Assembly (NCBI GenBank): GCA_003228405.1
Contig: QIDK01000130.1
Coordinates: forward strand, 1 to 38,813
Direction: 5' to 3'
DNA: 38,813 nucleotides
Source: Gammaproteobacteria bacterium
GTDB lineage: Bacteria > Pseudomonadota > Gammaproteobacteria > SZUA-229
The notes beneath the pieces were generated by a model. It was given only the letters and a program-made list of their open reading frames with translations. It was not told the origin of the DNA and did no database searches. Shown in pieces: positions 1 through 38,813 of the stretch (positions are counted from its first letter, which is position 1; each line of letters begins with the position of its first letter). A program made the position numbers and the translations under genes.

Positions 1-8
1 AATTATTA

Positions 9-797
9 TTATTCATTAAATTCCAGCAACTGAATAATTTCAGGCATTAATTCAGGGCTACCCACCGCAATAATATGGTTAGGTGAATCCATTGTCAGCT
101 CATTCCCATACCAGTCGGTGATTAAACCTCCCGCATTATTAATTATCGGCCCCAGTGCTGCGTAATCATGCAGCAGCGGCCCTGCAGTAATCACCGCATC
201 CAGATGCCCGGCGGCAAGCAAACCATAATCATAGGGAGCAACACCCCATTGAGCCCAGTGTGATGCTTTCCACAGCTTATCGATATAATGATCGCGACCT
301 TCTGTGTGCCACTCAAAACCGGGGCGGGAAATAATCATTTTATCCAGCACCGCACATTTACGCGTGGTGATTGTTTCACCATTTAAAAAACTACCCACAC
401 CGTCTGCGCCCAGCCAGCGTTCCCGGGAAATGGCCTGATCAATGACCCCGAGAATAAATTTTCTTTGATAAGCCAGACCCAGCAGTAATGCAAATGTCGG
501 ATGCCCTGTCATAAAATATTTGGTGCCATCAACCGGGTCTATTATCCACACAAATTCCGCATCCGGCTGATGCGGGGGATATTCTTCACCGATGATTCCG
601 TGATCGGGGTATTGTTTCATTACCATTTCACGCATCAGTTCTTCTGACTCTTTATCAACCTGGGTTACCGGGCTGGTATCTTCTTTGTATTCTGTGGATA
701 CTGGCTGGCGGAAATATTTACGGTGTATCTGGCCTATTGCATCGGCAAGCTGATGGGAGAATGAGATTAGTTCACTGGTTTGTTTTTGAGTTAGCAT
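9..797 (-). CDS. hisN: Inositol monophosphatase family protein, likely HisN-type histidinol-phosphatase
   Basis: This 262-aa protein has the metal-binding signature of the inositol monophosphatase fold: GEE at residues 70-72 (E71), the DPVDGT motif at 87-92 (D87, D90) and the late HDYAALGP motif around D211. These acidic residues normally bind the Mg2+ ions that drive phosphate-ester hydrolysis. The stretches PYDYGLLAAGHLD (188-200) and the following HDYAALGPIINNAGG resemble HisN-type histidinol-phosphatases, which remove phosphate from histidinol phosphate in histidine biosynthesis, more than SuhB-type enzymes. No other his gene is nearby, so the substrate is inferred. The stop codon lies 9 bases from the window edge, so the gene is complete. 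The start ATG has only a weak upstream purine stretch. A generic sugar-phosphate phosphatase remains possible. Confidence 0.8.
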   Translation of the reverse strand: MLTQKQTSELISFSHQLADAIGQIHRKYFRQPVSTEYKEDTSPVTQVDKESEELMREMVMKQYPDHGIIGEEYPPHQPDAEFVWIIDPVDGTKYFMTGHPTFALLLGLAYQRKFILGVIDQAISRERWLGADGVGSFLNGETITTRKCAVLDKMIISRPGFEWHTEGRDHYIDKLWKASHWAQWGVAPYDYGLLAAGHLDAVITAGPLLHDYAALGPIINNAGGLITDWYGNELTMDSPNHIIAVGSPELMPEIIQLLEFNE

Positions 798-1041
798 TGG
801 GTTGTTTTACTATTATTTGTCTTAGTGCATAGTATAAATGTATGTTGTATAAAATTGTTATTGATTTTTTCATATATTGCAAGCTCTTTGCATTATGGGA
901 GTTTGCAATAAAACGCCCATTCCCATAAAGCAAAAAGCTTGCAAAAAAAACAGACGCCAACACAACAGCAGACATCTAAACCCTGTAATTTAAACACAAT
1001 AAAAGTTATAATCCAGAATTCTCCCAAAACCCGAGCAAAAT

Positions 1042-1530
1042 ATGAAAATCACCACCGATAAAGCCATCACCATCAACTACACCCTGAAAGACAATGATGG
1101 CAAAATTATCGATGAATCAAACGATTCAAGCTTTATTTACCTTCATGGCCACAGCAATATCATCCCCGGTCTGGAAACGGCATTAAGCGATAAAGTTAAG
1201 GGTGACAGTTTTGAGCTGGTACTTGAGCCTAAAGATGCCTATGGCGAATACAATTCAGCCATTACTCAAACAGTTCCCCGCGATGCATTCGGTGATGAAA
1301 AAATAGAAGTGGGTATGCAGTTTCATGCGGAAGGTGATGACGGCCAGCCTGTGATGATTACCGTTAGCGAAATTACCGGCGATAATGTAACTATTGACGG
1401 CAACCCACCACTAGCCGGCGTGACTTTAAATTATGACATTGAAATAATGGAAGTACGTGATGCGACTGAAGAAGAACTTAGCCATGGGCATATACATGCA
1501 CATGGAGAAAGTTGCGGGCACACACACTGA
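1042..1530 (+). CDS. slyD: FKBP-type peptidyl-prolyl cis-trans isomerase SlyD
   Basis: SlyD is a cytoplasmic prolyl isomerase and chaperone that also binds nickel and supplies it to hydrogenase maturation in other bacteria. The 162-aa sequence has the split FKBP domain, with FIYLHGHSNIIPGLE near residues 31-45, the inserted insert-in-flap chaperone region (about 70-125) and a return to the FKBP core at NPPLAGVTLNYDIEI. The C-terminus is rich in His with one Cys (HGHIHAHGESCGHTH), the metal-binding tail typical of SlyD but shorter than in E. coli. It stands alone between oppositely oriented genes. A second frame that overlaps its 3' end is a shadow. Confidence 0.93.
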   Translation: MKITTDKAITINYTLKDNDGKIIDESNDSSFIYLHGHSNIIPGLETALSDKVKGDSFELVLEPKDAYGEYNSAITQTVPRDAFGDEKIEVGMQFHAEGDDGQPVMITVSEITGDNVTIDGNPPLAGVTLNYDIEIMEVRDATEEELSHGHIHAHGESCGHTH

Positions 1531-1723
1531 GGCAGATGTTACACAGTTTAGGGTGAGTTTTTTTTTGCAAACTCTAACCATTTTTTTTGAGCTAGCTGCT
1601 CTTATCTTGTGCTGCAGGCTGGCGGTAAGTTTGCGAACCCCAACAATAACGCTAAGACCTGTCACAACTGCTGGGCTTCGTGCCTCAGCACCAGGCTGCT
1701 TAAAACCAGCTATTTTGGCTTAG

Positions 1724-1741
1724 GCAGCCCGTTTAGGCTGC
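1724..1741. terminator. Hairpin between convergent slyD and MFS genes
   Basis: GCAGCC (1724-1729) and GGCTGC (1736-1741) form a perfect 6-bp stem with a 6-base loop, followed on the + strand by TCTGTTTT. The MFS stop codon sits in the loop. It may terminate slyD transcription, but lies nearly 200 bases past the slyD stop, so the assignment is tentative. Confidence 0.4.
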
Positions 1742-2890
1742 TCTGTTTTGCAGTTGTAAAAACTTAAATGCAACCAGCAGGGCAATAAATGAGGCCAGTG
1801 CCGCAGCACTAAAAATAATTTGTGGTGAATAGATATCCCAGTAGGCACCACTTAATAATGTTCCTGCTGCACCACCTGCACCAAAACTAATGGCGGAATA
1901 TAAAGCCTGCCCCCTGCCCTGTAATTTACCCTTAAAATTGCGATGAAACAGTTCAATAGCAACCGCATGATACAGCCCAAAACTGGCGGCATGCAAAATT
2001 TGCGCAAATATCAGTATCGATAAGCTGTCTACATAATTACCTATTAATAACCAGCGTAAGGTGGTTAATATCAGGGCAATTATTAATAATATTCCTGGCC
2101 CGATTTTTGGCATTAATTTATGCATAAACATAAACAGAATAACTTCTGCTACCACGCCTAAGGCCCACAACCAGCCTAGTGCGACGCTGCTGTAATTATG
2201 CTGTTTTAAATAAATTGAATAAAATGTGTAATAAGGGCCATGACTCATTTGCATTAAAAAACAAATCCCTAGCAGGGCTAAAACATGTGGCTGTTTTAAA
2301 ACTCTTAGGATAGAACCCTGTTCAATATGCGACTGTTTTTGCGGCGCATCACTAACCAGAAAACTAAAAACAACAATGAATACATATAAAATAAAAACTG
2401 AAACGGGCACCAGCTGGTAACCAAAATCATCTAATAATGAGCCAATTATAATGACAGAAAACACAAACCCCAGAGACCCCCATAAACGCACGATACTATA
2501 TTTATGCGTATTCTCGCCCAGGTAGTTCATGGTATTAACTTCAAACTGGGGTAAGGTCGCATTCCAGAAAAAACTAAATAACAACATTACCAGCGCTAAC
2601 CACCAGAAGCTGGAATCCAGGAATATACCGACAAATGCAATGCCTGAACAGATACTGGAGATGCGAATTATTTTCATGCAGTGACCTGTGTGGTCTGCAA
2701 TCCAGCTCCATAAATATGGCGCGACAATTTTAGTGCCCATAAGAATGGCCATTAATTCGCCGATAGATTTTGCATCAAAACCAAGAGAGTTTAGATACAA
2801 AGCCCAGTAAGGAACGACTACACCAAGTGATGCAAAATAGAACCAGTAAAAACCAGAGAGCCGCCAGTAGGGCATTGAATTATTTTTCAT
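1733..2890 (-). CDS. MFS transporter, HcaT/MFS_1-like
   Basis: This 385-aa protein is strongly hydrophobic throughout, with about twelve predicted membrane spans, and belongs to the major facilitator superfamily. The N-terminus (YWRLSGFYWFYFASLGVVVP, then YLNSLGFDAKSIGELMAI) resembles the HcaT/LacY-like subgroup, whose E. coli member is a predicted 3-phenylpropionate transporter. The loop WIADHTGHCMKI corresponds to the MFS signature between spans 2 and 3. The substrate cannot be told from the sequence. It is followed upstream by aroC in the same direction, a neighbourhood also seen in Pseudomonas, but a composite repeat separates the two genes, so co-transcription is uncertain. Confidence 0.85.
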   Translation of the reverse strand: MKNNSMPYWRLSGFYWFYFASLGVVVPYWALYLNSLGFDAKSIGELMAILMGTKIVAPYLWSWIADHTGHCMKIIRISSICSGIAFVGIFLDSSFWWLALVMLLFSFFWNATLPQFEVNTMNYLGENTHKYSIVRLWGSLGFVFSVIIIGSLLDDFGYQLVPVSVFILYVFIVVFSFLVSDAPQKQSHIEQGSILRVLKQPHVLALLGICFLMQMSHGPYYTFYSIYLKQHNYSSVALGWLWALGVVAEVILFMFMHKLMPKIGPGILLIIALILTTLRWLLIGNYVDSLSILIFAQILHAASFGLYHAVAIELFHRNFKGKLQGRGQALYSAISFGAGGAAGTLLSGAYWDIYSPQIIFSAAALASFIALLVAFKFLQLQNRAA

Positions 2891-2898
2891 TGTTTTTT

Positions 2899-3057
2899 AA
2901 AAGCATATTTTTCCGCAAATGGACGCGAATTATTAGTGTATTTGCAGTATGTAATTAGCAATTTATGCTTTTGATTAAATATTTAAGCTACACCATCAGT
3001 TTGTGGTTGTTTGCTTTGTTTGCGTATATTCGCGTTCATTTGCGGATAAATGCTTTT
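2899..3057. repeat. Composite inverted repeat, copy 1
   Basis: The left arm begins AAAAGCATATTTTTCCGCAA and continues with the ATGGACGCGAAT part of the shared core. The right arm is its inverted counterpart and ends GCGGATAAATGCTTTT. About 95 bases of AT-rich sequence lie between the arms. It fills the aroC-MFS gap and encodes no plausible protein. The same arm sequence recurs at 13797, 16772, 29070 and 31382. Confidence 0.8.
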
Positions 3058-3063
3058 ATTTTT

Positions 3064-4164
3064 TTATTCATCACCCGGTGGAATCACCGGTGTAGTACAT
3101 TCAACATCACCACATTGTGCTTTAAAACGCAGCATATGATCTGCCAGGGTAAGTGCCAGCATGGCTTCACAAATGGGGGTTGCGCGAATACCTACACAGG
3201 GGTCATGTCGGCCATGGGTCACTACTTCCATTGGCTCGCCATTGATATCGACACTTTTACCGGGAAGACGCATACTGGAGGTTGGCTTAAATGCGGTGTG
3301 TACGACAATGTTCTGGCCTGAACTAATGCCCCCTAAAATACCGCCGGCGTGATTGCTTAAAAAACCTGCGGGGCTAATCTCATCACGAAACTCTGTGCCT
3401 TTGGCTTCTACGCAGTCAAAACCACCGCCAATTTCTACACCTTTCGCGGCATTAATGGTCATCATTGCATAGGATATTTCCGCATCCAGCCGATCAAAAA
3501 TGGGTTCGCCCAGACCTGGAGGCACACCTTCTGCTATCACTGAAATTCTGGCACCGACTGAGTTACCTTCTTTGCGCAATTCATCCATATATTTTTCCAT
3601 TGCTTTAACCTTGTTTTTATCAGGGCTAAAGAACGGGTTCTGGCTTATCTGATCCCAGTCATGTTGTTCAGCTTCTATCGGGCCTAATTTTGAAAGATAA
3701 CCTCGAATTAATATATTGTGTTTATCTTTAAGGAATTTCTTCGCAATGCCACCTGCGGCAACTCGCATTGCAGTTTCTCTGGCGGATGAACGCCCACCAC
3801 CACGATAGTCACGAAAACCATATTTCTGTGTGTAGGTATAATCTGCATGTCCTGGGCGAAAAGTGCTGGCGATATTGCCGTAATCTTTTGATCGTTGATC
3901 AATATTTTCAATCACTAACCCAATTGGGGTACCGGTTGTTTTGCCTTCAAAAATACCGGACAGGATTTTTACCTGATCAGGCTCGCGGCGCTGTGTGGTA
4001 TGGCGTGATGTACCAGGGCGGCGGCGATCAAGATCTGCCTGTAGATCAGCCTCTGCCAGCTCTATTCCCGGTGGACAACCATCAACTATCGCCATTAATG
4101 CAGGGCCATGGGATTCTCCGCAGGTGGTCACTGTGAATAATTTGCCAAATGTATTTCCGGACAC
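3064..4164 (-). CDS. aroC: Chorismate synthase
   Basis: AroC converts 5-enolpyruvylshikimate-3-phosphate to chorismate, the last step of the shikimate pathway, using reduced FMN. The 366-aa length is normal for the family. Conserved blocks are visible in order: [18 protein letters not shown] near the N-terminus, [17 protein letters not shown] around 47-63, the [37 protein letters not shown] region in the first third, and [13 protein letters not shown] near residues 272-284. These include the FMN and substrate-binding arginines. The gene is divergent from the receiver-kinase gene and is separated from the downstream MFS gene by a repeat. Confidence 0.97.
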
Positions 4165-4271
4165 TTTGTTTCCTCAATAAATTAATAACACAATATTATC
4201 ATATCGGCTTGCCAGCAGGTGGCCTAAACCTATATAGTAGATTGAAACTATTATTATATACTGTAAAGGCT

Positions 4272-5366
4272 ATGTACTTTTCAACTCCATACATACTCAT
4301 TGTTGAAGACGAGGAATTTAACCGGGAAATCATGGCGCTGCGGCTGCAGTCTTATAAATATAATTTAAAGTTTGCCGTTAACGGCCAGCAGGCTCTGGAT
4401 ATGGTGGCAGAAAAAAAACCTGATGTAATTCTGCTGGATATCATGCTACCTGAAATTATGGGGTTACAGGTGCTACATACTCTGCGGCAGAAATATTCCA
4501 TGGTTGATTTGCCGATTATTATGGTCACCGCCATCGATGAAGACCAACGTATTGTGCGCGCATTAGAACTGGGGGCAAACGATTATGTTTCCAAGCCTAT
4601 TAATTTCCCTATATTAATTGCACGCCTGCAAACTCAGCTAAGCCTGAAACAGCTATCGGCCTTAAATGCCGAATTTATGGCAACCGCCAGCCATGATTTA
4701 CGCAAACCGATTGCAGTTATTCAGGATGCCGCCGCCTCATCCCAGCTAAAGTTCTCCGGTAATCAGTCTTTTGATGAACATGAAATATTGAAAAAGCTTG
4801 ATACCATTTCTAAATCAGCCAACTTTATGAATTCTATTGTAGATTGCATTTTAGACAGCCAGGCCGGTGGCTTTGGTCAGATAAGACTAACTAAAATTCC
4901 ACTACAGATTGAATCTCTGATTTCTGAAACTATTAATCACCACCTGAGCTATGCCAGTGACAAGAGCATTAATCTGATTAGCAAAGTAGAGCAAAACACC
5001 CCCTCCATAGAAGTCGATCGGTCACGCATTGCCCAGGTGCTTGATAACCTGGTAGATAATGCGCTTAAGTTCTGTTCCGCCAATGATACGATCACGGTTA
5101 GCACAAAATCAGATGGTGATAGTTTGTCTGTTATCGTTTCCGATACGGGGCCGGGTTTAATAGACAGTGACTTTGATCAGCTATTTGTAAAAAACTCCGA
5201 GCTCAGTAATAACCCCACCAATAATGAATCGCATACGGGTTTAGGCCTGTCAATCTGCAAGCAGCTGATTGATATGCATAATGGTGAGATTGGTGCGATG
5301 AATAATAATGATAAGGGCACGAGTTTCTGGTTTAAATTACCCGCGTTTAAACTCAAACCGGTTTAA
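4272..5366 (+). CDS. Response regulator receiver-histidine kinase fusion
   Basis: This 364-aa cytoplasmic protein has an N-terminal receiver domain (phospho-acceptor D56 in ILLDIMLPE, plus T86 and K108) joined directly to a histidine kinase: HisKA with H141 in ATASHDLRKP, an N-box around DNLVDNALKF, a DTGPGL G1 box and a GLGLSICKQL G2 box. There is no membrane segment and no recognisable input domain, so it probably receives phosphate or protein-protein signals through the receiver. The ATG at 4272 is preferred over an upstream in-frame ATG at 4149 because it is preceded by TAAAGG and starts right at the receiver fold. No output regulator gene is adjacent, so the partner is unknown. Confidence 0.88.
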   Translation: MYFSTPYILIVEDEEFNREIMALRLQSYKYNLKFAVNGQQALDMVAEKKPDVILLDIMLPEIMGLQVLHTLRQKYSMVDLPIIMVTAIDEDQRIVRALELGANDYVSKPINFPILIARLQTQLSLKQLSALNAEFMATASHDLRKPIAVIQDAAASSQLKFSGNQSFDEHEILKKLDTISKSANFMNSIVDCILDSQAGGFGQIRLTKIPLQIESLISETINHHLSYASDKSINLISKVEQNTPSIEVDRSRIAQVLDNLVDNALKFCSANDTITVSTKSDGDSLSVIVSDTGPGLIDSDFDQLFVKNSELSNNPTNNESHTGLGLSICKQLIDMHNGEIGAMNNNDKGTSFWFKLPAFKLKPV

Positions 5367-5392
5367 AATCAAAAGGCTGCTTCTGCTAGCAG

Positions 5393-6298
5393 TTAAAATT
5401 CAAATTCATCTAATTGTTCAGCGGTTAATAGAAAAACACCTGAGCCTCCCCGTTCAAACTCCAGCCAGCAAAAGGGTACCTGAGGGTAGGCTTCCTGTAG
5501 CGCATATTGAGAGTTACCCACCTCTACTACCAGAATTCCCTGCTCGGTTAGATACTGTCTGGCCTGCTGCAACATGGGAATCACCAGATCAAGGCCATCT
5601 TCTCCCGCTGCCAGGCCTAACTCGGGTTCATGCAAATACTCATCCGGCAACTCTTCCATATCTTCTGCATCAACATAAGGCGGGTTACTGACAATAATGT
5701 CATAGTGACGCTGCGGTACATTTTGAAATAAATCCGATTCTATTACACTGACCCGTTCATCAAGTTGATGCTGCTGAATGTTTTCTTCTGCAACTTCAAC
5801 CGCTGCAGGAGAAATGTCCACCATATCGACATAAGCCCAGTCAAAAGCACAGGCTGTGGCAATACCGATGCAACCACTACCACAGCATAAGTCCAGTATA
5901 TTTTCTACCGTTTCTGCATCAACCCAGGGTGAAAACTGTTTTTCAATGAGCTCGGCGATGGGCGAACGAGGCACCAGTACATTTTCATTTACACTGAAGC
6001 GCAAGCCCGCAAACCAGGCCTCGCCGGTTAAATAGGATGCGGGTAATTTTTCTTCAATGCGCCGTGTTAACAGGCCATGCACCTGTTGTTTTTCCTGTGC
6101 GACTAAAACACAGTCAAAATAGGCTTCAGGAAAATCATGAGGCAGATGCAGAGCATGCAGGCACAGGTAAACCACCTCATCCAGCGCACTGGACATGCCA
6201 TGCCCATAGTACAGCTCGGCCTGATTAAAGCAGCTTACACCCCAGCGAATGTAGTCCCGCAAGGTTTTAAGCTCTTCGGGAAAAGTATGTATAGACAT
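5393..6298 (-). CDS. prmB: 50S ribosomal protein L3 N5-glutamine methyltransferase
   Basis: PrmB methylates a glutamine of ribosomal protein L3 using S-adenosylmethionine. The 301-aa protein has the helical N-terminal domain and a C-terminal Rossmann methyltransferase domain with the SAM motif DLCCGSGCIGIA (about 136-147) and the catalytic NPPYVDAEDM at 205 onward, typical of glutamine N5-methyltransferases. The length and the LTGEAWFAGLRFSVNENVLVPRSPI region match PrmB better than the release-factor enzyme PrmC. It converges with the receiver-kinase gene at a 26-base gap. Confidence 0.93.
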   Translation of the reverse strand: MSIHTFPEELKTLRDYIRWGVSCFNQAELYYGHGMSSALDEVVYLCLHALHLPHDFPEAYFDCVLVAQEKQQVHGLLTRRIEEKLPASYLTGEAWFAGLRFSVNENVLVPRSPIAELIEKQFSPWVDAETVENILDLCCGSGCIGIATACAFDWAYVDMVDISPAAVEVAEENIQQHQLDERVSVIESDLFQNVPQRHYDIIVSNPPYVDAEDMEELPDEYLHEPELGLAAGEDGLDLVIPMLQQARQYLTEQGILVVEVGNSQYALQEAYPQVPFCWLEFERGGSGVFLLTAEQLDEFEF

Positions 6299-6431
6299 AA
6301 ATTAAGCCTGTTATAGATCTATGGACGCGGATCTAGCCTACATAAGATATGAACTTTAAATATTAACCTGTTGCGAATATAATCACGAGCCTTAATTCTA
6401 CAAACTGATACCACATGAAAGCATAGCTTCA

Positions 6432-6656
6432 ATGCTACCACAGAAAAAACTCAGTATTGCAGCTCATGCTAAACTGATTTTAAAATCTGGAAGCTATCAT
6501 CTAATGCTGGCAAAACCTGAGAAGCGCCTGCTCAGTGGCCATAAAATTCAATTGAACTTCACACTGTCTAATGGTGATAAAACAAGCCTTATGATTAACA
6601 TCAGAAAAAAACCTCGCCCCATGAAATGTGGGGCAGGCAAGTGTGGTAGCATGTAA
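6432..6656 (+). pseudogene. Truncated PCu(A)C copper-chaperone domain with Cys/Met tail
   Basis: The 74-aa product matches only the C-terminal half of the PCu(A)C (DUF461) fold, which normally carries Cu(I) in the periplasm. LSIAAHAKLIL, SGSYHLML and the GHKIQLNFTLSNGD strand are recognisable. The known copper motif of this family is H(M)x10Mx21HxM; here M1, H23 and M25 keep the Mx21HxM part exactly, but the first His and the whole N-terminal half, including a signal peptide, are missing, and an in-frame TGA lies 27 bases upstream. The C-terminus ends MKCGAGKCGSM, a Cys/Met tail that looks metal-binding. It ends 3 bases before psd. It may be a remnant or a small cytoplasmic protein; I lean to remnant. 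Confidence 0.6.
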
Positions 6657-6659
6657 ATT

Positions 6660-7523
6660 ATGAAAGCTACATTTACAGATTATTTAAAATCCACCCCATT
6701 TTATTTTTTACCTCACCATTTAATTTCTGCGCTGGTTTATAAAATCGCACGTATTAAATGGGCTCCTGTGAAAAATTTTTCGCTGAAAATTTATCTGTCA
6801 TTGCATCAGGTCAATATGTCAGAAGCAGTCGAAGAAAACCCCTATGCCTATAAAACACTTAATGCATTTTTTACGCGCGCTTTAAAACCTGGTGCACGAC
6901 TAATAGATAACACGGAAAATACTCTGGTCTGCCCGGTTGATGGCAAAGTAAGTCAGGCTCAGGCAATTGAAAATGGTCGCGTATTTCAGGCCAAGGGGCA
7001 GGACTATAGCCTGCTGGAATTAGTCGGCGGTATAGATGAGCTCGCCGAACCATTTACCAATAGCTCTTTTGCGACTATTTATCTGTCACCAAGAGATTAT
7101 CATCGCATTCATATGCCAGTTGATGGCAGGCTTACCGATATGGTGTATGTGCCGGGTCGTTTATTTAGTGTGGCACCGCATACAGTAAACACCGTGCCCA
7201 GATTGTTTGCCCGCAATGAACGCCTGGTATGTCAGTTTAAAACAGATCATGGGCCGATGATTATGATATTAGTGGGCGCGGTCAATGTTTCTGCAATTGA
7301 TACGGTATGGGCCGGTTCGGTTACCCCGCCGAGTAAAAATAAAATTATTCATACGACTTATGTAAATGTAGATATCAGTTTGAAAAAAGGCATGGAAATG
7401 GGACGCTTTAATCTGGGTTCTACGGTTGTTTTATTGATGAACGACAAGGTTGCACTGGATGAGACTATCAGACATGATGAGACTGTAAAACTTGGGCAGA
7501 AATTAGCTTCTTATCATGTTTAA
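6660..7523 (+). CDS. psd: Phosphatidylserine decarboxylase proenzyme
   Basis: Psd makes phosphatidylethanolamine by decarboxylating phosphatidylserine at the inner membrane. The 287-aa proenzyme has the LGST self-cleavage motif at 252-255, where S254 becomes the pyruvoyl prosthetic group, and the other members of the Asp-His-Ser triad in CPVDGKV (D94) and DYHRIHMP (H151). Length is normal for the gammaproteobacterial enzyme. The start ATG overlaps the region directly after the PCu(A)C remnant, so the two would be read from the same message. No strong ribosome binding site is visible. Confidence 0.95.
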   Translation: MKATFTDYLKSTPFYFLPHHLISALVYKIARIKWAPVKNFSLKIYLSLHQVNMSEAVEENPYAYKTLNAFFTRALKPGARLIDNTENTLVCPVDGKVSQAQAIENGRVFQAKGQDYSLLELVGGIDELAEPFTNSSFATIYLSPRDYHRIHMPVDGRLTDMVYVPGRLFSVAPHTVNTVPRLFARNERLVCQFKTDHGPMIMILVGAVNVSAIDTVWAGSVTPPSKNKIIHTTYVNVDISLKKGMEMGRFNLGSTVVLLMNDKVALDETIRHDETVKLGQKLASYHV

Positions 7524-7771
7524 AAGTCGTGGGTTTGCTGCTTATTGATTTTAGCTTTATGGGAATTTGAATTGCATGGAATCGACAGCAGGAGAAGGCT
7601 CAGAATTAAAATCTCCATGCTGCAAAAGCTTGCCCCAAAAACAGGCATATACCACTCCATTCACTATATAAGCAATATTTTCTGTGGTTTTACCACAAAA
7701 CCATTCATTACTGGAGTTAATCCATTTTTAGCAGGTATAATATAAAATCACAAAATAATACATGAATTGAT

Positions 7772-8554
7772 ATGCTAATTGTCGTCTCCCCCGCCAAAAC
7801 CCTTGATTACACCACCCCGCCGAAAACTAAAAAGTTCACCCTGCCGGATTATCTAGATGATTCAGCTGAGTTAATACATCGCATGCGTGAATTTTCTTCG
7901 CTGGATATTTCAGAATTGATGAAAGTCAGTACAAAAATTGCTGTTTTAAATTTTGATCGATACGAAGTCTGGAATAAAAACTTCACCGAAAAAAATGCGA
8001 AACAGGCAGTGCTGGCATTTAAAGGCGATGTTTATACTGGTTTAGATGCGGAAAGTTTCACCGCTAAAGATTTTAGCTTTGCACAAAGTCATTTCCGCAT
8101 GTTATCCGGTCTCTATGGTTTATTACGGCCCCTTGATTTAATGCAGGCCTACCGTCTGGAAATGGGCACTAAATTAAGCACCGAACGAGGTAAAAATCTG
8201 TATGAATTCTGGGGTAATGAAGTTACAGAAGGCCTGAATAAACAGCTGAAAAAAATAAAATCTAAATATCTAATTAATTTAGCATCTAATGAGTATTTTA
8301 AAGTGGTAAAACCCAGGGTGCTCAAAGGTGAGATTATTACACCGGCATTTAAAGAGCTTAAAAATGATGACTATAAAATGATTGGTATTTATGCGAAAAA
8401 AGCCAGGGGGCTATTGAGCCGATATATTATTCAGAATCAGTTGTCGGATATTGAAGATATAAAGTCATTTGATATGGATGGTTATAAATTTAACAAAAAA
8501 GTTTCCAGTGGAAATAACTGGGTATTTACACGAAAAGCTCCAATCGCTAAATAA
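7772..8554 (+). CDS. yaaA: Peroxide stress protein YaaA (DUF328)
   Basis: YaaA lowers free intracellular iron and protects DNA and proteins under hydrogen peroxide stress in E. coli, where it is under OxyR control. The 260-aa protein has the family N-terminus MLIVVSPAKTLDY, the central SHFRMLSGLYGLLRPLDLMQAYRLEMG block and the C-terminal GNNWVFTRK. Length is typical. A DUF924 gene follows 20 bases later in the same direction and is probably co-transcribed. An OxyR-type regulator gene is present near 36.7 kb, but no OxyR site was identified here. Confidence 0.93.
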   Translation: MLIVVSPAKTLDYTTPPKTKKFTLPDYLDDSAELIHRMREFSSLDISELMKVSTKIAVLNFDRYEVWNKNFTEKNAKQAVLAFKGDVYTGLDAESFTAKDFSFAQSHFRMLSGLYGLLRPLDLMQAYRLEMGTKLSTERGKNLYEFWGNEVTEGLNKQLKKIKSKYLINLASNEYFKVVKPRVLKGEIITPAFKELKNDDYKMIGIYAKKARGLLSRYIIQNQLSDIEDIKSFDMDGYKFNKKVSSGNNWVFTRKAPIAK

Positions 8555-8574
8555 TAAGTAAAAAAGGATATAAC

Positions 8575-9120
8575 ATGGACGCATCAGCAGAGATAATCCA
8601 GTTCTGGTATTCAGAACCCATGAATAAACACTGGTTTGTATCAACGCCTGAGATAGATTCGCTCATTCGTGAAAAATACGAACCCCTTTGGCACCAGGCT
8701 GCAGAAGGAAAACTGGATAACTGGAAGGAAAATGCAGAAGCCTGTCTTGCCCTGATCCTGTTACTTGATCAGTTTCCATTAAATATGTTTCGCGGAAAAC
8801 CTGAAAGTTTTGCTACCGAAGCCCAGGCTGTTGAGCTAACGATGTATGGTATTGAGCAGGCTTATGACAGGCAGCTACCGCAATCTCAGATTAGTTTCTT
8901 CTATATGCCCTTAATGCACAGTGAGTCGATGTCACATCAAAACCTGTCGGTTGAGAAATTTGAAAAGGCGGGTCTGGATGATAATGTCCGATTTGCCAGG
9001 CATCATCGGAAAATTATTGAGCGCTTTGGGCGCTTTCCTCACCGTAATGCTGTTTTAGGGCGTAGTTCAACAGTATTAGAAATGGAATATTTAAACTCTG
9101 AAGATGCATTTAAGGGTTGA
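8575..9120 (+). CDS. DUF924 family protein
   Basis: This 181-aa protein has the features of the DUF924 family: an N-terminal IIQFWYSE block, W/F-rich helices, LILLLDQFPLNMFRG (about 61-75) and the SQISFFYMPLMHSES motif, followed by FARHHRKIIERFGRFPHRNAVLGR. The fold is predicted to be all-helical and TPR-like; the biochemical role is unknown. It has a clear ribosome binding site (AAAAAGGATATAAC before ATG) and lies 20 bases after yaaA, so they likely form a two-gene operon. Confidence 0.88.
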   Translation: MDASAEIIQFWYSEPMNKHWFVSTPEIDSLIREKYEPLWHQAAEGKLDNWKENAEACLALILLLDQFPLNMFRGKPESFATEAQAVELTMYGIEQAYDRQLPQSQISFFYMPLMHSESMSHQNLSVEKFEKAGLDDNVRFARHHRKIIERFGRFPHRNAVLGRSSTVLEMEYLNSEDAFKG

Positions 9121-9181
9121 AGATGCTCTAGATTTTTAGGTGCAAGAATCATGATAGTTTGATTTGACACTACACCAGGCT

Positions 9182-9489
9182 ATGGGTTTTTGGCGAAAAT
9201 TAACAGATATTACTGAGCCAGAAATAAAGGAGTCTACAATAAGCTTTAGAAAAATAGAGCCTGTAGGAGAAACTATTTCTCTAATATAAGGCAAGTATTC
9301 TTTTCACCTGAATCATTAGTAAGTGATAAAAATATCAGGGAAAGAGAGGTTCGTGCGCTGCAGGCAGCCATGAAAGAAACCTGGATTTGAACGGCAAAGA
9401 TTCTGACCTTGCAGGATGGAGAGCAGATTGAAACAGGTGCGGGAAAAATAGATGTTGTGCCGGTTTGGTTGTGGCTGTTACAGTATTAG
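9182..9489 (+). pseudogene. Decayed fragment, possibly C-terminus of an AAA/DUF4143 ATPase
   Basis: The 370-base stretch between the DUF924 gene and cbbR has no intact gene. Reading in pieces gives an open stretch from ATG 9182 to a TAA near 9288, then a second frame with SPESLVSDKNIREREVRALQ and AAMKETWI up to a TGA at 9388-9390, then TAKILTLQDGEQIETGAGKI and DVVPVWLWLLQY up to a TAG at 9487-9489. The last two pieces are in the same frame and resemble the end of AAA-type ATP-binding proteins with a DUF4143 domain, where AL-AM-E, ILTL and a final V-P-W-WLL are common. The family assignment comes from memory of that pattern; the first piece is not recognised. Confidence 0.45.
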
Positions 9490-9490
9490 T

Positions 9491-10447
9491 TCATTTATCT
9501 CCATGCCGCAATGGAAACTGCTGCATCATTTCTTTGCCCTGCTGCAATAAAAACTGTAAAAATGTGCGTGATACCAGGGATAGTTTTTTGCCTTTCAAAT
9601 GCACCGCATACCAGCGATAAAATAATGGAAAACCTTTTACATCCAGTATGGAAATATAATTTCCCGCCAGTTCCAGCCGCAAATTATGGCGCGACAAAAC
9701 GGAAATACCTAATCCCGCCATTACCGCCTGTTTAATCGCTTCACTGCTGCCCAGTTCCATATAGGGTTGAATTTCCAGACCCTGTTCTGCAAATAAGCGC
9801 TCTACCGCCAGACGTGTACCCGAGCCTGGTTCGCGTATCAGAAACCGTTCCTGGCTTAACTGCTGCAAATTTATATCGGTAGATTTTGTCAACGGGTGAT
9901 CGGGACTGGCAACCACAACAAGTTCGTTATCAATAAAGGGGTGAGCCTCCACATCCAGTTCCACAGGTACCTGCCCCATAATGAGTAAATCATCTTCATT
10001 AGATTTTAGCCGTTCCAGAACACGGGAGCGATTGGTCACCTTGAGCATGGGCTGTACTTCAGGGTGCAGCTGAATAAAGGCACCGAGCAGATGGGGCATA
10101 AAATATTTGGCCGTGGTGATAACCGCGATGCGTAAGGGGCCTTTTACTACACCTTCAAGCTCAGTTGTCGTTTCACCCAGTGATACCATGCTGCTAAGAA
10201 TTTTCTGAGATGAGAGATAAACTTCATTACCCACAGCGGTGGTGTGCAGATGATTACCGACTTTTTCAAGCAGGGGATATCCAATGGTTTCACTGAGTTT
10301 TTTTACCTGCATCGACACCGTGGGCTGGGATAAATGCAGTTCTTCGGCGGCTCGAGTGTAGCCCCCGAGGCGCACCACCGCTTCAAAAATCTGCATCTGA
10401 CGCAGGGTAAGATGCCGAATTAAATTTTTAGCCGTTGAGTAAACCAT
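9491..10447 (-). CDS. cbbR: LysR-type regulator of RuBisCO genes, CbbR
   Basis: CbbR is the LysR-family activator of Calvin-cycle genes that senses metabolites such as NADPH or RuBP. The 318-aa protein has an N-terminal winged helix-turn-helix (HLTLRQMQIFEAVVRLGGYT then AAEELHLSQPTVSMQVKKL) and a C-terminal periplasmic-binding-like effector domain from about residue 95. FEAVVRLGGYTRAAEELHLSQPTVSMQ closely resembles CbbR sequences, and its position, divergent from cbbL across a 135-base gap, supports the name. Its end nearly touches the decayed fragment upstream in the window. Confidence 0.92.
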   Translation of the reverse strand: MVYSTAKNLIRHLTLRQMQIFEAVVRLGGYTRAAEELHLSQPTVSMQVKKLSETIGYPLLEKVGNHLHTTAVGNEVYLSSQKILSSMVSLGETTTELEGVVKGPLRIAVITTAKYFMPHLLGAFIQLHPEVQPMLKVTNRSRVLERLKSNEDDLLIMGQVPVELDVEAHPFIDNELVVVASPDHPLTKSTDINLQQLSQERFLIREPGSGTRLAVERLFAEQGLEIQPYMELGSSEAIKQAVMAGLGISVLSRHNLRLELAGNYISILDVKGFPLFYRWYAVHLKGKKLSLVSRTFLQFLLQQGKEMMQQFPLRHGDK

Positions 10448-10582
10448 ATAAACCTGCCATAGATAAATCTCTATATATAAAATAGAAACTATTGATTATG
10501 GTTTATACATGCCTTTCAGCATAATGTCTACACGCGGCGAATACCGCGCCAAACTCATTATATTGAATCACTGGAGAACGTA
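10448..10582. promoter_or_regulatory. cbbR-cbbL divergent control region
   Basis: This 135-base AT-rich gap must hold the promoters of both cbbR and cbbLS and the CbbR operator. It contains short dyads, AGAT-AA-ATCT at 10461-10470 and ATAG-AAA-CTAT at 10482-10492, and a T-N11-A style LysR site could fall in the ATTATGGTTTATACATG stretch. The cbbL ribosome binding site is CTGGAGAACGTA. No single -35/-10 pair can be chosen with confidence. Confidence 0.5.
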
Positions 10583-12001
10583 ATGGCTAAAACTTATGAT
10601 GCGGGTGTCAAAGACTACCGCGAAACTTACTGGATGCCGGACTATACCCCGAAAGAAACGGATATTCTGGCCTGTTTTAAAGTAACACCACAGGATGGTG
10701 TACCGCGTGAAGAAGTGGCGGCTGCGGTTGCCGCAGAATCTTCAACCGGTACCTGGACGACGGTATGGACCGACCTGCTAACCGATCTGGATTATTACAA
10801 AGGCCGTGCCTATGCAATAGAAGACGTGCCAGGTGATGATACCTGTTTCTATGCCTTTATCGCCTACCCGATTGATCTTTTCGAAGAAGGCTCGGTGGTA
10901 AACGTAATGACATCGCTGGTGGGTAATGTATTCGGCTTTAAAGCTCTGCGTGCCCTGCGCCTGGAAGATATTCGTTTCCCAGTTGCCTATGTAATGACCT
11001 GTAATGGCCCCCCTCAAGGTATCCAGTTAGAACGTGACATTTTAAATAAATACGGTCGTCCATTGCTGGGCTGTACCATTAAACCTAAATTAGGTCTATC
11101 GGCTAAAAACTACGGTCGTGCCTGCTACGAAGGTTTACGCGGTGGCCTGGATTTCACCAAAGATGATGAAAATGTAAACTCGCAGCCCTTTATGCGCTGG
11201 CGTGCCCGTTTCGATTTTGTAATGGAAGCGATTCACAAAGCAGAAGCCGAAACCGGAGAACGTAAAGGTCACTACCTGAATGTAACTGCGGCGACTTCTG
11301 ATGAAATGATGAAACGTGCTGAGTACGCTAAAGAAATCGGCGCACCGATTATTATGCACGATTACATTACCGGTGGCTGGTCTGCAAATACACAGTTAGC
11401 ACAATGGTGTCAGGATAACGGCATGCTGTTACACATTCACCGTGCAATGCACGCGGTGCTCGATCGTAACCCGCACCACGGTATTCACTTCCGCGTACTA
11501 GCCAAAATCTTACGTCTGTCTGGTGGTGATCACCTGCACTCAGGTACGGTTGTGGGTAAATTAGAAGGTGATCGTGAAGCAACGTTAGGCTGGATCGATA
11601 TCATGCGCGACTCATTCATTAAAGAAGATCGTTCACGTGGCATCTTCTTCGATCAGGACTGGGGTGCAATGCCAGGTGTTCTACCGGTTGCTTCCGGCGG
11701 TATCCACGTATGGCACATGCCAGCATTAGTTAACATCTTTGGTGATGATTCTGTGCTGCAATTTGGTGGCGGTACACTGGGTCACCCCTGGGGCAATGCC
11801 GCGGGTGCAGCGGCTAACCGTGTTGCTGTTGAAGCCTGTGTTGAAGCACGCAATATGGGGCGTGAGCTTGAGAAAGAAGGCAAGGATATTCTGACTTCTG
11901 CTGCGAAGCACAGCCCGGAGCTGGCCGCTGCTATGGAAACCTGGAAAGAAATCAAGTTTGAATTCGATACGGTTGACAAGCTGGACGTTTCACATAAATA
12001 G
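10583..12001 (+). CDS. cbbL: RuBisCO large subunit, form IA type (non-carboxysomal)
   Basis: CbbL carboxylates ribulose-1,5-bisphosphate. At 472 aa it has all the active-site blocks: [11 protein letters not shown] (about 54-63), [12 protein letters not shown], the carbamylated-lysine motif FTKDDENV (K193, D195, E196), HRAMHAV, the loop-6 lysine in [12 protein letters not shown], and [18 protein letters not shown] then [12 protein letters not shown]. The N-terminus ([23 protein letters not shown]) is that of the green-like form IA/IB lineage. Linkage to cbbS, cbbQ and cbbO without carboxysome shell genes places it with the form IAq type. Codon use looks more selected and GC-richer than its neighbours, consistent with high expression. 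Confidence 0.98.
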
Positions 12002-12047
12002 CGGTTGTTATTGAGTTGACAGAAATATTTAAGCGTTTTGGAAAACA

Positions 12048-12080
12048 GATCACTGCCGCGCATTTGCGGCGGGAGTGATC
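12048..12080 (+). promoter_or_regulatory. Stable hairpin between cbbL and cbbS
   Basis: GATCACT-GCCGC (12048-12059) pairs with GCGGC-GGG-AGTGATC (12066-12080): a 12-bp GC-rich stem with a GGG bulge and a six-base loop. No T-run follows, so it is unlikely to terminate; it could protect or define the cbbL message 3' end. The cbbS ribosome binding site TTAGGAGCAATAAA lies 30-40 bases downstream. Confidence 0.6.
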
Positions 12081-12120
12081 GCCAGAAGTCTTTAAGTTAC
12101 ATAAATTTAGGAGCAATAAA

Positions 12121-12468
12121 ATGCAAGATTATGAATCAAGTTTGAGCAATACCACGAGCCGTAAGTTTGAAACCTTTTCCTATTTGCCGGCAATGACACC
12201 TGAGCAAACTCGTCAGCAAATCGAATATATCGTCAGCAAGGGCTGGAACCCGGGCATTGAACACACCGAACCAGAAAATGCGACCGGTCACTACTGGTAT
12301 ATGTGGAAACTGCCTATGTTCGGTGAAACAGACGTAGATGCTATCATAAAAGAAGTTGAAGCCTGCCATACAGCACACCCTGAAAATCATGTGCGTTTGT
12401 TAGGTTTTGATAACTTTTCCCAGTCTGCTGGTGCGTCGATGGTTATTTATAGAGGCAAAACAGTTTAA
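12121..12468 (+). CDS. cbbS: RuBisCO small subunit
   Basis: CbbS caps the L8 core of form I RuBisCO. The 115-aa product has the family sequence [33 protein letters not shown], then [11 protein letters not shown] and the C-terminal [22 protein letters not shown]. Length is normal for a form IA small subunit. It is preceded by a strong ribosome binding site (AGGAG) and follows cbbL after a 119-base spacer holding the hairpin. Confidence 0.97.
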
Positions 12469-12523
12469 CTGTAGTTTTTTGTACGGCTTTGATTGTATAA
12501 ATATAAAAAGTCATCAGAAAAAC

Positions 12524-12551
12524 ATTCTGGTCATGATTATGTGACCAGAAT
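12524..12551 (+). terminator. Perfect 10-bp hairpin after cbbS
   Basis: ATTCTGGTCA (12524-12533) and TGACCAGAAT (12542-12551) form a perfect stem with an 8-base loop, followed by ATTTTAAAG. The short T-run suggests a leaky terminator or an mRNA 3'-end stabiliser that would separate abundant cbbLS message from the lower-level activase genes downstream. Confidence 0.6.
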
Positions 12552-12591
12552 ATTTTAAAGTTTAGAAAAATAATGTCACAGGTCGAAATTT

Positions 12592-12906
12592 ATGAGTAAA
12601 CCAGATAAATACATAGGTCTTGATAATGAAATTAATGGTGGCATGACCAGCATTGGAAAAATTATCCGCGATGCCTGGTTATTTGAGCTCATTGAAGCAA
12701 ACGAAACCTGTGAAGGCTGGAACCTGGCCGGTATTGATGCATTGCTACAGAAAGTCAATACAGAGTGGGATAAATATGGTTGCATGGTTAGCCAGTTACC
12801 CGAACCATTAGCAAAGCGTCACCATCAAATATATACGCAGGCCATTAAAAAAGCCAGAGTAGCGGGATGGTCCGGTGAACATGAAACCGCTGATGAAGAT
12901 GAGTAA
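12592..12906 (+). CDS. Conserved-looking unknown protein between cbbS and cbbQ
   Basis: I do not recognise a named family for this 104-aa protein. It is soluble, with no signal peptide or membrane segment. A short ordered N-terminal part (KYIGLDNEINGGMTSIGKII) is followed by a predicted helical region containing CEGWNLAGIDALL, then RHHQIYTQAIKKARVAGW and an acidic tail (HETADEDE). It has two Cys (in NETCEGW and YGCMV). The position between the RuBisCO subunits and the activase genes, in the same direction and 35 bases before cbbQ, suggests a role in RuBisCO assembly, activation or autotrophic control, but that is inference from context only. Confidence 0.8.
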   Translation: MSKPDKYIGLDNEINGGMTSIGKIIRDAWLFELIEANETCEGWNLAGIDALLQKVNTEWDKYGCMVSQLPEPLAKRHHQIYTQAIKKARVAGWSGEHETADEDE

Positions 12907-12941
12907 AAATTTAATTAATACGAGTATGAGTGGAAATCATT

Positions 12942-13757
12942 ATGTCTGATACACGCGTAGATCCAGAACAGTACATCATTAAAAATGAGCCTTATTACCA
13001 GGCCATCAACAAAGAAATAGACCTCTATGAAGCGGCCTATGATGTGCGCATGCCGATGATGTTAAAAGGCCCAACAGGCTGCGGCAAATCCCGCTTTGTG
13101 GAATACATGGCGTGGAAATTAAATCGCCCGTTAATTACCGTTGCCTGTAATGAAGACATGACCGCATCGGATTTAGTCGGTCGATTTTTATTAGATAAGG
13201 ATGGCACCAAATGGCAGGACGGCCCATTAACCACCGCTGCGCGCATTGGTGCGATCTGTTATTTAGATGAAGTGGTGGAAGCGCGTCAGGATACCACCGT
13301 GGTTATTCATCCGCTCACCGATCACCGCCGATCTTTACCGCTGGATAAAAAAGGTGAACTGATAAAAGCCCATGCAGATTTTCAGCTGGTGATTTCCTAT
13401 AACCCGGGTTACCAGAGCCTGATGAAAGATTTAAAACAGTCTACCAAACAACGTTTTGGCGGGCTGGATTTTGATTACCCGGAAACCGAACTGGAAGTAG
13501 CAATTGTTACCCAGGAATCCGGTGTTGATAAAAGCATGGCAGAAAAGCTGGTACAGATTGCCCACCGTGCACGTAACCTCAAAGGCCATGGTTTAGATGA
13601 AGGCATCTCTACCCGTTTGCTGGTTTATGCGGGTCAGTTAATTAATAAAGGTGTCGATCCCGAAGCTGCGTGTAGCATTACCATGGTAACACCATTGACG
13701 GATGATCCGGATATGCGCGATACATTGAACGCAGCGGTGCAGACATTTCTGGGATAG
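12942..13757 (+). CDS. cbbQ: RuBisCO activase AAA+ ATPase CbbQ
   Basis: CbbQ is the hexameric MoxR-type AAA+ motor that, with CbbO, removes inhibitory sugar phosphates from form I RuBisCO. In the 271-aa product the Walker A motif GPTGCGKS is at 43-50 and Walker B in ICYLDEV near 105-111. The sensor-like [22 protein letters not shown] and [13 protein letters not shown] blocks are typical of CbbQ/NorQ proteins. The ATG at 12942 is preferred to an in-frame GTG at 12930 because it begins at the normal family N-terminus. cbbO follows after 224 bases that hold a composite repeat. Confidence 0.95.
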
Positions 13758-13796
13758 AACCTGAAGCATCCCCATAAAATATGGCTATAAAAAGAT

Positions 13797-13920
13797 AAAG
13801 GCATATTGTCCGCAAATGAACGCGAATTTTTCTGTTTGTACACCTGCGGTGCACTACACCCTGTTAATGCTTTTGTTTTAATTTACGTATTTTGCGTTCA
13901 TTTGCGGACAATATGCTTTT
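13797..13920. repeat. Composite inverted repeat, copy 2 (between cbbQ and cbbO)
   Basis: The left arm AAAGGCATATTGTCCGCAAA continues to TGAACGCGAAT and is mirrored by a right arm ending GCGGACAATATGCTTTT; the arms agree over about 27 bases with one mismatch. The inner part holds a short dyad around CACCTGCGGTG. The flank AAAAGAT before the left arm is shared with the copy at 31382. It interrupts an expected tight cbbQ-cbbO operon. Confidence 0.85.
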
Positions 13921-13981
13921 GATGTTTGTTGTGGGGTTAAATCTGGCTTAGACCCTTTTAAACGATTTTGAGTATTTAGTT

Positions 13982-16327
13982 ATGTCATCGATCAATCTTG
14001 AAGATTACGCCGAATTTCTGCAGCAGTCTGTGCCGGAAGTTAAAGCCGTGCTGGATAGTACTTTTCATGAAGCTGCACGCATTATGTCGCCTGCCGGGCT
14101 AAGCGATTATATGGATGGCGCAAAGGCACTGACAAATCTGGGACGTGGCCATGATCTGATCATTACCTATCTACAGGAAATGCCGCTGGTAGCTAAAGAA
14201 TGCGGTGAAGATATTATTCCCGATTGTATTACGGCAGCGATGAAAGTCTCTTCAATGACATCCGGTGCGGTGATTACCCTGCTGTTTTCCAGTTTACCCA
14301 CGGTAGCAAAACGTCTGGGTGATGCCCAGTTAGTGCGTGGCTATCTCACCCTGATTCATCAGCTAGCCTCAACCGCTGCTCGTGGTTTACGGCCAATGCT
14401 CAGTCATATTGATGAACTGTTATCAAAACTTACCCTCAGTGGTTTACGTCGCTGGGCGAACTTTGGTGCCCAGGCTTATCGTCGTGATTTTAATAATTTA
14501 ACCGCCTATTTTAATCTGCAATCCGCAGACAGTCGTGCGATGTTAGAGAAAGAACGTCGTGGTGTGTTATTTGTAAAAGTACAGCGTAAGTTAAATTTTT
14601 ATCTGCGTGCACTGTGGGGCCGTGATTTTTTTCTGCGTCCCACCGGTGCCGATTATACTGATTTTCGCCCCTATGTAGAAAACCTGATTTTATATGTACC
14701 CGATGCCTTAGATGATGTTGCTGGCGTTGCAGGGCTGGAATTATATCGTGCCACCGCTGCACATATGGCATCGCACATGATGTATACCACGGCATCTTTG
14801 TCTGCCGAGCAGCTTAGCCCGGCGCAGTTATTTTTTGTTGGTCTGCTGGAAGATGCACGCATAGAATATAAAGCGGTGCAAAATTTTCCCGGCCTGAAAA
14901 AACTCTGGAAAGCATTGATGCAGGTTGAATACGAAGAAAAAGCCGAACATGAAACCATTCCTGCACTGGAAAAATTAGCCCTGCAGTTACTTGATAGCAA
15001 TGTTAAAGGCGATGATGAACAACTGAATTTATTTGCGGAAAAATTTCACGCAGAGATCGAAGCCAGTCAGGATGATAATCATTTTTCCTGGATGATGGGC
15101 GTCGAATTATATAATTTATTTGCCGGCCGCAAGGCGGTGCCGAGTTTGCGTATTTTAGAACGCTATCGCATTCCCTATCGGGATGACAATCGTATTATCT
15201 GGCATTATGAAGATATTAACTGGGATAAATCAGCAGAATATTTACCCGCGTCTAAACGACAGGTGCGTTATAGTGTAAGCCCGTTAATGATGGCCCACGA
15301 AGTCGATTGCGAACTGGCGGGTGATGATGCCCAGGAAATCTGGACCTGTTCAGATTTAATGCGTTTTTATGAAGATGATTTAACGGATAACGCCAGAAGT
15401 TTCAATGAAGAATGGGGTAAGGAACCCATTTCCGAACCCTTTCATTATCAGGAATGGGATTATCAAATTCAACTGCATCGCCCTGACTGGGCCACGGTTT
15501 ATGAACGCCGTTTACCTAAAGGTGATCCACAGGATATTAATGACATACTGACCGAATACAAACCCATTGCGCATCGCATCCGGCAGATTATAGACCTGCT
15601 AACGCCAGCCGGAGTGCAACGCCAACGTGGCATGGAAGATGGCGATGAAATTGATATTAATGCAGCGGTGGATGCCATGATTGCATTGCGCATGGGTGAG
15701 CAACCTAACCCACGTATAACCATGCGCAATATATTACAAACCCGAGATCTGTCGGTAGTGGTATTAATGGACTTATCCGAATCCACCAATGAAGCAATTG
15801 GCGATTCCGATAAAACCGTTTTGCAACTCACCCGTGAAGCCGCTACCTTAGTCGCCACCGCAATAGAAGGTATTGGTGATCCATTTGCGCTGCACGGTTT
15901 TGCGTCAGATGGCCGACATGATGTACAGTATTATCGCTTTAAAGATTTTAATCAGCATTACGACGATGAAGCCAAAGCCCGACTGGCGGGCATGAAAGGC
16001 GGCCTGTCTACACGTATGGGTGCAGCATTGCGCCACGCCGGACATCACCTGTTAAAGCAGCAGGAAAGACGCAAACTTATTTTATTAGTCACCGATGGTG
16101 AACCGGCGGATATTGATGAACAGGATCCGCAACATTTACGTCACGATACAAAAAAAGCGGTTGAAGAATTATATTCTAATGGCGTGTTGACTTACTGTCT
16201 GACACTTGACCCCCATGCAGATAATTATGTAAAGCGTATTTTTGGTGAAAATAATTATACGGTGATTGAGCATGTGGATCGTTTGCCAGAACAGTTACCG
16301 TTATTATTTGCCAGCCTGACTGGTTAA
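13982..16327 (+). CDS. cbbO: RuBisCO activase adaptor CbbO (VWA domain)
   Basis: CbbO is the adaptor that bridges the CbbQ hexamer to RuBisCO. The 781-aa length fits the family. The N-terminal 500 residues are helical and carry no known catalytic motif. The C-terminal von Willebrand A domain starts near residue 590 with the metal-ion site DLSES (D597, S599, S601) and includes LLVTDGEP around 700, the second part of the MIDAS site. The MIDAS is intact, so metal-dependent binding to RuBisCO is plausible. The gene shares direction and context with cbbQ and is followed by a 117-aa unknown gene. Confidence 0.95.
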   Translation: MSSINLEDYAEFLQQSVPEVKAVLDSTFHEAARIMSPAGLSDYMDGAKALTNLGRGHDLIITYLQEMPLVAKECGEDIIPDCITAAMKVSSMTSGAVITLLFSSLPTVAKRLGDAQLVRGYLTLIHQLASTAARGLRPMLSHIDELLSKLTLSGLRRWANFGAQAYRRDFNNLTAYFNLQSADSRAMLEKERRGVLFVKVQRKLNFYLRALWGRDFFLRPTGADYTDFRPYVENLILYVPDALDDVAGVAGLELYRATAAHMASHMMYTTASLSAEQLSPAQLFFVGLLEDARIEYKAVQNFPGLKKLWKALMQVEYEEKAEHETIPALEKLALQLLDSNVKGDDEQLNLFAEKFHAEIEASQDDNHFSWMMGVELYNLFAGRKAVPSLRILERYRIPYRDDNRIIWHYEDINWDKSAEYLPASKRQVRYSVSPLMMAHEVDCELAGDDAQEIWTCSDLMRFYEDDLTDNARSFNEEWGKEPISEPFHYQEWDYQIQLHRPDWATVYERRLPKGDPQDINDILTEYKPIAHRIRQIIDLLTPAGVQRQRGMEDGDEIDINAAVDAMIALRMGEQPNPRITMRNILQTRDLSVVVLMDLSESTNEAIGDSDKTVLQLTREAATLVATAIEGIGDPFALHGFASDGRHDVQYYRFKDFNQHYDDEAKARLAGMKGGLSTRMGAALRHAGHHLLKQQERRKLILLVTDGEPADIDEQDPQHLRHDTKKAVEELYSNGVLTYCLTLDPHADNYVKRIFGENNYTVIEHVDRLPEQLPLLFASLTG

Positions 16328-16411
16328 ACTGAATTAATCAGTTGAGCGCTTAATATGTGAGCTAAAATATGAAAATGTATATTGTTCCAACTAATTAGTT
16401 CAGGTTTAATA

Positions 16412-16765
16412 ATGGTAACTCGTATTCATGATATGCCGGTGTATGCATCACGTACCGAGGAAATTGATGCGGCTTTATATAATTTGTGGCGCAGAGCGCG
16501 GTTGCATTTAAATTTACCGGTACGTTTAAAACTACCCTCATTAAAATCGATGATTTTAATTTTAGAAGAAGATTGCTGGGTGGTGGTTGATCCACGAAAT
16601 TATGACCTGCCGCTGATTGCCTGGATCAATTTTCAGGATGCGAGGCGCAACAGTTTGCATGCACCGGTTGAATGTACTGCAAATTATTATCATTTTATGG
16701 CCAGTCAGTTTCGTGAAAAAATACTGGCTGAAATAGGTGAGGCGTTTGAGGATTGTTTGGCATGA
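16412..16765 (+). CDS. Unknown protein downstream of cbbO
   Basis: I do not recognise this 117-aa protein. It appears soluble, with an N-terminal helix rich in Arg (NLWRRARLHLNL), a hydrophobic beta segment SMILILEEDCWVVVDP, PLIAWINFQDARRNSLHAPV and a C-terminal helix (MASQFREKILAEIGEAFEDC). The alternating strand-helix pattern suggests a small alpha/beta fold. The ATG at 16412 is preferred over an in-frame TTG at 16382. It lies 84 bases after cbbO and before the aldolase gene, so a Calvin-cycle link is likely by context, but no function can be named. Confidence 0.75.
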   Translation: MVTRIHDMPVYASRTEEIDAALYNLWRRARLHLNLPVRLKLPSLKSMILILEEDCWVVVDPRNYDLPLIAWINFQDARRNSLHAPVECTANYYHFMASQFREKILAEIGEAFEDCLA

Positions 16766-16771
16766 AGTTAG

Positions 16772-16919
16772 AAAGGCAAAAACATTTTTACCGCAAATAA
16801 ACGCAAAAACACGCAAGTTTTTTTATGTTGTGCGCCATAGGTGCACAACATCCAGGTATTGCTTTTGCTTGTATTTGCGTATATTAGCGTTTATTTGCGG
16901 TAAAAATTCTTTTGCTTTT
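16772..16919. repeat. Composite inverted repeat, copy 3 (before the aldolase gene)
   Basis: The arms, beginning AAAGGCAAAAACATTTTTAC on the left and ending TTCTTTTGCTTTT on the right, match over 33 bases with three mismatches and contain the CCGCAAATAAACGC variant of the family core. Inside is a near-perfect hairpin, GTTGTGCGCC-ATA-GGTGCACAAC. It begins 6 bases after the stop of the 117-aa gene. Confidence 0.85.
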
Positions 16920-16978
16920 TGAAGTTATCGTTATCCAGGCCAGGCACTGCAATGTGACTTTAAAGGTAAGAAAATATT

Positions 16979-18211
16979 ATGCCACTAGTTGATATGAAGG
17001 ATATGCTGCAACACGCTTACCAGCATGGTTATGCGGTGGGTGCATTTGAAGTTGTCAGTCTGGATTTTCTGGATGGCATAATGCTGGCGGCAGAGCAGGC
17101 ACGGGCGCCGGTTATTTTAAGCATGGCGGAATCGCATTTTGAATATTTTGATTTTGATTTAATTATGCCAGCGGTAGAAGCTGCAGCAAAACGCGCACTG
17201 GTGCCGGTGGCGATTCATTTTGATCATGGCACCTGTATTGAAACTGCGGTGAATGGCATTAATCGAGGCTGTAATGGTGTACTGGTCGATGCCTCTCATG
17301 AGGAGTTTATGGAGAATATACGCATTACCCGGCAGGTAGTTGAAACAGCTCATGCCTGCGGAGTCGCCGTAGAAGGTGAGCTGGGTTATGTGCCTGGTGT
17401 TGAAGGTGAAGGGGCGGAGCACTATCCCGGCGAGCTGGCTTATACCTCATTAGCAGAAGCCAGGGCTTATGTTGAACGTACTGAAGTCGATTTTCTGGCG
17501 ATTTCTATTGGCACGGTTCATGGACACATGAAGGGCAAGCCCAAACTGGATTATCAACGCTTAAAACAAATCAATGATGCCCTGGATTTACCACTGGTTA
17601 TTCATGGGGGGAGCGGGCTTTCTGATGATCAGTTTCACCGCCTGATTTCCAATGGTGTTGCCAAAATAAATTGCTTTACCGCATTGTCAGATGCGGTGGC
17701 AAAACAAATTAGAAAAAATATAAAAATAGAAATATCCAGCGGTTATATCGGTTTGGCGAAAAACATTAATCATGCAGTCGCGGCTGAGGTTGAACGTTGC
17801 ATGCGGTTATGGGGCTCCGCTGGCAGAGCCGCTGAGGTGCTGGCTCGTTGCGAGTCATGGACATCAGTTGAGCAGATAATTATCTGCACCGTCGAAGGAC
17901 TGGATAACTCCGATGCATCTATTTTGATGAACGAAGGGCGGCGCATGCTTTCCAGTATTCCAGGAGTACGTGATGTTTTTTCAGGTGAAGCGGTGCAGAA
18001 AGATGCCAGGTATCATTATACCTGGCGGATTCGTTTATGCCATCCGGTGGTGGTAGACAGTTATCGTAAACATGCAGCTTATATTAATTTTATTAATAAA
18101 TTATTCCGGCCAGTCGCCGGAAAATGTATCAATATTGATTTTCAGGAAGTAACACCGGTTTCCAGTCAATACCAGCTTGAACCCGTAATTAGAAGGAAAG
18201 TTATGTCATAA
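16979..18211 (+). CDS. Class II ketose-bisphosphate aldolase fused to a Dabb-like domain
   Basis: Residues 1-285 are a zinc-dependent class II aldolase: HFDHG at 80-84 (D82, H83), VEGELGY with E132/E134, GTVHGHMKGKPKLD (H181), VIHGGSGLS (H209) and KINCFTAL, ending with the usual MRLWGSAGRA helix. In a cbb cluster this would act as fructose/sedoheptulose-bisphosphate aldolase. Residues about 296-391 are extra: VEQIIICTVEG, a helix ending SSIPGVRDVFSGE, YHYTWRIRL, HPVVVDSYRKHAAYINFINKL and CINIDFQEV follow the strand-helix order of the stress-responsive alpha/beta barrel (Dabb) family, which forms dimers. The usual aldolase is about 280-360 aa without this tail. The Dabb call is by pattern and moderate. 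Confidence 0.85.
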   Translation: MPLVDMKDMLQHAYQHGYAVGAFEVVSLDFLDGIMLAAEQARAPVILSMAESHFEYFDFDLIMPAVEAAAKRALVPVAIHFDHGTCIETAVNGINRGCNGVLVDASHEEFMENIRITRQVVETAHACGVAVEGELGYVPGVEGEGAEHYPGELAYTSLAEARAYVERTEVDFLAISIGTVHGHMKGKPKLDYQRLKQINDALDLPLVIHGGSGLSDDQFHRLISNGVAKINCFTALSDAVAKQIRKNIKIEISSGYIGLAKNINHAVAAEVERCMRLWGSAGRAAEVLARCESWTSVEQIIICTVEGLDNSDASILMNEGRRMLSSIPGVRDVFSGEAVQKDARYHYTWRIRLCHPVVVDSYRKHAAYINFINKLFRPVAGKCINIDFQEVTPVSSQYQLEPVIRRKVMS

Positions 18212-18270
18212 AAGCTTCATTTAATTGAGCCAGGCTCCAACAATATTTATAAATGAATTTCAATAAAGAT

Positions 18271-18390
18271 AAAAGAAAACACGAATGCACGCAAATAAAA
18301 GCTAAATACTTAGCCTGGTGTTATATGCACTGGCATACAATCGAAAAATTGCGTTCATCTGCGATTCTTTACGTTTTAGCGTTTTCTTTT
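18271..18390. repeat. Diverged composite inverted repeat, copy 4
   Basis: AAAAGAAAAC (18271-18280) and GTTTTCTTTT (18381-18390) are perfect inverted ends, and the inner arms hold GCACGCAAAT and GCGTTCATCTGCG, degenerate forms of the family core. The match to the other copies is partial, so membership is less certain. Confidence 0.5.
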
Positions 18391-18440
18391 TCTTTTCTTT
18401 TAATAGTTATTTCGTACCGATAGTTCTGTGACGAAGTATT

Positions 18441-20531
18441 TTACCCTGCCATAGACGTAAAATCATAATCCAGATTAGGTGACGGCTCCTGCAGGAAGTT
18501 GCCCTGAATAAAGTTAATCCCCATACCCCACAATACCGACAGGCTGGTTGCATCCTGTACACACTGGGCAATGGTAAGTTTATTCAGTTCCATTGCCTTT
18601 TCGGTAATGGCTTTAACCGCTTCCTGATTTTCGGTGCTACTTGAAAGCTCGTTCATAAAAGAGCGTTCCAGTTTCAGATAATCTGCCGGGATATGTTTTA
18701 GTAATTCAAAAGGATTGCTACCTGTTCCAAAATCATCCAGTGCAAAACCACAGTTAAGTTCCTGTAATGATTTTGCTACTTCAGCTGTGTATTTCAGGCT
18801 GGTCACTGCAACACTTTCTTTTACTTCAAAAATCAAACTACTTTTAGGTACATTGTACTTTTTTAGCTGGTCTTTCAGCCACGCCATCAGACTGGTATCT
18901 TTCAGGGAGTTAGCGGAAAGTTTAACAAAAAATAAAGTTCGTTTGCCCTCTTTCCAGCGTTTGGTCAGCGTGGTAACTGTATTAAGCAGTATCCAACGAT
19001 CAATGGCTAATGACATACCTGTGCGATCTGCTGCGGGTAGAAAGTCTAATGGCATAACGATATTGCCTTTTTTATCCAGCATTCTGACAAATACTTCATA
19101 GCGTTCATCTGTGTCACCATGCAGACTGATAACAGGCTGGAAGTAAAGAACAAAGCGGTTTTCCCTGATAGCTTCTTTAAGGTCTTTAACGACCAGAGCA
19201 TCAATTTCTTTTTGGGTTAGCTCACCTTCTTTAGGCTGATAAATAACAACCGAATTGGGCCCCTGTTCGCTAGCTTCATCTACAGCACGTTCAGCGCGGA
19301 GTAATATCTCACCAGTGTCAGGGGCATTTTTATCAATCATGCTTACACCAATAGTGCAGGTCGTATTGATTGATTGATCATTAATATTAGCAATATAATT
19401 ATGAATAATTTTACTTATATTTTTAGCGTAAGTCTGAATGGATTCTGCAGTTTGTTTGAAGGAAACAATAGAAAAAGTATTGCCTTCAAAGTGAGCCAAA
19501 ACATCATCATTATTTACTGCTTCTTCAAACTTCCTTGAAATTTCACTCAAGAATTGATCGGCACCAACAACACCTACGATTTGTTTAATGCTACTAAAAT
19601 TATCAAGGTGTATAAGCAGCGTGGCAGCATTAAGCTTGCCTTGCTGTGCTTTTGACACTGAATCTTCGATTGAATCCATAAAGAACTGGCGATTGTATAA
19701 GCCGGTAACCGAGTCTGTCTGGCTGAGCAGGGCTAGTTGCTGCTCTAGTTCCTTGCTATCGCTTTGTGTTCGGATAACAACCTGAATGCATGGCTCACCA
19801 TCGATACTGGCCGGGGAAAATTCCATTTCGCCTTTAAATTCTGTGCCATCTGCATTGCTTAAATTAAGCTCAAGTTTATTTATTTTGTATTGACCTTCTT
19901 TGCAGTTGTCACGTAAAAATGCTTTAAAGGCATCCCTGTCATCCATGCCGACCATGTCTAATACAGGCATGCCTTCAAGTTCTTCTGACTCACCAAAACC
20001 AAATAGCTTAATGTAAGATTGATTAGAATAGATATGCATGCCTTCATGAATATAGGCAATGGCATCGCGGGATGAATCAAGTAAGAATGAGCAACGTTTT
20101 TCAGATTCTTTTATGGCATTTTCCAGCTTGAATAATTTGGAAATACTGGAGTGAGCCTCAACTTCTCGGTGTATCACCATCTCAAGATGTGCAGGGTTAT
20201 CGTATGAAGACAAATCACGGGCACCTGAGCGCATGGCATCAACAATATCCAGTTCATGTCCGGGGCGATTTACGGCGATAACCGGCACGGGTGCAGAGGC
20301 GTTTTTTGCAATACATTTAACCGTATCCTGTAGGGAAATCAACTCCATGCCAATGGAGTAGAGCAGAATATCCGGTGATTTTTTCTTTAATTCTTCAATC
20401 AGGTCTTCGTCATCTTCAATACGGGTTGTGTGTGAGGCAAAGCCTGAACTTCGCATAAGTTTTACAATATTTTCTTCATTGTTGAAGGAGTCATCAATAA
20501 TAAAAATATTAATTTTTTTCTTTGCTGCCAC
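18441..20531 (-). CDS. fimX: FimX-like c-di-GMP effector (REC-PAS-GGDEF-EAL, degenerate)
   Basis: The 696-aa domain order is that of Pseudomonas FimX, a c-di-GMP receptor controlling type IV pilus assembly: degenerate receiver (about 7-125, with Tyr58 where the phospho-acceptor Asp would be), PAS (about 145-255), GGDEF (270-430) and EAL (445-690). The catalytic motifs are lost: EGNTF at 349-353 replaces GGDEF and EVF at 479-481 replaces EAL. FALDDFGTG (596-604) is intact. It is therefore probably a c-di-GMP binder rather than an enzyme. It follows a PilZ-like gene by 35 bases in the same direction, as in the Pseudomonas fimX neighbourhood. No pil gene is in the window. Confidence 0.88.
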   Translation of the reverse strand: MAAKKKINIFIIDDSFNNEENIVKLMRSSGFASHTTRIEDDEDLIEELKKKSPDILLYSIGMELISLQDTVKCIAKNASAPVPVIAVNRPGHELDIVDAMRSGARDLSSYDNPAHLEMVIHREVEAHSSISKLFKLENAIKESEKRCSFLLDSSRDAIAYIHEGMHIYSNQSYIKLFGFGESEELEGMPVLDMVGMDDRDAFKAFLRDNCKEGQYKINKLELNLSNADGTEFKGEMEFSPASIDGEPCIQVVIRTQSDSKELEQQLALLSQTDSVTGLYNRQFFMDSIEDSVSKAQQGKLNAATLLIHLDNFSSIKQIVGVVGADQFLSEISRKFEEAVNNDDVLAHFEGNTFSIVSFKQTAESIQTYAKNISKIIHNYIANINDQSINTTCTIGVSMIDKNAPDTGEILLRAERAVDEASEQGPNSVVIYQPKEGELTQKEIDALVVKDLKEAIRENRFVLYFQPVISLHGDTDERYEVFVRMLDKKGNIVMPLDFLPAADRTGMSLAIDRWILLNTVTTLTKRWKEGKRTLFFVKLSANSLKDTSLMAWLKDQLKKYNVPKSSLIFEVKESVAVTSLKYTAEVAKSLQELNCGFALDDFGTGSNPFELLKHIPADYLKLERSFMNELSSSTENQEAVKAITEKAMELNKLTIAQCVQDATSLSVLWGMGINFIQGNFLQEPSPNLDYDFTSMAG

Positions 20532-20566
20532 AGTTTATTTTCCAAATATATCTTACTGATATAAAA

Positions 20567-22402
20567 TTACAGGGATGACCAGATTGAGTCAAAATTATCT
20601 GGATCTTTTTTGCCAGATTTATTGCCACTGTCTTCAGTGTCTGGCGTATCATTTTCATTCATTTGCGAGAACTGGAACTGAGTAAATGAACCTGTGTGCT
20701 CACGTATAGTTCCCAGTTTAATTTCTATATCACGGTCATATGCGTGCATGCCCAGAGTGTTGCCACTAAGAAATGCATGTGCAGGCAAAAGCAATGTAGA
20801 GGGTTGTTGAATTGGTTTAATACCGGGTAGCATCAAGCAGTTAAATGGATCTTCATTTTTGCGCCCCAGCCTTTGTACCCGGCAGGAAACAACTTTTGGC
20901 GATAAAACCTGCACCCCTATTTCCAGTCCATTTTCCCGGTTGTAATGCATCCAGCGAATTACGCCAACTCGCCACTGGAAAGTATGGTCCTGATCTTTTT
21001 CACGAATACCGATTAATTCTCCAACCAGTGCCCGTGATGGTAAATCTGAATCCCAGAACAGACAGTAGCCACCTGCGCTAATATTAGATATTTTCCAGTG
21101 TATATCCGGCTCTTCTTTATTAAGGTCTCCCAGCGTTTTCCCCTGATCCTGAAACTCATGTGAATAGCTTGATGTTAATGCTCTGCCCTTTGCAATCATA
21201 TCCCAGGCACCAGCAGAGCGATCTGAGTCATTTTTCGTTTCAGTGTCAGTAATGAAAAACGTTGGATCCTGTTGTGCAAACAAATCTTTGTTGGCTTTTT
21301 CGTTATCTGGAATGGATTCCAGGGAAAACATTTTATTAGGTCTTTTTACTTTGGGTTTAGGGGGCGTGATTTCTATGTTCAGGGATTTATGAATAGGGTT
21401 CAGGCCAATGGAAACACGAATTTCATCATTACGAGCAGCGCGGGAAAAACGACGTTTTGCACACATACTCCATGAAGCAACTAATGCACGCATGGTTTCC
21501 TGCGAAACACTGTCACCAATTGAAACAGCAGACTGCAGGTCATTAGAACTATTATCTAATTTCTGCAGGTGTTCTACCAGTTTTGCCGTTTCAACTGAAC
21601 GAACATGTTGCGGATTTTTCAGGTCTTCTTCTGATACACAGTTAGGTGGCAGGTCGCTGTCCAGCTTGCTGACAAAATATCGGTTTATATTATTTTTAGA
21701 TGTATTTTTGCTGATAGTTGTGAGTTTGGCCCATTCATTTATGGATTTAAATAGGCGTTCTGCATCACTTTGGCGCAATGCATTTGGTCGGGCCAGAGAA
21801 AACAGGAGTATCTGTTTGTAATAGTCTTCTATGGAAATAGTTTTTACAGCAAGTTCAGGGTCTTTTATGCTTTTCTGGTGTATTTTCAGCATCTCTGCAT
21901 AAGCATATATGTGGTGTATATCCGACCATGTGCCCCTGGGTAACTCAGAATAGATCTGGCTGGAGCGTAGCAATAGTTCTGCATAATAATGCAGCGCTCT
22001 TTCACAGACGATAAGTGTTGTTTTGGTATCAATTTTGATTAGATTGTTAGATGCCTCAAAAATAAGAATTTTGTAACCCGTTGCCATTTCTTTCAGCAAT
22101 GCCTGGTTAAGATGAATTATTTTCTGACTTTTCTCGGGTAATGGCAGAGTACGGTTTACAAAGTGCTTGTGAAGCTGGTTAAAAATATGCCGAGTAGGCT
22201 CACGCAGGGTTTCCATATTTTCCAGACGATATTTAGGTGACATAGCCTGGCGATTCAGGGTGATCAGGCCATTATATAACTGACGAGTGTAATCCCCCAT
22301 ATTGGCACGCTTTAGTTCAGCCAGCCACTTCTTCACCTTGCGCGGATGGTTGGGAAAATCACCCCTGTCTGTAGTGGATTGTTCTGGGATATTTAATTTC
22401 AT
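20567..22402 (-). CDS. PilZ-like protein encoded upstream of fimX
   Basis: This 611-aa cytoplasmic protein is helical over its first 310 residues and has two parts of a PilZ c-di-GMP-binding signature that are far apart. The arginine part is KRRFSRAARNDEIRVSIGL (R317 to R324), and the second is ISNISAGGYCLFW, with the N-x-S-x-x-G motif at 440-445, followed by strands VGVIRWMHY and LEIGVQVLSP typical of the PilZ barrel. About 115 polar residues separate the motifs, where normally there are about 30. Pseudomonas aeruginosa has a comparable large protein gene next to fimX. A role in c-di-GMP-regulated surface motility is likely from context. The gene is the first of the pair. Confidence 0.8.
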   Translation of the reverse strand: MKLNIPEQSTTDRGDFPNHPRKVKKWLAELKRANMGDYTRQLYNGLITLNRQAMSPKYRLENMETLREPTRHIFNQLHKHFVNRTLPLPEKSQKIIHLNQALLKEMATGYKILIFEASNNLIKIDTKTTLIVCERALHYYAELLLRSSQIYSELPRGTWSDIHHIYAYAEMLKIHQKSIKDPELAVKTISIEDYYKQILLFSLARPNALRQSDAERLFKSINEWAKLTTISKNTSKNNINRYFVSKLDSDLPPNCVSEEDLKNPQHVRSVETAKLVEHLQKLDNSSNDLQSAVSIGDSVSQETMRALVASWSMCAKRRFSRAARNDEIRVSIGLNPIHKSLNIEITPPKPKVKRPNKMFSLESIPDNEKANKDLFAQQDPTFFITDTETKNDSDRSAGAWDMIAKGRALTSSYSHEFQDQGKTLGDLNKEEPDIHWKISNISAGGYCLFWDSDLPSRALVGELIGIREKDQDHTFQWRVGVIRWMHYNRENGLEIGVQVLSPKVVSCRVQRLGRKNEDPFNCLMLPGIKPIQQPSTLLLPAHAFLSGNTLGMHAYDRDIEIKLGTIREHTGSFTQFQFSQMNENDTPDTEDSGNKSGKKDPDNFDSIWSSL

Positions 22403-22543
22403 ATCGTGAGGCTTGCCTTATTATCCATTTAAATGCCTTATTGCCCTGGCTTTGCCCTAAGTTTATCCTATTTACGCACAAATCTTAAATAAAAACAGAT
22501 GCATAGTGTTGTTTTTTAAGCTAATTTCATGTCTATCACAGAT

Positions 22544-23575
22544 TTATAGCTCATTTGCGGGTATTTTGCCTGCTTCTCCTGCTATTTCACGCACCAGCTT
22601 AGGCACCAGAAAGCCGGGAAGTTTTGAGCGCATTTGTTTTATCAGACTTAAGGCCCGGTCCAGCTTTACATCAAAATGTGCAGCACCCTGAACTGGATCA
22701 AGCAGGTGCAGATAGTAGGGGAGTACACCTGCATTATAAAGGTTTTCTGAAAGATCTATCTGCTCATTAACCTGTTGATTAATTCCATTTAGCAATACGG
22801 CCTGATTAAGAAGCTGAATGCCCGCTAACTGCAGTTTTTTAAGGGCTTTTATTTCAGTTTCGGTAATTTCACTGGCATGATTTGCATGAATCACCATGCA
22901 CACATTAAATCGACTGCTTGCCAGCCGTTGCACCAGCCTGTCGGTGATGCGATCCGGCAAAACAACCGGCAGACGGCTGTGGATGCGCAGTCGACTGATA
23001 TGGGGTATGGCTTCCAGCTGAGTTATTAACACATCCAGTTTTTCATCCGATAGCATCAGCGGGTCACCGCCGCTTAAAATAACCTCTTTAATACTGTTAT
23101 CCTGGCGTATGTAATTGATTGACTGTAGCCATTGATCACGCCCGGCCTGCTGTGTCTGATAGGGAAAATGACGCCGAAAACAGTAACGGCAGTGCACCGC
23201 ACAGGCGGCGGTGGTAATGAGCAGAACGCGGCCGTGATATTTATGCAACAGCCCCGGGGTTTTACTGGCATCCAGGTCAGCAACCGGGTCTTTAGCATAA
23301 CCAGCGCTGGTTACCATCTCCTGTGCCTGGGTCAAAACCTGCAGTAACAGGGGGTCACGGGGGTTTCCAGCCTGCATTTTACTGATATATGCCAGCGGGA
23401 CTTTAAGGCCGAAGGTTTGTCGTGCAGCAGAATAATCACTGAAATCCTCAGCTTTCAGCTTAAGAGCCAGCAGTAAAGCTTCAGGGTCAGTAATGGCCTG
23501 GGTAAGCTGCTGTTGCCAGCTAATGGCTAGATTTGCAACGGATTTGGCCGGTTTGTTGAGCATAGGTTTTGGCAT
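22544..23575 (-). CDS. epmB: EF-P beta-lysylation protein EpmB (lysine 2,3-aminomutase-like)
   Basis: EpmB converts alpha-lysine to (R)-beta-lysine, which EpmA attaches to elongation factor P. The 343-aa radical-SAM enzyme has the CxxxCxxC cluster motif at C125, C129 and C132 (CAVHCRYCFRRHFPY), the GGDPLM SAM-associated motif near residue 178 and the PLP-dependent aminomutase fold. It lacks the N- and C-terminal extensions of clostridial lysine aminomutases, as expected for EpmB. It is divergent from efp across a 59-base gap, completing the pathway with efp and epmA. Confidence 0.96.
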   Translation of the reverse strand: MPKPMLNKPAKSVANLAISWQQQLTQAITDPEALLLALKLKAEDFSDYSAARQTFGLKVPLAYISKMQAGNPRDPLLLQVLTQAQEMVTSAGYAKDPVADLDASKTPGLLHKYHGRVLLITTAACAVHCRYCFRRHFPYQTQQAGRDQWLQSINYIRQDNSIKEVILSGGDPLMLSDEKLDVLITQLEAIPHISRLRIHSRLPVVLPDRITDRLVQRLASSRFNVCMVIHANHASEITETEIKALKKLQLAGIQLLNQAVLLNGINQQVNEQIDLSENLYNAGVLPYYLHLLDPVQGAAHFDVKLDRALSLIKQMRSKLPGFLVPKLVREIAGEAGKIPANEL

Positions 23576-23634
23576 TGGGGGCTGTTCCGAGTATTATATG
23601 CGCTGCTTTACATTGTCCATAAGGTTATTTGCAG

Positions 23635-24204
23635 ATGGCATCATACAGTACAAATGAATTTCGCGGCGGTCTTAAACTATTATTAGATGGTGACCCGTGT
23701 TCAATTATAGAAAATGAGTTAGTTAAACCCGGCAAAGGTCAGGCCTTTAATCGGGTGAAATTACGCAACCTGAAAACCGGCCGTGTACTTGAACGAACAT
23801 TTAAATCAGGCGAGTCAGTAGAAGCGGCTGATGTGATGGACGTAGATATGGAGTTTTCATATAACGATGGAGAGTTCTGGTACTTTATGGATCCAGAAAC
23901 CTTTGAGCAGCTAGGTGCTCCAGACTCTGCCATGACAGATTCGGGTAAATGGATTAAAGCTCAGGAATTATGCACAGTGACTTTATGGGATGGTTCGCCA
24001 CTCGTCGTAACGGCACCCAATTTTGTGGAGTTAACGGTGACTGAAACTGACCCGGGTTTAAAAGGTGATACGGCGCAGGGAGGCACTAAACCCGCAACTT
24101 TAGAATCTGGTGCGGTAGTTAAAGTACCTTTATTTATTGAAGAAGGCGAACTGCTTAAAATTGATACGCGTAATGGAGAGTACGTTTCACGCGTAAAATC
24201 GTAG
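23635..24204 (+). CDS. efp: Translation elongation factor P
   Basis: EF-P relieves ribosomes stalled at polyproline. From the ATG at 23635 (preferred over an upstream TTG at 23629) the protein is 189 aa and has the three-domain structure. The modified lysine is K34 in KPGKGQAF (31-38), matching the E. coli type that is beta-lysylated by EpmA/EpmB, both encoded beside it. The C-terminal [25 protein letters not shown] is the EF-P signature region. Confidence 0.97.
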
Positions 24205-24224
24205 GTCGGGGTGACGAAAGCTAA

Positions 24225-25196
24225 ATGAACAAAACAGGCTGGCAACCCACCGCTTCAATACAGGCAATGAAACAGAGAGCCCGCATGCTGCAAAGCATTC
24301 GGACTTTTTTTGCTGAGCGCAACATACTGGAAGTGGAAACCCCGGTGCTTTCACCCAGCGCCATTACCGACCCCCAGTTAGAAAGTTTTTCTGTGCGCTT
24401 TAATCAACAAGAATTTTACTTACAAACTTCCCCCGAATTTTATATGAAGCGATTGCTCGCTGCAGGCAGCGGTGATATCTATCAGATTGCAAAAGTATTC
24501 AGAGATGATGAGCATGGACGAAATCATAATCCGGAATTTAGCATACTGGAATGGTATCGTCTGGGCTTCGACCATCATCAACTAATGGATGACGTAGAAC
24601 AGCTATTAAAAATAATTTTTGAAAATAAGCAATTAAATGTCCAACGCTTAAGCTATCAACAGGCATTTATTAATCAGTTAAATATAGACCCGTTAAGTTC
24701 TGATGCCATCGCCTTAAAACAATGTGCAGGAAAAAACAATATAGAAACTCCTCAGGGCATTGATATTAACGATAAAGATATGTGGTTAGACTGGTTAATG
24801 CTGGAAAAAATAGCCCCGGGATTTGCAAAAGACGGCTTTACCTTTTTATATGACTACCCGGCATCACAGGCATCACTGGCTCGATTAGATAAAAATGATT
24901 CACGTAAAGCAAATCGGTTTGAACTATTTTATGGTGAGCTGGAACTGGCGAATGGGTTTTACGAATTAACTGATGCCAGAGAACAGGCTAAACGCTTTGA
25001 AAATGATAATAAAATTCGCTTACAACGTGGCCAGAAACTGATGCCTGTCGATGATCTTCTGATAGAAGCGTTGCAGGCCGGCCTGCCAGAATGTTCAGGG
25101 GTAGCATTAGGGCTGGATCGAATTATGATGCTGGTGATGGGGGTTAAGCATATTAAAGAGGTAACGGGTTTTGGTGATGAGTTTGCTGGAGGCTGA
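24225..25196 (+). CDS. epmA: EF-P lysine ligase EpmA
   Basis: EpmA (PoxA/GenX/YjeA) is a class II lysyl-tRNA-synthetase paralogue that attaches beta-lysine to EF-P. The 323-aa protein has only the catalytic core and lacks the tRNA-binding N-terminal domain. The class II motifs are visible: motif 2 YQIAKVFRDDEHGRNHNPEFSILEW near residues 86-110 and motif 3 GVALGLDRIMMLVMG near the end. It starts 20 bases after efp and is probably co-transcribed with it. Confidence 0.96.
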   Translation: MNKTGWQPTASIQAMKQRARMLQSIRTFFAERNILEVETPVLSPSAITDPQLESFSVRFNQQEFYLQTSPEFYMKRLLAAGSGDIYQIAKVFRDDEHGRNHNPEFSILEWYRLGFDHHQLMDDVEQLLKIIFENKQLNVQRLSYQQAFINQLNIDPLSSDAIALKQCAGKNNIETPQGIDINDKDMWLDWLMLEKIAPGFAKDGFTFLYDYPASQASLARLDKNDSRKANRFELFYGELELANGFYELTDAREQAKRFENDNKIRLQRGQKLMPVDDLLIEALQAGLPECSGVALGLDRIMMLVMGVKHIKEVTGFGDEFAGG

Positions 25197-25204
25197 TTTG
25201 TGTT

Positions 25205-25241
25205 TATGGGAATGTGAATTCACAGAATTCATATCCCCATA
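25205..25241. terminator. Hairpin between convergent epmA and parC
   Basis: TATGGGAATGTGAAT and ATTCATATCCCCATA form an imperfect 15-bp stem (two mismatched or wobble positions) around a short loop. There is no strong T-run, so it may be a weak bidirectional terminator. Confidence 0.4.
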
Positions 25242-25294
25242 TAGCTTAAATCAGAAACTGGCAATAGCACCAAAAACCACCTGGAAACCTCTGA

Positions 25295-27553
25295 TTAATC
25301 TTTAATCTCAACCTCAATACTATCCACTTTCTGATAACCCCGAGGCAACTTAAGCCCACGCTTACCACGCTCGGCATAGTGCTCATCCACTTCACTGCCT
25401 TTCATGGTTTTATGTTTTTTACCCGCATGCACAACCAGTTTCTCATCATCCTGTATTAAATCAATTGCACAAATCCATTCTTCATTCTCTTTTAGTTTAG
25501 CAACCGGTACATTGATAATTTTATTACCTTTACCTTTCGCCATTTGTGGCAACTCAGAGAGTTCGGTGACTAACATATGCCCTTCCGAGCTAATCGCAAC
25601 AATAAAATCATCGTCTAAACTGCGCACCTTTACTGGGGGTAAAATCTTTGCCCCCGGTGGTACTTTTATAAACGCCTTGCCGGCTTTATTTCGGGTTTGC
25701 AAATCACCTAATTCACATACAAAGCCATAACCAAAGCTAGTGGCAAATAAATATAAATCTTTGGGCTCACCCATTAGTGCAGCTACAAACATTGCACCCG
25801 GTGGTGAATTAAAGCGGCCCGTTAATGGCTCACCCTGGCCTCTGGCCGATGGCAGGGTATGTGAGCCTAATGTATAGGCTCGCCCTGTGCTATCCAGGAA
25901 GACCGCCGGTTGATTGGATTTACCTTTTGCAGATGAACGATGAGCATCACCCGCTTTATAATTCAGTTTATCTGCATCCACCTCATGACCTTTCGCAGCT
26001 CGCACCCAGCCTTTATCGGATAGTACGACGGTGATGGGGTCACTGGATAATAGAGCCGACTCATCCATCGCCTGTGCAGCATCTCGTGCAACAATGGGTG
26101 AACGACGTTTATCACCATAGGTTTCCGCATCATCTAAAATTTCTTTTTTAATGAGTGTTTTTAAGCGACGTTCTGAACTTAATAGTTTTTCCAGTTTAGT
26201 TTTTTCTTCTGCCAGTTCTTTCTGCTCGGCTCGAATTTTAACTTCTTCCAATCGAGCTAACTGGCGTAACTTAGTATCCAGCACATAATCTGCCTGCAGG
26301 TCACTCAGGCCAAAACGTTTCATTAATGCGGGTTTTGGTTTTTCGCTTTCACGAATAATCTGAATCACTTCATCAATATTCAGAAAGGCGATTAATAAAC
26401 CTTCTAATAAATGCAGTCGTTTATTAACTTTTTCCAGATGCCAGTTAAGCCGATTGCGCACGGTTTGGGTACGATAGGTTAACCATTCTTTTAAAATCAT
26501 GCGCAGGTTTTTAACTGCGGGGCGCCCATCTATACCTATCACATTCATATTGACACGATAGGTGCGTTCTAAATCTGTTGTAGCAAACAGGTGAGTCATT
26601 AACTGTTCAGCATCGACTCGATTAGATCGTGGCACTAAAACTAAACGCGTTGGATTTTCATGGTCCGATTCATCACGAATATCTTCCAGCATGGGTAGCT
26701 TTTTAGCCGTCATCTGCTGCGCGATTTGTTCAAGAATTTTATTACCTGATACCTGATGCGGCAGCGCAGTAATAACAATATCACCATCTTCCTTTTCATA
26801 AATGGCACGGGCACGAATACTGCCTTTACCTTTGTGATACATTTCCAGCAATTCTTCACGTGGGGTAATTATTTCTGCATGGGTGGGATAATCCGGCCCC
26901 TGAATATGGGTGCATAATTCTTCTACTGTTGATTTTGGCTGGTCCAGCAGACGAATACAGGCGGTCGCGACTTCACGTAAATTATGCGGCGGTACATCAG
27001 TGGCCATACCCACGGCAATGCCCGTGGTACCATTTAATAAAAGATTGGGTAGCCGTGCGGGCAAAGATTTAGGTTCCTCCAATGTCCCATCAAAATTCGG
27101 CTGCCAGGCTACTGTCCCCTGCCCCAGCTCCTGCAACAGGACTTCTGCATACTTGGATAATTTAGATTCTGTATAGCGCATTGCGGCAAATGATTTTGGA
27201 TCATCCGGTGACCCCCAGTTACCCTGGCCGTCTACTAATGGATAGCGATAGGAAAAGTCCTGCGCCATTAATACCATCGCCTCGTAACAGGCACTATCAC
27301 CATGCGGGTGAAACTTACCTAATACATCGCCAACGGTACGCGCAGATTTTTTATGCTTGGCGGTAGAAACCAGCCCAAGTTCTGACATGGCATAAATAAT
27401 ACGCCGCTGTACGGGTTTTAAACCATCACCAATAAAAGGCAGTGCTCTGTCGAGAATAACGTACATGGAATAATCCAGATACGCTTTCTCGGTAAATTCG
27501 GATAAAGGCTGTTTTTCTACGCCTTCAAAATTCAGGTTTTCCTGATCTGACAT
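25295..27553 (-). CDS. parC: DNA topoisomerase IV subunit A
   Basis: ParC cuts and rejoins DNA in topoisomerase IV, which unlinks daughter chromosomes. The 752-aa product has [16 protein letters not shown], the quinolone-determining region [12 protein letters not shown] with S87 and E91 in the susceptible state, and the catalytic tyrosine Y127 in AMRYTE. The C-terminal part is the ParC-type beta-pinwheel, and the length fits ParC rather than the longer GyrA. Its partner parE lies 1.75 kb away with two unrelated genes between. The gene follows the TlpA-like gene by 28 bases in the same direction. Confidence 0.96.
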
Positions 27554-27581
27554 TAACTATTCACCCTGTTTCATAAATTGG

Positions 27582-28142
27582 TTATTCTGCAATTAACTGC
27601 TTAACTATCTTTATCACTTCGACATGATCAAACTCACGGCCACCGACCGCGCGGTAACGTATATTTCCCTTTTTATCGATCAAATAGGTCGTAGGTAAAC
27701 CGCGCACAGCGTAATCCTGTGACACCCTGCTTGACGTATCAAACAGAATATCAAAAGTGAGATCCTTTTCTAACTGCCCGCTAAAAATAAAAACGTCATC
27801 AATCTCTTCCATCTGATTGACAGCGATAACTTTAAAATTCTTCGTGCCAATCTGCTGCTGCAAACGCTGCATCGACGGCATCTCCCTTATACAGGGTGGA
27901 CACCATGTCGCCCAGAAATTTAGCAGCACTACTTTGCCTCGATAATCTGAAAGCTTTATTTTTTCTTCATCCATGTTCTGTAATTCAAAATCAGAGGCCG
28001 GAATAATATTTTTTACGGCCGCCAGATTGTGACTTAATTCTGGTTGCTGCCAGTCTGCGTTCAGTGAGAACGACAAAGACAATAATATTATTAATAGCGA
28101 TCTTCGCACGAAAGCAGATAAAACAAAAAACAGAATAAACAT
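27582..28142 (-). CDS. TlpA-like periplasmic thioredoxin
   Basis: The domain is a membrane-targeted thioredoxin of the TlpA/ResA type: FWATWCPPC (CPPC at 81-84 from the chosen start) and the cis-proline GLPTTYLIDKKG. It probably reduces disulfides or acts in cytochrome or copper-protein maturation. The open frame extends to an ATG at 28295, but residues encoded between 28143 and about 28235 come from a palindromic repeat and no signal peptide would be at the N-terminus. The ATG at 28142 (behind CCGGAACGACG) puts a hydrophobic signal (LLIILLSLSFSLNA) near the start. A GTG at 28109, giving MRRSLLIILLSLS, is a third candidate. The start is unsettled. Confidence 0.8.
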   Translation of the reverse strand: MFILFFVLSAFVRRSLLIILLSLSFSLNADWQQPELSHNLAAVKNIIPASDFELQNMDEEKIKLSDYRGKVVLLNFWATWCPPCIREMPSMQRLQQQIGTKNFKVIAVNQMEEIDDVFIFSGQLEKDLTFDILFDTSSRVSQDYAVRGLPTTYLIDKKGNIRYRAVGGREFDHVEVIKIVKQLIAE

Positions 28143-28235
28143 CGTCGTTCCGGTATGCTTTTGGGCCGTAATCCAGTAACTTTTAGCCGACAAAGTCGCT
28201 GGATCCCAGCTACAGACATGCTGGGATGACGAAGT
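28143..28235. repeat. Palindromic repeat at the 5' end of the TlpA-like gene
   Basis: The outer ends TCGTCGTTCCGGTATG and CATGCTGGGATGACGA are inverted with several substitutions, and an inner stem ATCCCAGC-GCTGGGAT lies at 28203-28227. This resembles the GTCATTCC...GGAATGAC class of intergenic repeats common in proteobacteria. It is read through by an extended open frame of the thioredoxin gene. Confidence 0.65.
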
Positions 28236-28304
28236 CTGCTTTATTTTTTTAAAAGTTTTCGTTCGTGCAAAAGTTTCTAATAGTATATTTTTCATGATTA
28301 TTAA

Positions 28305-28880
28305 TTAACTGGTTTCAGGTAGTGAGTCGGGTGCACAACTTATATTCTTCAGTATTCCCGTGTGTGCCACACCGTCTAACTGCCATGTATAAATAAAATC
28401 AAAAACCGTTTCACGTGGCAATTTAATAGTGGTAAAGCCCTGTTGCCAGTCACCCACGGAAAACTCGCCAATATCGGGCAATAATGTCCACGAAAAAGTG
28501 ATGCCCGCTTTTCGCCACTCCTGCAGCCATTGCGTTTTTGTTTTAACCGCATGCTGTTTACCGTCTTTTGTTTGATAACGCCAGTCTGCTACGCGATAGC
28601 TTAAATGTTGATTCGAGGTGTTTTTTAAGATCGTACCAAAAACACAGTATGAGGCCACATTTTCAACTTCCTGCTTCGGGAAATTATGCTTTGCATAAAT
28701 TGCCCGCACAAAATCGGGTATTAACTGAATTAATTCAATCTTGAAACCTTCATTGTCCACCGACCAGGTCAGTAATCCGGTTGCTTCATTTTTATGAATG
28801 CTCATTTCCGCCGCAGTCGCTTCAATCGTCAGCAGCGATAAAAAGAATAACAGAGCTGGTTTTATTAAAATGTATTTCAT
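28305..28880 (-). CDS. Secreted protein of unknown function
   Basis: This 191-aa protein has a typical signal peptide (KYILIKPALLFFLSLLTIEATAA, predicted cleavage before EMSIHK) and a beta-rich mature part with many Trp residues (LTWSVDN, VADWRYQT, SWTLLPD, FIYTWQLDG) and two Cys (SYCVFG, NISCAPD) that could form a disulfide in the periplasm. I do not recognise the family. The same direction and position before the TlpA-like gene suggest they act together, perhaps with the thioredoxin handling its Cys pair; that is inference. Confidence 0.75.
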   Translation of the reverse strand: MKYILIKPALLFFLSLLTIEATAAEMSIHKNEATGLLTWSVDNEGFKIELIQLIPDFVRAIYAKHNFPKQEVENVASYCVFGTILKNTSNQHLSYRVADWRYQTKDGKQHAVKTKTQWLQEWRKAGITFSWTLLPDIGEFSVGDWQQGFTTIKLPRETVFDFIYTWQLDGVAHTGILKNISCAPDSLPETS

Positions 28881-28919
28881 TGCTTGTTCTCTAAATATCT
28901 AACGGACTTTTATCGATGA

Positions 28920-29036
28920 AAATAAATCCGATCCGAAATAAATCCAATCTGGTGTCGGGGCTTCAGCCCCGAACAACAATGCGAGACTAAAGCCTCACCT
29001 CTGTATCAATGCAACTGCCATGCTAATAATATATTA
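28920..29036. repeat. GGGGCTTCAGCCCC repeat, copy A
   Basis: The unit contains AAATAAATCCGATCCG (partly duplicated in tandem here), the hairpin TCGGGGCTTCAGCCCCGA, a second dyad GCGAGACTAAAGCCTCAC, and ends near CTAATAATATATTA. A second copy lies at 29203-29303 in the same orientation. With the composite repeat between, the two copies account for nearly all of the 423-base gap between the secreted-protein gene and parE. Confidence 0.8.
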
Positions 29037-29069
29037 AGACATTGGCACGATAGTAAATTATTTAAAATC

Positions 29070-29180
29070 AAAAGCATTCGTCCGCAAATTCACGCTAATG
29101 AACGCAAATAAAACCTCAATCCATAGGGTTTTTGATTTTATTTGCGTGTTTTTGCGTTGATTTGCGGACAAAATGCTTTT
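29070..29180. repeat. Composite inverted repeat, copy 5 (between direct repeats)
   Basis: The left arm AAAAGCATTCGTCCGCAAAT and the right arm ending GCGGACAAAATGCTTTT are inverted; additional inner dyad sequence AACGCAAATAAAA pairs with TTTTATTTGCGT. It is the fifth copy of the family and lies between the two direct copies of the GGGGCTTCAGCCCC repeat. Confidence 0.8.
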
Positions 29181-29202
29181 AATCCTGGCATCCAGAGGAC
29201 TC

Positions 29203-29303
29203 AAATAAATCCGATCCGGAGTCGGGGCTTCAGCCCCGAACAACAATGTGAGGCTAAAGTCTCACCTCCGTATCAATGCGACAGCCAAGCTAATACTATA
29301 TTA
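29203..29303. repeat. GGGGCTTCAGCCCC repeat, copy B
   Basis: This is a direct copy of the unit at 28920-29036, with the same order: AAATAAATCCGATCCG, GTCGGGGCTTCAGCCCCGAA, GTGAGGCTAAAGTCTCAC and CTAATACTATATTA. It ends immediately before the parE stop codon at 29304, and its hairpins could act as the 3' end of the parE message. Confidence 0.8.
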
Positions 29304-31187
<1,884 letters not shown>

Positions 31188-31381
31188 TCAATTATCTCTT
31201 TATCTATCTGCATTTGGAGGGAACTATAAAAGAGTTATGTAAAAGACGCAATTTGTATGAAGATTTAGATTGTATATTTAAGGTAATTCGAAGCAGGACG
31301 CAATTTGCCTGAGTCAGTTTCATTTACTCGGGGCCAGAGCCTGAACTATCCTCACGGAATATGCTGAAAAATCGAAAAGAT

Positions 31382-31540
31382 AAAGGCATATTGTCCGCAA
31401 ATGAACGCTAATAACCTGGTTCCCACGCTCCTGCGTGGGAATCCATACCTTGTTATATGCTGATTCTGCTCTATGCATTCCCACGCTGGAGCGCGGGAAC
31501 GAGTTAAATATTTGTGTTCATTTGCGGACAATATGCTTTT
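31382..31540. repeat. Composite inverted repeat, copy 6, with nested hairpins
   Basis: The left arm AAAGGCATATTGTCCGCAAA and the right arm ending GCGGACAATATGCTTTT are almost identical to copy 2 at 13797, including the preceding AAAAGAT. The interior differs: it is occupied by a TTCCCACGC hairpin pair. This accounts for the middle of the 391-base gap between purT and parE; I see nothing identifiable in the rest of the gap. Confidence 0.85.
31418..31502. repeat. Nested TTCCCACGC hairpin pair
   Basis: TTCCCACGC-TCCT-GCGTGGGAA is a perfect 9-bp hairpin, and a second hairpin, TTCCCACGC-TGGA-GCGCGGGAA, follows after about 30 bases. This motif is a common repeat type in gammaproteobacterial genomes. 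It lies wholly inside the loop of composite repeat copy 6. Confidence 0.8.
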
Positions 31541-31578
31541 GACTTTTAATAGATTTCGTGCAGATAGCTCAGGACAAA

Positions 31579-32778
31579 TTAAGCTTTCTCGGTTTTAATA
31601 CTTGAAGCGGCCAGCCGTGCGCGTCCCCGGGCTTCATCAATTGTATTACCACTGGAGACCGCAACCCCCATACGACGCTTGATAAATGCCTCGGGTTTAC
31701 CAAATAAACGTACCTCCGTGAAGGGCACACTTAAGGCTTTTTCCAGCCCGTCAAAGACAATAGCGGTTTCATCCATAGCGCCATAAATAACCGCGCTGGC
31801 GCCTTCACAGCGCAAACTGGTATCCACTGGCAAGCCCAGTATGGCTCTTGCATGCAATGCAAACTCAGACTGCCATTGAGTAATGATGGTCACCAGCCCT
31901 GTATCATGGGGCCGGGGGCTAACTTCACTGAAATAAACCTGGTCACCTTTAATAAATAACTCAACCCCGAAGATGCCCCTGCCACCCAGTGCATGGGTGA
32001 CCTTTTCAGCAATATCCCTGGATTTTTCCAACGCAATTTCAGACATGGGCTGTGGCTGCCAGCTCTCGACATAATCCCCATTTTTCTGAATATGCCCCAC
32101 CGGCGCACAGAAATGGGTTTCTATTTCACCCTCTGCATTTAAGGCACGCACCGTCAGCTGGGTAATTTCATAATCAAACTCAATCACGCCTTCAATAATC
32201 ACCCGACCATGATTAACCCGCCCGGCATCCAGCGCATATTGCCATGCCGCTTCTACATCATTTTCCGATTCCAGTCGCGACTGCCCCTTACCGGATGAAG
32301 ACATCACCGGCTTGATAATACAGGGAAAACCTATCAGCTTTGCTGCCTGCAGACATTCTTCATAACTATCCGCAAACACATAACTGGAGGTTTCAATTTT
32401 AAGATCTTCTGCCGCCAGGCGGCGAATGCCCTCACGGTTCATGGTGAGCTGGGTGGCTCGAGCCGTGGGAATGACTTCGGCCAGGCCTTCTTCCTCAATC
32501 ACCGCCAGCATGTCGGTATCAATGGCTTCAATTTCAGGCACAATTAAATCAGGACGTTCTTTTTTAACCAGCGCTTTTAGCGCATTCCCATCGGTCATAT
32601 CAATCACATGGGCACGATGCGCCACCTGATGCCCCGGTGCATTTTCATAGCGATCCACCGCAATCACTTCTACGCCAAAGCGTTGCAGCTCGATAATCAC
32701 TTCTTTGCCAAGTTCGCCCGCACCCAGCAGCATGATTTTTGTTGCGGATGGGGAAAGTGGGGTGCCTATTTTCATCAT
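31579..32778 (-). CDS. purT: Formate-dependent phosphoribosylglycinamide formyltransferase
   Basis: PurT formylates GAR with formate and ATP in purine synthesis, an alternative to folate-dependent PurN. The 399-aa ATP-grasp protein has the N-terminal [20 protein letters not shown], the [12 protein letters not shown] block, the ATP-grasp loop [14 protein letters not shown] and the metal site [17 protein letters not shown]. The second Met is two codons inside the first, and either could start; AAGGG precedes them. ilvD lies upstream in the same direction across a 128-base repeat. Confidence 0.96.
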
Positions 32779-32812
32779 TTACCCTTATTTTAAAAGAGGT
32801 CGTTTTAGAGAT

Positions 32813-32917
32813 AGTCGTAAGTCGTAAGTCAAAGCCGTAGCGCCTGCGGCGCTAATGTTTTTTCTTTTGACTTACGACTTACGACTTCTGACTTCTGACT
32901 TCTGACTTACGACTTAT
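32813..32917. repeat. Period-7 GACTTAC repeat at the 3' end of ilvD
   Basis: A left arm AGTCGTAAGTCGTAAGTCAA is mirrored by a right arm of seven-base units (GACTTAC, GACTTCT) from 32866 to 32917. Between them is the hairpin TAGCGCC-TGC-GGCGCTA (32838-32854) followed by a T-run on the + strand, opposite to local transcription. The last residues and stop codon of ilvD fall inside the repeat. Confidence 0.85.
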
Positions 32918-34760
32918 TTTCAAGCTGACTCACATCCCGCACCGCCCCTCTCGCCGCACTGGTCGTCATCGCCGCATACGCCTTCAACGCATTACTCACC
33001 ACTCGCTCACGGTTTACGGGTTGCCACGCATCACCACCTCGGGCGTCCATTGCGGCCCGGCGTTTTGCCAGCTCTTTATCCGTAACCCTTAAGTTAATTG
33101 TACGGCTGGGAATATCAATTTCAATAGTATCTCCCTCTTCTACCAGGGCAATTGCACCGCCTTCCGCGGCTTCCGGTGAGACATGGCCGATGGATAAACC
33201 AGAGGTGCCGCCGGAGAATCGACCATCGGTTAATAATGCACATTGCCTGCCCAGGCCTTTCGATTTTAAATAGGAGGTGGGATATAGCATTTCCTGCATA
33301 CCCGGGCCACCTTTGGGGCCTTCGTAGCGAATAATCACCACGTCTCCGGCGATAATTTTGTCATCCAGAATATTCGCTACCGCATCATCCTGGGATTCAA
33401 AAATTCTGGCACGACCGGTGAAGGTTAAATTGTCTTTATCCACACTGGCGGTTTTTACAATGCAGCCTAGTTCGGCGACATTGCCAAATAAAACGGCCAG
33501 GCCGCCGTCTAATGAATAGGCATTTTGCAGATTATGAATACAGCCATTGGCACGATCCGTATCTAACGGCCAGACTTTTTCCTGGGAGAAAGCCTGCTGA
33601 GTAGGCACATTACCGGGGGCTGCTGAAAACAGTTTTTTCGCGTCTTCATCATTCGACACGGCGATATCCCATTTCGCTAACGCCTCTGCCATACTGGCAC
33701 TGTGTACGGTGGGCAGCTCGGTGTGCAGGCAACCGGCGCGATCGAGTTCACCGAGTATGCCCATCACGCCACCGGCACGGTGTACATCTTCCATATGGTA
33801 TTTTTGTGTCGCCGGGGCGACTTTGCACAGGTTCGGTACTTTGCGTGACAGGCGATCAATATCGTCCATGGTGAAATCAATTTCACCTTCCTGCGCTGCG
33901 GCTAATAAATGTAAAACCGTATTGGTGGAACCGCCCATGGCAATGTCTAAACTCATGGCATTTTCAAAGGCTTTAAAATTGGCGATGCTGCGCGGCAACA
34001 TGGCGTAATTATCATTTTCATAATGATCACGGGTAATCGCCACAATGCGTCGACCCGCTTCTAAAAATAATTCCTCACGATAGGCATGAGTAGCCAGTAA
34101 CGATCCATTGCCGGGCAAAGACAGGCCCAGTGCTTCGGTTAAACAGTTCATGGAATTTGCGGTAAACATACCCGAGCAGGAACCACAGGTGGGGCAGGCA
34201 GAGCGCTCGACCTGGGCGACAATTTCATCAGACTGGCTTGTGTCGGCGGCCATCACCATCGCATCAACTAAATCTAAATGCACTTCTTTACCCGCCAGCT
34301 TAGATTTACCCGACTCCATTGGCCCACCCGATACAAAAATAACCGGAATATTTAAGCGCATAGAAGCCAGCAACATGCCCGGGGTGATTTTGTCGCAGTT
34401 AGAAATACACACAATGGCATCGGCACAATGGGCATTCACCATATATTCAACCGAATCAGCAATAATTTCCCGTGATGGCAATGAATACAGCATGCCCCCA
34501 TGCCCCATGGCAATACCATCATCCACCGCAATGGTATTAAACTCTTTGGCTATGCCTCCGGCCTTTTCAATTTCACGTGCCACCAGCTGCCCCATGTCTT
34601 TTAGATGCACATGACCCGGCACAAACTGAGTAAAGGAATTGGCAATTGCGATAATAGGTTTTTCGAAATCACCGTCTTTCATGCCGGTGGCACGCCAGAG
34701 TGCACGGGCACCTGCCATATTACGGCCATGAGTTGACGTTCGGGAGCGGTAGTCGGGCAT
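32907..34760 (-). CDS. ilvD: Dihydroxy-acid dehydratase
   Basis: IlvD dehydrates dihydroxy acids in isoleucine, valine and leucine synthesis. The 617-aa enzyme has Fe-S ligands C122 ([10 protein letters not shown]) and C195 ([10 protein letters not shown]), [11 protein letters not shown] and the C-terminal [22 protein letters not shown]. The QFVPGHVHL sequence has Gly at the position of the third Cys of the 2Fe-2S class, which places it with the E. coli-type 4Fe-4S enzymes that are oxygen-sensitive. The C-terminal NKS and stop codon are encoded by a GACTTAC-type repeat. Confidence 0.96.
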
Positions 34761-34817
34761 GATCTGTCTCGGGTCTTTTAGATTATTAAGAACTGATATT
34801 GTAAATGAATAAACATT

Positions 34818-34920
34818 GAGTCGTAAGTCAAAAGCACAAAAAAAAGAGTTCTCCTACGGAGAACCCGCTTTTGACTTACGACTTATGACCTATGACTTAT
34901 GACTTATGACTTATGACTAT
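34818..34920. repeat. Period-7 GACTTAT repeat upstream of ilvD
   Basis: GAGTCGTAAGTCAAAAGC is mirrored by GCTTTTGACTTACGACTTAT, which runs on as seven-base GACTTAT units to 34920. The layout (short left arm, central hairpin, longer heptad-rich right arm) and orientation match the copy at 32813, so ilvD lies between two members of the family. Confidence 0.85.
34841..34866 (-). terminator. Rho-independent terminator of the chemoreceptor gene
   Basis: Read on the minus strand, GTTCTCC-GTA-GGAGAAC is a perfect 7-bp hairpin (34848-34864) followed by TCTTTTTTTT. It lies about 85 bases after the chemoreceptor stop in the right orientation and forms the centre of the heptad repeat. Confidence 0.75.
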
Positions 34921-34946
34921 TTTTTCAGCTATTTTTCGACTATGGT

Positions 34947-36578
34947 TTAAACTCGAAGCCGTGAAATAACATGCTTCAATTCCTCCGCCACATTTCTCAG
35001 ATCATGAGATGTCTGTGCGGTTTTTGCCGAGCTTGCCGATGCCACTTCTGCCCCCTGGGATATGCTGACAATACTGCGGTTAATTTCATCCGCCACCGCA
35101 TTCTGCTCTTCTGCTGAACTGGCAATTAAGGTATTCATATCATTTATATTGGTTACCGATATGGTAATGCTGTTTAGCACCTCGCCTGCCCTGGCAGCGG
35201 TATCCCGGGTTGCGTCTGCCTGTGAACGGCTTTGGTTCATTGACTCCACTGCCTGTTGTGCGCCGCTTTGCAGTTTTTCAATCATCGACTGAATTTCTTC
35301 AGTAGCGGTTTGTGTGCGCTGTGCTAATACCCGCACCTCATCTGCTACCACTGCAAAACCTCTGCCCTGTTCCCCGGCGCGGGCCGCCTCAATTGCTGCA
35401 TTCAGTGCCAGTAAGTTGGTTTGCTCGGCAATGCTGCGAATCACATCCAGCACTGAGCCAATTTCAACTGAATTATTTTCCAGTTCATGAATGACATCCG
35501 CCGCCTGCTCTACCAGCTGCACCAGTTTTGATATGGCACTAATCGATTCATTGACCACACTCTGCCCGGTATTCACTTCTGTGTTTGCCTGACTGGCAGA
35601 ATCTGCCGCGAGTTGTGCATTTTGTGCCACTTCATGTACCGTTGCGGTCATCTGGTTCATCGCGGTTGCAACCTGATCGGTTTCCGTGAGCTGCTGAGCC
35701 ATAGATTGTTTTGTCTGTTCAGTAATATGCGACATTTCCTCAGCAGACGTCGAAAGCTGAAAAATAAACTGGTTAATTTTTTCAACAATATTACCTATGT
35801 CTGCCTGTAACGCTCTGGCGCTATCCGCTATCTGACCAATTTCATCCCCTGATTTTACTGTCACTTCACCAGAGAAGTCACCATCGGCCATCTTCGCCAG
35901 ATCTTTGACCAGCACTTTTGCAGGAGCTTCAATGTTTTTTCTGATAAGCCATAAAAACAGTAATAATGAAATGACCAGTGTCACACCAACAGCAATTAAC
36001 ATCTGGCGAAGATTGGTTACCGCTTCTGCCTCTACTTTTCCTACACGGGTATCTGCCATATCCTGCATTTGTTCAGAAATAGCCAGCAGTAATTTAGTTG
36101 GGTTACGGTCTATACCTTTTACCGCACGATCCCCTGCCTTATGATCAAAGCCACTGTCTATAAATGCATTAAATCCAGTAGTATAAGACTGCTCCATGGC
36201 TTTATGGGTTGATTTAAATTCAGCTAACCGGGCTTTAATTTCGGGGTTATTTATATCCGTGATTAGCTGCGCCACATGCGTTTGTATTTGCGCCGATTTT
36301 TTTAGAAACCTGGCCCAGTATTTTTTACGCTGCGCATCATCATGGCCTCGAATCAATACATTTTTCCATTCCTGCACCTGAATTTTAAAATCGGTAACCA
36401 GCGTTTTGGCCTTAGCTTTCTGCGCCAGATCTACCGTAATCAGGCTGATCATCTCATTGCCATTGCTCACAACATTTGACAGCCCCCATAAAACCGACAA
36501 CATCACCAGAACTGTTCCAATACCTGTAACCACTAATAATTTATTGCGCATACTGCTGCAGATATATTCTTTAATCAT
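34947..36578 (-). CDS. Methyl-accepting chemotaxis protein
   Basis: This 543-aa inner-membrane chemoreceptor has a first membrane segment at about 13-36, a short periplasmic helical sensor domain (about 37-190), a second membrane segment near 193-212, HAMP at 213-265 and a cytoplasmic signalling hairpin with [23 protein letters not shown] near 393-415. No CheB/CheR-binding pentapeptide is seen at the C-terminus (ends HVISRLRV). The sensor domain is of the four-helix-bundle kind; its ligand is unknown. It is divergent from the OxyR-type gene and has a good ribosome binding site (CAGGGAGCCAC). Confidence 0.93.
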
Positions 36579-36708
36579 GTGGCTCCCTGTTTTTTTGCCC
36601 TTTTTATATTCTTATAGCAAAAATCTCAATAATTTCATGACTTTCTATGCACAGACCAGGCGATCAGTAAAAAATTATTATATTTGGATTTTTCCCCACA
36701 TTATGGAT

Positions 36709-36714
36709 TATAAT
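36709..36714 (+). promoter_or_regulatory. Possible -10 element of the OxyR-type gene
   Basis: TATAAT stands 12-16 bases before the candidate start codons. A -35 match (TTGGAT) with a 19-base spacer is poor, and the leader would be very short, so this is tentative. Confidence 0.3.
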
Positions 36715-36729
36715 AGATTTTTTAAATGA

Positions 36730-37686
36730 ATGGATTCCCCTCCCCATACCATGACCCTTACCGAACTGAAATATATTGTTGCCGTAGCCCAGCACAAGCA
36801 CTTTAGCCGCGCGGCCAAATCCTGTTTTGTCAGCCAGCCCACCCTGAGTCTGGGAATTAAAAAACTGGAAGCTGAACTGGAACTCACTATTTTTGAACGC
36901 CAGGCTCGTAATGAGCTGCGCATTACAGAACAGGGGGCACTGATTATTGAACAGGCTCAAAATGTGCTAGATCAGGCATCTCAGCTAAAAACCCTGGCCC
37001 AGTCCCAGCAAGCCCCACTGGCAACACCCCTTCGATTTGGTGCCATCTACACCATAGCACCCTACTTATTACCCGAACTTATTCCTCTATTACACCAGCG
37101 GGCACCTCAAATGCAATTGCGGCTGGAAGAAAACTTTACCGCCGTACTCGCTGAGCAATTAAAACAGGGCAAACTGGATGTGATTCTCATTGCACTGCCT
37201 TTTAATGAACCGAATATTGTTACCCAGGCGGTTTATGATGAGCCATTTGAAGTGGTTATCCCCACGGGCCATCACTGGCACCAGCGCCAGCAAATTGAAG
37301 CGAATGAACTGGCCCAGGAAAACCTGTTATTACTCGGGCCTGGCCACTGTTTTAGAGACCAGGTGTTACAGTCCTGCCCGGATTGCAACTCCTCAGGCAA
37401 TTTACAGCAAAGCCTGGCTGGTGGTTCACTGGAAACCATCCGTTATATGGTCGCCAGTGGCTCAGGTATCACCGTGCTACCTTCCAGCTGCAGACAAAAA
37501 GCGGGAAACAGCTCACTGATTAAAATGATCCCGTTTACACAGCCCGCACCGCAGCGTCGCGTAGCACTCGCCTGGCGCAAAAGCTTTGCCCGCCCGGAAG
37601 CCATTGAGGTACTACGCCAGCAGATTTTAAAATGCTCGCTTAGCGGAGTTGTTATGTTGCCGGATGAAATTATGCAAAGCCCATAA
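36730..37686 (+). CDS. oxyR: LysR-type peroxide regulator, OxyR-like
   Basis: OxyR senses hydrogen peroxide through a disulfide. The N-terminal helix-turn-helix (LTELKYIVAVAQHKHFSRAA and SCFVSQPTLSLGIKKLEAEL) matches OxyR proteins. The effector domain has GHCFRDQVLQSC, with C207 and C216 in the nine-residue spacing of the C199-C208 pair of E. coli OxyR. A third Cys (C219) follows. The family usually starts at MTLTELKYI (ATG 36751), seven codons inside the first ATG, but only weak ribosome binding sequence precedes either. It is divergent from the chemoreceptor gene and converges with the hybrid kinase gene 35 bases beyond its stop. Confidence 0.88.
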   Translation: MDSPPHTMTLTELKYIVAVAQHKHFSRAAKSCFVSQPTLSLGIKKLEAELELTIFERQARNELRITEQGALIIEQAQNVLDQASQLKTLAQSQQAPLATPLRFGAIYTIAPYLLPELIPLLHQRAPQMQLRLEENFTAVLAEQLKQGKLDVILIALPFNEPNIVTQAVYDEPFEVVIPTGHHWHQRQQIEANELAQENLLLLGPGHCFRDQVLQSCPDCNSSGNLQQSLAGGSLETIRYMVASGSGITVLPSSCRQKAGNSSLIKMIPFTQPAPQRRVALAWRKSFARPEAIEVLRQQILKCSLSGVVMLPDEIMQSP

Positions 37687-37721
37687 TTCCCCGGCCCACT
37701 GAAATAAAGATAAAGATTGTT

Positions 37722-38813
37722 TTAGTGTTTGTGATCCAGCAATCCCCTGATGCTCTTTAACAAAGTACTGGAATGATAAGGCTTATGCAGCTGCTGATAA
37801 GAACGGCCATCCTGCGACTGTTGTTCATTGTAACCACTGGCAATTAGTATTTTAACCTGTGGATATTCTTCTGACACCCGAGACGCCAGTTGATAGCCAT
37901 TCATTCCCGGCATAATTACATCGGCTAACATCAGTTTAATATTTTTTGTGGCCAGAATTTTTAAGGCCTCTGCAGAATCTTGCGCACACTCTACCTGATA
38001 ATTATGCATGCTGAGAATTTCCTTAACCAGTTCGCGCAGTGCCGGCTCATCATCTACTACCAGAATTGTTTCATTTTTGATGGTGGCTGGAAAAACACTA
38101 TTATTCGTCAGGCAGCATTCACCATCAAGCTGTTCATTATACCTGGGAATATAGATAATTATTTGCGTTCCCCTGTCAGCCTCAGAGATAACCTGAATTT
38201 CGCCTTTAGACTGTTGTACAAATCCATAAACCTGACTCAAACCCAACCCTGTTCCTTCCGCTCCCCTGGTGGTAAAAAAAGGCTCAAATATTTTATTTTT
38301 AATTTCAGAGGATATGCCGGTGCCCGTATCGGTTAGTGACAGGCGAACATAGTCACCGGCAGGAATGGAAAGTCGTAAATCATTATCTTCTTTAAGCAAA
38401 CAGTTTTGTGTGCTGATTGTCAGTTTACCGCTCTCTGCAATAGCATGCATAGAGTTAAAACACATATTTACAATCGCATCGACCAGCATTGCTTCATCAA
38501 TGCAGACATTCCATAAATGTTTTTCATGCTCTATTACCAGTTCAATTCTTGCGGTCAGCGTTTTTTCCAGCATCAGCTGATTCTGTTGTAAAAGGCTATT
38601 GATATCACAGGGTTTCTTTTCAGAGGGTTGCTTGCGAGCAAATGACAGTAATTTTGAAGTGAGTGTTTTAGCACGATTTCCCGCTGAATTTATCTGCTCG
38701 GCATAGCGGCTTAACTGAGGGTCATGCGCCAGTTTTTCCTGCAGTAATTCTGTATAACCTAAAATAACCCCCAGCACATTATTAAAGTCATGAGCAATAC
38801 CACCGGTAAGCTG
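37722..38813 (-). CDS. Hybrid histidine kinase, 5' end cut by the window
   Basis: The reading frame is open to the window edge, so the N-terminal sensor is not visible. The part present (363 codons) starts QLTGGIAHDFNNVLGVILGY, a HisKA domain with the acceptor His in AHDFNN, followed by an N-box (DAIVNMCFNSMHAI), a TGTGIS G1 box, a GLGLSQVYGFVQQS G2 box and a C-terminal receiver domain with VVDDEPALREL and acceptor Asp in LADVIMPGMNG. A start at 38777 (GTG) would cut the HisKA domain, so it is not a true start. The HDFNN class is often PAS-linked. No cognate regulator is adjacent. Confidence 0.9.
   Translation of the reverse strand, partial: QLTGGIAHDFNNVLGVILGYTELLQEKLAHDPQLSRYAEQINSAGNRAKTLTSKLLSFARKQPSEKKPCDINSLLQQNQLMLEKTLTARIELVIEHEKHLWNVCIDEAMLVDAIVNMCFNSMHAIAESGKLTISTQNCLLKEDNDLRLSIPAGDYVRLSLTDTGTGISSEIKNKIFEPFFTTRGAEGTGLGLSQVYGFVQQSKGEIQVISEADRGTQIIIYIPRYNEQLDGECCLTNNSVFPATIKNETILVVDDEPALRELVKEILSMHNYQVECAQDSAEALKILATKNIKLMLADVIMPGMNGYQLASRVSEEYPQVKILIASGYNEQQSQDGRSYQQLHKPYHSSTLLKSIRGLLDHKH

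Follow-up and report, generated by a model that had tools for sequence, protein, structure and literature searches.

A predicted class II aldolase with a C-terminal Dabb domain beside RuBisCO genes, and loss of the aldolase metal site in some of its relatives

The closest described counterpart of the gene analyzed here is cbbA of the cbb1 operon of Acidithiobacillus ferrooxidans (ACK80290.1 / AFE_1676), for which Pfam01116 and Pfam07876 were listed and co-transcription with cbbO1 was shown (Esparza 2010, PMC2942843). Our literature search found biochemical data for no member of this aldolase-Dabb family. The two domains also occur apart. Class II fructose/tagatose-bisphosphate aldolases and related DHAP aldolases (7ncc, 7nc7, 8q57, and 1gvf) end at about 285 residues and have no Dabb domain, and the Dabb proteins Mll5499 (3bde), olivetolic acid cyclase (5b08), and At3g17210 (1q4r) are stand-alone proteins of 100–120 aa.

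The window, that is, the whole stretch of 38,813 nucleotides from a Gammaproteobacteria bacterium, contains the RuBisCO cluster that an earlier note had recognized, with cbbR, cbbL, cbbS, cbbQ, and cbbO all found around the aldolase gene. The predicted features are as follows.

9491–10447, minus strand: cbbR, a divergent LysR-type regulator (PF03466/PF00126); CbbR homologues adjoin cbbL in many loci
10583–12001, plus strand: cbbL, RuBisCO large subunit (PF00016 match at 11018–11944, 461.9 bits)
12121–12468, plus strand: cbbS, RuBisCO small subunit, assigned by sequence
12592–12906: conserved small gene of the cbbLSQO cluster, no Pfam or NCBIfam match, homologues in 22 related loci
12930–13757, plus strand: cbbQ, RuBisCO activase pair with cbbO (CbbQ_C PF08406, 4.5e-34)
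13982–16327, plus strand: cbbO, RuBisCO activase pair with cbbQ (VWA PF00092, 2.8e-9)
16382–16765, plus strand: small conserved gene separating cbbO from the aldolase gene, without a match in Pfam or NCBIfam; 28 loci have homologues, most of them at the same position
16979–17833, plus strand: class II ketose-bisphosphate aldolase domain, residues 1–285 (PF01116, TIGR00167, structure alignments, AF2/Foldseek)
17834–18163, plus strand: C-terminal Dabb domain, residues 286–395, with strands and helices at 297–389 (PF07876, PDB profile, AF2, Foldseek)

The gene thus resembles A. ferrooxidans cbbA in its two domains and in following cbbO within an operon of RuBisCO and activase genes, whereas A. 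ferrooxidans CbbA, known here by its published domain listing, lies in a carboxysome operon (form IAc). Directly upstream of the aldolase gene, separating it from the small gene before it, is an inverted repeat (16765–16926) with 52-nt arms that are 83% complementary. Its core, TTACCGCAAATAAACGC, recurs in about 150 copies genome-wide at two or fewer mismatches and frequently sits at the ends of contigs, which suggests a dispersed repeat element. The same genome also encodes, on another contig, a second, form II-like large subunit of RuBisCO (G000:C104, L149:1667-2560).

In the window translation, the open reading frame at 16979–18211 (plus strand) encodes 410 aa without an internal stop. Its N-terminal part, residues 4–283, matches PF01116 with 284.8 bits (E 9.9e-85; cut-off 25.5 bits), and alignments to solved class II aldolases indicate that the metal ligands H83, E134, H181, and H209, the catalytic residue D82, and N231 are all kept, which agrees with the earlier proposal of an aldolase complete by about residue 285. 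The full-length AF2 model (pLDDT 91.2) has 8q59, 8q57, and 7nc7 as its best Foldseek matches, and the protein shares the barrel fold, 30–38% identity, and the metal and catalytic residues with 7ncc, 7nc7, 8q57, and 1gvf. It passes TIGR00167, the ketose-bisphosphate aldolase model of the NCBI cbbA subfamily (230 bits versus a cut-off of 215.6), and falls below the FBP aldolase equivalog TIGR01859 (249.6 versus 343 bits) as well as below the cut-offs of all other FBA/TBP equivalog models. The residues of the NxDTDxR motif missing from the protein correspond to D255 and R259 in Giardia FBA numbering. Their absence was considered as a sign of a new substrate and then dropped, because the Bacillus methanolicus aldolases 7ncc and 7nc7 also lack them.

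The C-terminal domain is predicted to be a somewhat degenerate Dabb domain. Taken alone, the window tail (residues 316–389) scores 17.1–18.8 bits in the proposed comparison with PF07876, below the cut-off of 25. The low score can be attributed to Q299 and Y368, which stand where 95 and 78 of 105 family members, respectively, have His. The assignment as Dabb is nevertheless firm because several lines agree: PF07876 is matched by all 75 homologous tails scanned (best E 1.5e-14), the Pfam model exceeds its cut-off at the fused position in six-frame matches of many relatives, a tail profile searched against the PDB finds Dabb structures (3bde, E 5.5e-13; olivetolic acid cyclase, about 1e-7), and the monomeric AF2 model of the tail (pLDDT 93.8) aligns with 3bde in Foldseek (TM 0.79/0.87, prob 1.00). 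The extra domain and its fold had been correctly anticipated from the letters of the window. The tail shares fold and family motif with 3bde, 5b08, and 1q4r and differs from these stand-alone proteins in being fused and in lacking two usual His residues. The gene can accordingly be described, from sequence comparison and structure prediction, as a class II aldolase fused to a Dabb domain beside RuBisCO.

The tail proved to be standard in this aldolase family, one of the two outcomes that the earlier note had counted against its view. The named-genome scan covered the best 80 loci of a longer list, 78 of them readable as complete proteins, and the Dabb tail is present in every one of these 78 relatives; since the same architecture has also been published (PMC2942843), the view of the fusion as unusual was rejected. 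Most carriers among the listed named-genome relatives are autotrophic Proteobacteria. They belong to the Gamma-, Beta-, and Alphaproteobacteria and a few other groups, and include Thiodiazotropha, Sedimenticola, Acidithiobacillus, Gallionella, Sideroxydans, Achromobacter, and Thermopetrobacter. Among 96 related genomes, 31 encode the fusion, and the tail-less aldolases of these same genomes are only about 33–41% identical to the fused form. In a phylum-wide sample, the fused form was found in four of 249 genomes, and other tail matches were mostly small stand-alone Dabb proteins. The aldolase-Dabb protein is therefore a widespread, already annotated architecture of CO2-fixing bacteria, in print since 2010.

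The RuBisCO-associated neighborhood of the fusion is conserved. Forty-four of 68 assessable loci with enough flank are near RuBisCO, activase, or carboxysome genes, and in most loci read through, the fusion lies downstream of RuBisCO and its activase; the other 24 are not near RuBisCO. All four carriers of the phylum sample have RuBisCO (versus 84 of 249 genomes overall), as do 29 of the 31 carriers among the 96 relatives, for which the association has p 1.7e-6 overall but only 0.08 within the family to which the window belongs, most of whose genomes encode RuBisCO. It had been suggested that the fusion might track form IA RuBisCO with cbbQO, and it does not keep to that setting. Besides cbbLSQO clusters like that of the window, it occurs directly after cbbX in red-type cbbLS loci, near form II RuBisCO (L037, as well as L098 and L148, in which the fusion directly follows the RuBisCO gene), and in carboxysome loci (L044, L095, and L144). 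Between the carboxysome genes and the fusion of L044, a Thiogranum MAG, a gene at 6530–7588 resembles, by eye, one for an SbtA-type bicarbonate transporter.

All nine other carrier genomes checked encode a separate FBA of class I or II, which implies that the fusion is an extra aldolase, probably a RuBisCO-associated isozyme. It also leaves the label of a Calvin-cycle aldolase, used in the earlier note, unproven. A search of the window's own genome, an assembly about 91% complete, gave no second PF01116 or PF00274 protein; given this incompleteness and the nine other carriers, the idea that the fusion is the organism's only FBA was rejected.

With moderate confidence, we interpret the protein as a dedicated RuBisCO-associated class II ketose-bisphosphate aldolase isozyme, always carrying a C-terminal Dabb domain as a dimerization or ligand module. 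The N-terminal TIM barrel with its intact metal site would catalyze aldol/retro-aldol reactions involving DHAP and an aldehyde phosphate, the substrate would presumably be of FBP/SBP type, and the reaction would take place beside RuBisCO and activase. The Dabb domain would most likely serve as an accessory module for dimerization or for binding a small ligand. The FBA equivalogs that are not reached and the 24 assessable loci away from RuBisCO speak against this isozyme, as does the loss of metal ligands in about a fifth of family members, which lack H181 or other ligands; such loss would not be expected of an enzyme that simply carries flux.

These losses were traced on a tree of 105 proteins, built by a quick method and with several weak forks. 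A clade of 19 has Gln in place of H181, and its members with enough flank are all linked to RuBisCO or activase genes. L075, a neighbor of this clade, has lost H83, and L108 has lost three metal-site residues. The pair L090/L095 from A. ferrianus, whose fusion lies in a carboxysome cbbQO operon, carries E134D and H181Q, with H83R in addition in L090; in view of these changes, the FBA annotation of the A. ferrooxidans relative may merit a second look. The window protein keeps both of the ligands replaced in L095. H180Q, a variant of the H. pylori aldolase deposited as 5ud2 and 5ud3, appears, by motif and spacing, to be equivalent to H181Q; the literature search found no functional work combining Dabb with aldolase, Dabb with RuBisCO, or H180Q with aldolase. 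Three further loci lie outside the tree set. In the fusion of L144 (8638–9744, plus strand), beside carboxysome genes, D82, H83, H181, and H209 are all lost and the Dabb motif is kept, and in L142 (7249–8175, minus strand) and L143 (6109–6993, minus strand), neither of them near RuBisCO, a large part of the barrel is deleted and the Dabb domain is intact. A second degenerate aldolase, without a Dabb domain, adjoins the fusion of L144 (7574–8533, minus strand).

The H181Q clade is not decaying, as its aldolase domain has a median dN/dS of 0.15 (from only eight pairs with usable dS), a value that points to purifying selection. Repeated loss of the metal site under such selection hints, on thin evidence, that the protein does something other than ordinary FBA catalysis. 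It could then be a RuBisCO accessory protein able to dispense with aldolase chemistry, the barrel acting as a sensor or scaffold that binds RuBP, an inhibitor, or another such sugar bisphosphate, the Dabb domain providing assembly or chemistry of its own, and the barrel having become a pseudo-enzyme in some lineages. We consider this unlikely. It is favored by the several losses in the H181Q clade, L090/L095, L108, and L075, by the continued constraint on the barrel of that clade, and by the Dabb domains kept in L144, L142, and L143; the window protein and most members, however, retain all ligands, and the H181Q clade also lacks some of its Dabb His residues. Among full-length loci, ligand loss affects 14 of 44 RuBisCO-linked and none of 24 unlinked copies, with a Fisher p of 0.0012 that is inflated because there were few independent loss events and related sequences were counted. 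Metal-site loss confined to RuBisCO-linked copies thus holds for full-length loci and fails for the short, degenerate L142 and L143, so that the linkage is a lead only. The broader form of this explanation, in which aldolase-Dabb proteins are an unrecognized RuBisCO accessory factor across cbbLSQO, cbbLSX, form II, and carboxysome loci, with the barrel a non-catalytic sugar-bisphosphate-binding module in several lineages and the Dabb domain keeping a conserved function, seems rather improbable to us.

Also doubtful is that the protein is a plain CbbA (FBP/SBP aldolase) whose Dabb tail is functionally neutral or purely structural. The TIGR00167 match and the published cbbA annotation (PMC2942843) are what such an enzyme would give, Calvin-cycle genomes are in general enriched in PF01116 aldolases, and the window's own, incomplete genome yielded no second aldolase of either Pfam family searched. 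It is harder to reconcile with the separate FBA of the nine other carriers, with the ligands lost in RuBisCO-linked copies, and with a tail that is kept family-wide under purifying selection (dN/dS about 0.15–0.27).

A still less likely role is XuBP-type repair. XuBP has been made in vitro by an enzyme-catalyzed aldol reaction in which DHAP adds to glycolaldehyde phosphate (PMC10212915), so the chemistry is precedented, and in cbbLSX loci the fusion directly follows cbbX, a position (that of cbbY) occupied in Cupriavidus pHG1 by a HAD hydrolase. Members without the metal site could not perform such a reaction, however, and most carrier genomes encode CbbY-like phosphatases (43–50% identical) elsewhere. 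For this last reason, replacement of the XuBP phosphatase CbbY by the fusion is unsupported.

Returning to the isozyme, if the protein is only that, its annotation is an ordinary one. The family is of modest interest, chiefly for its metal-site losses and its spread over RuBisCO types. If the accessory role were true, the gene that annotations of RuBisCO operons give as a plain fructose-bisphosphate aldolase would have a different function, and metabolic models treating it as an FBA would err for lineages whose metal site is broken. RuBisCO genes of several types would then be accompanied by a further kind of protein besides the activases and carboxysome components.
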